64,000 nt of DNA from Bradyrhizobium sp. AZCC 1719 (GTDB taxonomy: Bacteria; Pseudomonadota; Alphaproteobacteria; Rhizobiales; Xanthobacteraceae). Within the stretch, counting starts at the first letter, position 1. Every line of letters begins with the position of its first letter. Below the pieces are notes generated by a model, which worked only from the letters and a program-made list of their open reading frames with translations, had not been told where the DNA came from and made no database searches. Position numbers and translations under genes: made by a program. Shown here one piece after another: positions 1 through 64,000 of this stretch. The stretch lies in contig NZ_JAZHRU010000001.1 in assembly GCF_036924525.1 (NCBI RefSeq), forward strand, positions 4,679,001-4,743,000, written 5' to 3'.

Positions 1-181
1 GGCATAATTAGAACACAACAAGAACAAATGTCGAGTCCGACCAACGGCGGATGGGAAATGATTTTTCTGGTCGCGAGGGGCGTATCCAAATTGAGAGCCG
101 CAAAACAGGGACGGAGTGTCGGAACCAGCCCCTTTCGATCGTCTTGAATCCGAGCTGCCCCGAAAACGGAGTACTGCGTAC

Positions 182-1108
182 ATGGCCCCCCGCGCCAACT
201 GGAAAGGCTTTCTGCGTCTGTCCCTCGTCACGTGCCCGGTCGCGCTGTATCCGGCCACCTCCGAGTCCGAGAAAATCTCGTTCAACCAACTCAATCGGCA
301 GACCGGCCATCGCATCAAATACCTCAAGGTCGACGCGGATACCGGTGACGAGGTACCGAACGAGGACATCGTCAAGGGCTACCAGCTCGAGAAAGACCAA
401 TTCATCGAGGTGACCAAGGAAGAGCTCGAAGAGCTCGCGCTGGAGTCCACACGCACCATTGAGATCGACGAGTTCGTCGAGAAGTCCGAGATCGATCCAC
501 GTTACTTGATCCGTCCCTACTACCTGCGTCCGGACGGGAAGGTCGGTCACGACGCCTTCGCGGTCATCCGCGAGACCATCCGCGAGATGAACAAGGTCGC
601 GATCGGCCGCGTGGTGTTGACCAATCGCGAGCACATCATCGCGCTTGAGCCGCTGGACAAAGGGTTGGTCGGGACACTCCTGCGGTATCCCTACGAAGTG
701 CGCTCCGAACACGAGTATTTCGACGAGATCCAGAACGTTAAAATTACGAAGGACATGCTGGATCTCGCCAGGCATATCGTGAACCAGAAGTCCGGACGCT
801 TCGAGCCGGAGAAATTTGAGGACCAGTACGAAACGGCCCTGATCGATCTCATCAACCAGAAGCGTGCGGGCAAGCCGATCACGCCAAAGGAGCGGCCGCG
901 CGGCGAGAACGTGGTCGATCTGATGGAAGCATTGCGACGAAGCGTCGGTGGGGCTGCGGTCGAAACGAAGGCCACGAAGAAGCCGGAGAAAAAGCCACGC
1001 AAGGCGGCAGCCGGACAGAAGGAAATGTTGATGCCGATCGCCGGTAAAAAGGCGAAGGAAACGGCGGCGAAGAAGCCGGCAGCCAGGCCGCAGCGCAAGT
1101 CGGCCTGA
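182..1108 (+). CDS. ku: Ku protein (NHEJ DNA-end binding)
   Basis: Bacterial Ku is a homodimeric ring that binds DNA double-strand ends and recruits LigD or another ATP-dependent ligase for non-homologous end joining. The 308-residue product opens with the typical N-terminus MAPRANWKGFLRLSLVTCPV. The Ku core fills roughly residues 5-250 and the tail from about 260 is rich in Lys and Ala, as in many rhizobial Ku proteins, where it is thought to contact DNA. An in-frame ATG at 116 would add 22 residues that do not look like the family, so I chose 182. The gene lies just outside the left end of the mobile element. A piece of an ATP-dependent ligase gene sits beyond the right end (59710-59961), which may once have been its partner. 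Family assignment is firm; the start is likely. Confidence 0.95.
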   Translation: MAPRANWKGFLRLSLVTCPVALYPATSESEKISFNQLNRQTGHRIKYLKVDADTGDEVPNEDIVKGYQLEKDQFIEVTKEELEELALESTRTIEIDEFVEKSEIDPRYLIRPYYLRPDGKVGHDAFAVIRETIREMNKVAIGRVVLTNREHIIALEPLDKGLVGTLLRYPYEVRSEHEYFDEIQNVKITKDMLDLARHIVNQKSGRFEPEKFEDQYETALIDLINQKRAGKPITPKERPRGENVVDLMEALRRSVGGAAVETKATKKPEKKPRKAAAGQKEMLMPIAGKKAKETAAKKPAARPQRKSA

Positions 1109-1191
1109 TTGGGATACCGTGTGATCGGAGAAAACAAGGGCGTGAGCGTTCTCGACTACCAACACTGGTAAGAGGGGGAAGCCGGCCTCCA

Positions 1192-2097
1192 ATGTTCGCG
1201 CTCACATTCCTGGGGACGTCGGCAAGCGTTCCGTCGGCTGATCGGAATCATCCTGGTCTCCTCGTCGAGGCCGGAAGTCACCGCATTCTGGTGGATTGCG
1301 GAGAGGGGACGCAGCGGCAGCTGCTGCGCAGCGGGGCGGGCTTTCGAAGGCTCGATAGGCTCTTGTTGACCCACGGCCATTTCGACCACGTGCTTGGCAT
1401 TCCCGGTCTCTTTTCGACCCTGCGGCTGCGACAGAGCGCTGATGTCATGACGATTCATGCAAGCCCGGCCACACTCGAAGTCGTCGTCGGGATGCTCGCC
1501 GGCCTCTGGGGCGAGGGAAGGGCACCCATTCCACTCGAACTTGTTCCGCTGACGGCAGGTCAGGTCATTGACGGAGGCGAGTTCACAATTGCCTGCTTCC
1601 CGGTCCGCCACCGCGATACCGAGAGCTTCGGCTTCTCATTTGAAAGTCGGGCTCGCCGTCACCTTCGGCCGGACCGGCTCGCCGCCCTCGGTGTACCCGA
1701 CGGTCCGGTGCGCAAGGAGCTGGCGGGAGGAAGACCGGCGACACTCGCGGACGGTAGGACAATTGATCCCGAAGGCGTCCTCGGTCCGCCAGAGCGGCGC
1801 AGGAAGCTCGTCATCGTGGGCGATGCCGACACCACCGAGGGATTGGCCGAACTGGTTCGTGGCGCAGACGTACCGGTGATCGAGGCTACGTTTCTGGACC
1901 GCGACGCGGCGATTGCGCGCGACTACGGACATCTCACCGCAGGTGAAGCGGCCGCGCTTGCGGCTATGTGCGACGTGAAGCAGCTCGTCCTGACTCACAT
2001 TTCCGGGCGCTATTCCGATGAGGACCTATTGGCGGAGGCCAAGAAGACGTTTCCAAATAGCCGGATTGCGATGGATTTCGATCATATTGTGATCTAG
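1192..2097 (+). CDS. rnz: MBL-fold hydrolase, ribonuclease Z type
   Basis: This 301-residue metallo-beta-lactamase-fold protein resembles tRNase Z, which cuts tRNA precursors 3' of the discriminator base. The N-terminus has the FLGTSASVP strand-loop and the DCGEGTQRQLL segment characteristic of the RNase Z branch. The zinc motif HxHxDH is intact (His61, His63, Asp65, His66). Further likely ligands are a His in PVRHRDTESF, the Asp in VGDADTTEG and the His in LTHISGRY. Length matches the short RNase Z form. It is cytoplasmic, with no signal peptide. It lies 83 bp after ku on the same strand, so co-transcription is possible but not shown. A more general MBL hydrolase is the alternative. Confidence 0.85.
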   Translation: MFALTFLGTSASVPSADRNHPGLLVEAGSHRILVDCGEGTQRQLLRSGAGFRRLDRLLLTHGHFDHVLGIPGLFSTLRLRQSADVMTIHASPATLEVVVGMLAGLWGEGRAPIPLELVPLTAGQVIDGGEFTIACFPVRHRDTESFGFSFESRARRHLRPDRLAALGVPDGPVRKELAGGRPATLADGRTIDPEGVLGPPERRRKLVIVGDADTTEGLAELVRGADVPVIEATFLDRDAAIARDYGHLTAGEAAALAAMCDVKQLVLTHISGRYSDEDLLAEAKKTFPNSRIAMDFDHIVI

Positions 2098-2119
2098 CCG
2101 GCCGCTGCGGAGTACATGC

Positions 2120-2737
2120 ATGGCGAAGAAGCTGAAGACCTACGAGACATCATTGGGCTTTTTCGATTTGGCGATAGCGGCGCCTTCGATGAAGGCGGCT
2201 TTGGAAGCCTGGGGCGCGGACAGCAATCTTTTTCACCAAGGCGCGGCAAAGCAAAGCGAGGATCCCGACGTAATCGAGGCGACCATGTCGGCGCCGGGGG
2301 TCGTTCTGAAACGCCCCGTCGGGTCCAGCGGGCCCTTCAAGGAGCACGCCGAACTGCCTACCGATCTCGCCGGCGACCACGGTTCGAAGACGTCAGGCCG
2401 CAAATCGCAGGGCCGAAGGGCACCGAAGCCCCCAAGGCGAGGAAACGACCAGGCGGCCGACCGGAAGGCCGCCATCGCTTTCGAAAAGGAGCACAATCGC
2501 CGCGAGCGCGAACGCGCGAAGGAAGAAGCCGCCCGCGAGAAGGAGCGCGAGCGACGGCAGCACGCCATCGACAAGGCACAAGGCGCCTTGGACGCAGCCC
2601 GTCGGAAGCACGAAGAGAAAGCAGCCGGCATTCGAGCCGAGCTGGAGGCTCTCGAGGACGAGTCGCAGGCCGAAGAGGCGCGTTGGGAGAAGGAGATGAC
2701 GCGATTGGAAGCTGCGTTGCGACGGGCGCGAGGGTAA
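2120..2737 (+). CDS. TolA-like coiled-coil protein
   Basis: The product has 205 residues. Residues 1-75 form a globular-looking head (LGFFDLAIAAPSMKAALEAW, then a short Val/Pro-rich strand region). From about residue 95 to the end it is almost entirely Ala/Arg/Glu/Lys with long helical heptad-like stretches, predicting a coiled coil. Such proteins are usually annotated as 'cell envelope biogenesis protein TolA' in Bradyrhizobium, but there is no N-terminal membrane anchor and no TolA C-terminal domain, so a role in the Tol system is not supported. It starts 22 bp after the RNase Z-like gene and is probably in the same transcription unit. Function unknown. Confidence 0.75.
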   Translation: MAKKLKTYETSLGFFDLAIAAPSMKAALEAWGADSNLFHQGAAKQSEDPDVIEATMSAPGVVLKRPVGSSGPFKEHAELPTDLAGDHGSKTSGRKSQGRRAPKPPRRGNDQAADRKAAIAFEKEHNRRERERAKEEAAREKERERRQHAIDKAQGALDAARRKHEEKAAGIRAELEALEDESQAEEARWEKEMTRLEAALRRARG

Positions 2738-2959
2738 GCAGCCACTATCTGGAAGCAACCGGTGAGTGGATAACCATGACACCGCGGCCCGTCACTTGCT
2801 CGATACGATTGATACTCTGGTGAACGGTGAGCGCCGCAGCCTGTTGCTCTCCAACAAAGCGATTAGCGCATCCAGCGCTTTCGGGCGGAGCAAAGCTGTC
2901 CCTGGCCCCTGGAGGAACCGGTCGCTCCTCATTGCGTTTTCCGCCCGGAGCGTTGATCC

Positions 2960-4624
2960 ATGGGCAATGCGCTCGTCATTCGCCGCAATACCCAACTGGC
3001 AAAAGCCCAGAAGGCGCTTCGCGCGGCGCAATACGTTCGAATGTCCACCGATCTTCAGCGCTATTCGACCCAGAACCAGGCGGCCGCCATCGCGGCATAC
3101 GCGCAGCAACGAAACCTTACTATCGTTCGGACTTATGTCGACGAAGGGCGCAGCGGAGTGAGGATCAACCGGCGGCCGGCCCTCGCCGAACTTATCAAGG
3201 ATGTTCAATCAGGAAACACGGACTTTGAGCACGTTCTGGTTTACGACGTCAGCCGATGGGGACGCTTCCAGGATGTCGATGAGAGCGCGCATTATGAGTT
3301 TGTCTGCAAGCGAAGCGGCGTCAAGGTTGCCTATTGCGCTGAACAATTCGAAAACGACGGAAGCCTTCTGTCGAGCATCTTAAAGAACATCAAGCGCGTA
3401 ATGGCGGCTGAGTTCAGCCGGGAGCTTGGCGTCAAGGTGCACGCCGGCCACTGCCAAATAGCGGGCCTTGGCTATCGCGTTGGTGGCTCGCCCACGTTCG
3501 GGCTCGGCAGGGAGATGGTCGATGAGGAGCAACGCTCGAAAGGTCGGCTGGCGAAGGGCGAGTACAAGGCCCTGAAAACGGACCGTGTGCGGCTTCGGCT
3601 CGGTTCTGACGAAAAGATCGCGATAGTCAGATGGATATTCCAGCAGTTCGTCGTGGAGCGAAAGACCGACGTTGAAATCGCACGGCAGCTCAATAGGGCG
3701 AATATCCCCAATCACCATGGGCGTCCTTGGTCCTACCTCATGGTCCACTACATTCTCAAGAACGAGAACTATATCGGAAACATCGTTTACAACCGCACCT
3801 CGCGGCGCCTTGGACAGAAGCAGGTCAACAACCCTGATCACCTGTGGATTCGGACCTCATCGGTGGTCGCTCCAGTGGTTGATCAAGACCTCTTCGCGCG
3901 CGCCCAAAAAATCATGACCGAGCGGTATATCTCAATCCCGGAAGACCAGATGCTGCGCAGGCTCCGTCTCACGCTCGGTCGCAAAGGAAAGCTTAGCTCC
4001 AGTATCATCAAAAACGCGCCCGGACTTCCTTCTCCCGCATGTTACGTCAAGCATTTCGGCTCGATAAGAAACGCCTACAAGCTCATCGGCTATGAAGGTT
4101 CGCGCGACTGCAGATGGTTCGACGTGCGAGATCACTGGACCGAGGTTTTGTCAAAGCTCGCAACACAGGTTGCGGAGGCGCTAAGGACCGATCTCGGGAT
4201 TCGCTTGAATCCAATCGGCGATGGTACGGGGCTGGCACGGCACGGACGCAGAAAGATCATCTCGTTTCAGGTGGTCCGGAAAATGGCGAAGAGAACTCCA
4301 AACCACGTTGCGCTATGGAGAGCCCACCTGAGGAAGGAGCGATCCGAGCTGTGTGTTTACTTGCGACTGAACGACTCCAACGAGGTGGTTCAAGACTATG
4401 TATTGTTGGCCTCAGCGGACACTACGACGCCTTACCTGACGCTGTCAGATGGCCTTTTAGCTCGCCACCAGGCCGTTCGCGTCGACACCGTTAGCGAACT
4501 TATTCGGGACATCAAAGCGAGATTTATATCGGCCAACCGTGTCTCGCCAACCAGGCCAAGACGAAAGAACAAGCGAAAGAAACCAAGCCGGCCCAAAACC
4601 AGGAACGTCCGCGCGCGGCACTAA
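2960..4624 (+). CDS. Large serine recombinase (element integrase)
   Basis: The product is a 554-residue serine-family site-specific recombinase. The N-terminal resolvase domain (about residues 18-170) contains AAQYVRMSTDLQRYSTQNQ, with Ser29 as the expected nucleophile, and the YDVSRWGRF segment with catalytic arginines. The 'recombinase' DNA-binding domain follows (about 190-320; GYRVGGSPTFGLGR, then RQLNRANIPNHHGRPWS). No CxxC zinc-ribbon cysteines are visible in the C-terminal third; instead there is a basic region ending in a Lys/Arg-rich tail. It is the first gene of the element and its likely integrase. Pairing a serine recombinase with an AlpA-type excisionase (11981) is unusual, since the characterised RdfS works with a tyrosine integrase. 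Att sites could not be identified. Confidence 0.88.
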   Translation: MGNALVIRRNTQLAKAQKALRAAQYVRMSTDLQRYSTQNQAAAIAAYAQQRNLTIVRTYVDEGRSGVRINRRPALAELIKDVQSGNTDFEHVLVYDVSRWGRFQDVDESAHYEFVCKRSGVKVAYCAEQFENDGSLLSSILKNIKRVMAAEFSRELGVKVHAGHCQIAGLGYRVGGSPTFGLGREMVDEEQRSKGRLAKGEYKALKTDRVRLRLGSDEKIAIVRWIFQQFVVERKTDVEIARQLNRANIPNHHGRPWSYLMVHYILKNENYIGNIVYNRTSRRLGQKQVNNPDHLWIRTSSVVAPVVDQDLFARAQKIMTERYISIPEDQMLRRLRLTLGRKGKLSSSIIKNAPGLPSPACYVKHFGSIRNAYKLIGYEGSRDCRWFDVRDHWTEVLSKLATQVAEALRTDLGIRLNPIGDGTGLARHGRRKIISFQVVRKMAKRTPNHVALWRAHLRKERSELCVYLRLNDSNEVVQDYVLLASADTTTPYLTLSDGLLARHQAVRVDTVSELIRDIKARFISANRVSPTRPRRKNKRKKPSRPKTRNVRARH

Positions 4625-5165
4625 TGGAACGCAGATAGAGAATTGCGCCCAATACCTTGCCGTAGTTTCTCCTGAAATCGCCATTGAGCTTCGAAATCTC
4701 GACGAGCTCGGAACACTGGTCGGACATTACATTCTCCCTGGAAACATCCCAGGTGCCCCATAGAACACTGATTTGCCTGACCGGTCAAATGAAAATTCTG
4801 ATTTTCCGAAGTTGAAAAAGAGGCCGCTTCCGATCAGTTAGATGGCCTTTGCGCGAGCGGCAAGTGCCGCACCGGGCTCTCGTGAACCGAGCCGCGCGGC
4901 GTCTCGGCCATTCGGCTTCGATCCCTCGCGCGATCATGAGTCGCTCGCCGGAGGCACTCGCTTTCGGGGCCCGCCGTCATTTCATTCCGGCGTCGCTATC
5001 ACTGCCCCTCTGCGGGTGCCTTCTTAACCGGTCTCGCGACTGCAGTCGGTCCCGCGTCCCGCCGCGGTTCGCGCGTCGGCGCTATGCTGACGCTCCTGCG
5101 GCTGCCTCTTTTGTTTTGTCGCCCGCAGGCGAATTCGCTCGCACTGCACGCGTCCTTCACTGAGG
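4625..5165. other. Non-coding stretch after the recombinase
   Basis: I see no convincing gene here. The part up to about 4840 is comparatively AT-rich, with several T- and A-tracts and no clear hairpin terminator. From about 4845 it becomes strongly GC-rich with many short inverted segments, and it runs into the structured leader of the ParB gene. It could hold the recombinase's attachment site or the maintenance-block promoter, but nothing in the sequence decides that. Confidence 0.4.
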
Positions 5166-5442
5166 GACTAAGGGGCGCAGCCCCTCGCGCGCGCCAGCGT
5201 AAAGCGCCGGCAAGCGCCGGCGCCGACCCGCGCGGTCTCCCCGGTCTTCCGCGCTTCTCGGATCTCCACGCCCGAACGCTTGGCACGCGCTTGTGCAGAC
5301 CCGCTCTTCGAGCGGCCCTGTTAGGGCGGGCGATCCCCCTCCGCCCGGGTCGCCCTGGCACTTGCTACCCCCGGTCTCGCCGACGGGCAGGGGCGCAGGC
5401 GCGGAGTGCGCCTTGCACCCATGAAAGCAAAGGAGATCGATC
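5166..5442 (+). ncRNA. Structured leader upstream of the ParB-like gene (copy 1)
   Basis: This GC-rich untranslated leader shares a series of blocks, in the same order, with the leader at 8540-8812 in front of the DUF932 gene. The shared blocks are GGGACT...AAGGG, CCCCGGTCTTCCGCGC, GATCCCCCTCCGC, CTTGCTACCCC and GGTCTCGCCGACGGGCAGGG. The final element is a hairpin at 5391-5420: GGCGC pairs with GCGCC, extended by GCA/TGC and GGG/CCC across small bulges. It ends just before the AAAGGAG ribosome-binding site. The matching hairpin in the other copy has a different sequence but the same place and shape, which favours RNA structure over chance. It could be a cis-regulator shared by both genes. This is inference from two copies. 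Confidence 0.55.
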
Positions 5443-7458
5443 ATGTCGGCCAAGCGCGTTGAAACCAATCCTGAGAGCGCAACCGGGATTCTCATTCCGC
5501 TCAACAAGCTCAAGAAGTCGCCGAACAACGCGCGGAAGACGCCGCATAGCGAGGCGGCGATTGAAGCCTATGCGGCGAGCATCGCCGCCAAAGGCATTCT
5601 GCAAAATCTTGTCGTCGAACCGGAGCTTGATGGGGAAGGTGCCCCCACAGGATTTTATTTCGTGACCATCGGCGAGGGCAGGCGGCTTGCCCAGCTTCTG
5701 CGGGTGAAGCGGAAGGAAATCAAGAAAACCGAGCCGATCCGCTGCATCGTCGATACCGCCAACGATCCGCACGAGATCAGTTTGGACGAGAACGTCACCC
5801 GCGAAAACATGCATCCCGCCGACCAGTTCGAGGCGTTCAAGAAGCTCGCCGACGAACGCGGGTTCGGCGCGGAAGAAATCGCCGCCCGTTTCGGCGTGAC
5901 GCCCCATGTGGTGCGGCAGCGCCTTCGGTTGGGTGCGGTTTCTCCAAGACTGATGCAGGTCTACCGCGAAGGTGAATTGACCCTGGAACAGTTGATGGCA
6001 TTTGCCATCACCGCCGATCACACCCGCCAAGAGGGCGTCTTTGATCGGCTATCCTATACCCGAGACGCCAGCACCATCCGCCGCCTTCTCACTGAAACCC
6101 ACGTGTCCGCCACCGACCGCCGCGCGCGCTTTGTCGGGATTGATGCTTACACGGAAGCGGGCGGCACCATCCTCCGCGACCTCTTCACCGAGGATCGCGG
6201 CGGCTATCTGGAAGACGTGGCGCTTCTTGATTTTCTGGTCACCGCAAAGCTCGGGCGTGCTGCAGACGCCTTGAGAGAGGCGGAGGGTTGGAAATGGACC
6301 GAAGCCCATCTGGATTTCCCGCACGCGCATGGCATGCGGCGGACCTATCCGCATCCGGTAGAACTATCGACGGACGATCAGGCCGCGCTCGGAGCGGCGA
6401 GAGCGGAGTTCGACCGTCTCACCGAACAGCACCAGACGGCCGACGAACTCACCGACGACGTGGATGCGCGGTTCGGCGAGCTTGAAGCCGAGATCGATCG
6501 TCTGGAAGGCAAACGTCAGGCTTACGACCCCGGCCACATCGCGCGTGGTGGTGCGTTCGTCATCCTCAATCATGACGGCACGATCAGGATTGAACGCGGG
6601 TTCATTCGCCCTGGGGATGAACAACCCCAAGCCGAGTGCGAAGAAGGTGGCGATACGTCTGGCCCGGATGACACCAATGGTGACTCCAGCCAAGCTGGCG
6701 AGCAGGGAGATGGGGAGCAAGAGACCGGCGACGAAGAAGAGGAAGACCGTCCCCTGTCTGATATGCTTGTCCGTGATCTCACCGCGCATCGCACTTTGGG
6801 GCTTCGGCTCAATCTGGCTGAGCACCCTGAGGTCGCCATTGTCGCGGCGACCCACGCCCTGACAACGCAAATCTTCTATCTCGGAGCAGACGCGCATATC
6901 GTCGGCATCCAGCCGCTCAAGACCGACTTGGCGGCGCATGCCGACGGGATCGAGGATACCCCGAGCGGTAGGGCATGTGCAGATCGTCACGCCAATTGGG
7001 CAAGGCAGATGCCGCGCGACGTGACCGCCCTGTGGACGTTCGTGGCCGAACTGGATCCCGACAGCCGGCTGGCGCTGTTCGCGCATTGCGTTGCCCTAAC
7101 CGTCAACGCCGTTAGATTGCCGTGGGAGCGCAAGCCGCGGACGATAGCGACGGCGGATCGTCTGGCGGAAGCCGTCTCGCTCGATATGACTGGCTATTGG
7201 CGGCCGACCGCGCGGAGCTATCTGGGACGCGTCACCAAGGCGCGTATTCTGGAAGCTGTGCGAGAAGGCGTGAGCGAGGAAGCGGCCGAGCGCATGGCCG
7301 ACATGAAGAAGTTCGACATGGCGGAAGCGGCCGAACAATTGCTGGTCCCGACGGATTGGCTCCCTGTGTTGCTGAGAACGGCCAAGCCTGTTGCGGAACC
7401 GGTGGAAACGCCGAGCGATGTTGAAGGCGGCGAGGCCTATTCGGAGGCTGCCGAGTGA
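5443..7458 (+). CDS. ParB/Spo0J-type nuclease-domain protein
   Basis: The product has 671 residues. The N-terminal ParB-like domain (about 14-110) shows NARKTPHSEAAIEAYAASI, the block ILQNLVVEP and the signature GEGRRLAQLL. A helix-turn-helix-bearing middle part (about 130-190) reads GFGAEEIAARFGVTPHVVRQRL. Then come a long helical region (about 300-350), a very acidic linker (about 395-435) and a Glu-rich C-terminus. Proteins of this shape sit with DUF736 and DUF932 genes on alphaproteobacterial plasmids and ICEs, and are presumed to help stable maintenance. It lacks an obvious ParA partner in this window, so classical partitioning is doubtful. The ATG follows AAAGGAG at good spacing. A strong hairpin follows the stop. 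Confidence 0.85.
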   Translation: MSAKRVETNPESATGILIPLNKLKKSPNNARKTPHSEAAIEAYAASIAAKGILQNLVVEPELDGEGAPTGFYFVTIGEGRRLAQLLRVKRKEIKKTEPIRCIVDTANDPHEISLDENVTRENMHPADQFEAFKKLADERGFGAEEIAARFGVTPHVVRQRLRLGAVSPRLMQVYREGELTLEQLMAFAITADHTRQEGVFDRLSYTRDASTIRRLLTETHVSATDRRARFVGIDAYTEAGGTILRDLFTEDRGGYLEDVALLDFLVTAKLGRAADALREAEGWKWTEAHLDFPHAHGMRRTYPHPVELSTDDQAALGAARAEFDRLTEQHQTADELTDDVDARFGELEAEIDRLEGKRQAYDPGHIARGGAFVILNHDGTIRIERGFIRPGDEQPQAECEEGGDTSGPDDTNGDSSQAGEQGDGEQETGDEEEEDRPLSDMLVRDLTAHRTLGLRLNLAEHPEVAIVAATHALTTQIFYLGADAHIVGIQPLKTDLAAHADGIEDTPSGRACADRHANWARQMPRDVTALWTFVAELDPDSRLALFAHCVALTVNAVRLPWERKPRTIATADRLAEAVSLDMTGYWRPTARSYLGRVTKARILEAVREGVSEEAAERMADMKKFDMAEAAEQLLVPTDWLPVLLRTAKPVAEPVETPSDVEGGEAYSEAAE

Positions 7459-7465
7459 AAAGCCG

Positions 7466-7491
7466 GGCGGGGCCGCGTTAGCGGCCCCGCC
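7466..7491 (+). terminator. Strong hairpin after the ParB-like gene
   Basis: An 11-bp perfect GC stem (core GCGGGGCCGC / GCGGCCCCGC) with a GTTA loop begins 8 bp after the stop codon. There is no T-run behind it, so it may act as a 3'-end stabiliser or a factor-assisted terminator rather than a classical intrinsic terminator. Confidence 0.5.
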
Positions 7492-7564
7492 TGATTGCCA
7501 AAAATTTCGGCCGTGCGCCTTTGTGACGCGCGGCCGATCCACAGTTGGCAAAGCTGCATGTCGC

Positions 7565-7861
7565 TCAAGCCCTCCTGGCGAAAGCAGGCGCAATCTCTCG
7601 GAAATGCGCCACCTGTTGCTGGATTGTTGGGGCTATCGTGTCGCCGACCTCTGTTCGGCGAGGCGCGATCTTCGCCAAACGCTCCATTGTCGGATAATCT
7701 TCGAAAGCTTTCCCGAGTTGCCTTCGACCCGACACGATAGACTGCGAAGGCGTTTGCTTGCGTTTGCATCGCCGCGTCGTCGTGGCCGTAGATGCGCGTG
7801 GCTCAGCAAGTGCTCGATCGATCAAGCTGCGTCCTTGTGCTGTGGAGATACCGGAAGCCAT
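7565..7861 (-). CDS. Possible small protein, unknown function
   Basis: A 98-residue frame starts at an ATG that has GGAGAG four bases upstream, a good ribosome-binding site. The first part is Arg/Thr-rich (RASTATTTRRCKRKQ). The second part is protein-like (GKAFEDYPTMERLAKIAP, then a short helical end VAHFREIAPAF). I recognise no family. It lies antisense to the surrounding maintenance genes in a stretch otherwise without a gene, so it could be real or a chance frame. An upstream ATG at 7885 would add eight residues but has no ribosome-binding site. Confidence 0.35.
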   Translation of the reverse strand: MASGISTAQGRSLIDRALAEPRASTATTTRRCKRKQTPSQSIVSGRRQLGKAFEDYPTMERLAKIAPRRTEVGDTIAPTIQQQVAHFREIAPAFARRA

Positions 7862-7917
7862 GGTGCTCTCCATCAGTGCACTCATTGGCTCGCGTCCAAC
7901 GCAACCTCGAATGGCTG

Positions 7918-8149
7918 ATCAGGCCCGAGGGCCGGCCAAAGGCCTCGATCGCCTTCCCGCAACGGCTCCGCTTGCTTTTTTCCCCTGCCGCGAAAGACGC
8001 GCATTCCTCGCGGGAGTCAAAAAAGCAGGCTCACGCCGTCCTCCACTGACGCTGCGGGCCCAAGGGCTGCGGGCCGATCGCTCCCCGGGGCCAAGGATCG
8101 CCATCGAGGCTGCGATGGGCGCGGCCCGAGCAACAAACGGAGACTTACC
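7918..8149 (+). ncRNA. Possible structured leader upstream of the DUF736 gene
   Basis: About 230 bases of GC-rich untranslated sequence precede the DUF736 start. It contains a nested inverted repeat: GCTTTTTT (7974-7981) can pair with AAAAAAGC (8019-8026), and inside it CCGCGA (7988-7993) with TCGCGG (8008-8013). Further GC-rich repeats (GGGCC runs) follow up to 8120. The sequence does not align with the two related leaders before the ParB and DUF932 genes. The outer arm could also act as a bidirectional terminator-like hairpin. Confidence 0.35.
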
Positions 8150-8458
8150 ATGGCTACCATCGGCACCTTCACCGCACAGGACAACGGCTACATCGGTTCG
8201 ATCAAGACGCTGACGCTCAACATCAAGGCGAAATTCTCCCCGAGCGACAAGGAGAACGATAAGGCGCCCGACTACCGCATCTTCGCCGGCGCCACCGAAT
8301 TCGGCGCTGCCTGGAAGAAGACCGCCCGCGACAGCGATCGCGAGTACCTCTCGGTCAAGCTCGACGACCCGAGCTTCCCGGCACCGATCTACGCCTCGCT
8401 GGTGAAGGTCGACGGCGACGAGTTCACCCTGATCTGGTCTCGCCGCAGCGGCGACTGA
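8150..8458 (+). CDS. DUF736 family protein
   Basis: The product is a 102-residue member of the DUF736 family, small single-domain proteins found almost only on plasmids and ICEs of Alpha- and Betaproteobacteria. The family hallmarks are complete: [18 protein letters not shown] at the N-terminus, the [16 protein letters not shown] core, and the C-terminal strand FTLIWSRR. No enzymatic residues are known. Such genes are usually highly expressed and accompany parB-like and DUF932 genes, as here. The gene is followed at 22 bp by an excellent intrinsic terminator, so it is probably expressed as its own short transcript. Confidence 0.93.
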
Positions 8459-8479
8459 TCCTCACCTTAAATCTCGCGC

Positions 8480-8509
8480 GCCCCGCCTCTTCGGAGGCGG
8501 GGCTTTTTT
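8480..8509 (+). terminator. Intrinsic terminator of the DUF736 gene
   Basis: A perfect 10-bp stem (GCCCCGCCTC / GAGGCGGGGC) closed by a UUCG tetraloop is followed directly by six T residues. This is a textbook rho-independent terminator. Confidence 0.93.
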
Positions 8510-8539
8510 GCTTTTGGAAGCAAGAAGAGCATTTTTGCT

Positions 8540-8812
8540 TAAGGGACTGCTAAGGGCTCCGCCCTCGCGCGGGCAAGGGTGAAGCACGCCATGCGTGCCG
8601 GCCGGACGGGTTTCCCCGGTCTTCCGCGCCATAGATCTTCTTGACGGTTTGATTGTCAGGCGCGTGCAGACGCGCGCGTGGTCGCGCGCCCTTGTCAGGC
8701 GGGTGATCCCCCTCCGCGTCCAGCCGCCCTTGCCCTTGCTACCCCAGGTCTCGCCGACGGGCAGGGTTGCAGCGCAGCGCTGCGCTTCAACCCAAGCCCA
8801 AAGGAGAAGACC
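8540..8812 (+). ncRNA. Structured leader upstream of the DUF932 gene (copy 2)
   Basis: This is the second copy of the leader described before the ParB-like gene. It carries the same ordered blocks, including CCCCGGTCTTCCGCGC, GATCCCCCTCCGC and GGTCTCGCCGACGGGCAGGG, separated by diverged segments of similar length. Its last element is a very stable hairpin at 8764-8793: GGGTTG pairs with CAACCC, and AGCGCAG with CTGCGCT, with one mismatch between the two helices. It is followed by the AAAGGAG ribosome-binding site. The helices differ in sequence from copy 1 but keep the pairing. Length from first block to start codon is about 275 nt in both. Confidence 0.55.
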
Positions 8813-10009
8813 ATGAACATGACGACCTTGACCCAAAGCGAACAGCCTGTTTCCGGCGGTTTCCGCGTGGACGTATCGCGTGGCCAGCGGATTGGCCGTG
8901 TTTCCTCGGAATGGTTTGCGCGACCCGATGACGAACGCTTTCTGAACCTTTCCGATCTGTACGAGGCAGTGCGGGGCAGGGCGGAGCGCGCGCAGGCGCG
9001 GACCGTGGAAAGCCGGGCCATCCGGGTAGAAGCGAACCGAGATAGTTCAGAACGGCTTGCTTTGATCGTGCCCGGACGTGAGCAACAGGTCATGCCGACG
9101 CATTGGAGTTTTGGACAGTTGTGCACGCTGGTCGGCGCGCCAACCTCCTATTTGCGTCAGCTTCCCGCAGCCTTGTCGGCCATCAACCTGCAGCACGGCT
9201 TGCTGTCCCATCGTGCTGAACTCGTCAAAACCCTGGAAACCGATAACGGACGTGTCGAACTTCGCGCCGTGACCGGGCCGGATTACGGCCGCATCTGGGA
9301 TCATGAACTGGTCGCCGCCGTCATGAACATCGCTGGCAACGGCACCGGTGACACGCGGTGGAAAGTCCCCGGCGTGTTGGATTGGAGCACGATGACCCAT
9401 AATCCGTTCGTAGACGTGACCAAGGATACGACGACGCTCTATGCCAGCGATCGTGACGTGTTCCTTTTTCTGGTTGACGACACGAATCCGATTGAAGCCG
9501 GCCGATTGCCCGATGGCTCACCGGATTTGTATTTCCGGGGATTCTACTGCTGGAACAGCGAAGTGGGCAGCAAGACACTCGGAATTGCCAGTTTCTACCT
9601 CCGCGCCGTCTGCATGAACCGCAATCTGTGGGGCGTCGAGAACTTCGAAGAAATCACGATCCGGCACTCCAAATTCGCGGCCCAGCGTTTTGCGCACGAA
9701 GCCGCCCCCGCGTTGACAAGCTTCGCCAACTCTTCACCGGCGCCGTTCGTTGCCGGTGTCAAGGCCGCGCGCGGTCGGATTGTTGCCCGGACCGACGAGG
9801 ATCGGGAAAGTTTCTTGCGCAAGGGCGGGTTTTCAAAATCGGAGACCGCGAAGATTATTGAAACCGTGCTTGGCGAGGAGAACCGGAAACCGGAAAGCGT
9901 CTTTGACTTCGTGCAAGGGATCACCGCGCTGGCCCGGACCAAGTCCCATCAGGATGCGCGGCTGGAGCTGGAAGGGAAGGCCAAGCGATTGATGGAACGC
10001 GCCATCTAG
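8813..10009 (+). CDS. DUF932 domain-containing protein
   Basis: The 398-residue product matches the DUF932 family, plasmid- and phage-borne proteins of unknown function. Recognisable family segments are MPTHWSFGQLCTLVGAPTSY, LRAVTGPDYGRIWDHELVAA, ASDRDVFLFLVDD, and FYCWNSEVGSKTLGIASFY followed by CMNRNLWG. The ATG at 8813 sits 5 bases after AAAGGAGAAG; the frame is open further upstream through the structured leader, but that part is not protein-like. It follows the DUF736 gene after a strong terminator, so it has its own promoter or is read through the leader. A 12-bp stem terminator follows at 10017. Confidence 0.92.
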   Translation: MNMTTLTQSEQPVSGGFRVDVSRGQRIGRVSSEWFARPDDERFLNLSDLYEAVRGRAERAQARTVESRAIRVEANRDSSERLALIVPGREQQVMPTHWSFGQLCTLVGAPTSYLRQLPAALSAINLQHGLLSHRAELVKTLETDNGRVELRAVTGPDYGRIWDHELVAAVMNIAGNGTGDTRWKVPGVLDWSTMTHNPFVDVTKDTTTLYASDRDVFLFLVDDTNPIEAGRLPDGSPDLYFRGFYCWNSEVGSKTLGIASFYLRAVCMNRNLWGVENFEEITIRHSKFAAQRFAHEAAPALTSFANSSPAPFVAGVKAARGRIVARTDEDRESFLRKGGFSKSETAKIIETVLGEENRKPESVFDFVQGITALARTKSHQDARLELEGKAKRLMERAI

Positions 10010-10016
10010 CAACATG

Positions 10017-10050
10017 GCCGCGCAATTTGAGAAAATTGCGCGGCTGCTTT
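10017..10050 (+). terminator. Terminator of the DUF932 gene
   Basis: A perfect 12-bp stem (GCCGCGCAATTT / AAATTGCGCGGC) with a GAGA loop is followed by TGCTTTCC. The T-run is short but the hairpin is strong and lies 7 bp after the stop codon. Confidence 0.75.
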
Positions 10051-10209
10051 CCATTTCCGTTCATGCGCCAGGTGCGCCGCCGCCGATCCGGCAAGCGGAT
10101 CGGCGGCGGCAGACGTGTGTCTGCGCCGGCGCTCGCCGGACCTTCGGCCCGGCTCGCGCGAAAAGAACAGAGGCACATTCGTCAGTACGAAGTATTCAGA
10201 TGGAATCTT

Positions 10210-10461
10210 TCACTTTTTCTTGGAGGATTTGGACCGTTCGCTGCGCGATTCATCATCTGGTAGGACAAGATCGATATGGCTCACGCCCAAGGTCGTTGCG
10301 AGTTCAAACAATGTAACGATGGTCGGATTGCGACGTCCGTTTTCGAGACCGCTGATGTATTGTTGGGTAAAGCCGGATGCTTCCGCAAACTTCTCCTGCG
10401 TGAAGCCCTTCTGCTTCCGCAGTCGCCCGAAGTTTCGGCCAACCAACTTGCGCATATCCAT
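10210..10461 (-). CDS. XRE-family repressor, QseC-like
   Basis: The 83-residue protein is almost entirely one XRE/Cro-type helix-turn-helix domain: NFGRLRKQKGFTQEKFAEAS, then TQQYISGLENGRRNPTIVTL, and the final helix LFELATTLGVSHIDLV, ending in a Lys/Ser-rich tail. Size and layout fit the controller-like regulators of restriction systems and of ICEs. It is divergent from the DUF2285 protein at 10650, the same arrangement as qseC-qseM of ICEMlSymR7A, where QseC binds operators between the two genes. Two perfect inverted repeats lie at its start codon and just upstream. I infer that it autoregulates and sets the level of the DUF2285 protein. The family is certain; the QseC role is inferred from position. 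Confidence 0.85.
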   Translation of the reverse strand: MDMRKLVGRNFGRLRKQKGFTQEKFAEASGFTQQYISGLENGRRNPTIVTLFELATTLGVSHIDLVLPDDESRSERSKSSKKK

Positions 10462-10473
10462 TCGCGCAAGTTG
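10444..10473. promoter_or_regulatory. 10-bp inverted repeat over the XRE start codon
   Basis: CAACTTGCGC (10444-10453) and GCGCAAGTTG (10464-10473) form a perfect inverted repeat with a 10-bp spacer. The start codon of the XRE gene (10459-10461 on the minus strand) lies inside the spacer. It could be an operator, or an mRNA hairpin that hides the start codon. Confidence 0.55.
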
Positions 10474-10479
10474 CTTCTT

Positions 10480-10513
10480 TACATACTATGAGGTTTATCT
10501 CCTATAGTATGTA
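10480..10513. promoter_or_regulatory. Second 10-bp inverted repeat, likely operator
   Basis: TACATACTAT (10480-10489) and ATAGTATGTA (10504-10513) form a perfect inverted repeat with a 14-bp spacer. It lies 19 bp upstream of the XRE start codon, in an AT-rich stretch that could also hold promoter elements of that gene. This is a good candidate binding site for the XRE protein itself. Confidence 0.6.
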
Positions 10514-10649
10514 TTCCCAACTGCGTCGAATTCGACTGCCTTCCGGGAATAACAAACTTTCGCGAAGCTCGGCTGCGAACTGCCTTGAATAGGACTAAAC
10601 TGGGGCTATCAGCTGGCAGGCGCAGCCCCGGAGCTCTCGAAGGAGTTTT

Positions 10650-10946
10650 ATGCCGTCACCCCCACTGGACCCTGATGTTGCGGACCTGGCACCGGATAGC
10701 CCCGTGCTGACGGCCTATGACGAGCAACATGTCGTCACCTATCTCCGGCTGTTGGATGCAGACGCTGAGAATGCCGACTGGCGCGAGGTGGCGCGCATCG
10801 TGCTTCACATCGATCCGGACCAGTATCCGGAGCGTGCGCGAACGGCCTTCGAGAGCCATCTGGCTCGCGCCAAATGGATGACAAGCCGTGGCTACGGCCA
10901 TTTGCTTCGCGGTGGTCCCGCCAAGGAGCCGGACAGGGACGTGTAG
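10650..10946 (+). CDS. Small DUF2285 protein, QseM-like antiactivator
   Basis: The 98-residue product carries a single DUF2285 domain (about residues 22-85: YDEQHVVTYLRLLDADAENA, WREVARIVL, SHLARAKWMTSRGYGHLLRG). Its pattern matches the C-terminal half of the split activator encoded at 11082-11850. In ICEMlSymR7A, QseM is a stand-alone DUF2285 protein that binds and blocks the activators TraR and FseA. Size, domain and divergence from an XRE gene fit that role here. The ATG is preceded by GAAGGAG at 4 bases. Divergent expression from the inverted-repeat region would place it under control of the XRE protein. Alternative: a DNA-binding protein in its own right. Confidence 0.75.
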   Translation: MPSPPLDPDVADLAPDSPVLTAYDEQHVVTYLRLLDADAENADWREVARIVLHIDPDQYPERARTAFESHLARAKWMTSRGYGHLLRGGPAKEPDRDV

Positions 10947-10973
10947 ATCCAAATGGCGCAGAATAATTTCTTC

Positions 10974-10995
10974 GTTACGAAATATTTCGCGTAAC
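10974..10995. promoter_or_regulatory. Inverted repeat upstream of the split activator gene
   Basis: GTTACG (10974-10979) and CGTAAC (10990-10995) flank an AT-rich centre (AAATATTTCG), about 90 bp upstream of the activator's ATG. It could be an operator or part of the promoter. The arms are short, so chance is possible. Confidence 0.3.
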
Positions 10996-11081
10996 CAAAC
11001 GGTTCATTACGCATTGCAACCACAAATGGTTCACAATTTTCGTGCTGCAATGCCGCACCGTATTGCGTGAGGTCAAGTACA

Positions 11082-11850
11082 ATGCCGGAATTCGATTGGC
11101 GCTCGCCCGAGGCCTATTCAAGAGTGCAGAACGCCGACCTGACTGGTCTTGCCTGGGAATGCCTGCGTCGTAACCCAGAATACCGAAAGCACTATTGCTC
11201 GCTTCCGAATCCACTTAACGGCGCTCCGGCCGAATTCCGGAAGAAATGGGGCCTGACTTTTCGCGGCTGACCCGCAAAAAGCCTGTTACGAGCAGATTGT
11301 CTTTTGGGCGCCAGAGGTGCTGCCGACCGTTTTGTCGGTGAGCACTTCTTCGTCGCAAGCTTCTGCTCAACCCATCGATCTGGATCTGACAAGACTGTCG
11401 CCCGGCGAGCTGCGGCAGACCACGGATGGCTGGCATGCCGTGCTCCGCGTTGGTGACGCCACGCATCGCGTGTGGCTGAAGGAACTGCCTGCAGCCGGGG
11501 CGTCGCAAGCCATAGAGCTGCCACTGGACTCGTCGTTTGAACTCCGCGCCCAGGCTGCCCAATCGCTCTGGCGTACGCTGAGCGGCCGTTCTCCCTGTCG
11601 ACCGCTCGCTGACCATGCTCCACACCGACGTCAGCGGATGACCCTTGTCTTGCGTGCGCTGGATGGACGCAATGAGGGCAAAAACTATCGCGCGATCGCC
11701 GAAGGCCTCTTTGGCAAAAAGCGTATCCCCGAGCGCGCCTGGAAGACGCACGATCTGCGCAATCGTACGATCCGCCTCGTGCAGCGCGGCCTCGCCTTGA
11801 TGCGCGGCGGTTATCGCGAACTCTTGCGCGCAAGACGCAAGGACAAATAG
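11082..11850 (+). CDS. fseA: FseA-like activator encoded in two frames (+1 frameshift)
   Basis: The first frame (11082-11270) encodes 62 residues of the DUF6499 type (MPEFDWRSPEAYSRVQNADL ... EFRKKWGLTFRG, stop). The second frame, shifted +1 and open to 11850, continues TFAADPQKACYEQIVFWAPE and carries a DUF2285 domain at its end (TLVLRALDGRNEGKNYRAIA ... DLRNRTIRLVQRGLALMRGG). Joining them at 11261/11263 gives about 255 residues, the layout of FseA of ICEMlSymR7A. That protein is made by programmed +1 frameshifting from msi172/msi171 and activates rdfS transcription. The second frame has no well-placed start of its own. An rdfS-like operon follows directly, as expected. A disabling mutation rather than a programmed shift is the alternative, but both frames look fully conserved. 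Confidence 0.75.
11256..11270 (+). other. Candidate +1 ribosomal frameshift site
   Basis: The zero frame reads ACT TTT CGC GGC TGA. A peptidyl tRNA-Phe on UUU (11259-11261) can slip one base forward onto UUC (11260-11262), after which GCG GCT GAC leads into the downstream frame. The zero-frame stop lies only two codons later. The slip keeps perfect or better codon-anticodon pairing, which is why it is plausible. Confidence 0.6.
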
Positions 11851-11859
11851 GCCTCTTTC

Positions 11860-11882
11860 AGGGGTATCGAAAATTCACCCCT
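11860..11882. promoter_or_regulatory. Inverted repeat in the rdfS-like promoter region
   Basis: AGGGGT (11860-11865) and ACCCCT (11877-11882) lie between the activator gene and the AlpA-type gene. The position suits either a binding site for the activator at the rdfS promoter or a weak hairpin at the end of the activator transcript. Confidence 0.3.
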
Positions 11883-11980
11883 CGATCTTCGGCATCCCCC
11901 TGCGAGGGAATGCTCCTCCATGATCACCGCATTCACGCTGTCACCGCAGCGATAGCGCGATCCCTTCATGGAGCCCTCGA

Positions 11981-12262
11981 ATGCCCGATCCTATGGCCGG
12001 CCTGCCGCCACGCTTCCTCCGAACGCCGGAGGCTGCGCGATACCTCGGGCTGTCCGGTCGCACCTTGGAAAAGCACCGTACCTACGGCACTGGACCGACC
12101 TATCGGAAGATCGGTGGGCGCGTCGTCTATGCGCTTGATGATCTGAAGGCCTGGGCCGATCTCGGCGCCAAGACATCGACGTCCGACCCCGGGAAGGGGA
12201 CGGTACTGCCTGCGAAGAAGCAGCCAGCACTGCGCCCCTATGCCGGCCAGGTACGTCGCTGA
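11981..12262 (+). CDS. rdfS: AlpA-type HTH protein, RdfS-like excisionase
   Basis: The 93-residue protein has one winged-HTH / AlpA-like domain at residues 8-55: RFLRTPEAARYLGLSGRTLE, then YRKIGGRVVYALDDLKAWAD. The rest is a basic Pro/Lys-rich tail. In ICEMlSymR7A the matching protein RdfS is the recombination directionality factor that tips integrase toward excision. Its gene heads the operon rdfS ... traF ... rlxS, as seen here. The stop overlaps the repA start by one base (TGATG), so translation is likely coupled. Since this element's apparent integrase is a serine recombinase, the partner is uncertain and the protein could act mainly as a transcriptional regulator. Confidence 0.75.
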   Translation: MPDPMAGLPPRFLRTPEAARYLGLSGRTLEKHRTYGTGPTYRKIGGRVVYALDDLKAWADLGAKTSTSDPGKGTVLPAKKQPALRPYAGQVRR

Positions 12263-13143
12263 TGCGGCACAAATTACGATCCGAGCGCAGCCAGCTCGAG
12301 CTGTTCCGTGCCTTGCCCGGTGATCTGGCGCCGCGCGACGCCCAGGATTTGATGGCCTATCCATTCTTTTCGCTCGCCAAGTCAAAGCGGGTTGTGCCGA
12401 TCGATTTCCGGGCGGGTAACATTTCCATTCGGGTCGAACCGGTGCCGGAACATGGCATGGCGACGATCTGGGATGCTGACGTTCTGATCTGGGCAGCTTC
12501 GCAAATTGTCGAGGCGCGTGATGCCGGGCTGAAGACCTCGCGTCTGATGGCGGCAACCCCTTACGAAATTCTGACATTCGTTGGCCGCGGCACCAGCGTG
12601 CGCGACTACGATCGGCTCAAGGCGGGTCTCGATCGGTTGCAGTCGACCTCGGTGCTGACTTCGATCCGGCAACCGGCTGAACGGCGGCGGCATCGTTTCT
12701 CCTGGATCAACGAATGGAAGGAGACGGCCGACGCCAACGGGCGCCCAATGGGCCTCGAACTGATAGTGCCAGACTGGTTCTATGCCGGCGTTCGCGATGA
12801 CGCGCTCGTGCTGACGATCGACCGCGCCTATTTCGGTTTGACTGGCGGACTCGAGCGCTGGCTTTACCGGCTTGTCCGCAAGCACGGCGGTCGCCAGCAG
12901 GGCGGTTGGAGTTTTGACTTTCTGCATCTCCACGCCAAGTCCGGCAGTCTCTCGCCGCTCAAACATTTTGCCTTTGACCTGCGCGAGATCGTCCGGCGGC
13001 AGACCTTACCCGGCTACGAGCTCGTGATCACGCGCGACCCAAACGGCGTCGAACGTCTGAGCTTCGCGCCCCGTTGCACCGATCCGTTCGTGGAGCGGCT
13101 TCGCAAGCGAGGTCTCCCACTTCAGGCTGGAGAGAAGCTGTGA
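12262..13143 (+). CDS. repA: Replication initiator protein A (RPA family)
   Basis: The 293-residue product belongs to the 'replication initiator protein A' family of alphaproteobacterial plasmids and ICEs. Typical segments are LMAYPFFSLAKSKRVVPIDF near the N-terminus, WDADVLIWAASQIVEARDAG in the middle, and the winged-helix part YFGLTGGLERWLYRLVRKHG. It should bind iterons and open the origin so the excised circle can replicate. Three iteron-like repeats begin 6 bp after the stop codon. It overlaps the rdfS-like gene and precedes the DUF2840 gene. In relatives I recall a parA gene between repA and DUF2840; none is present in the 247-bp gap here. Confidence 0.88.
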   Translation: MRHKLRSERSQLELFRALPGDLAPRDAQDLMAYPFFSLAKSKRVVPIDFRAGNISIRVEPVPEHGMATIWDADVLIWAASQIVEARDAGLKTSRLMAATPYEILTFVGRGTSVRDYDRLKAGLDRLQSTSVLTSIRQPAERRRHRFSWINEWKETADANGRPMGLELIVPDWFYAGVRDDALVLTIDRAYFGLTGGLERWLYRLVRKHGGRQQGGWSFDFLHLHAKSGSLSPLKHFAFDLREIVRRQTLPGYELVITRDPNGVERLSFAPRCTDPFVERLRKRGLPLQAGEKL

Positions 13144-13148
13144 ATCAT

Positions 13149-13214
13149 CTCGTGCTATCAGGGACCGCAACCCTCGTGCCATCGGGGACCGGATCCTCGT
13201 GCTATCGGGGACCG
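13149..13214 (+). repeat. Three iterons, probable oriV
   Basis: Three direct copies of a 19-bp unit, consensus CTCGTGCTATCGGGGACCG, lie at 13149-13167, 13173-13191 and 13196-13214 (periods 24 and 23 bp, about two helical turns). Copies 1 and 2 each differ from the consensus by one base and copy 3 matches it. Their position immediately behind repA marks them as the likely RepA binding sites of a replication origin. Confidence 0.8.
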
Positions 13215-13390
13215 GAATCTGTCTCAAGCGATTGTCATCAATCGCGTTCCAGGCGCCGTAACCTTACTAACCAGAAATCCTTCGGATTTCTTCTAACGGA
13301 CCGCGCCGTTTTCCTCGCTGTGCATAACTTGGGGCGCGATCTGCGCGCACGGCCCGAGGCGTTCGATCTTCTAGCAGACGGAGCGGCCTC

Positions 13391-13855
13391 ATGAGCGATC
13401 TCACGCAGGTCGAGCTCGTCTGGCTGGAAAAGCGCATCGAGAACCGAATTCGTTTCGGTCGCGTGGCCGAGGAGCGAATTCTCGACCGGAATCGACGCGT
13501 TCTGTCGTTCGCGCCCGACAGCATTTTTGCGTTCGTGCGCTGGATGTCGAACGATTTTGGGACGATCGTTTCCCGCATCGATATCTTGCGAGCGGTAGCA
13601 GCGGGCCAACGCTGCTCGACTGTCCCCTATGTCAAGCCTGGCGGTGAGATTCTCTTGCGCCTGTCAGGTTGGCCAAAGGTGGAGCGCGTGTTGCAGTTGA
13701 TCGATGCCGTCGAAGCGCTCGGCATCGATCCCGCCGACGCCGCCCCCGACTATTGGCAACACGTCCACAACCGCCTGTCCGTCAACGAAACGCCGCGCGC
13801 CTACACAAAGTCACGCCACCAGGCTTGGCTGCATCGGCGGAGGGCCGGCCCGTGA
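13391..13855 (+). CDS. DUF2840 domain-containing protein
   Basis: The 154-residue protein matches DUF2840, a family found only in rhizobial and related conjugative elements between the replication/partition genes and traF. Clear family segments are LTQVELVWLEKRIENRIRFG, RVLSFAPDSIFAFVRWMSND, YGTIVSRIDILRAV-like sequence, and the end VHNRLSVNETPRAYTKSRHQ. Function is unknown; co-transcription with rdfS, traF and rlxS suggests a role in transfer. It ends in a GTGA overlap with traF, so translation is coupled. The ATG at 13391 fits the family start. Confidence 0.88.
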   Translation: MSDLTQVELVWLEKRIENRIRFGRVAEERILDRNRRVLSFAPDSIFAFVRWMSNDFGTIVSRIDILRAVAAGQRCSTVPYVKPGGEILLRLSGWPKVERVLQLIDAVEALGIDPADAAPDYWQHVHNRLSVNETPRAYTKSRHQAWLHRRRAGP

Positions 13856-14364
13856 CGACCCGCAACCGAACGCTCGGTTTGGCGATCGGCGCGGTTGCCA
13901 TTGTCGCCGGGACGATCTTCGCAAAGCTGGATCCGCTCTTGGTCTGGAATGCTTCCCACAGTGTGCCTGTTGGCCTGTATCGCGTTCGTCCGGCGGGCAG
14001 CCACTATGTCACCGAACTCGTCGCCGTTCGACCGCAGGAGCCGCTGGCAACCTATCTGAACCTGAATGGCTATCTGCCGAAAGGAGTTCCGATGCTTAAG
14101 CGCGTGCTGGCGCTTCCCGGACAAATGGTGTGCAGGAACGGGAGCAACATATCTGTCGATGGCATCGAGTCGGGGAAGGCGCGGGAGCGCGACAGCCGCG
14201 GCCGACCGTTGCCAGTGTGGCAGGGATGCGACCTCGTCGGAGAAGGCGAACTCTTCCTCATGAATTGGCAATCTGCGGAATCTTTCGACGGGCGCTACTT
14301 CGGAATGACACCGGCAACGGCTGTCATTGGTCGCGTACTTCCCGTTTGGATATGGCAAGATTGA
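13852..14364 (+). CDS. traF: TraF, conjugative S26 signal peptidase
   Basis: This 170-residue membrane-anchored S26 peptidase has one N-terminal transmembrane segment (TLGLAIGAVAIVAGTIFAKL). The serine box NASHSVPVGLYRV carries the nucleophile in SVPVG, the general base is the Lys in MLKRVLALPGQ, and the C-terminal box is FDGRYFGMTP. TraF-type peptidases cut and cyclise the TrbC pilin precursor, and trbC is present at 50850, far from traF but in the same element. The GTG start overlaps the stop of the DUF2840 gene by four bases. Confidence 0.9.
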   Translation: MTTRNRTLGLAIGAVAIVAGTIFAKLDPLLVWNASHSVPVGLYRVRPAGSHYVTELVAVRPQEPLATYLNLNGYLPKGVPMLKRVLALPGQMVCRNGSNISVDGIESGKARERDSRGRPLPVWQGCDLVGEGELFLMNWQSAESFDGRYFGMTPATAVIGRVLPVWIWQD

Positions 14365-14597
14365 TCCTGCGGTCCGTGTGCACCCTATCCGCCATTCCTC
14401 TGTTCGATCGGGCGCGGCACCATTCCTCCGTCCCGACCAACGCTGTCGCAGCCGCCGCGCGCACCGGCCGTCCAGGGCGGCCAACGGCCGGCGCGAAGCA
14501 GCTTTACCCTGGATGGTCGCGAGCACGGTGGCACGCTCGTCCTTTGCTGGGATTGCCGTTTGCGGCTCTGTGGCGGCTCGACTGTTTGCAGGTCTGA
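14352..14597 (+). pseudogene. Remnant of a secreted protein, perhaps a lytic transglycosylase
   Basis: An ATG that overlaps the traF stop opens an 81-residue frame. Its beginning looks like a signal peptide (RLILRSVCTLSAIPLFDRAR) followed by SSVPTNAVAAAARTG. In related elements a secreted lytic transglycosylase gene with such an N-terminus sits between traF and rlxS, from memory. After about residue 40 the frame loses all protein character and no SLT catalytic motif appears in any frame before the relaxase. I read it as a truncated, decayed gene. A hybrid Trb channel would then rely on another wall-cutting enzyme. Confidence 0.4.
14464..14491. repeat. 8-bp inverted repeat upstream of the relaxase gene
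   Basis: CCGGCCGT (14464-14471) and ACGGCCGG (14484-14491) form a perfect inverted repeat with a 12-bp spacer, in the degenerate stretch between traF and the relaxase gene. Inverted repeats beside relaxase genes can mark oriT, but no nick-site consensus is recognisable. Confidence 0.3.
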
Positions 14598-14855
14598 GGT
14601 CGCGCACGCTGCAAACGAGCGGAATCGCATTGTGTCGAAGTGCTTCGCATTCTTGACGGGGAGTCGTTGGGAGCAGGGGCAGACCGACGACGGACGGCAA
14701 GGGAAAAGCGCCGCCTTCGGCCGGGCGCATGTGGTTGGTGCGGCTGAGGTTTTAAGAGGCATCCGGAATGATCAAGCCATCGCTCCATTCCAAATCGTCA
14801 GCGAAATCAACGCGGCGAGAGCCGTCGGCTTGTGCAAATTCCCGGTGAGGCCCTC

Positions 14856-16610
14856 GTGAGCCAGCACGACAATGATCTTCGTGTTCGCCCAGGCCGCATT
14901 CGTGACGGCGGACGTAGCCCCTCTCATCCGAAGAGCTTTGTTGGCCAGGTCATGCGAGCGGCCAAGAGGGCTGGGCATGTCGGCGACGGTTTCGGGCGCG
15001 GTAAGGGCGGCGCCAGCCGGTCGCGCTTCGGACGAGGCCGGCGTGCCGCGCTCTCTTTGTCCCTCCGCTCGACCTCGCGACGCGTAGTGATGAAGGCACG
15101 CGTGGTCCGTCATCGCGGCACGCGCTTTCGTTCGGCGCCGATGTCCAAGCACATGACCTATTTGAAGCGCGAGGGGGTGACCCGAGATGGCGCGGAAGCG
15201 CGGATGTTTGACGCGACGTCCGATGCGGCGGAGGAGCGCGGCTTTGCTGAGCGATGCGAGAACGACCGGCATCATTTTCGATTTATCATTTCGCCAGAGG
15301 ACGCCGCCGAGCTCGGCGATCTCCGCGCCTTCACGCGCGAGCTGATGTCCGACGTCGCGCGTGATCTCGGAACTAAACTGGACTGGATCGCGGTCGACCA
15401 CTGGAACACAGACAATCCGCATATTCATGTTCTGATCCGCGGCCGCGCGGAGGACGGCCAGGACCTTGTTATCAGCCGGGATTACATCAGCCGCGGGTTT
15501 CGGGATCGGGCCGCCGAGCGCGTTACGCTGGAGCTTGGCCCGCGCAGCGAGCGGGAAATCCGTTCTGCCCTGGAAAGGGAGGTTGAGGCCGAACGCTGGA
15601 CGAGCCTCGATCGGGCGTTGCGTATTGCGGTCGACGAGGGGGCCGGCGTGGCGGACCTTCGTCCCAGTGCATCAGGCGAAGACCTCGAACTCCGCCGCCT
15701 GATGGTCGGCCGGGCCGCCAAACTGGAACGCTTCGGTCTCGCCGAGCAGATTGCACCCGGCTGTTGGACCCTCAAACCCGGTATCGAGGACAAGCTGCGT
15801 GATCTCTCGATTCGCGGCGACATCATCAAAACGATGCATCGGGCAATGCGCGGCTTCGGGCGGGAGCCGGACGTATCTGGCTTTGCCCTGCACGGCGATG
15901 AGCCAGCGGATAGGGTGCTCGGCCGTCTAATCGAGCGCGGACTGCATGACGAACTGAAAGGTTCGGCCTATGCGATCGTCGACGGCATCGATGGAAGAAC
16001 GCATCACCTCAAGTTCTCCGATATCGAAATGACTGGCGATGCCGCGCCCGGCGCAATCGTGGAGGCGCGGAGTTACGACGATGCTCAGGGCCGCAAGCGG
16101 CTGTCGCTCGCGACCCGGTCCGATCTCAACATCGAAGCCCAGGTAATGGCTCCGGGCGCAACCTGGCTTGATCGGCAGTTGCTCGCGCGGGATGCGGTCG
16201 TGGCGAACGGCGGTTTCGGATCCGAAGTGCGCGAAGCCATGGACCGCAGGATTGGCCATCTCGCAGGCGAAGGTCTCGCGCGTCGCCAGGGAGCAAGGAT
16301 CATCTTTGCCCGCGATCTCCTCAATACCCTGAGACAACGGGAGCTTGATGCTGCGGTCGCAAGACTTTCGGCCGAGACAGGGTTACGCCACGGTCCTTCG
16401 TCGGAGGGCGAACGCATTGTGGGCATCTATCGTCGACGCGTAACACTGGCGTCAGGCCGGTTTGCCATAATTGACGATGGACTTGGGTTTCAACTCGTGC
16501 CGTGGCGGCCAGCCTTGGAGCAGTATCTCGATCGGCAGGTATCCGGCGTCGCGGCGAGAGGAGGTGCGGTGACCTGGAGTCTTGGAAGGAGGATCGGTCT
16601 CGGAATGTGA
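14856..16610 (+). CDS. rlxS: Relaxase, RlxS / VirD2-like with DUF3363
   Basis: This 584-residue relaxase would nick oriT, stay covalently bound to the 5' end and lead the strand into the recipient. The three-histidine metal site lies at residues 181-191 (DHWNTDNPHIHVL: His182, His189, His191). HHFRFIISPEDAAELGDLRA precedes it at 139-158, and a candidate catalytic Tyr is in HMTYLKREGVTR (102). The region after about residue 210 is the long DUF3363 part. The GTG at 14856 fits the usual N-terminus (MSQHDNDLRVRPGRI) and follows GGTGAGG. In known elements traG follows closely; here 30 kb of other DNA intervenes. Confidence 0.9.
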   Translation: MSQHDNDLRVRPGRIRDGGRSPSHPKSFVGQVMRAAKRAGHVGDGFGRGKGGASRSRFGRGRRAALSLSLRSTSRRVVMKARVVRHRGTRFRSAPMSKHMTYLKREGVTRDGAEARMFDATSDAAEERGFAERCENDRHHFRFIISPEDAAELGDLRAFTRELMSDVARDLGTKLDWIAVDHWNTDNPHIHVLIRGRAEDGQDLVISRDYISRGFRDRAAERVTLELGPRSEREIRSALEREVEAERWTSLDRALRIAVDEGAGVADLRPSASGEDLELRRLMVGRAAKLERFGLAEQIAPGCWTLKPGIEDKLRDLSIRGDIIKTMHRAMRGFGREPDVSGFALHGDEPADRVLGRLIERGLHDELKGSAYAIVDGIDGRTHHLKFSDIEMTGDAAPGAIVEARSYDDAQGRKRLSLATRSDLNIEAQVMAPGATWLDRQLLARDAVVANGGFGSEVREAMDRRIGHLAGEGLARRQGARIIFARDLLNTLRQRELDAAVARLSAETGLRHGPSSEGERIVGIYRRRVTLASGRFAIIDDGLGFQLVPWRPALEQYLDRQVSGVAARGGAVTWSLGRRIGLGM

Positions 16611-16833
16611 TTGCCCAACTCGGGTCGAAACCTTCCTGGGCTCAGTCGAGCCGGGCATCGGCTTTTGTACGCCGATCTATCCGAACGCACGATGGCTGCG
16701 ATTGAGTGGTTGCTCAGGGACCGGGAGTAGCCCTCTTGATAGCTCGCATTCAGCGCGTCGGTTGAGGTCGACCGGCATCATCTCTCTGCTTCGAACGCGC
16801 CCTGCGGAAAGTCACGTTTCAAAAGGTCCAACG

Positions 16834-17409
16834 ATGAAACCCAGAATTGGCGTCTACCTCTCCGAGCAGATGGCCGCGCGGCTGGCTGCAGCCACCAAGC
16901 GTCCGGGCGCCAGCAAATCAGCGCTCGTAGAGGCCGCTCTTGCTCAGTTCCTCGGTGATGACGATGTCGTCGACAGCATCCCGGTAGACCGTCGTCTTTC
17001 CCTTATGAGCCGTCAGCTCGAACAGCTCGCTCTGAATCTTAGAATCGTCAACGAGACTGTCGCGCTGCAGGCCCGATACCAGCTTGCAGTGACTCCGCCG
17101 CTGCCGGCCGCCGCCCTGCGCGCCGCGTGCGCGCTCGGGTCCGAGCGGTTCGACGAGTTCGCTACGCAGGTTGCGCGTCGCGTTCAGTCGGGAACCTCGC
17201 TCATGCAGGAGACAATGGATCGGCTTGACAAGAGAAGGGATACTCCCACTGACGGCTTTGGAAAGAGAGCGGCACAGACTTCGTCGTTAACCCCCGAGCC
17301 AGGTCTCCCCAAGTCATGGCCGGCTGGTACCGAAGTGGACGCCGCTGCCGTTCGGGAGGGCGGCAGCCTGCTCAACTTTCCAGGAAAAGCAGGAATACCT
17401 CTGCGCTAG
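16834..17409 (+). CDS. CopG-type protein, first paralogue
   Basis: The 191-residue protein has an N-terminal ribbon-helix-helix-like region (KPRIGVYLSEQMAARLAAAT, then SKSALVEAALAQFLG) and a central part with LEQLALNLRIVNETVALQAR, VTPPLP, and SERFDEFATQVARRVQSGTS. The same architecture (RHH, then LxxLNRQVERLERHI, ATPPLP, RYESFVEALGRRLARGQT) is found in the protein encoded directly behind traG at 49315. So the element carries two members of the family that normally sits between traG and trbB. The C-terminal 50 residues here are longer and unlike that paralogue. It may be a leftover of a second traG-copG-trb module or the site where cargo entered. Function inferred: transfer-gene regulator. Confidence 0.75.
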   Translation: MKPRIGVYLSEQMAARLAAATKRPGASKSALVEAALAQFLGDDDVVDSIPVDRRLSLMSRQLEQLALNLRIVNETVALQARYQLAVTPPLPAAALRAACALGSERFDEFATQVARRVQSGTSLMQETMDRLDKRRDTPTDGFGKRAAQTSSLTPEPGLPKSWPAGTEVDAAAVREGGSLLNFPGKAGIPLR

Positions 17410-17539
17410 GTCTGTTGCTAAGAGGGACGTTGCTCACGGACGTTCGATTGGACTACCACGACGATCTCAACCGTCCAGTCATACGACTCTGTGTCGACTT
17501 GTTGGCGACCTGACAAGAAGCGGGCATCTGATTCTGCGC

Positions 17540-18757
17540 GTGTTCCTGCCGTTTGTTGCCGTCTACTATCTTGCGTTTCTCTTCCGGAACATCAATGCGA
17601 CGATCGCCGGCTCTTTGACCGCGGAGTTTGGCCTCGCTGCTGGCGATCTTGGCCTGCTGACGTCTGTCTACTACCTCACCTTCGCGGCCGCCCAGATTCC
17701 GATTGGTATTATGTTGGACCGATGCGGGCCGAGGCGCGTTCAGAGTGTTGTGTTGGCAGCTGCAGCTCTGGGGGCGGCCCTATTTGCCGTCTCGGACCAT
17801 TATTTGCTTCTCCTGGGCGGCCGTGCGCTGATTGGTCTCGGCGTCGCCGCGGCAATGACGGCTGGTATGAAAGCGCTCGTTGTCTGGTTTCCTCGGGAAC
17901 GCGTTCCACTGCTCAGCGGCCTGATGGTCACCTTGGGAGCCATGGGGGCACTGACGGCAACCTTGCCCGCGGATTTCCTGATGGTGTCGATGGGCTGGCG
18001 AGGATTGTTTGAGCTACTCGCGATTGTCTCAGCTGGATGCGCGCTTCTCATCTATCTTGTTGTCCCGGAGGCGCCGGCGGCTACGCCGGTGGCGGGTGTA
18101 CCAGCCACGAATGGTCTAAGGACGATTTACGCTGACCCACGCTTCTGGCGCCTGGCCCCGCTTTCGGCCACCTGTATCGGGACGGCCTGGGCGTTGCAGG
18201 GATTATGGGCGGCGCCATGGCTCAGCGATGTCGAGGGCTTCGATCGAGCCGGATTGCTCCGCTATTTGTTCGTCATGGCAATCGCGTTGAGCTTGGGCGC
18301 GCTTCTGTTGGGCGTGACGGCCGACCGGTTGAGCCGGCGCGGTGTCGGGCCATGGGTGCTATTCGGTCTCGTCGCTACGGTATTCATTGTGGCTCAACTC
18401 ACATTGATCTTGCGATTGCCTTTGCCCTCATACATCCCGTGGGGGATCATTGCAGCGGTCGGTGCTGCTACTGTTCTCAGTCACGCGATACTGGCAGAGT
18501 ATTTCCCTAAAGAGCTTGCAGGGCGGGCGAGCGCGGCGCTGAATGTGTTTCACATCGGCGGCGCGTTCGTCGTGCAATGTATGACGGGCCTAGTGATTCA
18601 GCTCTGGACTCCGATAGAAGGGCACTACCCTGATGTCGCTTACCAGACTGCGTTTGCTTTCAACGTGAGCCTCCAGATCGCGGCTGCCATCTGGTTTGCT
18701 CCAATTTGGGTCGTGACGCGATTTCTAAGGATGGCGCGCCATCCCGGTTGTGCCTAG
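17540..18757 (+). CDS. MFS transporter
   Basis: The product is a 405-residue major facilitator with about 12 transmembrane segments. The family signs are the loop 2-3 motif IGIMLDRCGPRR, the TM4-5 region GRALIGLGVAAAMTAGMKAL, and a long central loop rich in Pro/Ala. It resembles the aldohexuronate/nitrate-type group only in general; the substrate cannot be read from sequence. The GTG at 17540 is the first usable start, but the frame remains open upstream through about 17400 and reads RSGHLILRVFLPFVAVYYLA, so the natural N-terminus may have been longer and been replaced when this DNA joined the element. No ribosome-binding site is evident. Confidence 0.8.
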   Translation: MFLPFVAVYYLAFLFRNINATIAGSLTAEFGLAAGDLGLLTSVYYLTFAAAQIPIGIMLDRCGPRRVQSVVLAAAALGAALFAVSDHYLLLLGGRALIGLGVAAAMTAGMKALVVWFPRERVPLLSGLMVTLGAMGALTATLPADFLMVSMGWRGLFELLAIVSAGCALLIYLVVPEAPAATPVAGVPATNGLRTIYADPRFWRLAPLSATCIGTAWALQGLWAAPWLSDVEGFDRAGLLRYLFVMAIALSLGALLLGVTADRLSRRGVGPWVLFGLVATVFIVAQLTLILRLPLPSYIPWGIIAAVGAATVLSHAILAEYFPKELAGRASAALNVFHIGGAFVVQCMTGLVIQLWTPIEGHYPDVAYQTAFAFNVSLQIAAAIWFAPIWVVTRFLRMARHPGCA

Positions 18758-19271
18758 TCGCCCGCGGCGGACATTCACACACCAACTTGAATACTTTGGA
18801 CCAAGTTAAGTCCTGCAGAATTATGGCCCGGCGTTGCCAATGGCCTGCAGCCCGCGGTCGCAAAATATACACTGAAGCGCCCGCCGACGTTGCAGTCAGA
18901 TCGCGTCAGCCGTGCACGTTCTCGATGTGCTTGCTTGGTTCGGAGCTCGTGCAAGTTGAAGCCTGAGGCGGTTAGGAGGGACAATAACCGCATGATGTGA
19001 AACGGCGCACATTTGATGCGAGCGGATTAGACTAAATTATTGCTGAAAGTCGTGGTGCGAACGTCCCTGTCCTCTAGGGAGCTTGCCATGCACAAACCGT
19101 TCCTGATCGCACGCCTCGCATTTGCGTTCGAAATAGCAAATGCAACAGCCAAGACGCTTCCCACTTGCTTTCGCCCGGAGTCGCCGGAACCAAAGAGCAA
19201 TGTCGCGCTCTGAAGGTCGCTCTTAGGGAAGCCAATGAGAGATTTAGATCAGCAATTGGATCGGGTGCGAC
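18758..19271. other. Intergenic stretch before the cyclase gene
   Basis: There is no convincing gene. A 41-codon frame at 19089-19214 (MHKPFLIARLAFAFEIANAT ...) starts after GGGAGC and could be the remains of a signal peptide. The region otherwise shows only short, weak inverted repeats. Confidence 0.35.
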
Positions 19272-22200
19272 ATGGATTGCCCGAGCTGCGGCAGAGTCAA
19301 CTCAGAGAGTAAGAAAGTCTGCGGCGACTGCGGCGCGCCGCTATTCGTGCGCTGCCCTGCGTGCGGAGCCGACAACCCGTCGGGTAAAAGGTTCTGCGGC
19401 GACTGCGGCGCAGCGCTTACGCCGACGGAAGCCGCGCGAGTATCGGCAGCGGCTCGACCGTCGACGTCCACCGTGGTGCGGGTCACGGAGCCCTCGACCT
19501 TGTCATCCGCGCCAAGTTCTTCCGCCGAGCGCCGCCAACTCACAGTGATGTTCTGCGACCTCGTCGGCTCGACGGCGCTTGCGATCATGCTCGACCCGGA
19601 AGATCTACGGGAGGTCATCGCCGAGTACCGCGATGGTGTGGCGGCCATCGTCCGCAAGTACGGGGGCACGATCAGCCGCTACATCGGCGATGGCATGCTG
19701 ATCCTGTTCGGTCATCCTTCAGCGCGTGAGGATGATCCCGAGAGCGCGGTGCGCGCCGCGCTTGAGATCGCCGCGGCCCGGCACGCGCCGAGCGCCCCAC
19801 CGGATCTCGAGCTGCGGGTGCGTCTCGGGCTCGCGACTGGTCTCGTTATCGTGGGCGACCTCATCGGCAGTGAGGCCGCCGAGCCGCAGGCGGTGCTCGG
19901 CGAAACGCCGAACCTGGCCGCCCGACTGCAAGCGCTCGCCGAGCCCGACGGGGTGGTAATCGCCGAGGACACGCGGCGGCTCATCGGCGGGCTCTTTGAT
20001 TACGAGGATCTCGGCGCGGTGATGCTGAAGGGCTTCGCCGCCCCGGTGCGCGCCTGGCGGGTGCTGCGTGAGGGAACGGCGGAAAGCCGCTTCGAGGCGT
20101 TCCACGCGGCAGAGCTCACGCCATTGGTTGGGCGCGAGGAGGAGCTTGAGCTGCTAGTGCAGCATTGGCAGCGTGCCAGGACGGGCACTGGCCAGGTAGT
20201 GTTGCTGGCGGGGGAGCCGGGGATTGGCAAATCGCGCCTCGTCGCGGCTCTCCAGGAGCGCATCGGGGACGAGCCGCACACTCGCTTGCGGTATTTCTGC
20301 GCGCCGCATCATCAGGACAGCGCGCTGTATCCCTTCATTGCTCAGCTGCAGCGAACCGTCGATTTCGAGCGCGAGGACACGCCGGAGCACAGGCTCAGCA
20401 AGCTGCAAACGGTGCTATCCCCGGCACTGCCGCCCGACGAGGACATAGCAATCCTCGCCGAGCTGCTATCGATTCCGACCGGCGAGCGATATCTGCCGAT
20501 TGCCCTCACGCCACAGCGAAAGAAAGAGAAGACTTTCGATGCCCTGTTTCGGCAGCTTCAAGGTTTGGCCCGGCTACACCCAATAATGATGGTCTTCGAG
20601 GACGCACAATGGATCGATCCAAGCTCGCGCGAGTTGCTGGACCGGACCATCGATCGAGTGGCGACCCTGCCGGTACTGTCGCTGATCACGTTCCGTCCTG
20701 AGTTTCAGTCCGTATGGACCGGAAAGTCACATGTCAGCACGATGGTTCTGAACCGCCTTGATCATGAGGCGGGCGCCGCTCTGATACGGAGCATGACTGG
20801 CGACCGGGGACTGCCGCCCGAGCTCGTAACTGAGATCGCCGAGCGAACGGACGGTGTGCCGCTGTTCGTCGAGGAATTGACCAAGGCTGTGCTCGAAGCG
20901 GACGCGGCGGGGGTCGAGCGCGCTGTCTCCACTGCGCCACTCCCGGGGCTCGCGGTGCCGCCCACGTTGCACGCTTCGCTGATGGCGAGGCTCGACCGTC
21001 TTGGCCCGGTCGCGAAGGAGGTCGCGCAACTCGGCGCGGCCATCGGCCGAGAGTTCTCCTACGATCTGCTCTGCGCCGCCTCGCGCCGAAGCGAGAGCGA
21101 GCTGCAATCAGCGCTAGAGCGGCTGACGGGTGCGGGGTTGGTGTTTCGGCGCGGCGAACCACCCGAGGCCAATTTCCTCTTTAAACACGCATTGGTGCAG
21201 GATGCGGCATATGGCACGCTACTACGCGGCCAGCGTCGTGAATTGCATGCCCGTATCGCTGGCGCACTGGAGGAGAAGTTCGCGACGAGCGCCGAAGCGC
21301 AACCCGAGATCCTCGCGCGCCATTTTGGAAATGCCGGTCTGATCGCGAAGGCGGTTTCCTATTGGCAGGAGGCCGGCGAACGCTCCAAAGCGCGCTCAGC
21401 CACGGCAGAAGCGATCAGACAAATGCGGAAGGCGCTCGATCTGTTGTCCCATTTACCGGACGCCGCCGAGAGCCGACGCACTGAACTCCAACTTCAACTC
21501 GCAATCGGCGGCGCGCTGATCGCCGCCAAGGGCCATGCGGCCGAAGAGACCGGAAAGGCCTACGCGCGGGCGCGTCGTCTCTGCGAGCTGCTGAACGACA
21601 CGCCGAATCTGCTCAAAGCATTGTGGGGCGAGTTCGTCCATCACCATGTGCGCGCCGAGACGCAATTATCGCATCGTGCCGCCGAAGAACTGCTCGAGTT
21701 GGCCGGACGACAAAACGACAGGGCCGGCCTGGTGGCCGGGCATCGGGCGGTCGGCGATAGCTGGCTGCATCGCGGAGAGTTGCGCTTGGCGCGCGCGCAT
21801 CTTGAGCAGGGGCTCGCACTTTACGATCCCACGCGGCATCGATCTCTGACGGTTCTGTTCGCCGAGAACGCCAGCGTGGCGATGCTTTCCTTCCTGTCCC
21901 TGACGCTCGGGCTTCTAGGTTTCGTCGATCAGGCCCGAGCGCGGAGCAGGGAAGCCCTGGCAGAGGCGCGCGAGCTATCGCACCCGATCAGCCTTGCGTT
22001 CGCGTTAAGCGTCGCCTGCCGGCTGCATTTCGTGCTCGACGATCCACGGACTGTGCGCCTGCTCGCGGATGAGCTCATCGCGCTTACTACCGAGCAGGGC
22101 TTTGCCTTCTTTCTCGCGATGGGAACCGCGTATCGCGGCTGGACCATGGTCGAGGCCGGGGAATCAGACGCCGGGACCGATCTGCTGCGGCTCGGGATCG

Positions 22201-22640
22201 AGAGATTCCAAGCATCCGGCGCGGCGTGGACTCTTCCATTCTACCTCGCGCAGCTTGCCACAGCGCACGTGAAGATGGGAGCGCCCGAAGACGGGCTCGG
22301 CCGACTAATTGAGGCTTTGTCTCTGACCGAGAAATCGGGCGTGCGATGGTTCGAGGCAGAACTGCGATGCCGTCGAGGCCAACTGCTGTGGACGACCCGC
22401 CAAAACGCCGAGGCCGAGGCGGAGACCGACTTTCGCCATGCCATCGCGATCGCGCGGCAGCAGGAGGCGAAGCTCTGGGAACTCCGCTCCGCCATAAGCC
22501 TCGCCCGGCTCTGGTGCGACCAGGACAAGCGCGATGAAGCACGCGGTCTCCTCGCGCAGGTCTATGGCTGGTTCACCGAGGGCTTCGATACACCCGACTT
22601 GAAGAATGCGGGAGCCTTACTCGACGAACTAAGCGCATAG
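19272..22640 (+). CDS. Zinc-ribbon / class III cyclase / ATPase / TPR regulator
   Basis: This is a 1122-residue multidomain protein. Two zinc ribbons lie at residues 3-50 (CPSCGRVNSESKKVCGDCG and CPACGADNPSGKRFCGDCG). A class III nucleotide cyclase domain spans about 85-260, with the metal-binding FCDLVGSTAL and YIGDGMLILFGHP. An AAA/STAND-type ATPase has Walker A GEPGIGKSR near 315. Helical TPR-like repeats fill 700-1122. It would make cAMP or cGMP in response to a signal sensed by the TPR/ATPase part. Many such genes occur in Bradyrhizobium, so this one is probably chromosomal in origin. No N-terminal membrane segment is seen. Whether it prefers ATP or GTP cannot be decided by eye. Confidence 0.9.
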   Translation: MDCPSCGRVNSESKKVCGDCGAPLFVRCPACGADNPSGKRFCGDCGAALTPTEAARVSAAARPSTSTVVRVTEPSTLSSAPSSSAERRQLTVMFCDLVGSTALAIMLDPEDLREVIAEYRDGVAAIVRKYGGTISRYIGDGMLILFGHPSAREDDPESAVRAALEIAAARHAPSAPPDLELRVRLGLATGLVIVGDLIGSEAAEPQAVLGETPNLAARLQALAEPDGVVIAEDTRRLIGGLFDYEDLGAVMLKGFAAPVRAWRVLREGTAESRFEAFHAAELTPLVGREEELELLVQHWQRARTGTGQVVLLAGEPGIGKSRLVAALQERIGDEPHTRLRYFCAPHHQDSALYPFIAQLQRTVDFEREDTPEHRLSKLQTVLSPALPPDEDIAILAELLSIPTGERYLPIALTPQRKKEKTFDALFRQLQGLARLHPIMMVFEDAQWIDPSSRELLDRTIDRVATLPVLSLITFRPEFQSVWTGKSHVSTMVLNRLDHEAGAALIRSMTGDRGLPPELVTEIAERTDGVPLFVEELTKAVLEADAAGVERAVSTAPLPGLAVPPTLHASLMARLDRLGPVAKEVAQLGAAIGREFSYDLLCAASRRSESELQSALERLTGAGLVFRRGEPPEANFLFKHALVQDAAYGTLLRGQRRELHARIAGALEEKFATSAEAQPEILARHFGNAGLIAKAVSYWQEAGERSKARSATAEAIRQMRKALDLLSHLPDAAESRRTELQLQLAIGGALIAAKGHAAEETGKAYARARRLCELLNDTPNLLKALWGEFVHHHVRAETQLSHRAAEELLELAGRQNDRAGLVAGHRAVGDSWLHRGELRLARAHLEQGLALYDPTRHRSLTVLFAENASVAMLSFLSLTLGLLGFVDQARARSREALAEARELSHPISLAFALSVACRLHFVLDDPRTVRLLADELIALTTEQGFAFFLAMGTAYRGWTMVEAGESDAGTDLLRLGIERFQASGAAWTLPFYLAQLATAHVKMGAPEDGLGRLIEALSLTEKSGVRWFEAELRCRRGQLLWTTRQNAEAEAETDFRHAIAIARQQEAKLWELRSAISLARLWCDQDKRDEARGLLAQVYGWFTEGFDTPDLKNAGALLDELSA

Positions 22641-23046
22641 AAGTCGAAGCCCGGCTGATCGTCATTGCCAGCCCCGAACTCTGACTGCCTTGAAGCACAT
22701 TGGGTGTCCCCTTTTTGCGGAAGAGCGGACCTGCTTGCTGTAGAGGCCGACTTCCGAGTCTGGCCCTTTTCGGACCTGACGGGCCAGACTGACGAAATCC
22801 GTTTATGGGGGCAAAGCAGACCTCGCCGATGCGGACGTCGACTTCCGAAAATGATCCCGGAACGGGCGCTGTTGTCGCGACGATGCGCGCTCATCGGCCG
22901 AGGCTCTTTCAAGACCTTAGTTCGCGAGGTCTAGTTGTTGCACCAGAACCACAGACGCGCGGCGCCAGCCGCCGGCGGCGCCGCCATGCCTTTCTTTCAA
23001 CAAACAACGGACATTCCCTGCCGACAGCAACGGCAGGAGACCATCC
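22641..23046. other. Intergenic stretch with repeat family B
   Basis: There is no gene. Most of it is a copy of a dispersed repeat (22750-22865), followed by a GC-rich segment leading to the ribosome-binding site of the next gene. Confidence 0.5.
22750..22865. repeat. Dispersed repeat family B, copy 1
   Basis: It contains CTTTTCGGACCTGAC, then GACGAAATCCGTTTATGGGG, and TCGCCGATGCGG-ACGTCGACTTCCGAAAATG. The same ordered words occur at 37838-37920 (closest), 45557-45660 and 47050-47152. Confidence 0.7.
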
Positions 23047-23622
23047 ATGCCCATCCACATTCTGCGGCTGCTCGCGAGTGTCCTTTCGCTGGCGCCCATA
23101 GTCTCTACATCCGCGACTGCAGAACCGAAACTTGAAATGCATCGTGTCGGCGTTAACGTAGCCGATGGCTCGGGATGGTATCCGGCTGTTTCGAGCAAAG
23201 GCTCGTTCTCGATCCTCCTGCCAATTCCCTTCAACGATTTCACAACTCGCAACCCGGGCACGGACGAAGTGAGCCATGTCGTCGGCGGCAAGAGTTCTGA
23301 GGGAATCAAGTTTACAGCGGTTGAACTGCCGGCAACTGCAAAGACGCCTGTCGACCTCGCGGCGATCCCCAAATCTTTCTCATCCAATCCGGCTAACAAA
23401 GTGTCTGATGTAAGCCGCAATACCAAGGATGACGTCGATAATCTGTTCTTCTCAGTCGCTAACACGGCAACGACTGCGCATTTCCGCTACATCAGGATGA
23501 AGGGTACGCTCCACATACTAACGATTGAATACCCCAATGCGTATCGCGACGTGGTGGCGGAAAAGAAAGATAAATTCTTCGGATCCTTTAAACTCAAGGG
23601 GAATCCTGATCGAGCAGAATAG
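23047..23622 (+). CDS. Secreted protein of unknown function
   Basis: This 191-residue protein has a clear signal peptide (PIHILRLLASVLSLAPIVST, cut after about residue 25, ATA-EPK). The mature part is mostly beta-strand-like, with GSFSILLPIPFNDFTT, then FTAVELPATAKT, and the end YPNAYRDVVAEKKDKFFGSF. Strands of that kind (phrases like KGSFSI..P..F and LHILTIEYP) occur in small periplasmic proteins of Bradyrhizobium with no assigned role. The start is supported by AGGAG seven bases upstream of the ATG. There are no close neighbours on the same strand, so it is probably monocistronic. Confidence 0.75.
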   Translation: MPIHILRLLASVLSLAPIVSTSATAEPKLEMHRVGVNVADGSGWYPAVSSKGSFSILLPIPFNDFTTRNPGTDEVSHVVGGKSSEGIKFTAVELPATAKTPVDLAAIPKSFSSNPANKVSDVSRNTKDDVDNLFFSVANTATTAHFRYIRMKGTLHILTIEYPNAYRDVVAEKKDKFFGSFKLKGNPDRAE

Positions 23623-23997
23623 GGTTTATCCGATCGGAATATCTCGTCCTGGCAGATATTGTTGCAAAAGTCTTTTTGGGGTGGCGAACGAAAATTCTTA
23701 GAGCCCGTGAACGCGTCTTACGCCCGGCGACGTGAAGGACCATATCGTTTCATCCAAGATCGATCACGGACCTTCGTAGCGGCGTTGAAAAGCGATGCAG
23801 CAGCAGAGAAGTCCAAAGATCCGCCTTCACAAGATTCTAGGGGCTGAACGATTTTCGACTTTGCAACAGTATCGGCACCTTTCAGACATGCTCCTAGCCT
23901 GCAAATGTCCGTTCATCGGGTAGATCGGAAGTCGCCGTGGTCCGGCCAAACCGACGCGAATGATCCGAACCTGACGTCGGCCGCTCGCCGATCAATG
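23623..23997. other. Intergenic stretch with repeat family A
   Basis: There is no gene. It is comparatively AT-rich up to 23870, then a copy of repeat family A (23874-23966) lies next to the 3' end of the esterase gene. Confidence 0.45.
23874..23966. repeat. Dispersed repeat family A, copy 1
   Basis: It reads GGCACCTTTCAGACATG, then AATGTCCGTTCATCGGG, then GGAAGTCGCCGTGGTCCGGC and AAACCGACGCGAATGA. Close copies are at 29506-29600 and 44002-44093. Confidence 0.7.
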
Positions 23998-24894
23998 TCA
24001 CAGCCTAGGCTGCAAGAACGCACCGATGCGCTCGATCGCTGCACGTGCTTCTGGCAGGATGCGCGCGAACATATGCCAGACGTGGAACATGCGCGGCCAC
24101 AACTCGAGTTCGACATCGCAGCCGGCTGCTCGCAAGCGCTCGGCCATTCGCACCGCATCATCGCGCAGTGCCTCATCGCTGGCGGCAAGAACCAGAGTCG
24201 ACGGCAGGCCCACCGGATCGCCATAGAGTGGAGAGGCATAGGGCGAGCGCGGATCCGTATTGCCGAGATAAAGCTCAACCGCCTTCGGCATCAGCTCAAC
24301 CGGCACCATCGGATCGGAAGAACCGTAATCGGTGAGCGATTGGCCCGTCAGGGCGAGATCGGTCCACGGCGAGACCACGACGGCAGCGGCCGGCAAGGAT
24401 GATCCCTCATCGCGCAAACGCATCATGCTCGCCAGCGCAAGCCCGCCGCCGGAAGACTCCCCGACAAACGCCACGTGACGCGGTTCGGCGCGCTGCGAGA
24501 TGAGCCATCGATAGGCGGCCGTCACATCCTCGACCGCCGCTGGAAACGAATGCTCGGGCGCAAGCCGGTAGTCGATGCATAACACCCGCGCGCCGGTCAC
24601 GTCGGCAATGCGCCAGTTAAAATCGCGAAACAGTGCCGGAAAGCCGAGCAGATAGGCGCCACCGTGAAGGTGGACGACGTATCGGTTTGGAAGCGAGCGG
24701 GGCGTCGCGATCCGCTCGGCTTTGACGCCGCCGGCGTCAACTACAACCAGCTCGGTCCCGCGCGGTACGCGCGGCACGAGCTGCGCGAAGCGGGCCACCT
24801 GTCGACGGGCATCCTCGATCTGAATGTCCGATTGCAACCGTGGCCGCATGAACCAAGGCAGACAGAAGCGGACAAGCTCGGCGCGCAAACTCAT
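23998..24894 (-). CDS. Alpha/beta hydrolase, hormone-sensitive-lipase type
   Basis: The product is a 298-residue esterase. The HSL-family oxyanion motif HGGAYLLGF is present, and the nucleophile elbow is GESSGGGLAL. The acid is probably the Asp in LAASDEALRDDAVRMAERLR and the base the His in PRMFHVWHMFA near residue 268. There is no signal peptide, so it is cytoplasmic, hydrolysing short acyl or aryl esters; the substrate is unknown. The start ATG at 24894 has only a weak ribosome-binding site. It stands alone, convergent with a dispersed repeat at its 3' end. Confidence 0.85.
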   Translation of the reverse strand: MSLRAELVRFCLPWFMRPRLQSDIQIEDARRQVARFAQLVPRVPRGTELVVVDAGGVKAERIATPRSLPNRYVVHLHGGAYLLGFPALFRDFNWRIADVTGARVLCIDYRLAPEHSFPAAVEDVTAAYRWLISQRAEPRHVAFVGESSGGGLALASMMRLRDEGSSLPAAAVVVSPWTDLALTGQSLTDYGSSDPMVPVELMPKAVELYLGNTDPRSPYASPLYGDPVGLPSTLVLAASDEALRDDAVRMAERLRAAGCDVELELWPRMFHVWHMFARILPEARAAIERIGAFLQPRL

Positions 24895-25054
24895 TTGCTC
24901 AAGCCAACAAAGTGGACGCGTAGCCGGAGACGATTTGTGACAGTCCCTGCGTCGTAGCCCGAAACGGGAGGCTCGCGTCAGATAGCTCGCGGGCCTCCGG
25001 TTTCCGAACCTTGCACGCCGGCGTTGCCGTTAGCCGGCAATTCGCGACTGCCGT

Positions 25055-26679
25055 CTATCCGACGATCTGGAACGCGTCAGCCGCACGCAACACCGTGCCG
25101 TCCTCCCAGTGGCGTCCGATCAGCATCATGCCAACAGGGAGCCCTGCCGACATGCCTGCTGGAACCGTGGCGGCCGGATGACCAGTGACGTCGAACGGGC
25201 AAGTGTTGGAAATCATTTCGAGTGCCCGCGCAACGTAGTCCTCGCGGCTTGCGTCCGGGGCTGGGAGTAGCGTGGCCTTCAAAGGTAACGTCGGCATGAG
25301 CAGGAGATCGACGCCTTTGAGTTGCTCATCGTAGGCGGCGCGTAGCACGCGCGCGAGGTTTTGGGCCTTCGCGTAGTAGCGGCCCTGATAATTGTCCTGC
25401 ATGTACTGGCCAGGCAGGACGACGAGTTTGACGGTCTCCGAAAGGTCGTTGGCGCGCACCCGCCGGCTCCGGCCGTAGAAGTCCAGCAGCGAAGTCGTGT
25501 AGTGCCCTTTCCAGTTGGTTCCCATGCTGTTGCCCGCGACCATCAGCGCCGTGGCGCCCTCGACGGCGATAGCGTTCCAAATATGGATGCCATCGCGGTG
25601 GAGAGGGATCGATACCTCGCTCACGGCTCCCCCCGCTCGCCATGGTGTCGACATCGGGCTCGGAGTTGGGCCAGCCAAACCCTTCCTTAACGATCCCGAT
25701 CCGGAGGCCGCGGGCGTCTCCGGTGAGCTGCTTGGTATATGCTTCCGTGCGCAGTCCCGCCGGTGGCGCGGGTCGAGGCCATCGGCCCCGGCGAGCACCT
25801 CGAGAAGCCGGGCGGCATCACCGGCGGTGCGGGCAATGGGCCGGTATGATCAAGTGTTAATTCAATCGGGAAGACACCTGTGTAGGGCACAAGCCCGTGG
25901 GTGGGCTTGTGGCCAACCGCTCCGCAGAAAGAGCTGGGAATTCGGATCGACCCTCCCTGGTCGCCCCCGATGGCCATGTCGCACTCGCCGGCGACGACGA
26001 GCGCCGCGCTGCCGCTGGAGGAGCCTCCGGTAGATCGCTTCGGATCGTGCGGATTGAGCACGGGCCCAGTGTCGGAGGTATGGCTACCGCCCGAGAAGCA
26101 AAGATGCTCGCACACGGCCTTGCCGACGACCTCCCCACCGGCATCAAGGATGCGGGTCACAATGGTCGCATCCACGTCAGGCACGTAGCCCTCCAGCACG
26201 TTGGAACCGTTCATCATCGGGATGCCGGCAACGCACACATTGTCCTTGACGGCGATTTTCTTGCCCGCGAGAGGCCCCGAAGTTGCGCCTTTGATCGAGC
26301 ACCTCCAGTACCAAGCGTTGAGCCGATTGTCCGAGGCACCTGGACGGAACCCCGCGTCCCGCGGGTACTTCACCGCCAATGTCGGCTCCGCGAACTGGTC
26401 CAGGCGACGGTATGACGCGAGCACACCGTCCATAAGGTTGCGGAACGACGTCAAATCGTCGCGGCTGAGATTCAAGTTGTAGGATTTGGCGATGCGCTCC
26501 AATTCAGGCAGCGGTGGCTTGCGCAGAATCCGCGGCGCCGTCGCGGTCGGGGGTGGCGGTTGCATGCCGGCCTCGGCGGCCGCACGAACGGGCGTTGTCG
26601 CCGCGGCGACGGTTGCCGCTACCCCGGCCGTGCCAGCATGAAGAAAGCGACGACGCGAATAGTTTGGCGGTGCTCTCAT
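25055..26679 (-). pseudogene. Amidase (GGSSGS type), three frameshifts
   Basis: The 5' part (26679 to about 25850) encodes a Tat-type signal (SRRRFLHAG) and the first half of an amidase-signature enzyme, with the catalytic Lys in KKIAVKDN and the serine loop GGSSSGSAALVV. At about 25850 a base is lost after LTLDHTGP; the family sequence continues one frame over (ARTAGDAARLLEVLAGADG). Near 25800 it shifts again (LRTEAYTKQLTGDARGLRIG), and near 25640 it returns to the frame that ends normally (RAGGAVSEVSIPLHRDGIHI ... GMMLIGRHWEDGTVLRAADA). The whole family length is present but cannot be translated as one chain, so it is inactive unless the sequence is wrong. Confidence 0.85.
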
Positions 26680-27735
26680 AGCACATCCTCCCTCGACCAA
26701 TGGGCTGCTTCTCAAATCCACCGCTCGCCCTAAAGTGTCGGGGCCGTCTGGTGGTCGGTAGCCGCGACGGTCGCCAAGCGGGGGCCGCCGACGCTGCGGC
26801 CGGCGTGCCAAGCTGCAACATCACAATGAGCTCTTGCATCCGGACAGGGCGGAGGCGCAGCTGCCGCATGAGGTCGGAACGTGAGGCGGCCGAGCAGATC
26901 GGTAACTAAGGCCTCTACTGGATGCCTCCAGCATCCTCGCGCGGACTGCGGAGCGACGCGCCGTCCAGCAGGCAGATTATCGTGCAGCCACCGGCGATCT
27001 TCAAGAGCTTGCATCTTTCCCGGTCTGCGCTCGTCAGCCACGTCGCGGGGCACCTCGACCTTCGCGACACACGCACAGTCAAGCCACGCGCGCGATGTCC
27101 AGGCGTCTTTGACGCCGACGGGCTCTCAGAATGTCTGCTTATTGGGGTAGACCGGAAGTGATCGGCAGAGGGCCAAATCGTCGCTTCTGCCCCCCTGCGG
27201 ACTGGGTCGAAGCCACACTGGGGCACGGCTGGACGCCCGTTCGAGTCGAGTATCCACGCTCAATGTGCGACGCAAGCGGATGCCGAGCTAATGTGGTTGC
27301 ATTCCATCAGGGCCTCGGGACCGGTTCTGACCAGGCGCGTAATCCATCGCGATCCGAACTCCGCTGGCCATTCAAAGCCGCTTGAGGTGCAAGCTGGCGA
27401 ACGCGTCATCCGGATGCTGGCCGATGGCGGGCTCGGCATGCACGCCGATCCGCATCACGCCCAGATGACGCCTTTCCGCGGCAGCGTTCGCGAAACGACT
27501 CGCTCCAGTCGTCCATCGACAGGGCGCACGCCACGGCACGCGATGCATGGTCCGGCTGGTCGCCGGGATGGGATCGGTGCCGCCTTCGCAGCTGCAAAAT
27601 CCCCGTTTCACCCCCAAGTTCTGTCTTAGCACTGCAAGCGTCAGAACCTTTCCGATCTTCACGGTGTTGACTTTGTGAGTTCCGCGCGCTGGACGGGGAC
27701 GAAGCTGTCCGCGCCCTCACCTGGAGGAGGTCACC
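26680..27735. other. Gene-free stretch with a partial family A repeat
   Basis: Several short frames exist on both strands but none shows a recognisable family, a ribosome-binding site and sustained protein character together. A minus-strand 96-codon frame at 27372-27662 (ending RIGVHAEPAIGQHPDDAFAS...) is the least unlikely. A piece of repeat family A lies at 27125-27190. The stretch looks like decayed sequence. Confidence 0.4.
27125..27190. repeat. Dispersed repeat family A, partial copy
   Basis: It reads CAGAATGTCTGCTTATTGGGG, TAGACCGGAAGTGATCGGCA and GGCCAAATCGTCGCT, which correspond to the second half of family A with substitutions. Confidence 0.45.
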
Positions 27736-28518
27736 ATGACGCTTACGAGCATTCGGGATTGGAGCGAGGCTCTGCTCACATCCCTTGCGGCCGCGATGGC
27801 CGTATTCTTCGCCGCCATTCCCAAGATTCTTGCCTTTGCCGCGATCCTGATTATCGGCTGGTTCGTCGCGGCCTTGGTGGCAAGCGCAATCGCGGCGGTG
27901 CTTCGGCGAGTCCGCTTCAACGAACTATCCACGCAATCGGGGTTCACCGGCTTCGTTCATAACATGGGGTTGGAGACTGATGCCTCGGGAGCGATTGCCC
28001 TCACGACGAAATGGTTCATCAGGCTGATCGCGCTTGTGGTTGCGTTCGACGCTTTGGGTCTACCGGCCGTTTCGGACGTGTTGCGACAACTCCTGTTGTG
28101 GATTCCCAACCTTATCGTCGGAATCGTCGTTCTCGTCATCGGTGGCTTGGCGGCGAATGCCCTGGGTAACTTGGTCCGAGGCGCTACGGCACAGGCCGAC
28201 CTGGGCAATCCCGACCTCCTCGCCAAGATTGCAAAGGTCATGGTGTGGGCCTTCGCCATCGTCGTAGCCGTGAACCAGATCGGTGTTGCTCAGACGTTGA
28301 CCAATACGCTGTTCACGGCTGTCGTCGGCGCAGCAGCTCTCGCGCTCGGTCTGGCCTTCGGGCTCGGTGGACGAGAGACCGCAGCCGAGATAGTCCGTCG
28401 ATGGTACGACTCGTCGCGAGGTGTCGAGTCGAAGCTCGACGAAGCTGCTGAAGCCGGCCGGCGCTTGGGCGAACACGCGGCAGGTACTTCCCAACCGCCG
28501 CGCCAGTCCAGCAGGTGA
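27736..28518 (+). CDS. Mechanosensitive-channel-like membrane protein (CmpX type)
   Basis: This 260-residue inner-membrane protein has about four to five transmembrane helices. It contains two copies of the 'conserved TM helix' repeat (LLLWIPNLIVGIVVLVIGGL and the FTAVVGAAALALGLAFGLGG glycine-rich helix that ends in GGRETAAEIV). This architecture fits small MscS-related/CmpX proteins, thought to answer membrane tension. The classical MscS beta-domain is missing; the C-terminus is a short helical tail. The start has an excellent ribosome-binding site (GGAGGAG). The stop overlaps the next frame by four bases (GTGA), so the two were an operon. Confidence 0.82.
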   Translation: MTLTSIRDWSEALLTSLAAAMAVFFAAIPKILAFAAILIIGWFVAALVASAIAAVLRRVRFNELSTQSGFTGFVHNMGLETDASGAIALTTKWFIRLIALVVAFDALGLPAVSDVLRQLLLWIPNLIVGIVVLVIGGLAANALGNLVRGATAQADLGNPDLLAKIAKVMVWAFAIVVAVNQIGVAQTLTNTLFTAVVGAAALALGLAFGLGGRETAAEIVRRWYDSSRGVESKLDEAAEAGRRLGEHAAGTSQPPRQSSR

Positions 28519-28860
28519 ACGTGATGACACCGGAATACGCGAAGGCGACGATTGAGCATGTTCCGCAGAACACTGGACGCGATGGTGCCGTCGATTTTGT
28601 TGCCAAGATGCACGAGCTCGGCGTCTTCTCGCATTCTGCCGCCGGCAGAGAGCTCTACTGCAGCTCGAACGGGGACCGCTGGTACCTAATCCGTACGCTG
28701 ACAGAGTTTCTGTTGTGCACGTGCCCAACGTCTCTTCCGGCGGACGCACGGAGAAGTTAGAGATCAGGGAATTCTTACGCGCGAGGCGGAGACGGACCGG
28801 AGCATCAAGAGTTTCAAGAGTTGTTGCGTCTCATTGGGACGCTGATGGAGGCTACTTAGC
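28515..28860 (+). pseudogene. Small conserved protein, broken by two frameshifts
   Basis: The first frame starts at GTG overlapping the preceding stop and reads MTPEYAKATIEHVPQNTGRD through NGDRWYLIR, then turns to nonsense and ends at 28760. One frame over the family sequence continues (VSVVHVPNVSSGGRTEKLEI REFL), and then in the third frame GPEHQEFQELLRLIGTLMEAT with a normal stop at 28858-28860. The three pieces together make one small protein of about 110 residues of a type common in Bradyrhizobium. At least two indels have inactivated it. Confidence 0.65.
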
Positions 28861-29130
28861 CCGAGCGCGCTGCTGTCTTGATCTCGCTGCTGCGCCACAG
28901 GCCTAACCTCCAATCACAGGGGCAATGGTGCGAGGCGGCCCGGTCTTGGCTCCCAAACCTAGTCGGGCCTCCAATTAGGTGGAGTGGCAGTCTTTTATAG
29001 GGGCAGCTACGCGAGCATTCATGAGTACAAGCGAAGCGGACGTTGTTTCGAGGTGCTGTCCTCAAGGGGACTCACATAGAGCCAACCGCTCGGTGAGTTC
29101 GCGGCCATAATTGCGCACATTGGAGGTCTC

Positions 29131-29517
29131 ATGCGATTCATGTTCCGTGTTCTCGCCGCATCCGGGGTTCTCGTCTTCTATCTCCCCGTGATCTCGGGAG
29201 TCACGCTTGCGATTGCTGATGCGACTGGCGGGTTGCCGGGCACTCTTACCGGCTGGTGGAAGTATATCGGCGATGTGATCGCCGAAGGCGCTGGCTTTTC
29301 TGCAAGCTACAAAGAGAACATGTTCACTATATGGGGCATCGCCGCGCTCCAGTGTCATCGGTCACACACTGCTTTCGATTTCGAGGGCGTGGATGCATCG
29401 ATGAGGAATTTCGGAAACCCTGCTACTTGCCTTAACGCAACCGAAGGGAATGACTGCGCGGTGTCGTGCACCAGATCGCTCGCGGCCTGCGAGGCTGTCC
29501 GCTTGTGGCACCTTTGA
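29131..29517 (+). CDS. Possible small membrane protein, unknown
   Basis: The 128-residue frame begins with a hydrophobic segment (FRVLAASGVLVFYLPVISGV) that could be a signal anchor, followed by TGGLPGTLTGWWKYIGDVIA. GGAGGTCTC precedes the ATG. The last ten residues (CEAVRLWHL) run into a family A repeat, so the natural C-terminus may have been lost. I recognise no family. The first ~75 residues look like protein; the rest is doubtful. Confidence 0.4.
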   Translation: MRFMFRVLAASGVLVFYLPVISGVTLAIADATGGLPGTLTGWWKYIGDVIAEGAGFSASYKENMFTIWGIAALQCHRSHTAFDFEGVDASMRNFGNPATCLNATEGNDCAVSCTRSLAACEAVRLWHL

Positions 29518-29605
29518 GACATGCCCGCCTATCCTGAAAATGTCCGTTCACCGGGGTGGACCGGAAGTCGCCGTGGTCCGCTCAAACCGACGCGATTGCC
29601 CCTTT
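29506..29605. repeat. Dispersed repeat family A, copy 2
   Basis: It reads TGGCACCTTTGAGACATGCC, CGCCTATCCTGAAAATGTCC and GGACCGGAAGTCGCCGTGGT. It overlaps the end of the possible small membrane protein frame. Confidence 0.7.
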
Positions 29606-29689
29606 TCTGAAGTGCTGCGAGGGCGCGACGAGGCTCGCAATTGATGAAGAAGCAGAGGTCTGGGGCGGCCTCCAGCTTAGGGCCGCGGC

Positions 29690-30340
29690 TCATTGCGGGA
29701 CATCAACCTCGTGGGTGCGATCTTCATGGGCATGTGGCTCGAGGCCCGGCATGGGCGCGCCCGTGAAATAACCTAGAGCGCCAGGATGCAGCGGGATGCG
29801 CGAGTCTGGTGGCTCGGAGGACGAACCGCTCGGCAGCAGCAATTCGGGAAGGGCGCTGCGGCTCTTGTCCAACGCCTCGGCGATCAACCAGGCATGGCGT
29901 GCTGCAAAGTCGTCGCGGCAGACGAACAAATACTCTCCGATGCCGACGACGGTGAACAGCTTGACTGGTCCGTGCTCGGCGAAGGGGGGCCTCCCTTGTC
30001 GAAGGGCTGCCGCATCGTTGCGCCGCATCAGCGCGACGTCCAACTGCTGCGAGCTGATCAGACTGGCGATGCGCTCCTTGTGCGGCGCCCTGCTCACCTG
30101 AGCCTCGCTGCTCGGCAAGCGATCCGCGAGGACCTCAGCTACCCGCTTGCCGAGCTCGAACGAGGGAGGATCGGCGCGCGAAGTCAGGATCAGCAGATGA
30201 CGCCGGCGGTAGACGCCCCACTGGCCATAGGGTGCGTGGCCACAAAGGAACATGGCTGCGGCGCCGGCCCCCGCCGTTCGGAGGAATTCCCGGCGGTTCG
30301 GCCTCCCGCCAACCTCAGGACCTTCGGTCTTATACCACAC
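29690..30340 (-). CDS. TAXI-type periplasmic binding protein
   Basis: The 216-residue product has a twin-arginine signal (NRREFLRTAGAGAAAMFL) and the fold signature of TAXI-family TRAP-transporter binding proteins in the middle (DPPSFELGKRVAEVLADRLP; LISSQQLDVALMRRNDAAAL). It ends with IPLHPGALGYFTG, like the usual end of the family. It is shorter than typical TAXI proteins (about 300), so part of the middle may be missing. The GTG start lies 4 bp after the formamidase stop. The two genes thus form an operon, suggesting the protein binds an amide or acid related to formamidase activity. No TRAP permease gene is nearby. Confidence 0.65.
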   Translation of the reverse strand: MWYKTEGPEVGGRPNRREFLRTAGAGAAAMFLCGHAPYGQWGVYRRRHLLILTSRADPPSFELGKRVAEVLADRLPSSEAQVSRAPHKERIASLISSQQLDVALMRRNDAAALRQGRPPFAEHGPVKLFTVVGIGEYLFVCRDDFAARHAWLIAEALDKSRSALPELLLPSGSSSEPPDSRIPLHPGALGYFTGAPMPGLEPHAHEDRTHEVDVPQ

Positions 30341-30344
30341 GCTA

Positions 30345-31604
30345 CTACTTGCGGAATATGGTGGTCGGCAGGATGGCGGAGACTGCGTAGTTCGGCACGT
30401 CGACGACATTGCCGATACGCAGGTCGGCGGCCACGCTCGCCACGACATATGCCTGCTCCGGCGTGAGGCCCTTCTCGACAACCATCCAGTCGATCAGCTC
30501 GATCAGGGCGTTGCGCGCCGCCAGCATCAGATCCTCCGAGAGGTTCTCGAGCGGGCCGATTTTCTGGCTGTCGAGGTAGGTATGGTAAGGTGGGATCTGG
30601 TCCTTGGCTTTCAGCGGGAAGCCGGTGGTGGCGTAGAACTCGGTCGGCGCCAACCGGATGAGCTGATTGCCGCCTTCGAAGTGCGGGACTTTGACCTTCG
30701 CGGCTTGCGCTTTGCGGATCTCGGTGACCAGCGTGACCGTCGCCCCCATCTCGATCGCCGTGCCGGAGACCTCGCCATCGCCTTGCGCGAAATGGACGTC
30801 GCCGACGAACAACCCGCACCCGTCCACGAAGCAGGGCAGCAGCAGCGTCGTGCCCACCACCATCTGCTTGATGTCCATGTTGCCACCGTTCTCGCGCGGC
30901 GGAATGGTGCGCAGGCACTCATTCTTGCTGCTTCCGTTCTGACCGCAGACATCGCTCGGCAGCGCACCGAGCGGCTGCGGAGTCAGCACGACGCCGCCCG
31001 CGCTCTGCAGCGCCGCCTCGCGCGTGAGGATCGTGGCCACCTCGGGCTGGCCCGGCAGCACCCCGACCGTGCCCATAAATCCGTTAAAGGGGATGACGAC
31101 GCCCGGGATCTGGTCGGAGACCGCCTCCTTGCGGTTGAGTTTCCAATTGGCGATGAAAGGCTTGGTGAAGCGATCGCGCAGGAAACCGAAGCCCGGGACG
31201 ATCACCGTGTAACCGTAGTCGTCCGGCTGTACGTCGAGGAGTGTCACCGCCAGTACGTCGCCGCGCTGGGCACCCTCGATGAAGACCGGGCCGGTCAGCG
31301 GATGGACGAGATTGAGATCGGCCGCCGACACATCCTCGGGCTTGGAGCCGAGGTTGAAGTCGGAGTCGAAGGCGTCGCGCGTCTCAAAGACGATATGCTG
31401 ACTGGGGTTGGCGCGACTCACCGGCTTGATGGCCGGGTGCATGCGGTTCATGCAGTTCTTGTCGTCGACGCAGTGCGCACCAGTCTTCGCGACGCGCACA
31501 ATCTGCCACGCCTTAACGGACGTCGTATCCGCATGCGCTGCGGTTGCGCTGAGCAGCAATGTTGCGGCCGCAGTGATGATCCAGAATTGCCCGGATTGCA
31601 TCAT
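30345..31604 (-). CDS. Acetamidase/formamidase family protein, secreted
   Basis: This 419-residue member of the FmdA/AmdA family hydrolyses short-chain amides to acid and ammonia. A signal peptide is visible at residues 1-25 (FWIITAAATLLLSATAAHA), which places it in the periplasm; most family members are cytoplasmic. Family segments include NPSQHIVFETRDAFDSDFN, NLVHPLTGPVFIEGAQRGD, VIVPGFGFLRDRF and GDVHFAQGDGEVSGTAIEMG, the last holding metal-ligand His and Glu. The ATG at 31604 is preceded by GGGAGGAGCG. It is the first gene of a two-gene operon with the TAXI-type protein. Confidence 0.88.
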   Translation of the reverse strand: MMQSGQFWIITAAATLLLSATAAHADTTSVKAWQIVRVAKTGAHCVDDKNCMNRMHPAIKPVSRANPSQHIVFETRDAFDSDFNLGSKPEDVSAADLNLVHPLTGPVFIEGAQRGDVLAVTLLDVQPDDYGYTVIVPGFGFLRDRFTKPFIANWKLNRKEAVSDQIPGVVIPFNGFMGTVGVLPGQPEVATILTREAALQSAGGVVLTPQPLGALPSDVCGQNGSSKNECLRTIPPRENGGNMDIKQMVVGTTLLLPCFVDGCGLFVGDVHFAQGDGEVSGTAIEMGATVTLVTEIRKAQAAKVKVPHFEGGNQLIRLAPTEFYATTGFPLKAKDQIPPYHTYLDSQKIGPLENLSEDLMLAARNALIELIDWMVVEKGLTPEQAYVVASVAADLRIGNVVDVPNYAVSAILPTTIFRK

Positions 31605-31887
31605 TCGCTCCTCCCTCAGCAGAATCGTGACCCTACTCTAGTCGGGACGACGATCGGCAACGCCTTGGGCGCCCGGCGGCACGATGAGGAGATCAAGATC
31701 TCGTCCTGACGACCGTCCGGCGAAGCTACTCCCCTTTGGGGTAAGTGCCAACCACCATGGGGTCGAAAGGGCGGAAAAACAACGGCCCCTTCACCGCCAT
31801 GGCGTTCTTGTCGGTCCAGCATTTCCTTGTCCTCAAAGTACAGCGTTTTCAGTGTCGGCGCTGATACGACGGACATATCCTTCGCGG
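31605..31887. other. Intergenic stretch upstream of the formamidase
   Basis: It should hold the promoter of the formamidase operon. I see no repeat or gene; a minus-strand frame through it is a continuation of the decayed transporter gene. Confidence 0.35.
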
Positions 31888-32209
31888 TCAGATCACCGAA
31901 ACGAACGGCGCGAGACCGATCAGCAACAGGGCGACGCCCGTGGCACCTTCCAGGAGACGGGACAGATGAGCTAGGGTTGCGCCATGCCGGGTCCAGCTGC
32001 GCACGCGCCATTCGCGTGCGAAGATTGTCAGCAACGCAACGACGCAGAGCGTCAGGGCGACGCCCAGCAACATCGCGGCGGCGAAAGCAACGCCCGGCCG
32101 CTGGGACACCGTTTGCCAGGGCGTAGACCATCGCGAACAACGTGAGGCGGGCACGGTACGAGACCCGCCACAAGTCCCGCGGCAATCGACAACTTGCCCT
32201 TAGGTTGGC
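31888..32209 (-). pseudogene. 3' remnant of a NicO/RcnA-type nickel-cobalt transporter
   Basis: Reading across frames on the minus strand gives GLVAGLVPCP, PLTLFAMVYALANGVPAAG, VAFAAAMLLGVALTLCVVAL and LLEGATGVALLLIGLAPFVS. This is the end of a NicO-family membrane transporter with its LVPCP motif. At least two indels separate the pieces (near 32125 and 32095), and the N-terminal half is gone, cut where the neighbouring hydrolase gene ends at 32211. It is an inactive fragment. Confidence 0.6.
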
Positions 32210-32210
32210 G

Positions 32211-33275
32211 TCATCGTTGGCGCCCACCCAACCAATCAATTACCTTCGGCCAGATTGCTCGATGCGCCTGCCTGCCCACAAGTGGTCCCACATGCTGAAG
32301 CGCCACGCCGACTTCCGGCTCATACGGAAAAATCGAAGAGTTCTTCAACACTCCTAAAACTGACGAGGGTGGGACCACTCGGCTTGCATGATCGACAATG
32401 GCCGCAACGGGAATTTTGGCCAGCGAGTCGGATCGGGCATCCCGCCCAAGCACATGAAGCTCGTTCCGGGCGAATCGGTCTTCACGATAGAGCAGCTGGA
32501 TAACATCTCGGATCAGTTGGCCGCTAGGCGCGAACTCATCCAGACTCCAACGAATGACGGCAACATGGATTGCTAACGCTTCCAGATCCAGCAAGCTTGA
32601 GCAGCTATCGCCATAACGCGAGATAACGAATTCTTCCGGAGCCGCGACAACGCTCGCCAGATCGAGCAGACTTCCCGGGACGGGACCAAGCGGCACTGTT
32701 GGCGAAGACAGCACAATCGGTCCTAGCGCTCCGGTCTGTTCACCGAATTTTAGAGGAGCTTCAACAAGCACGAGTTTGCTGACCAGGTGCGGCTCAATAG
32801 ATGCAGTGATTGCGGCGAGGGTCCCACCAAGAGAGTGCCCGACGAGGGTGGATGGGCCGCGATGCTCGGTCGCGATCAATTCAGCTGCAAGGCTGAGCGA
32901 GCGTATGCTGGATTCAAGGTCCGACTTGCCATCCTGTTCCTCTGGCCATTCGTACAGGTAGACGGCGAATCCCGCCTGGATGAGACGCCGCACCACGCTC
33001 ACGTCCGGCAAAAGGTCGAATATGTAGGCCCGCTTGATCGGGGCGGGTACAATCAAGACTGACGAAGGGGTCGCCGCCGACCGTGCGTAGCGGCGTAGTC
33101 GGAAATCGGGATGCTCAACGCGGTCCCATGCCGTTTCATGCGGCCCGTAGCCCGCACTTTCCAGCATTTCACCAACTGACCTTCTGAAGGCGTCGCTAAC
33201 CGACAAAATCGGAAACATCGTCTCGCGTCCGTGGGTGCACTTCAAATTCGAGAACCCACCAGTGTTCCATTCCAT
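32211..33275 (-). CDS. Alpha/beta hydrolase related to PHA synthases
   Basis: The 354-residue product has a hydrolase fold with the nucleophile elbow GHSLGGTLAA, the strand VLIVPAPIKRAYIFDLLP, FAVYLYEWPEEQDGK, and a C-terminal end VIDWLGGRQR. Its overall layout resembles class III polyhydroxyalkanoate synthase / PhaC-like hydrolases, but the elbow has Ser where PhaC has Cys, so it is more likely an esterase or thioesterase. An internal ATG at 33218 could also be the start. It is divergent from a CopG regulator and a PHB-depolymerase-type esterase, and all three probably serve polyester metabolism. The inverted repeat at 33301-33318 lies between the divergent genes. Confidence 0.72.
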   Translation of the reverse strand: MEWNTGGFSNLKCTHGRETMFPILSVSDAFRRSVGEMLESAGYGPHETAWDRVEHPDFRLRRYARSAATPSSVLIVPAPIKRAYIFDLLPDVSVVRRLIQAGFAVYLYEWPEEQDGKSDLESSIRSLSLAAELIATEHRGPSTLVGHSLGGTLAAITASIEPHLVSKLVLVEAPLKFGEQTGALGPIVLSSPTVPLGPVPGSLLDLASVVAAPEEFVISRYGDSCSSLLDLEALAIHVAVIRWSLDEFAPSGQLIRDVIQLLYREDRFARNELHVLGRDARSDSLAKIPVAAIVDHASRVVPPSSVLGVLKNSSIFPYEPEVGVALQHVGPLVGRQAHRAIWPKVIDWLGGRQR

Positions 33276-33300
33276 TGACAGGCGCCTTTAACATCCATAT

Positions 33301-33318
33301 ACCATCCAACTAGATGGT
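33301..33318. promoter_or_regulatory. Likely CopG operator between divergent genes
   Basis: ACCATC (33301-33306) and GATGGT (33313-33318) form an inverted repeat 20 bp before the CopG start and 26 bp before the divergent hydrolase start. It is preceded by TATACC-like sequence. Ribbon-helix-helix regulators usually bind short repeats of this kind next to their own gene. Confidence 0.4.
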
Positions 33319-33337
33319 GCAGGGATGGAGCAATGCC

Positions 33338-33757
33338 ATGACGAGCAACGTCCGCGAACTCCGGCCGAAGCCCCCGGAAAGCGAAAAAATCACGATCAAT
33401 CTCGGCTATGTCGATCTTGGTCAGGTCGACTTGATGGTTCAGGAAGGTTTCTACTCGAACCGTACCGATTTCATTCGAACGGCAATCCGCAACCAGCTGG
33501 AACGTCACGCGGACGTCGTCAAACAGTCAACGACCCGAAAAAGCTTGGATCTGGGACTGAGGCACTTCAGCCGAGAGGATCTCGAAGCGGCGCGGCAAGC
33601 CGGGGAAATGCTGCACATCAACGTTTTGGGCCTTGCCAGTATCGCTCAAGATGTCACGCCCGAGCTTGCTCGCGCCGCAATTGCTTCGGTCTGCGTTCTG
33701 GGCGCGTTGCAGGCCAGTCCGGCGGTCAAGGCCGCCCTCGTCGATAGAACACGGTGA
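33338..33757 (+). CDS. CopG-family transcriptional regulator
   Basis: The product has 139 residues. The ribbon-helix-helix region is at residues 15-60 (EKITINLGYVDLGQVDLMVQ, then FYSNRTDFIRTAIRNQLERH). The rest is a helical domain with SLDLGLRHFSREDLEAARQA. Regulators of this exact type precede LpqC-like PHB-depolymerase esterase genes in Bradyrhizobium and Rhodopseudomonas. The ATG at 33338 fits the family and follows GGATGGAG. The stop overlaps the next gene by four bases (GTGA), so the two are translationally coupled. It likely controls both the operon and the divergent hydrolase. Confidence 0.85.
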   Translation: MTSNVRELRPKPPESEKITINLGYVDLGQVDLMVQEGFYSNRTDFIRTAIRNQLERHADVVKQSTTRKSLDLGLRHFSREDLEAARQAGEMLHINVLGLASIAQDVTPELARAAIASVCVLGALQASPAVKAALVDRTR

Positions 33758-34965
33758 ACGCGATGCTCAGACAGGACATAGTTGGCGAAGCCACACGCCT
33801 CACGCGCGCTGGCCGACTCGTGGAGGCCACCGCGCTCCTTCAACGCATGCTGCGCGACGAAAGCGCGCCAGACCCGGAATCCCGCATCAGTCACCCCGCG
33901 CTTATTGGACAAGAGCCGTCGATCATTGGCGCGAAGGCCAATGCTATTGAGGAGAGCGATAGCCCGGACCTGGCGCGGCCTCCATCCGCTGAACCTCGCA
34001 TGCTCCGCGAGTTTCTCGATCGCACAAGGCAGCGCCCTGGGTTCAACTTGCGAGCTGTGATTGAGCGCAAGCCGCTTTCCCCGTCAGATATCGTGCCTGA
34101 CGGCACAAGGTTCATAGAAGGAACCTACAGCAATCCGGCGGGAAGCCGTGCCTACAAGCTTTTCATCCCCAGCCACTATCAGGACCAATCGCTTCCTTTG
34201 ATCGTGATGCTACACGGCTGCACTCAATTCCCAGACGATTTCGCCGCTGGTACGAGGATGAACTTCATCGCTGAAGAAAAATCTTGCTTTGTGGTCTATC
34301 CGGCCCAGCGCAGCGAGGCAAACCAGGCGAAATGCTGGAACTGGTTTCGCCCAGCCGACCAGCAGCGGGGCAAAGGTGAACCCTCGCTTATCGCGGGCAT
34401 CACTCGCCAAGTCATGCGCGACTTTTCGATCGACCCAAATCGTGTCTATGTTGGTGGACTATCGGCCGGAGCTGCCGCTGCTGCGATCATGGGTAATACC
34501 TACAAGGATCTGTACGCAGCGATCGGCGTACATTCTGGCCTTGCCTGCGGGGCCGCTATTGACCTTCCATCTGCGTTGGTTGCCATGCGACAAGGTGGCG
34601 GAGCCGGTCACAGCGTTACTTTATGTGACGGTCCACCTGTTCCAACTATTGTTTTTCACGGCGACTGCGACACTACCGTGCATCCTAACAACAGCGGTCA
34701 AATTCTTGCGCAGTCTGTCAGAGCGATGAACCTGCAAAAGAAGGTTGGTCGCGGCCAGGTACCTGGAGGGCATGCCTATACCCGCACGATCCTGAGCGAC
34801 GTGAATGGGCGCGGAATATTGGAGCACTGGGATATCCACGGAGCTGGTCACGCATGGTCCGGAGGCAACCCTGCCGGCTCCTACACTGATCCGAAAGGAC
34901 CGGACGCAGCAAGGGAAATGCTGCGTTTTTTCCTCGAGCATTCGCTCCCACAGCGATCAGGTTAG
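33754..34965 (+). CDS. PHB-depolymerase-type esterase (LpqC family)
   Basis: The 403-residue product begins with a helical region (about 1-100). The hydrolase domain contains SHYQDQSLPLIVMLHGCTQF (oxyanion), the nucleophile elbow VYVGGLSAGAAAAAI, the acid in FHGDCDTTVHPNN, and the final His in WDIHGAGHAWSGGNPAGSYT. It belongs to the 'PHB depolymerase family esterase' group that degrades polyhydroxyalkanoates or feruloyl-type esters. No signal peptide is seen, suggesting action on intracellular granules. The GTG at 33754 overlaps the regulator gene; ATG at 33763 is an alternative. Confidence 0.88.
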   Translation: MNAMLRQDIVGEATRLTRAGRLVEATALLQRMLRDESAPDPESRISHPALIGQEPSIIGAKANAIEESDSPDLARPPSAEPRMLREFLDRTRQRPGFNLRAVIERKPLSPSDIVPDGTRFIEGTYSNPAGSRAYKLFIPSHYQDQSLPLIVMLHGCTQFPDDFAAGTRMNFIAEEKSCFVVYPAQRSEANQAKCWNWFRPADQQRGKGEPSLIAGITRQVMRDFSIDPNRVYVGGLSAGAAAAAIMGNTYKDLYAAIGVHSGLACGAAIDLPSALVAMRQGGGAGHSVTLCDGPPVPTIVFHGDCDTTVHPNNSGQILAQSVRAMNLQKKVGRGQVPGGHAYTRTILSDVNGRGILEHWDIHGAGHAWSGGNPAGSYTDPKGPDAAREMLRFFLEHSLPQRSG

Positions 34966-35154
34966 GGTCAGCCCGTTCGCGGCACTTTCGGAAATGACGG
35001 CTACGAGCCGACTGTCAGCTCATTGAGGCAAAGCGGACATACCCAGAGCAGATAGTGTTATAGGACTTAGCGGTGTGGTTGGATTTGTTAGCTGGACCTC
35101 GGTGGCCGAGTACTCAGGGCTGCCTCTTCCGTGTTTCATTGGAAGGAGAAGCGG

Positions 35155-35343
35155 CTAGACGATCTCCACGCCAGGATCGTTGCCTGGTACGACAAAATCC
35201 GGGTTTGCGGGTGACGGTGAAATGCCGCGCTCAACGATGCCAGTGGCTACCAGCCACTCGTTTGCATTGCCGCTTGCAAAATTTACAAGCGCATCCTGGT
35301 TGGGAAGCGCCTGCAGTCGAACTATGAGCTCTTTGACGGTCAT
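35155..35343 (-). CDS. Small conserved hypothetical protein
   Basis: The product is a 62-residue acidic protein. The beginning, MTVKELIVRLQALPNQDALV, followed by EWLVATGIVERG and a Pro-rich tail PANPDFVVPGNDPGVEIV, resembles a widespread class of small proteins of unknown role that start with 'TVKELI..L..LP.'. A good ribosome-binding site (AGGAG, 8 bases before the ATG) supports translation. It has no recognised partner nearby. Confidence 0.6.
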   Translation of the reverse strand: MTVKELIVRLQALPNQDALVNFASGNANEWLVATGIVERGISPSPANPDFVVPGNDPGVEIV

Positions 35344-35485
35344 CGCGATTTCTCCTGACGACAGGTCCTTGCTGGCCAGTCATAAGAAATCGTCGCCTCG
35401 ATCTCGATCATATCGAGAGGAGACCGTCGTCCACCAAATCAAATGTTAACCTGTAAAGCCTGCATTGTCCGTGACGTAACCCGGA

Positions 35486-35665
35486 TCATCTCGTCCGTCC
35501 AAACCTGGTGCCCCGTTCCGCCTCTTGCGCAAGCTTCAGCCAATACTCGGCAAGGCGTACCCAAGCCTCCTTATCCAGAGGGCTCATGGCCTTCTCCGCC
35601 AGCTCACGGCATTCCTCAGCCTCCTTACGGAACCTCTCCGCGTCGGTTTGGGACGAGGGTGTCAT
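35486..35665 (-). CDS. 59-residue helical protein (Bradyrhizobium-type)
   Basis: The short frame reads MTPSSQTDAERFRKEAEECR, then ELAEKAMSPLDKEAWVRLAE and YWLKLAQEAERGTRFG. This strongly helical, charged sequence is a recurring small-protein type in Bradyrhizobium genomes, often in several copies and with no assigned function. Codon positions show the expected bias and the pattern is uninterrupted from ATG (35665) to TGA. The ribosome-binding site is weak. Confidence 0.65.
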   Translation of the reverse strand: MTPSSQTDAERFRKEAEECRELAEKAMSPLDKEAWVRLAEYWLKLAQEAERGTRFGRTR

Positions 35666-35873
35666 CTGCGGTTCTTTCCCCCTTCATCAACATGGGTATC
35701 GAGTTGTCTGTGGGAACAGCACCGAGCTATCCCGCGAAACGCGTCTCGCGATTGGCCGTTCCTAAGAAGATAATCGGCAGTTATATTATTGCTGCGGGTC
35801 GGCTAATGCGCTCTGCGCTAAATTTGACCGTTCCGCGCCGCGCGTGAATGTGCGAGAGCGCTAGGTCTGCTTC

Positions 35874-35970
35874 TGTGACGAAACGGACCTTCCAGCGCGG
35901 CCTGACGATGTCCGCCCTTGAGGGTACAGCGGACCTGCCATGAAAGCAGGGACACTTCCGAGTTTGACCC
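35874..35970. repeat. 97-bp direct repeat C, left copy
   Basis: This 97-bp segment (from TGTGACGAAACGG to GAGTTTGACCC) is 95/97 identical, by base-by-base reading, to 37920-38016. The only differences are two bases near the middle of the second half. The two copies are in the same orientation. Confidence 0.9.
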
Positions 35971-36095
35971 GAACCGGACGAATGTCTTCGGGCGCGCCAT
36001 TCTCCACGAACGGCCTTGTCGTGTATTGATATTCTGCTAGCGCCCCGCCGAGCACAGGGCACACGAGCGCATGAACACCACGAGAGGAGAAGGAC

Positions 36096-36500
36096 ATGCT
36101 AAAGGACGCGAAGGTGGCAACCCGGCTTCCAGCCAAAGACCTAAATCGCGCGCGGGCGTTCTACTCGGAGAAACTCGGGCTCGATCCGGTCGAACAGCGC
36201 GCGGGCGGGCTCCGCTACGTCTGCGCGGCGGGCGAGTTTGCAATCTTCGTCTCGCTGGGAGTGCAATCCGGCACCCACACACAAATGGGCTGGGAAGTCG
36301 ACGACATCGAAGCGACCGTGCGCGAGCTTCGCGCGCGGGGGGTCGAGTTTGAGGAGTATGACTTGCCGGGCCTGAGGACCGTCGATGGAATTGCGGAGAT
36401 TCGCGGTAACTACCCCAGCAAGGGTACCGGTGAGCGGGGCGCGTGGTTCCGCGACAGCGAAGGAAACCTGCTCGGAATCGGAGCGCCGGTTCGAGCTTGA
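36096..36500 (+). CDS. VOC-family (glyoxalase/bleomycin resistance) protein
   Basis: The 134-residue product has two beta-alpha-beta-beta-beta halves typical of the vicinal oxygen chelate fold: LPAKDLNRARAFYSEKLGLD in the first, MGWEVDDIEATVRELRARGV in the second, and FRDSEGNLLGIGAP at the end carrying the usual metal-ligand Glu region. Its enzyme activity cannot be told from sequence; relatives include lyases and antibiotic-binding proteins. The ATG is preceded by GAGGAGAAGG. It is flanked by repeats on both sides and looks monocistronic. Confidence 0.88.
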   Translation: MLKDAKVATRLPAKDLNRARAFYSEKLGLDPVEQRAGGLRYVCAAGEFAIFVSLGVQSGTHTQMGWEVDDIEATVRELRARGVEFEEYDLPGLRTVDGIAEIRGNYPSKGTGERGAWFRDSEGNLLGIGAPVRA

Positions 36501-37275
36501 GGATGACTCAGCTGCTGTTGGCGAGACATCTGTCGGATCATGCATCTACCGAGTAAGCGCCGCCACCGGACAACCTGCGATGGCCTGCGCTAAGCGGCTG
36601 GTCGAGTCTGTCCGTCGGCGTTGCTTGTGACCCCAGCCGAGGTGATCGAATAAACAGGAGTGATGTCGCTTATTGGCCGGCTCGAGCGCGCCGCACTGCA
36701 GCATTTCGCTCCCGCAAACCGACCGTCCCCTCGCGCCTTTTGATGATCAGGGCTATTCTTTCTCTCCGATCGTGGTTTCGGCGAAGCGCGTGAATGGCAA
36801 GAAACAAGCCGCACAGCTTTCGTTGGTGATCAAATGGCGCACAGCGGCCAAAAGGGCTTCGGCATGACCAAGCACGGCCGATCAGGGCACGCGACCCGAT
36901 CGCCGCGTTTCCGCTTCCTGCAGAAGCTCGAAGCACAAAAGAACGATCGCAGGGACCGCTCTCGGATCAAGGACCCGAAACAGTCCGTCGAAGAGCTATT
37001 CCATCCCCGGAAGCCAACATGAACCTGACGAGCTAAGTCCGGGTCGACGTCGGTTGCTGGAGGAAGAACGGACTACGTTTGCGCTGTTAGAGATTTCCGA
37101 GTCTGACCCAGCGGTCATGCACGGCCATTTGAGGCGTGCAATTACATTGGTTGCGCACGAAGATCGAGTCGGCACCAGGGGCCTGCGCGCGCCGACATTG
37201 CCGCGAACGGTCGTCACGAATATCTCTCGTGAGGTCTCGTCGTGTTTGCGAGCTCTTGAAGGGTTGGAGATGACC
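36501..37275. other. Stretch without a clear gene
   Basis: A 62-codon frame at 36834-37022 (basic; FRFLQKLEAQKNDRRDRSRI..., ending HPRKPT) may encode a small protein but lacks a good ribosome-binding site. No family is recognisable elsewhere in the stretch. The last 200 bp should hold the promoter of the membrane-protein gene. Confidence 0.35.
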
Positions 37276-37698
37276 ATGAGCAACGAGTCACGCCGCTTGG
37301 CCGGCATTCTTCTGATCGTCATGCCGACGGTCATGTATGGTGGCGTAAGCATCCTTTCTCTTCTGATCGGCGACCCGAAGTACATGGAGAACCCGTTGCG
37401 CCAGGATTTATGGCGCGCCGGGCATGCACATGCAGGCGTTTGGCTCATCCTGGCGCTCGTGGCGCTGCGATACGTGGATGAGGCCAACCTCTCAAACGCG
37501 ATGAAATGGCTTGTGCGAGGTTCGATCCCCATCGCCGCAATCCTGGTTCCGGCGGCCTTTTTCCTGTCCGTCATATCGCCCGACGCGCGGGCCCCGAGCG
37601 GGCTCATCTATCTGGCCTATGTCGGCGCAGTGGTGCTGGCAGTCGGCGTGCTCGTCCTCGGCATCGGCCTCGTCAGGCGTCCTGCACAACGATCTTAA
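37276..37698 (+). CDS. Small four-helix membrane protein, unknown
   Basis: The 140-residue protein has four likely transmembrane helices: RLAGILLIVMPTVMYGGVSI, AHAGVWLILALVALRYV, GSIPIAAILVPAAFFLSVIS and LAYVGAVVLAVGVLVLGIGL. Conserved-looking polar residues sit between helices 1 and 2 (DLWRAGHAHAG), with two His that could bind metal or haem. I recognise the type as a conserved hypothetical but no function. I chose the ATG at 37276 because GGAG lies nine bases upstream; ATG 37270 is equally possible. Confidence 0.7.
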   Translation: MSNESRRLAGILLIVMPTVMYGGVSILSLLIGDPKYMENPLRQDLWRAGHAHAGVWLILALVALRYVDEANLSNAMKWLVRGSIPIAAILVPAAFFLSVISPDARAPSGLIYLAYVGAVVLAVGVLVLGIGLVRRPAQRS

Positions 37699-37837
37699 GT
37701 GATGCTCGCCGGCGTCGTTCACAGTTTTGGAAATCATCGGCGTGCCCTTCTTCATTTGGTGGCAGGCCCGTTTGGCGAGATGAAGTAGGATTACTCTGCG
37801 CGACGCGAACCCCGGCCACACGAGTCCGGTAATTGGC

Positions 37838-37920
37838 ACTTTTCGGACCTGATAGACCGGACTGACGAAGTCCGTTTATAGGGACTAGACTCGCCGATGC
37901 GGGCGTCGACTTCCGAAAAT
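37838..37920. repeat. Dispersed repeat family B, copy 2
   Basis: It reads CACTTTTCGGACCTGATAGA, GACGAAGTCCGTTTATAGGG, TCGCCGATGCGGGCGTCGAC and TTCCGAAAATG. It abuts repeat C, whose second copy begins at its last base. Confidence 0.75.
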
Positions 37921-38016
37921 GTGACGAAACGGACCTTCCAGCGCGGCCTGACGATGTCCGCCCTTGAGGGTACAGCGGACCTGCCACGTAAGCAGGGACA
38001 CTTCCGAGTTTGACCC
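37920..38016. repeat. 97-bp direct repeat C, right copy
   Basis: This is the right-hand partner of 35874-35970, 2046 bp away, in the same orientation. Recombination between the two would delete the VOC gene and the small membrane-protein gene. Confidence 0.9.
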
Positions 38017-38107
38017 TTCTCGGACCATGATGCGTGCCTTTTGAAGACATAACGTCGCGCGGGGATCACGGGGTACGGTTAAAAATTCGACCACGAAACT
38101 GTTGACG

Positions 38108-39046
38108 TTAGCGCGCACGAAGACCCACGGAGCGGTTGGTCTTGGTAGGCTTTGTGACAGGGAAGACGGTGTGGATGTAGCGGGCCAGGTGTTCGCAAAA
38201 AGTGAGGGCGTACGGCGGAAGTGGACGGCGCCTGTCCCACTGAACCGCAACGCGTTCTCGAATGGGCTTGCCCCCGTGCGTTATTCGGGCGACGCGCACT
38301 TTGTAGCGATCAGTTCGCTGAAGGGATGGGACGATCGCCACACCTTGCCCAGCCTCTGCCAAGGTCAATAGCGTATGCGATGCGCGGCTCTCCAGCATTA
38401 CCTTGGGATGGACTTTTGCCAGGCGGCAAGCCGCCTCGAACAGGCGGCGGACGGAATAGCCCGACGGTAACAGGAGCGGGTATGAGATAAGCCGCTCGAT
38501 CGTTATGACACCGGCTTTGCCGAGTTCGACGGATGCAGCACTGACAGCCAACACATTCGCGGACTGTAGGACGCGCGTCTCGAAGCGAGGATCATCACCT
38601 GGGTCAATTCTGATCCCGACATGAGCTTCACCGCGCTCGAGTAGGGCGGGTTGCTCAGGCCCAAGGGCCTCAGTCAATTCGACATGAACCTGCGGAAAGC
38701 TCTCAGCATACCGCGGTAGAAACCCGGATAGCACGCTTTCAATCGTGTGCGGCGGGGCTAAGACTTTCAGCCTGCCGCTGTCGCCGCGCCGAAGCGCCGC
38801 TGCCCGCTCGTGCACGCTGTTGAGGTCGGTTAGGACGCGCCGACAGTCCACGAGGAGCTGCTCGCCTTGGGCCGTTAGAACCAAGCGGCGTCCTACACGA
38901 TCAAAGAGACGTAGCTCGAGCTCCTGCTGAAGATCGCTGATTTGGCGCGACAGCGCGGGCTGCCCAATGCGCAGATGCACCGCCGCTTTGGACACCGTGC
39001 CAAGTTCGGCAATGGTAACAAAAGTTTTCAGGCGCCTCAGATCCAT
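38108..39046 (-). CDS. LysR-family transcriptional regulator
   Basis: The 312-residue product has the LysR winged-HTH at residues 1-60 (MDLRRLKTFVTIAELGTVSK, AAVHLRIGQPALSRQISDLQ) and the effector-binding domain at about 90-300 (LSGFLPRYAESFPQVHVELT, QGVAIVPSLQ). ATG 39046 gives the canonical LysR start; an upstream ATG at 39073 would add nine residues. It is divergent from the TctC-type gene at 39353 with 306 bp between them, so it may regulate that gene. The C-terminal 20 residues (FPVTKPTKTNRSVGLRAR) are unusual and may be an extension. Confidence 0.9.
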   Translation of the reverse strand: MDLRRLKTFVTIAELGTVSKAAVHLRIGQPALSRQISDLQQELELRLFDRVGRRLVLTAQGEQLLVDCRRVLTDLNSVHERAAALRRGDSGRLKVLAPPHTIESVLSGFLPRYAESFPQVHVELTEALGPEQPALLERGEAHVGIRIDPGDDPRFETRVLQSANVLAVSAASVELGKAGVITIERLISYPLLLPSGYSVRRLFEAACRLAKVHPKVMLESRASHTLLTLAEAGQGVAIVPSLQRTDRYKVRVARITHGGKPIRERVAVQWDRRRPLPPYALTFCEHLARYIHTVFPVTKPTKTNRSVGLRAR

Positions 39047-39352
39047 GGTGGCATTTCTATTCCGCGGCGGCATGCTTTACTAGCACAATTATGCATTGGA
39101 CGAGCGTCCGGTCCGGCGGCAGTGTTCACACAGCTTGGAAGATGGCTCACGCATGCCACTGACCGCTGAGCGACGCACTAGGTGGGAACCGCGCAGCCGA
39201 GGAGAAGAACCAAGCGACGTCACATGCCGTCAAAGCTCGTGAACCTTCAGCGGCGGCGAGCAATCAATCGTCGTCCTGGCCTTGCTGAGCGATAATGCAT
39301 TGATCTTTCAACATGCCCCCGAAGGTGAAACCACAAGCGAAGGAGAAAGCCG

Positions 39353-40321
39353 ATGTGCATAAAACAGCTTTTGTTCGCGAGCCTGACATGCGCTGCCGCT
39401 TTTGCGACAACCGCTCAAGCGCAGTATCCCGAGCGCGCCATAAAGATCGTCGTCCCGCAAGCCCCCGGCAGCGCCACAGACAATGGCGCACGCATTCTCG
39501 CGCAGGAGCTGTCAAAGGAGCTCCGCCAATCTATCATCATCGAGAACCGGCCAGGCGGCGCTTTCGTCATCGGCAATGACGCGGTCGCAAAGGCGCAGCC
39601 CGACGGCTACACGCTGCTGTTCGCCAGTATCGGTGCGTTCGCGATCGCGCAGCATATGGTCGCCAAGCCGCCTTACGATATCGAGCGCGACTTCCAGCCT
39701 ATCGCGCTAGTCACGACCGGGCACCTCCTGCTTGCTGTCGCGCCCTCGCTGCCGATCCACAGCGTCGTCGAACTGGTCGAGTACGCCAAGAAGAACCCCG
39801 GCAAGCTTTCGAACGCGTCGTCGGGCAGCGGTTCGCCGGGCCATGTCAGCGGCGAGCTATTCAAATTCATGAGCGGCACCGACATCGTGCACGTGCCCTA
39901 CAAGGGCGGGACCGCCGCCATCACGGACCTCATTGCGGGGCGCGTCGATCTCATGTTCGAGAGCCTCACGTCCATCGCGCCGCATGCCAGGCAGAAGGCT
40001 ATCCGGGCGTTGGGCGTCACCGGTCCGAAGCGTTCGGCCGGCTTCCCCGAGCTGCCGACGATCGCCGAGGCCGGCGTTCCCGGTTATGAAGCGCCGATAT
40101 GGTTTGGCGTCGCGGCACCAGCCGGCACGCCTCGCCCGATTGCCGATAAACTCAACGCGGCCATCAACCGTGCAATCCAATCTGACTTCTTCAAAGCGCG
40201 CTATGAGCAAATCGGCGACGAGCCGGCTGGCGGGACGCCAGAGGAGTTCGCAGCGCTCATCAAGAAGGAATCGGCGAAATGGGCCGATGTCGTGAAGCGC
40301 TCCGGCGCGAAATTGGAGTAG
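39353..40321 (+). CDS. Tripartite tricarboxylate transporter binding protein (TctC/Bug)
   Basis: This 322-residue periplasmic binding protein has a signal peptide (LLFASLTCAAAFATTAQA) and the Bug-family markers YPERAIKIVVPQAPGSATDN, IIENRPGGAFVIGNDAVAKA, PDGYTLLFAS, HVPYKGGTAAITDLIAGRVD, and FPELPTIAEAGVPGYEAPIW. Bug proteins capture small carboxylates or related compounds, often without a cognate transporter nearby, as here. A strong ribosome-binding site (GAAGGAGAAAG) precedes the ATG. The divergent LysR regulator suggests induction by the ligand. Confidence 0.92.
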   Translation: MCIKQLLFASLTCAAAFATTAQAQYPERAIKIVVPQAPGSATDNGARILAQELSKELRQSIIIENRPGGAFVIGNDAVAKAQPDGYTLLFASIGAFAIAQHMVAKPPYDIERDFQPIALVTTGHLLLAVAPSLPIHSVVELVEYAKKNPGKLSNASSGSGSPGHVSGELFKFMSGTDIVHVPYKGGTAAITDLIAGRVDLMFESLTSIAPHARQKAIRALGVTGPKRSAGFPELPTIAEAGVPGYEAPIWFGVAAPAGTPRPIADKLNAAINRAIQSDFFKARYEQIGDEPAGGTPEEFAALIKKESAKWADVVKRSGAKLE

Positions 40322-40427
40322 GCGCTTATCACAGCGGACGCATGCCAAAACGAATGCCATTGAAGAGGTTGGATGATGCTCACAGCCAAGAGTGTAGTCC
40401 GCCTGAACTACGGAAAAGCGGTGAACA

Positions 40428-41231
40428 ATGCCCTCGAACTTTGTGGCGCGCGATCCGGAGGCTTATGACTCTTACATGGGACGGTGGAGCAAACGACTTG
40501 CTTCAGATTTCCTTGACTTCGCGGGGCTCGTTGAGGGTGGGGCGGTTCTGGACGTAGGCTGTGGGACCGGAAGTTTGACCTTCGAAATCGCCGCCCGGCG
40601 CAAAGCCGCATCGATCGATGCTTTGGACTATGAGTCCGAATTTGTGGAGGCGCTAAACACCCGGAAGGGAGCAGCATCGATCAATGTACGACAAGGCGAT
40701 GCGATGGCTTTGCCATACGAATCGGCTCAATTCGAAATGGCATTATCTCTTCTGGTTCTTCACTTCGTGCCCGACGCGGTCAGAGCCATTTCTGAGATGG
40801 TTCGTGTTGTGAAGCGGGGCGGTGTCGTTGCCGCAGCGGTCTGGGATACTTTCGGAGGAATGCCAAGCCGGCGAATGTTCTGGGACACGGTTGCAGCGAT
40901 CCATCCGCCGGCGGAGCAGCGAAGGTCAGGTCTACTGATCCGTCCGATGACACGGCCGAATGAGCTGCAGACCGCTTTGCAGCATGCTGGCCTCTCGGAC
41001 GTAGCTGCGACACTCCTCACTATTCGGATGGACTTCGAGAACTTTGAAGACTTTTGGATCCCGGCTGTTTTCGGCCAAGGGACCCACAGTGAGTTCTTGG
41101 CTGGTTTGCCTGAGCCGACACAGCGGCAGATCCAGTCAAGCGTCAGGGCAGCTTATCTGGCCGGCCTTCCGGACGGCCCGCGCAGTTTTGCAAGTAGTGC
41201 CTGGGCCGTTCGAGGAATGGTAACGCGATGA
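40428..41231 (+). CDS. Class I SAM-dependent methyltransferase
   Basis: The 267-residue product is of the UbiE/Methyltransf_11 type. Motif I is VLDVGCGTGSLTFEIA (residues about 40-55), the acidic residue after beta-2 is in IDALDYESEF, and QGDAMALPYESAQFEMALSL covers motifs II and III. The motif VVKRGGVVAAAVWD follows. The acceptor substrate is unknown. ATG 40428 is weakly supported by a ribosome-binding site (AGCGGTG). The gene lies 106 bp behind the TctC gene on the same strand, possibly co-transcribed. Confidence 0.85.
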   Translation: MPSNFVARDPEAYDSYMGRWSKRLASDFLDFAGLVEGGAVLDVGCGTGSLTFEIAARRKAASIDALDYESEFVEALNTRKGAASINVRQGDAMALPYESAQFEMALSLLVLHFVPDAVRAISEMVRVVKRGGVVAAAVWDTFGGMPSRRMFWDTVAAIHPPAEQRRSGLLIRPMTRPNELQTALQHAGLSDVAATLLTIRMDFENFEDFWIPAVFGQGTHSEFLAGLPEPTQRQIQSSVRAAYLAGLPDGPRSFASSAWAVRGMVTR

Positions 41232-41361
41232 CAAACCCTAGTGAACGGAAACTCGGTGCGGATTGCAGCCCGATTGCGCCCGCTCCTTGTCGATGCTGGC
41301 AGGGCCGGAGCACGGCCGGGCCATTCCATTAGAGCGGAATTTCTGCGCACCCGCGTATGTC

Positions 41362-41475
41362 GGCTTGTGGCCCGTTTGAGACATGCCAGCAGCCGCGCGG
41401 CATGTCCGCTCATCGGGGAAGAACGGAAGTGACCGACGGGCGCTCAAAACGGCGCTAGTGACCCGGAACGGACAT
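41362..41475. repeat. Dispersed repeat family A, diverged copy
   Basis: It contains GTGGCCCGTTTGAGACATGC, GCATGTCCGCTCATCGGGG, ACGGAAGTGACCGACGGGCG and CTCAAAACGGCGCTAGTGAC. It has the same order of words as copies 1-3, with more substitutions; closest to 42269-42375. Confidence 0.55.
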
Positions 41476-41531
41476 CTGGCCCGGACGGCCGCCGCTTGTT
41501 AAGCAGTTCCTAATTCGCCATACTGATCTGG

Positions 41532-41792
41532 ATGACGACACTGCCACCCGAATTCATTCCAACGCGTCGATGGAAGGTTGTCCTTGCGATCTATTTCGTA
41601 GGCTTCCTAATATGCGAGCTGCTAGGGCTTTGGGGAGCTTACCAAAGCGGTGGGTTTGATCGCCCGGATACATTGACTGATCTAACGGTCATCGGGACCT
41701 ACTATTTGGTCACTGGGCTGTTGTGGCCGATTGTTTTGATCGTTGTCGTTTTGCAGTTATTAGGGCTTTTGCCGCATCCGATCCAGTTTTAG
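41532..41792 (+). CDS. Small membrane protein, unknown
   Basis: This 86-residue protein has two transmembrane helices (WKVVLAIYFVGFLICELLGL and YYLVTGLLWPIVLIVVVLQL) separated by a short polar loop (WGAYQSGGFDRPDTLTDLTV). It is a hypothetical protein with no recognised family. It is followed at once by a strong terminator hairpin that ends its transcript. The TTG/ATG context shows no good ribosome-binding site; the start at 41532 is the first ATG. Confidence 0.6.
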   Translation: MTTLPPEFIPTRRWKVVLAIYFVGFLICELLGLWGAYQSGGFDRPDTLTDLTVIGTYYLVTGLLWPIVLIVVVLQLLGLLPHPIQF

Positions 41793-41817
41793 GCCGCCTC
41801 ACTTGGCGGCCTCTTTC
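41791..41817 (+). terminator. Terminator after the small membrane protein gene
   Basis: A perfect 8-bp stem (AGGCCGCC / GGCGGCCT) with a TCACTT loop is followed by CTTTC. It overlaps the last base of the stop codon region, and it may also serve the convergent DUF952 gene on the other strand. Confidence 0.7.
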
Positions 41818-41871
41818 AAACTGAGCGCGCAATGTCGCCTCTTGACCCAAAGCCGACATCCTCGTGATTGA

Positions 41872-42216
41872 TCAATTGAGGCGTTTGGGCAGCTCGAATG
41901 TTCCGTCCGCACTTGGTTCAAAAGGCTCGACAGCGACAACGGCGCTCGGATTGAGCGGCCCATATATATGCGGGTAAAGCTTACCATTGCCCGCGTCCTC
42001 GTACCGGATAGGCGAGATCACGCGATCCGGATCGATGACGAGCAATACAAGACCGCGTTGGCCTCGAAATAGATAATTGGCCACCTCAACGACTTGATCG
42101 GGGGTCGAGCAATGGATGAAACCCTCGCTGTCGAACGAGGGAGAGCGATATTCGCCGCTCTTCGCTGCTGCCCATACGGCGGGCAAGCAGATGTGAAAAA
42201 TCACTGAGTGTTGCAA
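41872..42216 (-). CDS. DUF952 domain-containing protein
   Basis: The 114-residue protein shows the complete DUF952 pattern: VIFHICLPAVWAAAKSGEYR, SEGFIHCSTPDQVVEVAN, LVLLVIDPDRVISPIRYED, and LYPHIYGPLNPSAVVAVEPF. The role is unknown; the fold is related to ADP-ribosyltransferase-like small domains according to general knowledge of the family. I chose TTG 42216 because AAGGAG lies six bases upstream; GTG 42204 is the usual family start position but has no ribosome-binding site. Confidence 0.85.
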   Translation of the reverse strand: MQHSVIFHICLPAVWAAAKSGEYRSPSFDSEGFIHCSTPDQVVEVANYLFRGQRGLVLLVIDPDRVISPIRYEDAGNGKLYPHIYGPLNPSAVVAVEPFEPSADGTFELPKRLN

Positions 42217-42268
42217 GTCCGTCTCCTTGTTCCTCCACCCTATCAAGCCAAACCGGTGATGTCCCTAT

Positions 42269-42375
42269 TGGCCCTTCAGAGACCTGCCAACAGCCCGTCA
42301 CAACGTCTGCTGCTCAGGGTAGACCGGAAGCGGAGACTTGGCCGACAAAACGGCGCTCATGACCCATACCGGAAC
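42269..42375. repeat. Dispersed repeat family A, diverged copy
   Basis: It contains TTGGCCCTTCAGAGACCTGC, GTCTGCTGCTCAGGGTAGAC, CGGAAGCGGAGACTTGGCCG and ACAAAACGGCGCTCATGACC. It shares AAAACGGCGCT with the copy at 41362-41475. Confidence 0.55.
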
Positions 42376-42504
42376 TCAGCCTGAAGATCAGAAGCGAGGT
42401 GAAGAGAACTCGACGGCCGGGACAACCAATGGTAGAGCCGCGTTCAATGCTCGTAGCAGAAAGTGATTTGCTAAGCTAATCTTGTCGGGTCGTGGGAGCA
42501 CGCA

Positions 42505-43007
42505 ATGTCGAAAGCAATTGCCGTCTTGGGCTCCGCTCTGTTCTTCGTCATTGCGCCGTTGGTGCTGGCAGGCTTCGTCCCCTGGTGGGTCACGCAGTGG
42601 GAATTTCGGCCAGCTTTTTTCGGCGTCGATCTAACCCGCATCCTCGGCGGTATATTGATCATCTTCGGAGTGCCCGGACTTGTGGATTCATTTGCCCGTT
42701 TTGCGCTGGAGGGGCTGGGGACGCCCGCCCCGATCGCGCCGACACAAAAGCTCGTAGTGACTGGCCTTTATCGCTACGTGCGAAATCCGATCTACATCGC
42801 GGTCGTCGCAGTCATTTTTGGTCAGGCCCTTTTGTTTGGTGACTGGCGTCTCCTCTGGTACGGCGCGCTACTCTGGCTTTTTTTCATGTCTTTGTGGTGA
42901 TGTACGAAGAACCGACGCTCAAGCAAACATTCGGCACGGAGTACGAGAGCTTTCGGACTAATGTGCCGCGCTGGATTCCGCGGTTGACGCCATGGCGAGC
43001 CGCATAA
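42505..43007 (+). pseudogene. Isoprenylcysteine methyltransferase-family protein, T-tract frameshift
   Basis: The first frame (42505-42900) encodes a membrane protein of the ICMT/PEMT-like family (VVTGLYRYVRNPIYIAVVAV is the SAM-binding signature) and ends at LWLFFMSLW. In a run of seven T residues (42878-42884) one T appears to be missing. With eight, the chain would continue HVFVVMYEEPTLKQTFGTEY ESFRTNVPRWIPRLTPWRAA to a stop at 43005-43007, which is exactly the family's C-terminus (YEEPTLKQTFG..Y). It is either a recent inactivating deletion, a site of transcriptional slippage, or an assembly error. Confidence 0.8.
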
Positions 43008-43364
43008 TGGAATCGCTGCAAGCGGCTCGATGCCGGCTGCAACAAACAGTGCGAGACGGCGAAGCGTAGCAAGCGCACCTAGCGGCCTCGCCCCGGAGGG
43101 CCCACTACCTTAGCTGCCAGGTCGAAATAACGCATGGGCCGGGCAACTGCTCCGCACGCCGTGTCTTTCCGATCCCGGAGGAAGACCGGCCGTCTGCGCC
43201 TGCGCATTATGAGGACCGAATCTGGCCCATGGCTGGCATGAGCGGAAAGGTCGCTCATGTCCGGTTCTGGAAGTAAAATGGACCACTGCGAGTGGAAATG
43301 GGATGTCCCTTAACTGCCCGGCCAGCGAACGCTGTTTCGCGCTCTGGCCCGCGACGTTGAGCGA
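43008..43364. other. Intergenic stretch
   Basis: No gene or clear repeat is visible. The middle contains words like AAGTAAAATGG-ACCACTGCG, faintly similar to the dispersed repeats of the region. Confidence 0.3.
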
Positions 43365-43535
43365 TCACCGTAACATCCAGCGGGTAGATAATAGGAGAAA
43401 TAGCGCCCGGTTACCCCTGTATTTGGCCTCTGGTCGGGTGGTTTCAAACCCGCCCATAATCGTCGCGCCGTAGCGGTCACAGACCCGCCATTCCCACCTT
43501 GTCAGGCTTCGTTTGGTAATCAACACTTCCAACAC
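43365..43535 (-). CDS. Small conserved protein (about 56 residues)
   Basis: The short protein VLEVLITKRSLTRWEWRVCD, RYGATIMGGFETTRPEAKYR, GNRALFLLLSTRWMLR has the WxWRV ... G..I..G.E.TR.EA.Y.G.RALFLLL pattern of small Bradyrhizobium proteins of unknown function. GTG 43535 is preceded by GGAG with an 8-base gap. The frame remains open to GTG 43697, but that extension is not protein-like. Confidence 0.55.
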   Translation of the reverse strand: MLEVLITKRSLTRWEWRVCDRYGATIMGGFETTRPEAKYRGNRALFLLLSTRWMLR

Positions 43536-44500
43536 GGTCGCGTCTCCGCACCCCAGTTGCGTTCCATCAACATACCGATGGGCGTTCAGGTGTCGGTTCG
43601 CTTTTGGACTCTCAGATGTAGTTCGATGAAAGTATGTGTTTGAAACAGTGTTTGAAACACAGCGTCTGGCGATGTCTGAGTTTGGCAGGTCTGTCACTTA
43701 GCTGCAGGCGTCCCTCAATTGCAAAATCTCGCCGCCAGCTTCCGTATCGAAACAAGTTCGATCCTCGATCAGGAAGCAGCTCGACACAGTAGTCAGCCCG
43801 AAGTCAAAACTAACCAGACCGATCAGGAAGCCGAAGGCGACGTGGGTAGAACCGAAGTTCCTCGCCGACGTTGAGTGCCGGGATATCACGTCGGAGGGCT
43901 TGTTGCGGGCCAGTTCGTTTAAGGGGCTGACCAAATCCTAACATTTGTTGTGTTGCGCCAGCCCATGAGCGACGACGAACGTCCCGTGTGCCAACCCTCC
44001 GTGGCGGAACATTGCCCGCCTATCCTGAGAATGTCCGTTCGCCGGGGTAGACCGGAAGTCGCCGTGGTCCGGCCAAACCGACGCGAAGACCCAAAGCCGC
44101 ACTTAACCGGTCGCTTGGATCAGGGCGTCGATCGGAATTCCATGCTCGATCGAAGTCGAGCATGACCGTACCGCGCTTAATTCGGGATCTCGAGGTTTGA
44201 GGCGATATCGTATTCCGGCGCCTTTGCGTTTGCCCTTGCTGGTGCTCGTATCGGAAATGGGCTATTCTCTGATGAGCTGCTCAAGACGAGATTGCCGAGA
44301 CCTCGAATAAGCCGGGCAGCGTGAATGCCGTCGGCAGGCTTTTCACTCGATAGCACACGACGTCCTTTTGGCCGGTGCGAGCGTGGATTTCGCGCGTGCC
44401 TACGCGCGCGTCGAAGGCCGCCACTAGCTCGGGGTGTAGCGAACCTCACAGCGTTGCCGTTATTGGGGGTCGCCTGGCCTCAAGATTTGGGAGGAAAGCT
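43536..44500. other. Gene-poor stretch with repeat family A
   Basis: Short frames on the minus strand (78 codons at 43698-43934; 90 codons at 44177-44449) show no family and no ribosome-binding site, and I do not call them. A good copy of repeat family A lies at 44002-44093. The last 40 bp carry the ribosome-binding site of the next gene. Confidence 0.4.
44002..44093. repeat. Dispersed repeat family A, copy 3
   Basis: It reads CCCGCCTATCCTGAGAATGT, CCGTTCGCCGGGGTAGACCG, GAAGTCGCCGTGGTCCGGCC and AAACCGACGCGAAGACCC. It is nearly identical to copy 2 over most of its length. Confidence 0.75.
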
Positions 44501-45475
44501 ATGAAGAGTCCACTGCTAATCGCGTTGCCAATTGTCCTCTTCATTGGGGCTCAGGCGCAGGCGCAACTGGCCCGCCAAGAGTTTCACGCCTTGCAGTCAA
44601 TCACGCTGTCAGATGCTGATTTCTTGAACGGCAAGAAGGATGGGGTCCATGTCACCCTGGCGGGAGTACTGCGACTTCCGAAGTTGGGCCCCGAAAAGCT
44701 GCCGGCCGCCGTCTTGCTTCAGGGCTCCGGCGGCGTCGGCGGATCCGGTAGCATGATCGATGAGTGGACGAGAGAACTCAACGAGATCGGCATTGCGACA
44801 TTTGCCGTTGATAGCTTTTCTGGCCGCGGAATCATCGAGACAGTGACCGACCAGACTCGGCTGGGTCGGCTAAATATGATCGTCGATGCGTATCGCGCGC
44901 TGGAGCTCGTCTCCAAGCACAGGCAAATCGATCCCGTTCGCGTTGCTGTGATGGGGTTCTCGCGGGGCGGTCAAGCTGCCCTCTATTCGAGCGTTGTGCG
45001 CTTCCGCAAGATGTATGGTCCGCCGGGAGAGCTCAACTTCGCAGCGCACATTGCTATGTATCCCCCGTGTAACACAACGTTCCGAGACGACGACGATGTT
45101 GTTGCAAGGCCGATACGGCTTCTGCACGGCACTGCAGACGATTTCGTTCCGATCGCTCCTTGCCGAGCCTATGTTGAGCGTCTCTCAAAGGCCGGGAAGG
45201 ACATTCGATTAGTTGAGTATCCTGATGCACATCACGTGTTTGATGCGCCGGCCTTTAGGGAGCCAAGAAAGCTAGCAGCAGCGGCCACGGTCCGTCGTTG
45301 TCTGATGGCGGAAGCTGACAATGGTGTGATTCTGAACCAGGAGACGAAGCAGCCGTTCAGCTATGGCGACGCCTGTGTCGAAAAAGGACCGACGGTTGCA
45401 TTTAATGAGGTCGCCAGCGCTCAAGCGAGAGCTTTTGTTCGTGACTTCCTGAGGGAGGTCTTCGCTTCGAAGTGA
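44501..45475 (+). CDS. Secreted dienelactone-hydrolase-type protein
   Basis: The 324-residue product has a signal peptide (PLLIALPIVLFIGAQAQA). The alpha/beta hydrolase fold shows the strand LPAAVLLQGSGGVGGSG, the nucleophile elbow VAVMGFSRGGQAAL, an acid in LLHGTADDFVPIAPCRAYVE and the His in YPDAHHVFDAPAF. Ser replaces the Cys of true dienelactone hydrolases, so it is more likely a periplasmic esterase or peptidase of the DLH-like group. ATG 44501 follows GGGAGGAAA. There are no operon partners. Confidence 0.85.
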   Translation: MKSPLLIALPIVLFIGAQAQAQLARQEFHALQSITLSDADFLNGKKDGVHVTLAGVLRLPKLGPEKLPAAVLLQGSGGVGGSGSMIDEWTRELNEIGIATFAVDSFSGRGIIETVTDQTRLGRLNMIVDAYRALELVSKHRQIDPVRVAVMGFSRGGQAALYSSVVRFRKMYGPPGELNFAAHIAMYPPCNTTFRDDDDVVARPIRLLHGTADDFVPIAPCRAYVERLSKAGKDIRLVEYPDAHHVFDAPAFREPRKLAAAATVRRCLMAEADNGVILNQETKQPFSYGDACVEKGPTVAFNEVASAQARAFVRDFLREVFASK

Positions 45476-45556
45476 TCTATTCCGACCTTTTGATCGCGCA
45501 GTTCATCTGGTTATCAAGTCGGCGTTCGTCTGCCACCGGACCGAAATGTCGCCCTC

Positions 45557-45660
45557 CTGGCCCTTTGCGGACCTGACGTTCGCGTGAGGCCAAGTCTGTT
45601 CGGAGGGTGAAAGCGGACATTGCTCAGCACGAGCCGAGATCCGAAAATGACCCGGCGCGG
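45557..45660. repeat. Dispersed repeat family B, diverged copy
   Basis: It contains CTGGCCCTTTGCGGACCTGA, AAGTCTGTTCGGAGGGTGAA, AGCGGACATTGCTCAGCACG and ATCCGAAAATGACCCGG. It ends at the 3' end of the next minus-strand gene. Confidence 0.55.
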
Positions 45661-45663
45661 ATA

Positions 45664-46128
45664 TCAGCCTGCGACCCCGTATTCAAGCACGGTCCGCCGG
45701 ACTTGATGTTCAGCACAGGCTGTGAATGCGGTGGATCGCCGTACGTATTCTCGAAATTCTGGTAGCTCCGATAAGGAGTGACACCATTTGTCGCCATTAT
45801 CTAACGACCTGAGATCATCGTCCGCTTCGAACTCGAACGTGAGACTCAGTTGCCAAATGTCTTCGTCCTCAGCGTCCTCGCACACGATGATTTGCCGCGT
45901 CAGGCTGAAGGTAAACTGCTCACCCGTTCCCCAATCGAAGGTCCCCCACTGGAAAAGAAGCATATCCGCGTCTTCATGTTGCTCAAATACACGTCCGCTT
46001 GGCCTATGGTCCCGGTAGAAATCGAAAAACGCCTCACAGCCGTCGACCAGGTTAAGGTCACGCTCATGTAGGTCTTTGCCGCGCAAGATTGCTTCGAATT
46101 CCTGGCGCGCATTTTGTGGGTTAAACAT
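45664..46128 (-). CDS. Acidic protein of unknown function
   Basis: The 154-residue acidic protein includes FNPQNARQEFEAILRGKDLH, DLNLVDGCEAFFDFYRDHRP, MLLFQWGTFDWGTGEQFTFS and EDIWQLSLTFEFEADDDLRS. Its Trp/Glu-rich, strand-like sequence resembles small cytoplasmic proteins of the immunity or SUKH-like kind only in general character. No function is claimed. GGAG lies nine bases before the ATG at 46128. It is divergent from the DUF4336 gene. Confidence 0.65.
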   Translation of the reverse strand: MFNPQNARQEFEAILRGKDLHERDLNLVDGCEAFFDFYRDHRPSGRVFEQHEDADMLLFQWGTFDWGTGEQFTFSLTRQIIVCEDAEDEDIWQLSLTFEFEADDDLRSLDNGDKWCHSLSELPEFREYVRRSTAFTACAEHQVRRTVLEYGVAG

Positions 46129-46266
46129 TGGAGCACTCCATTGCGGACGTCCATCTCTGGTCCTCCGCGGTCGCGGAGGGGGCTTGGGGCGACCTCGACT
46201 TCTGACCCGTTGCAGACCTCCCCTGATCAGACATACTCTGTGCAGGAAGCTAACGGGAAAATAACC

Positions 46267-47103
46267 GTGGGCGCCTCTCTCTACGAACCAGTAAACGTAC
46301 TTAAGCCGATGGGGCCGGACATCGGAATAGTCGATGGGCCATTCGAACACTTAACGGTAGGCGGCGTCACGTTACCGCTGCCTTTCACTACGCGGATGAC
46401 GGTGGTTCGCCTCTCGAGTGGTGACCTGTTCCTGCACTCACCGATCAAATTTGATGAGGGGCTAGCAAGCGAGCTGCAGCGGATGGGGACAATCCGACAT
46501 CTCGTGTCACCCAACCAGTTTCACTACGCTCATATCGGGGAATGGTCGAAAGTATTTCCTGATGCGATCCCATGGGCTTCACCGCGTGTACGCCAAAGAG
46601 CGCGCGCCCGGCACGTCGACGTCACGTTTGCACGAGACTTAGACTTCAATCCGCCAGAAGAATGGGGGCCAGACATCGACCAAACGCTGTTTCCTGGTGG
46701 ATACTTCAAAGAGTTCATTTTCTTTCACAAGAAGTCGGAGACGCTGGTTCTCGCGGACACGATTATCAACATCGAGTTGGATAAAATGCCCGAACCTTGG
46801 CGAACGGCGACAAAGCTCAGCGGGATGTATCATCCCCACGGCCAAATATTCTTTGGCATGCGGCTGCCGCTGTTACTTCAGCAGCGAAGGGCGAAAGCAG
46901 CATTCGCAAAAATCCACTCTTGGCGACCTGAGCGCATTGTGATCAGCCATGGACGGTGCTTTGAATCTCATGGCGAGGAAGTCATCAGATATTTGGAGGG
47001 CCGCAGGCTTAACTTAAGACTCATTCGGCCGAGCCGAGAGCCAATTTCCGCTGTTGGCCCTTTTTGGACCTCAGCATTCAGGCTAACGACGTCCGTTTAT
47101 TGA
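46267..47103 (+). CDS. DUF4336 domain-containing protein
   Basis: The protein is about 278 residues long. Family segments include TRMTVVRLSSGDLFLHSPIK, LGTIRHLVSPNQFHYAHIGE-like sequence at 75-95, FIFFHKKSETLVLADTIINI, and WRPERIVISHGRCFESHG. DUF4336 proteins have an MBL-like fold with degenerate metal sites; no reaction is known. The GTG at 46267 gives a start near the family's usual N-terminus, but the frame is open to 46114 and the true start is uncertain. The last 16 residues are encoded by a copy of repeat family B, so the original C-terminus was probably replaced. Confidence 0.75.
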   Translation: MGASLYEPVNVLKPMGPDIGIVDGPFEHLTVGGVTLPLPFTTRMTVVRLSSGDLFLHSPIKFDEGLASELQRMGTIRHLVSPNQFHYAHIGEWSKVFPDAIPWASPRVRQRARARHVDVTFARDLDFNPPEEWGPDIDQTLFPGGYFKEFIFFHKKSETLVLADTIINIELDKMPEPWRTATKLSGMYHPHGQIFFGMRLPLLLQQRRAKAAFAKIHSWRPERIVISHGRCFESHGEEVIRYLEGRRLNLRLIRPSREPISAVGPFWTSAFRLTTSVY

Positions 47104-47152
47104 GGGCACCGCGGACTTCGTTTTAGGGCGCGTCTAGGTCCGTTGCTGACCC
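47050..47152. repeat. Dispersed repeat family B, copy forming a gene end
   Basis: It reads GCTGTTGGCCCTTTTTGGAC, GACGTCCGTTTATTGAGGGC and ACCGCGGACTTCGTTTTAGG, ending GTTGCTGACCC. The word TCCGTTTATTGA supplies the stop codon of the DUF4336 gene. Confidence 0.6.
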
Positions 47153-47313
47153 ATACCAGTTATCGCGCCCGCCTGGGCAGATCATCTGGTCTGGCGGTTA
47201 TGATGTTGGGGCTTGGCTGCTGACGCGCCGATTTGCTCGCAGGGGTATCCGAAGACACTCAAGACCAGCGGTATAGCTTGTTTGGGGTGGCACGCTCATT
47301 TGATCTCCATGTC

Positions 47314-49308
47314 ATGTCCGCCACCAAAATACTCTGGGGTCAAATTGCCGCCGTCCTGACAGTCGTGCTGTTTACGATGTGGGCTGCGACGCAATGGACA
47401 GCGTGGCGGCTCGGCTATCAGCCCCAACTCGGCCAACCCTGGTTTGAGCTCGCGACGAACGTTCCCATCTATCTTCCTCCAGCGTTCTTCTGGTGGTGGT
47501 ACGCTTTTGATGCCTACGCGCCTGCAGTGTTCGTCGAAGGGGCGTGCATTGCAGCGTCGGGCGGATGCATTTCTATCGTGGTCGCATTCGCGATGTCGGT
47601 GTGGCGGGCCCGGGAAGCGGAGACGGCGGCGACCTATGGTTCGGCTCGTTGGGCGAGCCAGCTTGAAGTCCGCACTGCCGGTCTCGCCGGCACCGATGGC
47701 GTCATGCTCGGCCGTTTCGAGGGACATTACCTGCGGCACGATGGACCGGAACACGTGCTGTGCTTCGCGCCGACCAGATCGGGCAAGGGCGTCGGACTTG
47801 TTGTCCCGACCCTCCTGACCTGGCCGGGGAGTTGTATTGTCCACGACATCAAGGGTGAGAACTGGACCTTGACGTCAGGCTTTCGGGCCCGACACGGCCG
47901 GGTGCTGTTGTTTGATCCGACCAATTCAGTGAGTGCGGCCTACAACCCCCTTCTCGAGGTGAGGCGAGGCGAGTGGGAAGTTCGCGACGTCCAGAATGTC
48001 GCCGACGTGCTGGTCGACCCGGAAGGTTCGCTGGAGCGGCGGAATCACTGGGAGAAGACCAGCCACGCGCTGTTGGTCGGAGCCATTCTTCACGTTCTGT
48101 ATGCGGAGCAGGACAAGACGCTGGCCGGCGTTGCGAGTTTTCTGTCCGATCCGAAGCGACAGATCGAAAGCACGCTTCGCGCAATGATGACCACGCGGCA
48201 TCTCGGCGAAGTCGGGACACATCCGGTGATCGCGTCCGCGGCGAGGGAGCTACTGAACAAGAGCGAGAACGAACGATCCGGCGTGCTCTCGACCGCGATG
48301 TCGTTCCTCGGCCTCTATCGCGACCCCGTCGTTGCCCAGGTGACGCGCCGCTGCGATTGGCGCATTCGTGACCTCATTGAGGATCATCGGCCGACCACGC
48401 TCTATCTCGTGGTACCTCCGTCGGATATCAGCCGCACCAAACCCTTGGTGCGGTTAATCCTCAACCAGATTGGCCGCCGTTTGACTGAACAGCTCCAGGC
48501 AAAGAGCCGCCGGCACCGATTGCTGTTTATGCTCGACGAGTTTCCGGCGCTCGGACGGCTTGATTTCTTCGAGTCGGCGCTCGCCTTCATGGCGGGCTAT
48601 GGCCTTAAAAGCTTTCTCATTGCCCAATCCCTCAACCAGATCGAAAAAGCCTACGGGCCGAATAACGCGATCCTCGACAATTGTCATGTGCGTGTTTCCT
48701 TTGCGACCAATGACGAACGCACCGCCAAGCGTGTGTCGGACGCGCTTGGGACCGCGACCGAGTTGCGTGCCATGAAGAACTATGCTGGCAACCGGCTTAG
48801 TCCCTGGCTTGGCCACCTCATGGTTTCGCGGCAGGAAACGGCGCGGCCGTTACTGACGCCCGGTGAAGTGATGCAACTCCCACCCGAGGACGAGTTGGTG
48901 CTGGTGTCCGGCGTGCCACCGATCCGCGCCAAGAAGGCAATGTATTTTGAGGATCCGCGTCTGGTCGAGCGGGTGCTGTCCCCGCACGAACCGGACACAT
49001 TCGGACGCGAGGCGGGCATACCGTCGGACGATTGGAGTTTGTTGCCAGCTTCGCCGAATGTGAATGCCGCCAAGCGGGATGGCGTTCGGCAACCAGTAGA
49101 CGATCCCGCAAGTTCCGGCATCCGGCGTGAGCCAGAACTCCCCGAATATGAAGATATAGCCCCTGAAGTCTCACCGCCTCCGCCGGAGTTCGACTTCGCC
49201 GAAGATGAGGGCGACGGTGATGCCATACGCGCTCGCGTCCTGCGGAGGAACGTTTCCGGGTTAGTGCGCCAAGCCGCAATGGACCCGGGGGATGGTCTCA
49301 AGCTCTAG
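47314..49308 (+). CDS. traG: TraG / VirD4 coupling protein
   Basis: The product is the 664-residue type IV coupling protein. Two or three N-terminal membrane segments span residues 8-95, Walker A is PTRSGKG (153-159), Walker B is RLLFMLDEFPALGRL (about 400), and the sensor region is FATNDERTAKRVSDALG. It hands the relaxase-DNA complex to the Trb channel. ATG 47314 (MSATKILWGQIAAVLTVVL) matches relatives, though no ribosome-binding site is seen, perhaps because the DNA upstream was replaced by cargo. In usual order traG directly follows rlxS; here they are 30.7 kb apart. It ends 6 bp before copG. Confidence 0.95.
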   Translation: MSATKILWGQIAAVLTVVLFTMWAATQWTAWRLGYQPQLGQPWFELATNVPIYLPPAFFWWWYAFDAYAPAVFVEGACIAASGGCISIVVAFAMSVWRAREAETAATYGSARWASQLEVRTAGLAGTDGVMLGRFEGHYLRHDGPEHVLCFAPTRSGKGVGLVVPTLLTWPGSCIVHDIKGENWTLTSGFRARHGRVLLFDPTNSVSAAYNPLLEVRRGEWEVRDVQNVADVLVDPEGSLERRNHWEKTSHALLVGAILHVLYAEQDKTLAGVASFLSDPKRQIESTLRAMMTTRHLGEVGTHPVIASAARELLNKSENERSGVLSTAMSFLGLYRDPVVAQVTRRCDWRIRDLIEDHRPTTLYLVVPPSDISRTKPLVRLILNQIGRRLTEQLQAKSRRHRLLFMLDEFPALGRLDFFESALAFMAGYGLKSFLIAQSLNQIEKAYGPNNAILDNCHVRVSFATNDERTAKRVSDALGTATELRAMKNYAGNRLSPWLGHLMVSRQETARPLLTPGEVMQLPPEDELVLVSGVPPIRAKKAMYFEDPRLVERVLSPHEPDTFGREAGIPSDDWSLLPASPNVNAAKRDGVRQPVDDPASSGIRREPELPEYEDIAPEVSPPPPEFDFAEDEGDGDAIRARVLRRNVSGLVRQAAMDPGDGLKL

Positions 49309-49314
49309 GATGAG

Positions 49315-49752
49315 ATGATGCGCACCAAACACACGTTTCGACTGCCTCCAGATCTTGCGGGCAAGCTCGCTGATCACGCCAGCCGCAAGAGGGTACCGCA
49401 GGCGCTCATCGTCGAAACCGCACTGGCCTCATTCTTGTCGCCAGATAACTCGGAGCGGATGGAAGCCGCGCTCGGTCGCCGTCTTGACCGGCTGAACCGG
49501 CAGGTCGAGCGGCTGGAGCGCCACATCAGCATTTCAAACGAAGCGCTGGCCTTGTTCGTGCGGTTCTGGCTGACGGCAACGCCGCCGCTTCCGGACACAG
49601 CGCAGCCCGCCGCACAGACCAAGGGCCGGGAACGGTATGAGAGTTTTGTCGAAGCCCTCGGGCGCCGGCTGGCCAGAGGCCAGACCCTGGCCCAGGAGAT
49701 CTCCCTCGACGTTGAGCCGGCGCAAGCGCCGCCAAGCGTTCCCCGTGAGTGA
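49315..49752 (+). CDS. CopG-type protein behind traG, second paralogue
   Basis: The 145-residue ribbon-helix-helix protein reads KHTFRLPPDLAGKLADHASR, then ALIVETALASFLSP, a coiled segment LDRLNRQVERLERHISISNE, and RYESFVEALGRRLARGQTLA. This is the family member that normally sits between traG and trbB in such ICEs. It probably regulates the transfer operon. It shares its layout with the protein at 16834. ATG 49315 or 49318 could start it; the spacing to traG is 6 bp. Confidence 0.85.
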   Translation: MMRTKHTFRLPPDLAGKLADHASRKRVPQALIVETALASFLSPDNSERMEAALGRRLDRLNRQVERLERHISISNEALALFVRFWLTATPPLPDTAQPAAQTKGRERYESFVEALGRRLARGQTLAQEISLDVEPAQAPPSVPRE

Positions 49753-49884
49753 TCTCGCCGCCTTCTTCTTTTGCTACGCCAGAGCACGCCGCCCGATCTG
49801 AGCTTGTTGCGCAAGTGCTTAACCTGCCTTTTCTACTGATCCCCGCCACCGAGCCTTCTTGGCTCGGCAGCTTTGGGGACCATC

Positions 49885-50853
49885 GTGGCAGTTCATTCCT
49901 TCCAGTCCGAAGTGGTGTCGCGTGGGGCGCGCATGTTGCGTACCGCGCTAGGACCAGCGATAGCGGCCTGGCTCGAAGACGCCGCGATCGTCGAGGTGAT
50001 GCTCAATCCCGACGGCCGACTTTGGGTCGATCGGTTGGCGGGGGGCCTGGCGGATACCGGCGAGCGTCTCGCGGCAGCCGACGGCGAGCGCATCGTGCGG
50101 CTGGTCGCCCACCACGTCGGCGCGGAGGTTCATCCGGCCAGCCCCCGCGTCTCGGCCGAATTGCCCGAGACCGGAGAGCGCTTCGAAGGGCTGCTGCCGC
50201 CCGTCGTGACCGCACCTGCATTTGCGATCCGCAAGCCGGCGGTCGCCGTGTTCACACTGGACGATTATGCCGCCGCCGGCATCATGACAGACGTCCAGGC
50301 CGAAGGGCTCCGGAACGCTGTTCGAACACGTCAGAACATTCTCGTGGCGGGCGGTACCTCGACCGGCAAGACCACGCTGACCAATGCGCTCCTGGCCGAA
50401 GTTGCAAAAACTGCCGATCGCGTCGTGCTGATCGAAGATACCCGCGAGCTGCAATGCAAGTCACCGAATCTCGTGGCGTTGCGTACCAAGGATGGTGTCG
50501 CCTCGCTATCCGACCTCGTGCGCTCCTCCCTGCGGCTGCGTCCTGACCGGATTCCAATCGGTGAGGTACGTGGCGCCGAGGCGCTCGATCTCCTCAAGGC
50601 CTGGGGCACCGGCCACCCCGGAGGCGTCGGCACGATTCATGCCGGCACTGCGCTCGGCGCGCTTCGCCGGCTCGAACAGCTTATCCAGGAAGCCGTCATC
50701 ACCGTACCGCGGGCGCTGATCGCGGAGACCATTGACGTGATCGCGGTTCTCTCCGGCCGTGGTGCAGACCGGCGGCTGGCAGAACTTGCGCGCGTCGATG
50801 GCCTGACGACCGACGGCGAATACCTCATCTCACTTTTTGGAGACCGATCATGA
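49885..50853 (+). CDS. trbB: TrbB, conjugative transfer ATPase
   Basis: This 322-residue member of the VirB11/TrbB hexameric ATPase family powers pilus assembly and DNA transfer. Walker A is [16 protein letters not shown] (about 152-167), the Asp box is [12 protein letters not shown], Walker B is [20 protein letters not shown], and the His box is [22 protein letters not shown] 49885 ([20 protein letters not shown]) matches the family start and follows GGGGA; an upstream TTG at 49873 is less likely. The stop overlaps the trbC start by four bases (ATGA). Confidence 0.95.
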
Positions 50854-51173
50854 AGGATGCCGCATTGCGTTGCGTGGTGGAAATGGCTGCCGGCACTTGC
50901 AGTTCCTTAGTGATTTCCTCGGCGGCATATGCCGCCGGCTCCAACATGCCGTGGGAGCAGCCGCTCAACCAGATCCTGCAATCGGTGGAAGGACCGGTCG
51001 CCAAGATTCTGGCTGTGATCATCATCATCGTCACGGGCCTTACGCTCGCCTTTGGCGACACTTCGGGTGGTTTCCGGCGCCTGATCCAGATCGTGTTTGG
51101 TCTGTCGATCGCGTTTGCGGCCTCGAGCTTCTTTCTGGCGTTCTTCTCGTTCGGCGGCGGAGTGCTCATCTGA
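50850..51173 (+). CDS. trbC: TrbC, pilin precursor
   Basis: The 107-residue prepilin has an N-terminal signal (VVEMAAGTCSSLVISSAAYA-A) and two transmembrane helices (ILAVIIIIVTGLTLAF and IVFGLSIAFAASSFFLAFFS), with the mature start near AAGSNMPWEQPLNQIL. In RP4-type systems TrbC is cut by signal peptidase and cyclised by TraF; a TraF gene is present at 13852. It overlaps trbB by four bases and trbD by one, so it belongs to the same coupled operon. Confidence 0.93.
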   Translation: MKDAALRCVVEMAAGTCSSLVISSAAYAAGSNMPWEQPLNQILQSVEGPVAKILAVIIIIVTGLTLAFGDTSGGFRRLIQIVFGLSIAFAASSFFLAFFSFGGGVLI

Positions 51174-51436
51174 TGGACGGGCCCGTCGAAGGTTTTGCGG
51201 TCCCCGTGCATCGCGCACTTACCGAACCGATTTTGCTGGGCGGGGCCCCGCGGGCGGTTGCCATCGTCAACGGCACCTTTGCCGCGGCGGTTGGCCTTGG
51301 GCTGCGGTTGTGGGTTGCGGGCCTCTTGCTCTGGGCTATCGGCCATGCCGCCGCCGTCTGGGCCGCCAAGCGCGATCCATTGTTCGTCGACGTCGCAAGG
51401 CGGCATCTGCGCATCCCCACCCACCTGAATGTGTGA
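51173..51436 (+). CDS. trbD: TrbD, VirB3-like protein
   Basis: The product is an 87-residue VirB3 homologue. It begins VEGFAVPVHRALTEPILLGG, has a single hydrophobic helical hairpin (AIVNGTFAAAVGLGLRLWVA, GLLLWAIGHAAAVW), and ends RHLRIPTHLNV. It sits in the inner membrane and probably anchors the TrbE ATPase. The ATG lies inside the trbC stop (TGATG), which indicates coupled translation. Confidence 0.92.
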   Translation: MDGPVEGFAVPVHRALTEPILLGGAPRAVAIVNGTFAAAVGLGLRLWVAGLLLWAIGHAAAVWAAKRDPLFVDVARRHLRIPTHLNV

Positions 51437-51443
51437 GTAGACA

Positions 51444-53885
51444 ATGATGAATCTTGCCGAATACCGCCGTTCCGCCGTGTGCCTTGCGGATTTCCTACCA
51501 TGGGCCGCACTGGTCGACAAAGGCATCGTTCTCAACAAGGACGGATCGTTTCAGAGGACTGCGCGCTTTCGTGGACCCGACCTAGATTCCTCCGTTCCAT
51601 CGGAGCTGGTTGCGGTTGCTAGCCGCCTCAACAACGCACTTCGCCGACTAGGATCCGGCTGGGCGGTGTTTGTGGAAGCGCAGCGGTATTCATCAAACGC
51701 CTATCCGCCGAGCAGTTGTCCGGATGTGGCATCGGCCTTAGTGGATGCAGAGCGCCGAGCGCAATTCGAGGAAGAAGGGGCTCACTACGAGTCAGCCTAT
51801 TTCCTCACTTTCCTGTATCTGCCGCCGGCGGAGGATGCAGCACGCACCGAGAGGTTCCTCTATGAAGGGCGGGAGCGCGGGCAGGCGGCCGACGCCCACG
51901 AAGTGTTGCGCGGCTTTGTCGACCGAACCGACCGCGTGCTGCAATTGGTCGAAGGGTTCATGCCAGAGTGCCAGTGGCTCGATGACGGCGAGACCCTGAC
52001 CTACCTGCATGCCTGCGTTTCGACCAAGATACATCGCGTCCGCGTCCCCGAGATTCCAATGTATCTCGATGCGCTGTTGGCTGACCAGCCGCTGACGGGC
52101 GGGCTCGAGCCCATGCTGGGGGCGGCGCATCTGCGTGTGCTCACGATCGTCGGATTTCCGACCGCGACCACGCCCGGGATTTTGGATGATCTCAATCGGC
52201 TTGCGTTCCCCTATCGATGGGCAACCCGGGCGATCATGCTCGACAAAGCAGACGCAACGAAACTCCTGACCAGAATCAGGCGGCAATGGTTCGCCAAGCG
52301 GAAATCCGTCGCCACGATTCTGAAGGAGGTGATGACCAACGAGGCCTCGGCTCTGATCGACACCGACGCCAACAATAAAGCAATCGATGCCGACGCCGCC
52401 TTGCAGGAGCTCGGCTCCGATCTAATCGGCGAGGCCTTCGTCACCGCCACGATCACGGTTTGGGACGAAAATCCGCGCATCGCGGATGAACGGCTGCGCC
52501 TGGTCGAAAAGGTGATTCAGGGGCGCGAGTTCACCTGCATGGTGGAAACCGTCAACGTGGTCGAGGCCTGGCTGGGGTCGTTGCCGGGCCACGTCTATGC
52601 CAACGTCCGCCAGCCGCCGGTTTCGACCCTGAACCTCGCCCATATGATTCCGCTGTCCGCGGTTTGGGCCGGGCCGGTAAGGGATACGCATCTCGGTGCG
52701 CCGCCGCTGTTCTTCGCGCGGACGGAAGGATCAACGCCGTTCCGCTTCTCGCTCCATGTCGGCGACGTCGGACATGCGCTGGTGGTCGGTCCGACCGGTG
52801 CAGGCAAATCCGTACTGCTCGCGCTGATGGCGCTGCAGTTCCGCCGGTATCCCACTTCCCAGATCTTTGCGTTCGACTTCGGCGGGTCGATCCGGGCAGC
52901 AGCCCTCGCCGTGAACGGAGATTGGCATGATCTCGGCGGTGCGCTGTCGGATAGCGCCTCCGAACCGGTCGCCCTGCAGCCCCTAGCCAGGATCGACGAT
53001 GCGGCCGAGCGTAGCTGGGCGGCGGAATGGATCGCAGCCATTCTCGCCCGCGAAAAGATCGACATGACGCCTGAAGCCAAGGACCATCTTTGGTCGGCGC
53101 TGTCTTCGTTGGCTTCGGCTCCTCTCGGCGAACGCACGCTGACCGGTCTTTCCGTGCTGCTGCAATCCCAGAGCCTAAAGAGAGCCCTTCAGCCGTATTG
53201 CCTCGGTGGCCCCTTTGGGCGCTTGCTTGATGCCGAGACTGAACGGCTTGGAGTAACTTCAGTCCAGGTGTTCGAAACTGAGGGGTTGATCGGAACCGGT
53301 GCCGCAGCGGTCGTGCTCGCCTATCTCTTCCACCGTATCGAAGGGCAGCTCGACGGAAGGCCGACGCTACTCATTATCGATGAAGGTTGGCTCGCGCTCG
53401 ACGACGAAGGGTTTGCCGGCCAGATCCGCGAATGGCTGAAGACGCTGCGGAAGAAGAATGCCTCCGTCATCTTCGCCACCCAGTCACTCTCAGATATCGA
53501 CGGCTCCGCGATTGCGTCTGCCATCATCGAGAGCTGTCCGACGCGATTGTTTCTGCCGAACGAGCGAGCGATCGAGCCGCTGATCACGGCTATTTATCGG
53601 CGCTTCGGTCTCAACGACCGGCAGATCGAGATCCTCGCGCGCGCCACGCCCAAGCGCGATTACTATTGCCAATCCCGGCGCGGCAATCGCCTGTTCGAGC
53701 TTGGTCTTGACGAATTCGCGCTCGCCTTCACAGCGGCTTCGTCGAAGGCCGATCAGGCAATGATTGAGCGCGTTCTCGCCGAACACGGCCGCGAGGGCTT
53801 TGTCACGGGCTGGCTCGCTGCGCGGGGCCTGGCTTGGGCTGCCGATCTCATTCCCGGTCTCAGAGTGCGGGAAGGTTTGTCATGA
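51444..53885 (+). CDS. trbE: TrbE, VirB4-like ATPase
   Basis: This 813-residue VirB4/CagE ATPase is the largest energy unit of the mating channel. Walker A is VVGPTGAGKSVLLALMALQF (about 447-466) and Walker B is PTLLIIDEGWLALDDEGFAG (about 639-658), followed by the sensor segment ASVIFATQSLSDIDGSAIAS. The N-terminal domain (LAEYRRSAVCLADFLPWAAL) is typical. It starts 7 bp after trbD and ends with an ATGA overlap into trbJ. No damage is visible. Confidence 0.95.
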   Translation: MMNLAEYRRSAVCLADFLPWAALVDKGIVLNKDGSFQRTARFRGPDLDSSVPSELVAVASRLNNALRRLGSGWAVFVEAQRYSSNAYPPSSCPDVASALVDAERRAQFEEEGAHYESAYFLTFLYLPPAEDAARTERFLYEGRERGQAADAHEVLRGFVDRTDRVLQLVEGFMPECQWLDDGETLTYLHACVSTKIHRVRVPEIPMYLDALLADQPLTGGLEPMLGAAHLRVLTIVGFPTATTPGILDDLNRLAFPYRWATRAIMLDKADATKLLTRIRRQWFAKRKSVATILKEVMTNEASALIDTDANNKAIDADAALQELGSDLIGEAFVTATITVWDENPRIADERLRLVEKVIQGREFTCMVETVNVVEAWLGSLPGHVYANVRQPPVSTLNLAHMIPLSAVWAGPVRDTHLGAPPLFFARTEGSTPFRFSLHVGDVGHALVVGPTGAGKSVLLALMALQFRRYPTSQIFAFDFGGSIRAAALAVNGDWHDLGGALSDSASEPVALQPLARIDDAAERSWAAEWIAAILAREKIDMTPEAKDHLWSALSSLASAPLGERTLTGLSVLLQSQSLKRALQPYCLGGPFGRLLDAETERLGVTSVQVFETEGLIGTGAAAVVLAYLFHRIEGQLDGRPTLLIIDEGWLALDDEGFAGQIREWLKTLRKKNASVIFATQSLSDIDGSAIASAIIESCPTRLFLPNERAIEPLITAIYRRFGLNDRQIEILARATPKRDYYCQSRRGNRLFELGLDEFALAFTAASSKADQAMIERVLAEHGREGFVTGWLAARGLAWAADLIPGLRVREGLS

Positions 53886-54619
53886 AGCATCTCCGGTACC
53901 TCGCCGCGGCGAGCGCCATCGCCATTGCAATCGTAGGCGCGGTTTCGCCCACCTCGGCCCAACTGATCGTGTTCGATCCCAACAATTACGCGCAAAACGT
54001 GCTTACGGCCGCGCGAGAGCTGCAGCAGATCAACAACCAGATCACCTCGCTGCAGAATCAGAACCAGATGCTGATCAACCAGGCCAGGAATCTTGCCAGC
54101 CTTCCGTATTCCTCGCTGCAACAGCTTGAGCATTCGATGCAGCTAACCCAACAGCTACTCGCGCAGGCGCAGCGCATTGCGTACGACATCAAGCAGATCG
54201 ATCAGGCCTTTTCGACGACCTATGCGCCGGCTTCGACGAGTGGACCAGATCAGGCGCTGATCGCGAATGCACAAACACGCTGGCAGAATTCCGTGGCGGG
54301 ATTGCAGGATGCGTTGCGCGTTCAGGCGACCGTGGTCGGCAACCTTGATGCCAACCGCACGCAGATGTCGGTCCTGATCAGTTCAAGTCAGGGCGCAACC
54401 GGGGCGCTGCAGGCCAGTCAGGCCGGCAATCAGCTCCTTGGTTTGCAGGCGCAGCAGCTCGCCGATCTGACCGCTGCGGTTGCTGCACAAGGACGGGCAC
54501 AAAACCTCGAGACGGCCCAGCGCGTCGCGGCGCAGGATCAGGGGAGGGAGCAGCTTCGTCGCTTTCTCGCACCGGGGCGCGGCTACCAACCCTCAAGCGT
54601 GCAGATGTTTCACCAATGA
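53882..54619 (+). CDS. trbJ: TrbJ, VirB5-like pilus-associated protein
   Basis: The 245-residue periplasmic protein has a signal peptide (YLAAASAIAIAIVGAVSPTS-AQ). The mature protein is a long helical coiled coil rich in Gln/Asn/Ala (QQINNQITSLQNQNQMLINQ; SLPYSSLQQLEHSMQLTQQL), the pattern of the TrbJ/VirB5 minor pilin. It likely sits at the pilus tip and aids mating-pair contact. ATG 53882 overlaps the trbE stop; the end overlaps trbK by four bases. Confidence 0.93.
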   Translation: MKHLRYLAAASAIAIAIVGAVSPTSAQLIVFDPNNYAQNVLTAARELQQINNQITSLQNQNQMLINQARNLASLPYSSLQQLEHSMQLTQQLLAQAQRIAYDIKQIDQAFSTTYAPASTSGPDQALIANAQTRWQNSVAGLQDALRVQATVVGNLDANRTQMSVLISSSQGATGALQASQAGNQLLGLQAQQLADLTAAVAAQGRAQNLETAQRVAAQDQGREQLRRFLAPGRGYQPSSVQMFHQ

Positions 54620-55002
54620 GCGAGCTTATTGGAATCAGGCGGTTGCTGTTTGCGGCCACCACGGCCGTCGTTTCAGCCTTGGTCGTCGCGGCCTGCGCAA
54701 TCCAACTTCGCGGCGACGATGACAGTGCCGTAGCGGCAACGTCGGTAACCCAACTACGCGATCCGGTTGCGGCCGAACTCGAACGTTGCCGGACGGTCAC
54801 CTCGGAGCAGGTGGCAGATATCCAGGAGTGCCGTCGAGTTTGGGCGGAGAATCGCCGTCGCTTCCTCGGACAAAGGAAGGCGCCAGGCGCTCCATCCATT
54901 GATGCTCAGTCAAGCACTACGGGCCCTTCGTCAGTGCCGTCCAAAGACCCCAGACGCGACTTCTGGGACACAACGCCCGTTGCAACACCGAAAAGCGAGT
55001 AA
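54616..55002 (+). CDS. trbK: TrbK-alt, entry-exclusion lipoprotein
   Basis: The 128-residue product has an N-terminal hydrophobic segment (LLFAATTAVVSALVVAAC) whose Cys fits a lipobox (VVAAC). The mature part includes ERCRTVTSEQVADIQECRRV WAENRRRFLG, the family hallmark of 'putative entry exclusion protein TrbK-alt'. Such proteins sit in the donor's envelope and stop redundant mating between cells that already carry the element. The C-terminus is Pro/Ser-rich. The start overlaps trbJ; trbL follows after 4 bp. Confidence 0.9.
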   Translation: MSELIGIRRLLFAATTAVVSALVVAACAIQLRGDDDSAVAATSVTQLRDPVAAELERCRTVTSEQVADIQECRRVWAENRRRFLGQRKAPGAPSIDAQSSTTGPSSVPSKDPRRDFWDTTPVATPKSE

Positions 55003-55006
55003 CCAG

Positions 55007-56185
55007 ATGGGTGGTACCGGCGTCATCGATCGATTTCTGGAAACCTTCACACGCTATATCGACTCCGGCTTTGGGCTGCTTGGCAACGAAGTCGCCTTTC
55101 TCGCGACCACGCTCGCCGCCATCGATATCACGCTGGCCACTCTATTTTGGGCCTGGGGCACCGACGAGGACATCATCGCCCGCCTCATGAAGAAGACGCT
55201 GTTTGTCGGCGTGTTCGCCTACCTGATCGGCAACTGGAACAATCTCGCCCGCATCGTTTTCGAGAGCTTTGCCGGTCTTGGCCTCAAGGCATCGGGCACT
55301 GCGCTGTCGTCAGCAGATTTCCTGCGCCCGGGGCGGATCGCGCAGGTCGGTATCGATGCGGGGCGGCCGATGCTGGAATCGATCTCGGGCTTGATGGGCT
55401 ATGTCAGCTTCTTTGAAAATTTCATCCAGATCGCAGTTCTACTGCTCGCATGGGTCATCGTGCTGCTCGCCTTCTTCATCCTGGCAATCCAGCTCTTCAT
55501 CACTCTGATCGAATTCAAGCTGACGACACTCGCCGGCTTCGTCCTGATCCCCTTCGGGCTGTTCGGCAAGACAGCGTTTGCCGCCGAACGCGTGCTGGGC
55601 AACGTCATCTCATCGGGCGTCAAGGTCATGGTGCTCGCCGTCATCGTCGGCATCGGGTCGACGCTGTTTTCGCAGTTCACCGCAAGCGCGAGCGGTGGGT
55701 CGATCGGCATCGAAGATGCGATGGCCCTGGTGCTCGCGGCATTGGCGCTGCTGGGCCTGGGGATCTTTGGACCCGGCATCGCGAATGGCATTGTCTCTGG
55801 TGGTCCGCAGCTTGGCGCTGGTGCGGCTGTTGGTACGGGGTTGGCTGCAGGCGGTATCGTCATGGCGGGCGCAGGTCTCGCTGCAGGTGGTACCGCTGCG
55901 CTCGCGGGTGCGGCTCGTGCACCTGCGGCGTTGATGGCTGGCGCGCGCGGAGCATTTCGGACGGGGAGCTTGTCCGGTATCGCGGATGCTGGCGCGACCG
56001 CCGCAACGAGTCCACTTCGTCGCGCCGCGGCAAGTTCTTCATCTCTAGACACTGACCTCGGGATCAAACGCATGAAGCGCATGCAGGCTATGAGTCATGG
56101 AGCGTCCGCCGCTACGAGCGCCCTGCACTCTGCCAATCAAGGTGGAGGAGGCGCCTCCGTTGATCTCTCGGAAGGAAAGCCGTGA
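55007..56185 (+). CDS. trbL: TrbL, VirB6-like inner-membrane channel protein
   Basis: This 392-residue polytopic membrane protein has about six helices (GNEVAFLATTLAAIDITLAT; KTLFVGVFAYLIG; FIQIAVLLLAWVIVLLAFFI; IEFKLTTLAGFVLIPFGLFG). A glycine/alanine-rich C-terminal third (about 250-340) follows, then a cytoplasmic tail. TrbL forms part of the inner-membrane pore of the T4SS. ATG 55007 lies 4 bp after the trbK stop. The frame is open upstream through trbK, but the start chosen fits the family. Confidence 0.93.
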   Translation: MGGTGVIDRFLETFTRYIDSGFGLLGNEVAFLATTLAAIDITLATLFWAWGTDEDIIARLMKKTLFVGVFAYLIGNWNNLARIVFESFAGLGLKASGTALSSADFLRPGRIAQVGIDAGRPMLESISGLMGYVSFFENFIQIAVLLLAWVIVLLAFFILAIQLFITLIEFKLTTLAGFVLIPFGLFGKTAFAAERVLGNVISSGVKVMVLAVIVGIGSTLFSQFTASASGGSIGIEDAMALVLAALALLGLGIFGPGIANGIVSGGPQLGAGAAVGTGLAAGGIVMAGAGLAAGGTAALAGAARAPAALMAGARGAFRTGSLSGIADAGATAATSPLRRAAASSSSLDTDLGIKRMKRMQAMSHGASAATSALHSANQGGGGASVDLSEGKP

Positions 56186-56868
56186 TGTTCAAACGACCGT
56201 CCGTTCATTATGGTCGCACGCCTGCGCCCGTAACGCCCTATCAGAAGGCGGCGCAAGTCTGGGACGAACGCATCGGCTCGGCGCGCGGGCAGGCGAGAAA
56301 CTGGCGGTTGATGGCGTTCGGATCTCTGATCCTATCCACAGGACTCGTATCAAGCCTCATCTGGCAATCCACAAAGGGAAGTATCACGCCCTGGGTCGTT
56401 GAGGTCGATCGTCTCGGCCAGGCACAGGCGGTGAGCCCGGCCCATCCCTTCTACCAACCCGCCGATCCGCAGATTGCCTTTCATTTGGCACGCTTTATCG
56501 AAAACGTGCGCGGGCTTTCCGCCGATGCTATCGTGCTGCGTCAGGACTGGCTACGCGCCTACGACTTTACGACAGATCGCGGGGCCGCCGCCCTCAATGA
56601 CTACGCCCGCGTCAACGATCCCTTTGCCAAGCTCGGCAAGCTCCAGATTGCAGTGGAAATATCCAGTGTGATCCGTGCTTCGTCAGAGAGTTTTCGTGTC
56701 GCCTGGATCGAGCGCCGCTACGAGGACGGTCAGCTTGTCGCCACCGAGCGCTGGACCGCCATCCTCACCATCGTGATCGAAACCCCGCGCACTGCCGATA
56801 GCCTGCGCAAGAATCCGCTCGGTATCTATGTCAACGCCATCAATTGGTCGAAGGAGCTTGGGCAGTGA
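56185..56868 (+). CDS. trbF: TrbF, VirB8-like assembly protein
   Basis: The product is a 227-residue VirB8 homologue. It has a short cytoplasmic N-terminus (PYQKAAQVWDERIGSARGQA), one transmembrane helix (LMAFGSLILSTGLVSSLIWQ), then the periplasmic NTF2-like domain (PADPQIAFHLARFIENVRGL; RWTAILTIVIETPRTADSLR), ending NPLGIYVNAINWSKEL. It nucleates assembly of the mating channel. ATG 56185 shares its A with the trbL stop; GTG 56182 is an alternative. Confidence 0.95.
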   Translation: MFKRPSVHYGRTPAPVTPYQKAAQVWDERIGSARGQARNWRLMAFGSLILSTGLVSSLIWQSTKGSITPWVVEVDRLGQAQAVSPAHPFYQPADPQIAFHLARFIENVRGLSADAIVLRQDWLRAYDFTTDRGAAALNDYARVNDPFAKLGKLQIAVEISSVIRASSESFRVAWIERRYEDGQLVATERWTAILTIVIETPRTADSLRKNPLGIYVNAINWSKELGQ

Positions 56869-57848
56869 GTATACAGACTTCCGGGATCGTTGGACCAAAT
56901 GTACGTAAGGCGATGCGCGCCGCCATGCTTGTATGCATGTGTTCGCTCAGCGGCTGCGCCACCTTCAAGCCGCCGCAGATCAGTTACGATGACGATGTCC
57001 CGCCACTTCCCAGGCCGCCATCGCTAGCAGAGGATCGGCCACGGTCGCTGCACGTTCCGCCGTCCTGGACGCCGGCAAAGGGAGGTAAGACGGGGATGAC
57101 GGAGGCCAAAGAGCCCATCGCCCGGATCGAGACCGCGAACGATGCTGCGCGCGTTGAACCTCGGAAGGAAGGCTACTTCAATGCTGTACAGATATTTCCG
57201 TTCAGTCCCGGTGCTCTCTACCAAATCTACGCAAGTCCTGGCCAGATCACTGATATCGCGCTCGAGCCCGGGGAGCAGCTCACGGGTTCAGGGCCGGTTT
57301 CGGCTGGCGACACCGTGCGCTGGGTCGTCGGCGATACCGAAAGCGGAAGTGGCGACACCAGGCGCGTCCACATCATGGTCAAGCCGACGCGGCCTTCGAT
57401 CGAGACGAATCTCGTGGTCAACACTGACCGGCGTACCTATCTCATCGAACTCCGTGCGCGTGAAAAGCCCTATATGCCCTCGGTGGCCTGGTTCTATCCC
57501 GAGGATCGGACGGGGCGTGCTCGGGCTGTTCCGCCAATACCAGTTCTCCCCGAGCTTTCTCGGCGACGCTATCGTTACACCATTGAGGGCGACAATCCGC
57601 CTTGGCGCCCGGTGGGTGCGTATGACGATGGCCGCAAGGTCTATGTTGAATTCTCCCCTGGCATTGTTCAAGGCGAGATGCCGCCGCTGTTCGTCATTGG
57701 TCCAGACGGCAAGCCGGAGATCATCAACTACCGAACCTATCGCAATGTGCTGATCGTCGATCGGCTGTTTGCCGCGGCCGAACTGCGGCTCGGTAGCGAT
57801 ACCCAGCAAAAAGTCCGGATCGTCAGAAGCGAGGGGAGGTCTTCATGA
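56865..57848 (+). CDS. trbG: TrbG, VirB9-like outer-membrane lipoprotein
   Basis: The 327-residue product has an N-terminal lipoprotein signal with lipobox (LVCMCSLSGC-ATF). The VirB9-type beta-sandwich follows from about residue 105 (VQIFPFSPGALYQIYASPGQ; DIALEPGEQLTGSGPVSAGD), with ETNLVVNTDRRTYLIELRA, and the end NYRTYRNVLIVDRLFAAAEL. It forms the outer part of the channel core with TrbI. GTG 56865 overlaps the trbF stop by four bases; the end overlaps trbI (ATGA). Confidence 0.94.
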   Translation: MSIQTSGIVGPNVRKAMRAAMLVCMCSLSGCATFKPPQISYDDDVPPLPRPPSLAEDRPRSLHVPPSWTPAKGGKTGMTEAKEPIARIETANDAARVEPRKEGYFNAVQIFPFSPGALYQIYASPGQITDIALEPGEQLTGSGPVSAGDTVRWVVGDTESGSGDTRRVHIMVKPTRPSIETNLVVNTDRRTYLIELRAREKPYMPSVAWFYPEDRTGRARAVPPIPVLPELSRRRYRYTIEGDNPPWRPVGAYDDGRKVYVEFSPGIVQGEMPPLFVIGPDGKPEIINYRTYRNVLIVDRLFAAAELRLGSDTQQKVRIVRSEGRSS

Positions 57849-59041
57849 CCGGTACCGGAGCGAACCATAGCGGCCGCCCAGATTGCACCGGGCCGAAAAC
57901 ATCTGAGGAGATTGCTCGTTCTTTGCGGCTCCGCCCAGAACTTCCACGTGTTACACGTCTTTCGCGCAAGGTCTTGGCTGGCGGTACGGCATTGGCGCTC
58001 GTCCTCGTTTCCGGAGCAGTCCTCTGGGCCTTACAGAACCATCGCACTCGCGGGCAGGCATCCGACGAACTCTACAGTACCGATCATCACAATGTAGCCG
58101 ATGGCCTTGCCGGGCTGCCGCGCGACTATACGGGTATTCCGCGCGACGTGCCGCGGCTTGGGCCGCCATTGCCGGGCGATCTCGGTCGTCCCATCGTTGC
58201 GGCCCAAACCCAGTCTGGATCCCTTGCGGTAGACCCCGAGCAGCAGAGGATGAGTCAGGAAGGCGAGGCCGCGCGCACCAGCAAAGTCTTCGTGTCAATC
58301 AATGTTCGCCCATCCGCGGCGGCCACTTCATCCGAGACCACCCCAAATGCTGCCTCATCGTCAGATGAGGCATTTGCTCAGAATGGACAGGACCGCAAGC
58401 TCGCCTTCGTCAACAGCTCCATCGATCGCCGTACTACGAGCCCTGATCGGGTGACCAAGCCAGCCTCGTCTTATGTCCTGCAAGCCGGTTCTGTGATTCC
58501 GGCAGCTCTCATCACGGGCATCCGTTCCGATCAGCCGGGGCAGATCACCGCGCAGGTAACAGAAAATTTATATGATACGCCGACGGGCCGCTCGCTGCTG
58601 GTGCCTCAGGGATCGCGGCTCATCGGCGTCTACGACAGCCACGTTACTCATGGGCAGTCTCGGGTACTCCTTGTGTGGACTCGGTTGATTATGCCGAATG
58701 GCCGATCGATGGTTCTCGAGCGTCAGCAAGGCGCCGATGCCGGGGGATATGCTGGTCTTGAAGACGAGGTTGATCGGCACTGGGGTGAGCTATTCAAGGC
58801 AACGCTGCTGTCGACATTGCTTGGTGTCGGAACCGAGCTCGGATCCGGCGACGACACCGGCACCGGAAATAGCGCCATCATCCACGCACTTCGACGTGGA
58901 GTAGGGGATTCGTTGAACCAAACTGGTCAACAGATTGTTCGACGCAATCTCAATATCCAGCCGACTCTGACGATAAGGCCAGGATTTCCGGTGCGGGTCA
59001 TTGTCAATCGCGACCTCGTGCTTGAACCATACAGGGGATAA
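57845..59041 (+). CDS. trbI: TrbI, VirB10-like core protein
   Basis: This 398-residue VirB10 homologue spans both membranes. It has one transmembrane helix (VLAGGTALALVLVSGAVLWA, about 42-62), a proline-rich periplasmic stretch, and the C-terminal channel domain (YVLQAGSVIPAALITGIRSD; GRSLLVPQGSRLIGVYDSHV; NLNIQPTLTIRPGFPVRVIV). It closes the trb operon. The small DUF2274 gene that often follows trbI in relatives is missing here; the element seems to end soon after 59041. Confidence 0.94.
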   Translation: MTGTGANHSGRPDCTGPKTSEEIARSLRLRPELPRVTRLSRKVLAGGTALALVLVSGAVLWALQNHRTRGQASDELYSTDHHNVADGLAGLPRDYTGIPRDVPRLGPPLPGDLGRPIVAAQTQSGSLAVDPEQQRMSQEGEAARTSKVFVSINVRPSAAATSSETTPNAASSSDEAFAQNGQDRKLAFVNSSIDRRTTSPDRVTKPASSYVLQAGSVIPAALITGIRSDQPGQITAQVTENLYDTPTGRSLLVPQGSRLIGVYDSHVTHGQSRVLLVWTRLIMPNGRSMVLERQQGADAGGYAGLEDEVDRHWGELFKATLLSTLLGVGTELGSGDDTGTGNSAIIHALRRGVGDSLNQTGQQIVRRNLNIQPTLTIRPGFPVRVIVNRDLVLEPYRG

Positions 59042-59227
59042 TGAACTGTCGGGTGAGTCTGTCCAGTGATGGATTGGAGCGAGAGTTCAATTTTTTCATA
59101 GAGTTAGAGGGCGGCGTGTGCACGACGTGTGCACTGGGAGATCAAGAAAAATCTACATTCGGCAAATTGGGACCTATTGGCAGAGTTAGGTGAATGCGGA
59201 GCCGCATTTGGTCGGACGCTCCGAGTC
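59042..59227. other. Likely right-end junction of the element
   Basis: This short AT-rich stretch after trbI contains a direct repeat (GTGTGCAC twice, 59117-59136 region) and no gene. Beyond it the sequence is a broken chromosomal gene, so the right attachment site of the element may lie here. No match to the left end is evident by eye. Confidence 0.35.
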
Positions 59228-59694
59228 AATCATCCCGCAAGGAAACCGCCAGCAAAAACCGTGCCGGTCGCTTAGTGCGAAGCCGGCATGCAGAGGAACG
59301 CGACGGCGCCGGCAATATCTTCCGGCTGTCCCCACCGTTTGAAGGCAGTGCGGTCGGCGATGCGCTGGTAGTGCGCGCGATCAGTCCGGCCCGCGGCGTT
59401 GATCGCGGTTTCGATATAACCGGGCGCCACCGCATTGACGCGGATGCCTTGCTCGGCCCAGGCCAGAGCTAGCGCCTTGGTCAGCATCACGACGCCGCCC
59501 TTACTGGCGCAACAGGCGGGAATCCGCAGTAGCGCCAGCGTCGCATTCATCGAGGCGATGTTGACGACCGAGCCTCTGCTGTCGGCCAGCCGCGGCTGGA
59601 AGGCCATGCATGTCCGGAACGTGCCAGTGAGATTGACATCGAGAACTTTCATGAAGGTCTCGATCTCGTACTCCTTGTCGCGCGCGAGGGTTCC
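59228..59694 (-). pseudogene. SDR dehydrogenase, 3' part with stop and deletion
   Basis: Minus-strand reading gives LARDKEYEIETFMKVLDVNL TGTFR, then GSVVNIASMNATLALL, the catalytic-type segment ACCASKGGVVMLTKALALAW and NAVAPGYIETAINAAGRTD. This is the second half of a short-chain dehydrogenase, although the usual YxxxK Tyr is replaced by Cys (PACCASKGG). A TAA interrupts LCMPASH*, after which ATGTVFAGGFLAG follows with two or three residues missing. The first half is absent: sequence changes abruptly near 59695 to a DNA-ligase fragment on the other strand. Confidence 0.75.
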
Positions 59695-59709
59695 GAGCTA
59701 TGCGGGCGT

Positions 59710-59961
59710 GTGGACCGATGCGCCAACGAGCGGCGGCCGAAGGTCATCGGCGTCGACGGCGTCTCCGACTTCAACGCGCTGCATTCCGGCAAGCACAATG
59801 AAAAGGTACAGCTCCGCGCGTTCGATGTGCTCGCGCTGGACGGCGACGATTATCTGGATGCGCTTCCGCGCCTCCGTCCCTTACCGGGCCGGACTAGGTC
59901 AGCCGCGAACGGCGAGGGTGCGCTCTTACCGAAGCTGTTGATCTTTTTCCGTTACGGATAG
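59710..59961 (+). pseudogene. ATP-dependent DNA ligase fragment
   Basis: The segment PKVIGVDGVSDFNALHSGKH, NEKVQLRAFDVLALDGDD matches the adenylation domain of LigD-type or ATP-dependent DNA ligases (the 'G.SDFNAL....H....QL.AFD.L.L.GDD' block just after motif IIIa). Both the N-terminal catalytic Lys region and the C-terminal half are missing, and the sequence turns to nonsense after about 59870. It is a decayed fragment of a gene that usually partners ku, which lies at the opposite side of the element. Confidence 0.7.
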
Positions 59962-60195
59962 GCCGATGCAGAGAAAGGATCCAGGGCGTGCCTGGAGCCG
60001 AACCTCGGGTTCATAAGCATGGCGACGGGCGTGCGACTCGGCAATCATGCCCCGGCTGAATGGCGACGAAAGGCGGCCATCAAATGCCGGACAAAATTTG
60101 CGCGGCAGTGCATCCAGATTGTCGGCTTCCGACTAGAAGTAGCGTGGCAGACGTTACAGTAAGCTGCATCGAAGGAGAGCAACGGGGAGGTGCAT

Positions 60196-60534
60196 ATGAC
60201 AAATTGGTCGCCGACGGTAGTGCCTTACGGCGCTGATGAGACCGTCTACCTTGTGTTCGATAGTTCCGGACCGTCACACAGTGATTGCCCCGAAAAGGGG
60301 ATTGAGCGGGACGACGTCGAAACGATCATCTCCGATCTCCTAACCGGCCAACTCAAAGCTCCGGTTCGCGTAATGGCCTTCAACACACTTGAGCACTGGA
60401 TCGAGGATGTTTCCAACCAAGTAGCCGAAGAAATTCAAACCCGCTGCGATATCGATGGCGTACCAGTACCCGAACACGTCGAGGACTTTGTTGCAAGCCA
60501 CACCGGTGCAATTCAGCGGCTTCACTTGGCTTAA
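60196..60534 (+). CDS. Conserved hypothetical protein
   Basis: The 112-residue acidic protein reads TNWSPTVVPYGADETVYLVF, DVETIISDLLTGQLKAPVRV, FNTLEHWIEDVSNQVAEEIQ, and ends HVEDFVASHTGAIQRLHLA. A very good ribosome-binding site (GGGGAGG) precedes ATG 60196; GTG 60190 is possible but less well placed. No family is recognised. Composition and continuity suggest a real gene. Confidence 0.65.
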   Translation: MTNWSPTVVPYGADETVYLVFDSSGPSHSDCPEKGIERDDVETIISDLLTGQLKAPVRVMAFNTLEHWIEDVSNQVAEEIQTRCDIDGVPVPEHVEDFVASHTGAIQRLHLA

Positions 60535-60539
60535 TTCGT

Positions 60540-60890
60540 AAATCCGGAGCAGGCCAGAACCGTGCAGCCAAACCATATTTTGCTCATATCGAGAAATGCG
60601 CAGCCAAGGCGTCCGCGGCGGGGCATGCCCATAGGTACTTCGACAGGGCGGCTTGCATTGCTCCAAGTCGTCTGAGGTGAACTTCGAGCCTCGCATGTCG
60701 CCTCGTGGCCACTTCGGATTGAACGTGGGACCTTGCGGGCGGGCATCTTCGGACAGCAACGTGCCTTAAGCTCGCAGGCGTCGCAATCATGTTTGACGGC
60801 GCGATAGAGCGGTGTCTCGCCCAAGACCAAAGAACGGAAGGCCCGCTCCTCTGGCTGGGATCGATACGGCAGCTGATAGTCATGCATCAA
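60540..60890 (-). pseudogene. IS1182-type transposase remnant
   Basis: On the minus strand, LGETPLYRAVKHDCDACELK and ARCCPKMPARKVPRSIRSGH match the Cys-rich block of IS1182-family transposases (DCDAC.LK.RCCP....RK.PRSI). Sequence before and after does not continue as a transposase in any frame, so only about 60 codons remain. No terminal inverted repeats are seen. It marks past IS activity next to the exporter genes. Confidence 0.6.
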
Positions 60891-60957
60891 ACTGCCGGTG
60901 CGACACGCAGGAGGTTACTGCGAAGGGCCCTTATCTCGACGTGCCGAGCCCTGCATG

Positions 60958-63408
60958 TCACCCGAATTCACCATGTGAGAAGTCGAACTTGGCCAGCGCT
61001 TCACCTGGGTTACGATAGGTGTCGCCCTTGCCGCCGTCGTCGGACGGCTTGGGGTCGCAATTGTCCTTCTGCGGCTGACAGTCGTCGTTCTTGGCGTCCT
61101 TCCAGCCACCATCTTGCTTGGAGTACTCGCCCTTGCCGTCTTTCGAGCGGTCGACCTTCCCGGCATGCTTCGAATAGTCGCCCTTGCGGCCGTCGTCGGA
61201 GCAGTCGTCGTGGCCCTGCGCGACCTTGGTCGATTGCGCACCTTCGGCGGCAAACCCGGTGAGACCAGCATCGCGCGCAGGCGCCGCTGCTGGCCCGCCG
61301 CCTGTAACTCCGACCTGCAGCGGCCGGGCCGCCGTGGCAAGATGGATGATCATATCCGCTCCGTGGGTGATTTCGGGTCGGTGTGCTATACTCACGCGCG
61401 TCATATCTAGATGCCGGAGATTGGCATTGATTTCTTTTTCCTTGTCGGTGTCCAGATGTGCCGTGCCCTCGTCCAGAAACAGGATCTTTGGTCGACGATA
61501 GAGCGCGCGCGCAAGCAGTACTCGCTGTTTCTGCCCGCTGGATAATGAGCTTCCCATGTCACCGATGAGGCTGTTGTAGCTCATCGGCATTGCCATGATA
61601 TCATCGTGAATGCCGGCAATCTGCGCACACTCGATCATCCGTTTCTGATCGAATGTTGTCTCAAAAAAGCAGATGTTGTCGGCGATAGATCCTGACAGCA
61701 ATTGATCCTCCTGCATCACCGCGCCGATTTGTTCGCGATAAACGCGTGGTCCGATCTGGCCTAGCGGAAAGCCGTCGATCAGGACCTCCCCGCCCGTTGG
61801 CTCGAGTAGCCCAAGCATAATCTTGACTAGAGTTGTCTTGCCGCAGCCGGAAGGTCCCATGATCGTCACGAATTGTCCCGGAGCAACGCACAGATTGACG
61901 TTGTTAAGAATCAGAGGCTCTCCTTCTGCATAGCGGAAGCACACGTTGCGCAGTTCGATCGCGCCGCGCATCGGTCGCATATACGACAGATCCTGGTCGT
62001 GCCCCCGCTCGAGTGGGGTGAGCGCAATATCGGCGAGGCGTTCTAGGTGCAGTCCAATAATGCGCAGCTCCACCAGCTTCTCAATCAGCAGCGCTGTCCG
62101 TTCGGCGAACTGCAGCTTGTAGCTGACGAACGCGAATATCATGCCAACCGAGATTAGGTTGTCTAGTGCGAGGCGAGCGGCGAGGTAGATTGTGATTACG
62201 TTCTCCAGGCCGAATATCGTGTCGTTGATCGCTTTGAAGCTGATTCTCGCCCGGCCTAGCCGCACGTTGGCATTTACGTATTCAGCATAGCGGTTCAGCC
62301 ACTGGCTCTCCCGCTCGTTCTCTCGGTTGAGCAGCTTCAGGCTCTGCACCGCCCGCACGGTTTCGATGAAGGTGGAGTTTTCCTGTGCCTTGCTGTGAAT
62401 GGCCGCTTCGCTCCGTTGTCGGAACATCCTGAAGAGAGCTAGTCGCAAAGCGGCGTACAGCGCGGACGCCAACAGGACGACAAATCCGAGTTGGACGCTG
62501 TATGCGAACATCAACGCCAGCATCAACACCGACATGAGACCGTCGATCAAGCCCGTGATCAGTCCCTCCGCGAGCATGTTGCGGATAGGCTCGATCGAGC
62601 CGAAGCGCGACAGGATGTCGCCGATGTGCCGCTTTTCGAAAAAGGAGAGTGGCAAACGCACCAGATGATGAAACAGCCGGGCGCCGATCTGAAAGCTCAG
62701 CGTGTTCTGCAGAATAAGAACAATGAACGAGCGGGTCGCGGTCGACGCGACTTTGATCAGGACGAGTAGCGCGAATCCAAGCCCGAGTACGAGCAGAAGA
62801 TCGACGTCGCCTCTGGCGATGACCTCGTCAACCGTGAGCTGCATGTAGAAAGGAGCGGCGAGGATAAGGATCTCGATGACCACCGAGAGAACCAATATTT
62901 GCGTCAAGACATGAGAGTTTCCCCTCATTCCGCTCCAGAATGCTGAGAACGGTAATCGCACTCTCTGATCTGTGCAGCAGAACTCTTCAGTGGGTGAGAG
63001 TTCAAGCACGACTCCGGTGAGATGTCTCGATGCTTCGGTGATGGGAAACCATTTCTCGCCGGCGGCCGGATCGTGAACTACGATCCCGTTCTTCTTGCAC
63101 GCCTTCAGGACAACGAAATGATCCATGTCCCAGTGCAGGATAGCCGGAAGACGCAGTTGGCACAGATGGTCAACCTCGATTCGCAGCGGCCGGCATGCCA
63201 GGCCCAGGTGAGCCGCTATCTCCATGAGGTCGCGGAGAGTGACACCCTTCAGCGAGATTGCGTACCGCCGCCGCAGGCTATTCATGTCGGTTCGATGGCC
63301 ATGATAGGACGCTACCATGGCAAGGCATGCCAGCCCGCATTCCGCTGCCTCTGTCTGCCTGATGACCGGGAGGAACCCGCGTCCGCTGAAGTTCAATAGC
63401 GCCTGCAT
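60958..63408 (-). CDS. C39-peptidase ABC exporter with an unusual tail
   Basis: The 816-residue product is a bacteriocin-type exporter. The N-terminal C39 peptidase (about 15-135) has catalytic Cys24 in QTEAAECGLA, His97 in DMDHFVVL and the Asp in VHDPAAG. Six transmembrane segments span about 165-450. The ATPase has Walker A GPSGCGKTTLVK (about 515) and signature LSSGQKQRVLLARAL (about 622). It should cut double-glycine leaders and export the peptide with the HlyD partner encoded just upstream. The last ~110 residues are an odd Asp/Lys/Gly/Ser-rich, Cys-containing tail (DGRKGDYSKHAGKVDRSKDG; KGEYSKQDGGWKDAKNDDC) not expected in the family. ATG 63408 was chosen; the HlyD gene ends 4 bp before it. 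Confidence 0.9.
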   Translation of the reverse strand: MQALLNFSGRGFLPVIRQTEAAECGLACLAMVASYHGHRTDMNSLRRRYAISLKGVTLRDLMEIAAHLGLACRPLRIEVDHLCQLRLPAILHWDMDHFVVLKACKKNGIVVHDPAAGEKWFPITEASRHLTGVVLELSPTEEFCCTDQRVRLPFSAFWSGMRGNSHVLTQILVLSVVIEILILAAPFYMQLTVDEVIARGDVDLLLVLGLGFALLVLIKVASTATRSFIVLILQNTLSFQIGARLFHHLVRLPLSFFEKRHIGDILSRFGSIEPIRNMLAEGLITGLIDGLMSVLMLALMFAYSVQLGFVVLLASALYAALRLALFRMFRQRSEAAIHSKAQENSTFIETVRAVQSLKLLNRENERESQWLNRYAEYVNANVRLGRARISFKAINDTIFGLENVITIYLAARLALDNLISVGMIFAFVSYKLQFAERTALLIEKLVELRIIGLHLERLADIALTPLERGHDQDLSYMRPMRGAIELRNVCFRYAEGEPLILNNVNLCVAPGQFVTIMGPSGCGKTTLVKIMLGLLEPTGGEVLIDGFPLGQIGPRVYREQIGAVMQEDQLLSGSIADNICFFETTFDQKRMIECAQIAGIHDDIMAMPMSYNSLIGDMGSSLSSGQKQRVLLARALYRRPKILFLDEGTAHLDTDKEKEINANLRHLDMTRVSIAHRPEITHGADMIIHLATAARPLQVGVTGGGPAAAPARDAGLTGFAAEGAQSTKVAQGHDDCSDDGRKGDYSKHAGKVDRSKDGKGEYSKQDGGWKDAKNDDCQPQKDNCDPKPSDDGGKGDTYRNPGEALAKFDFSHGEFG

Positions 63409-63412
63409 ACGG

Positions 63413-64000
63413 CTACATCCTTGCGCTAAACACCGGATCAAGCAGCCACCTCATCAGCGAGCGCTGCTCAAGAATCACGTCGGCCTTGAGCAGCATGCCT
63501 GGCTGAAGCGGCGTCTTGAGGCCATAGGCATCGATGTCGGGCCGCTCGGGAGCCACAGTCACGCGGTACGCCGGCTCTTGGAGGGTGATCGGCCCGGTAG
63601 CATCATTGCCGGTCAGGATCGTTTGAGAGACTTTTGTTACGCTGCCGCGGTAGGTGCCGAATTTCTGATAGGGAAATGCATCGTAAAGTATCCTGACCTG
63701 CTGGCCGGGGCGCACGAATCCGAACGCGCGCGTCGGAAAGAACAGCTCCGCCTGCAAGGTCGAATCAAGCGGGATGATTTCGAGCTGCATATGCTTTGGA
63801 TCAGCGACCTTGCCGATACTTGCATGCAGCGCGGACACGCGCCCACTCGTCGGCGCCTTGATAACGTAGGCCCGCCGTCCGTCCACCTCGGCGACGCGCT
63901 GTTCGATCCAGGAGAGATCGCCGCGCAGTACGCGAACCCTCTCTGCGGCGACGATCGGAAGTTGCTCGAGCGTATGCTGGGCATCAGCCAATTGGGTGCG
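63413..64000 (-). CDS. HlyD-family adaptor protein, partial
   Basis: The 3' part of a membrane-fusion-protein gene runs off the right edge of the window. The visible ~195 residues include a coiled-coil end (ADAQHTLEQLPIVAAERVRV), the lipoyl-type segment RAYVIKAPTSGRVSALHASI, and the barrel region VRPGQQVRILYDAFPYQKFG, ending YGLKTPLQPGMLLKADVILE. This adaptor would link the C39 ABC exporter to an outer-membrane channel. The two genes are 4 bp apart in one operon. A peptide substrate gene is not visible within the window and may lie beyond it. Confidence 0.85.
   Translation of the reverse strand, partial: RTQLADAQHTLEQLPIVAAERVRVLRGDLSWIEQRVAEVDGRRAYVIKAPTSGRVSALHASIGKVADPKHMQLEIIPLDSTLQAELFFPTRAFGFVRPGQQVRILYDAFPYQKFGTYRGSVTKVSQTILTGNDATGPITLQEPAYRVTVAPERPDIDAYGLKTPLQPGMLLKADVILEQRSLMRWLLDPVFSARM

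Follow-up and report, generated by a model that had tools for sequence, protein, structure and literature searches.

A probable +1 frameshift at a UUU-C site in an FseA-type activator gene of Bradyrhizobium sp. AZCC 1719

In the integrative and conjugative element ICEMlSymR7A, a low-frequency +1 shift joins msi172 and msi171 to give FseA (PMC10359603). According to the consulted portions of the same source, about 61% of 4709 FseA homologues need such a shift, the arrangement is spread over alpha-, beta- and gamma-proteobacteria, a UGGGGG motif is noted, and in the FseA box a spacer of 15 or 16 bp separates two inverted hexamers. For Azorhizobium caulinodans, a frameshift has been stated to be absent, since both open reading frames have their own start and end codons; in Azorhizobium, neither half alone complements the loss of both (PMC9601964, consulted in part). 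Parts of PMC5009743, PMC8627217 and PMC9973854 were also consulted on what is already known and what is new.

The window, by which we mean the whole stretch of 64,000 nucleotides analyzed here, contains a new member of this published family, for which both the +1 frameshift and its wide conservation have been described before (Table 1). A preliminary description had placed a DUF6499-type frame ending at TGA 11268 ahead of a DUF2285 frame at +1, and this proved exact to the base. By direct reading, the 0 frame ends TGG GGC CTG ACT TTT CGC GGC TGA, with TTT at 11259-11261, C at 11262 and the stop at 11268-11270, while the +1 frame opens with GCG GCT GAC CCG; the TGA spans a codon boundary of the +1 frame, taking its T from GCT and its GA from the Asp codon GAC. 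Pfam assigns the N half to PF20109 (DUF6499, E 6.8e-20) and the C half in the +1 frame to PF10074 (DUF2285, E 9e-32), and the AWEFLRRN-type N-terminal motif of DUF6499 is present as AWECLRRN. When TTTC is read in silico as a single Phe, the frames join as WGLTF-AADPQK, just as proposed, yielding one stop-free protein of 255 residues. The closest named relatives are Bradyrhizobium valentinum LmjM3 (L032, 85%) and Bradyrhizobium sp. CSA112 (L033, 84%).

Table 1 Features of the fseA locus and its surroundings in the window.
Feature	Position	Strand	Remarks
Large serine recombinase (Resolvase + Recombinase domains)	2960-4624		among ten ORFs scanned
HTH_3 regulator, QseC-like candidate	10210..10461	-	divergent to qseM-like ORF; PF01381, E 1.7e-17
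DUF2285-only ORF, QseM-like antiactivator candidate	10650..10946	+	PF10074, E 4.3e-7
fseA 0-frame part, DUF6499 (Trans_reg_dom) ORF	11082..11270	+	ATG 11082; 62 aa; AWECLRRN motif
UGGGGC, weak Shine-Dalgarno-like stretch before slip codon	11247..11252	+	dG -4.7 kcal/mol; putative role
UUU-C slip site, putative (P-site UUU, +1 re-pairing with UUC)	11259..11262	+	sequence and homologue comparison
fseA +1-frame part, middle domain + DUF2285 (RovC_DNA-bd)	11263..11850	+	195 residues; TAG 11848-11850
FseA-box-like inverted repeat ATCGAA-N16-TTCGGC	11866..11893	+	after fseA, upstream of rdfS-like gene; exact match
rdfS-like HTH_17 gene, presumed FseA target	11981..12262	+	PF12728, E 3.4e-8
RPA	12262-13143	+	downstream transfer gene
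DUF2840	13391-13855	+	downstream transfer gene
S26 peptidase	13669-14364	+	downstream transfer gene
Relaxase with DUF3363	14832-16610	+	downstream transfer gene; DUF3363 well above Pfam cut-off; relaxase domain below, 21.6 of 24.6 bits

For comparison, 288 unique loci with the N-terminal domain were assembled. They are not a random sample, as 77 were chosen by similarity to the window, others were the best matches of genome searches, and further loci came from 120 chosen stretches and seven plasmid records. PF20109 itself was found in 22/41, 25/385, 86/397 and 43/398 genomes of four overlapping samples. The DUF2285 half lies at +1 in 220 loci and in the same frame (fused) in 48. The remaining 20 (C half not found in 13, in another ORF of the same frame in six, at +2 in one) were kept out of the split count. 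Homologues encoding both parts in a single frame had been named beforehand as evidence that would speak against a shift; they do exist, as the 48 fused loci show, but they belong mostly to other branches. In a tree of the C half only (149 rows, quick method), a main branch of 98 rows (SH-aLRT 96) contains 92 TTT-split and only four fused genes, one TGT and one ambiguous row, and the remaining fused rows, along with those having the slip codon at W+5, fall mostly into a mixed branch of 49 rows. Inspection by eye of the homologue from Bradyrhizobium sp. CCBAU 51765 (L034) revealed a one-base deletion at the W codon that fuses the frames, the slip site downstream being otherwise intact. A second homologue (L288) carries TTC at the slip place, and here too the frames are fused. 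That the split has been kept although a change of a single base can fuse the frames, as in these two cases, argues that the shift itself is selected.

It is conceivable, though improbable, that the halves act as two distinct proteins, of which the C half would be made from an internal start such as GTG 11317 and assemble with the N half in trans. DUF6499 and DUF2285 are reported to contact each other, and QseM to bind DUF6499 in trans (PMC10359603, consulted in part); two separate genes are claimed for Azorhizobium (PMC9601964, likewise), and database records such as L314 annotate two genes. Selection on the two frames points the other way. When the window is compared with L011, L032 and L033, the N half has an omega of 0.18-0.34 in its expected frame and the C half one of 0.15-0.19, with values of at least 0.83 in the unexpected frames. 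Over the first 18 codons of the +1 frame after the slip, all of which precede GTG 11317, the first +1 start codon of the window, omega drops to 0.017 as opposed to 2.2-3.1 in the remaining frames (window and its three closest relatives, i.e., four sequences and 54 nt). The same 18 codons gave 0.159, versus 1.27-1.33 in the remaining frames, in a sample of 40 loci carrying TGC at W+3. Furthermore, a W-x-P/A/G motif precedes the first +1 start codon in 150 of the 207 homologues with a TTT site; in the remaining 57, the motif either does not precede this codon or went undetected. Translation therefore appears to enter the +1 frame ahead of its first usual start codon, and selection on both halves together with that on the stretch before this codon renders internal initiation alone insufficient as an explanation. 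A pseudogene or a sequencing error of one extra base is very improbable and already largely refuted: several Bradyrhizobium copies (L035, L036, L059, L082, L095, L096, L099) indeed seem to have suffered additional frame breaks or stops and L034 became single-frame by an upstream deletion, but 220 of 288 unique loci share the +1 offset, and purifying selection acts on both frames.

The putative slip site was compared in all loci bearing a W-G/A/R motif, which left 20 of the 288 out of the junction table. Among the 215 split junctions of this table, 207 have TTT at W+4 and five have it at W+5, two have TGT at W+4, and one is ambiguous. As these junctions were not selected for TTT, 207/215 is an unbiased figure, and in combination with the selection on both frames it supports the proposed programmed +1 frameshift as far as sequences can. 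At other positions in such genes, TTT makes up a fraction of 0.27-0.32 of the Phe codons, and in fused homologues the Phe at the place of the slip codon is TTT in four of eight. The base following TTT is C in 196 of 207 and T in 11, and the A-site codon is CGC or CCC in 180 of the 207 sites, CGC in the window. It is hardly credible that transcriptional slippage on a T run, rather than ribosomal slippage, provides a joined message: the window does have four consecutive T (11258-11261), but in at least 174 of 215 split homologues the slip codon is preceded by a codon with A, C or G as its last base, and C mostly follows TTT, such that the run usually comprises three T and is too short for transcriptional slippage.

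Sequence preferences extend upstream of the slip codon. In codon tests for TTT, GGG and CGA, which drew on loci preselected for TTT at W+4, 77 of 106 representatives use GGG for the Gly of W-G (background 0.132) and 50 of 58 use CGA for an Arg preceding TTT (background 0.098), as compared with 9/40 (background 0.136, p 0.09) and 1/14, respectively, in fused genes. The junction in the window has neither codon at these places. Shine-Dalgarno-like pairing over the 12 nt around W-G-L has an average dG of -8.64 in the 97 split representatives that lack TGC at W+3, -5.64 in the 15 that have it and -5.99 in 28 fused representatives. Instead of the ribosome binding site-like UGGGGG of the published family, the window has UGGGGC at W-G-L with a dG of -4.7 kcal/mol, weaker than the fused-gene mean and far from the -9.6 calculated for UGGGGGUU in L006. 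The window thus seems to carry a minimal variant of the slip site. Fused genes have a signal at least as strong as that of the TGC group and of the window, which speaks against a general need for a Shine-Dalgarno-like stretch. The stop codon was rejected as a component of the signal: it lies 6 nt past TTT in 84 of the 207 sites, and the distance ranges from 6 to 708 nt. Of the two properties that an alignment of homologues was to check, conservation of the UUU-C site was found and conservation of the stop spacing was not. At one locus (L273, G496:C3:71839-71970), the slip site reads TTT TGA with the stop directly in the A site, resembling RF2. At four others (L176, L177, L268, L280), the 0 frame stays open for 483-708 nt beyond the slip codon, which implies a long unshifted product.

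A second, putative type of slip site exists within the genus. A DNA search with the junction of L014 gave matches in 45 of 265 genomes; the best 30 loci were fetched, and 24 of these were inspected along with five earlier loci. The N domain was present in 27 inspected rows, L006 and L332 representing the same place. The slip codon is TTT-C in 11 of these rows and TGT-C at W+4 in 16 (L315-L322, L324, L325, L327-L330, L334, L189). TGG AGG, making a perfect GGAGGU, lies just upstream in all 16 TGT rows and in two of the 11 TTT rows (L010, L323). A single 3.3-kb stretch, shared by seven genomes with two bases differing in one of them only, accounts for seven of the 16, which suggests recent spread. 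Pooled omega over +1 codons 1-22 was 0.156 for ten TGT loci, in nine of which the first +1 start codon follows codon 22; in L328 it is codon 18. The tree requires three changes between TGT and TTT (bootstrap 2-3) and places L326, which combines GGG with TTT, among the TGG AGG rows, so that a reversal or a recombination event may have occurred. Re-pairing of tRNA-Cys with GUC would not be expected after a +1 slip at UGU-C. A sublineage of the same genus that conserves two frames without UUU indicates that P-site re-pairing does not account for the family in full. We tentatively consider that the UGU-C sites may be a natural +1 frameshift without P-site re-pairing, driven mainly by the internal Shine-Dalgarno sequence GGAGGU, a proposal we hold with less than even confidence. 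If true, this would also account for the preference for G-rich stretches upstream of many UUU-C sites. A GTG created by the change from TTT to TGT was discarded as a candidate; it lies in the third frame, opens an ORF of 9 or 25 codons, and its conservation was judged by eye. A limited search of titles and abstract openings yielded no mention of UGU-C variants of fseA.

As the preliminary description noted, an rdfS-like operon lies directly downstream, the HTH_17 gene being followed by transfer genes. The order qseC/qseM-like genes, fseA, repeat, rdfS-like gene, RPA, DUF2840 and S26 peptidase resembles that of other FseA elements, and the ten ORFs scanned also include those for a ParB-HTH protein, DUF736, a TraG-type coupling protein, a TrbE/VirB-type ATPase and TrbL. 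The inverted repeat fits the published box upstream of rdfS in layout, the property that was compared. The search pattern was derived from the window itself; with one mismatch allowed, it gave two matches against 0.85 expected, a number reached by 25 of 100 shuffles, and support for the repeat thus comes from its position and its recurrence by eye. A similar layout with small changes was seen in 13 of 18 upstream regions viewed out of 159 extracted, and 41 of 314 loci contain an exact TCGAA-N15-17-TTCGG at some position. The QseM- and QseC-like genes near fseA were assigned by domain and layout only; the QseM-like ORF is the other place in this genome matching PF10074. The element also carries a large serine recombinase alongside the rdfS-like gene; factors of the rdfS kind have been tied to tyrosine recombinases (PMC11963761, consulted in part).

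Among the fetched loci, 181 of 220 with a split gene but only three of 48 with a fused gene contain a DUF2285-only ORF, counts that were obtained with short flanks, most loci measuring 3-4 kb. A profile seeded with qseM recovers the DUF2285 domain of just 12 of the 48 fused genes themselves. Profiles built from split or fused genes recover 48/48, the latter having been made from the same sequences, which renders this control partly circular. Six independent pairs on starred branches of the C-half tree gave, on average, the same direction in 1.7, the opposite in 0.5 and no difference in 3.8, and many split genes of the basal mixed branch have no DUF2285-only neighbor. Searches for PF10074 in 33 genomes carrying fused genes and 33 carrying split ones were judged by eye. 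As the independent pairs are not significant and nothing was shown beyond shared ancestry, a link between frameshift and QseM is no more than a lead.

Taken together, the locus very probably is an fseA of the msi172/msi171 kind, made by a +1 slip at UUU-C, activating rdfS and antagonized by the qseM-like protein. By analogy with the published work on ICEMlSymR7A, from which the slip and its low rate, FseA binding and the effect of QseM are taken, most ribosomes would stop at UGA 11268 and release the 62-residue DUF6499 protein. A minority would slip by +1 with UUU in the P site, tRNA-Phe (GAA) re-pairing with UUC 11260-11262, and would resume at GCG 11263 to complete the 255-residue FseA. FseA would then bind the inverted repeat and switch on rdfS and the following transfer genes, with the qseM-like protein acting as its antagonist. 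A translational gate on transfer, its presumed target repeat and an antiactivator candidate would thus stand side by side in a Bradyrhizobium-type element. The comparison suggests that the site needs UUU-C, or UGU-C plus a strong GGAGGU, and not a nearby stop, and it makes natural slip-site variants available for frameshift assays.

Among known systems, RF2 (prfB) shares the proposed +1 re-pairing in the P site and an upstream Shine-Dalgarno-like stretch, which is separated from the slip codon by 3 nt in prfB and by about 6 nt here. The A-site codon of the window is a sense codon (CGC), unlike that of RF2; among the rows inspected only L273 has a stop in this place. Fused FseA-like or RovC-type activators (48 of 288 loci) contain the same two domains, many with a W-G-L ... 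D-P junction, but in a single frame and with a DUF2285-only ORF in far fewer loci than their split counterparts. ICEMlSymR7A, compared by its published description, differs from the window in that the latter has its qseM-like gene directly upstream of fseA and a weak Shine-Dalgarno-like stretch. As regards quorum-sensing control by TraR/TraI, no match to the LuxI family (PF00765) was found in the window genome, a weak difference since the control matched nowhere. The shift site just after W-G-L, TTT-C at W+4 in the window, corresponds in position to the published one. FseA of ICEMlSymR7A and the gene described here are alike in the combination of DUF6499 with DUF2285 at +1, the rdfS-like gene behind, the layout of the inverted repeat, and the DUF2285-only QseM-like gene with a divergent HTH gene nearby.
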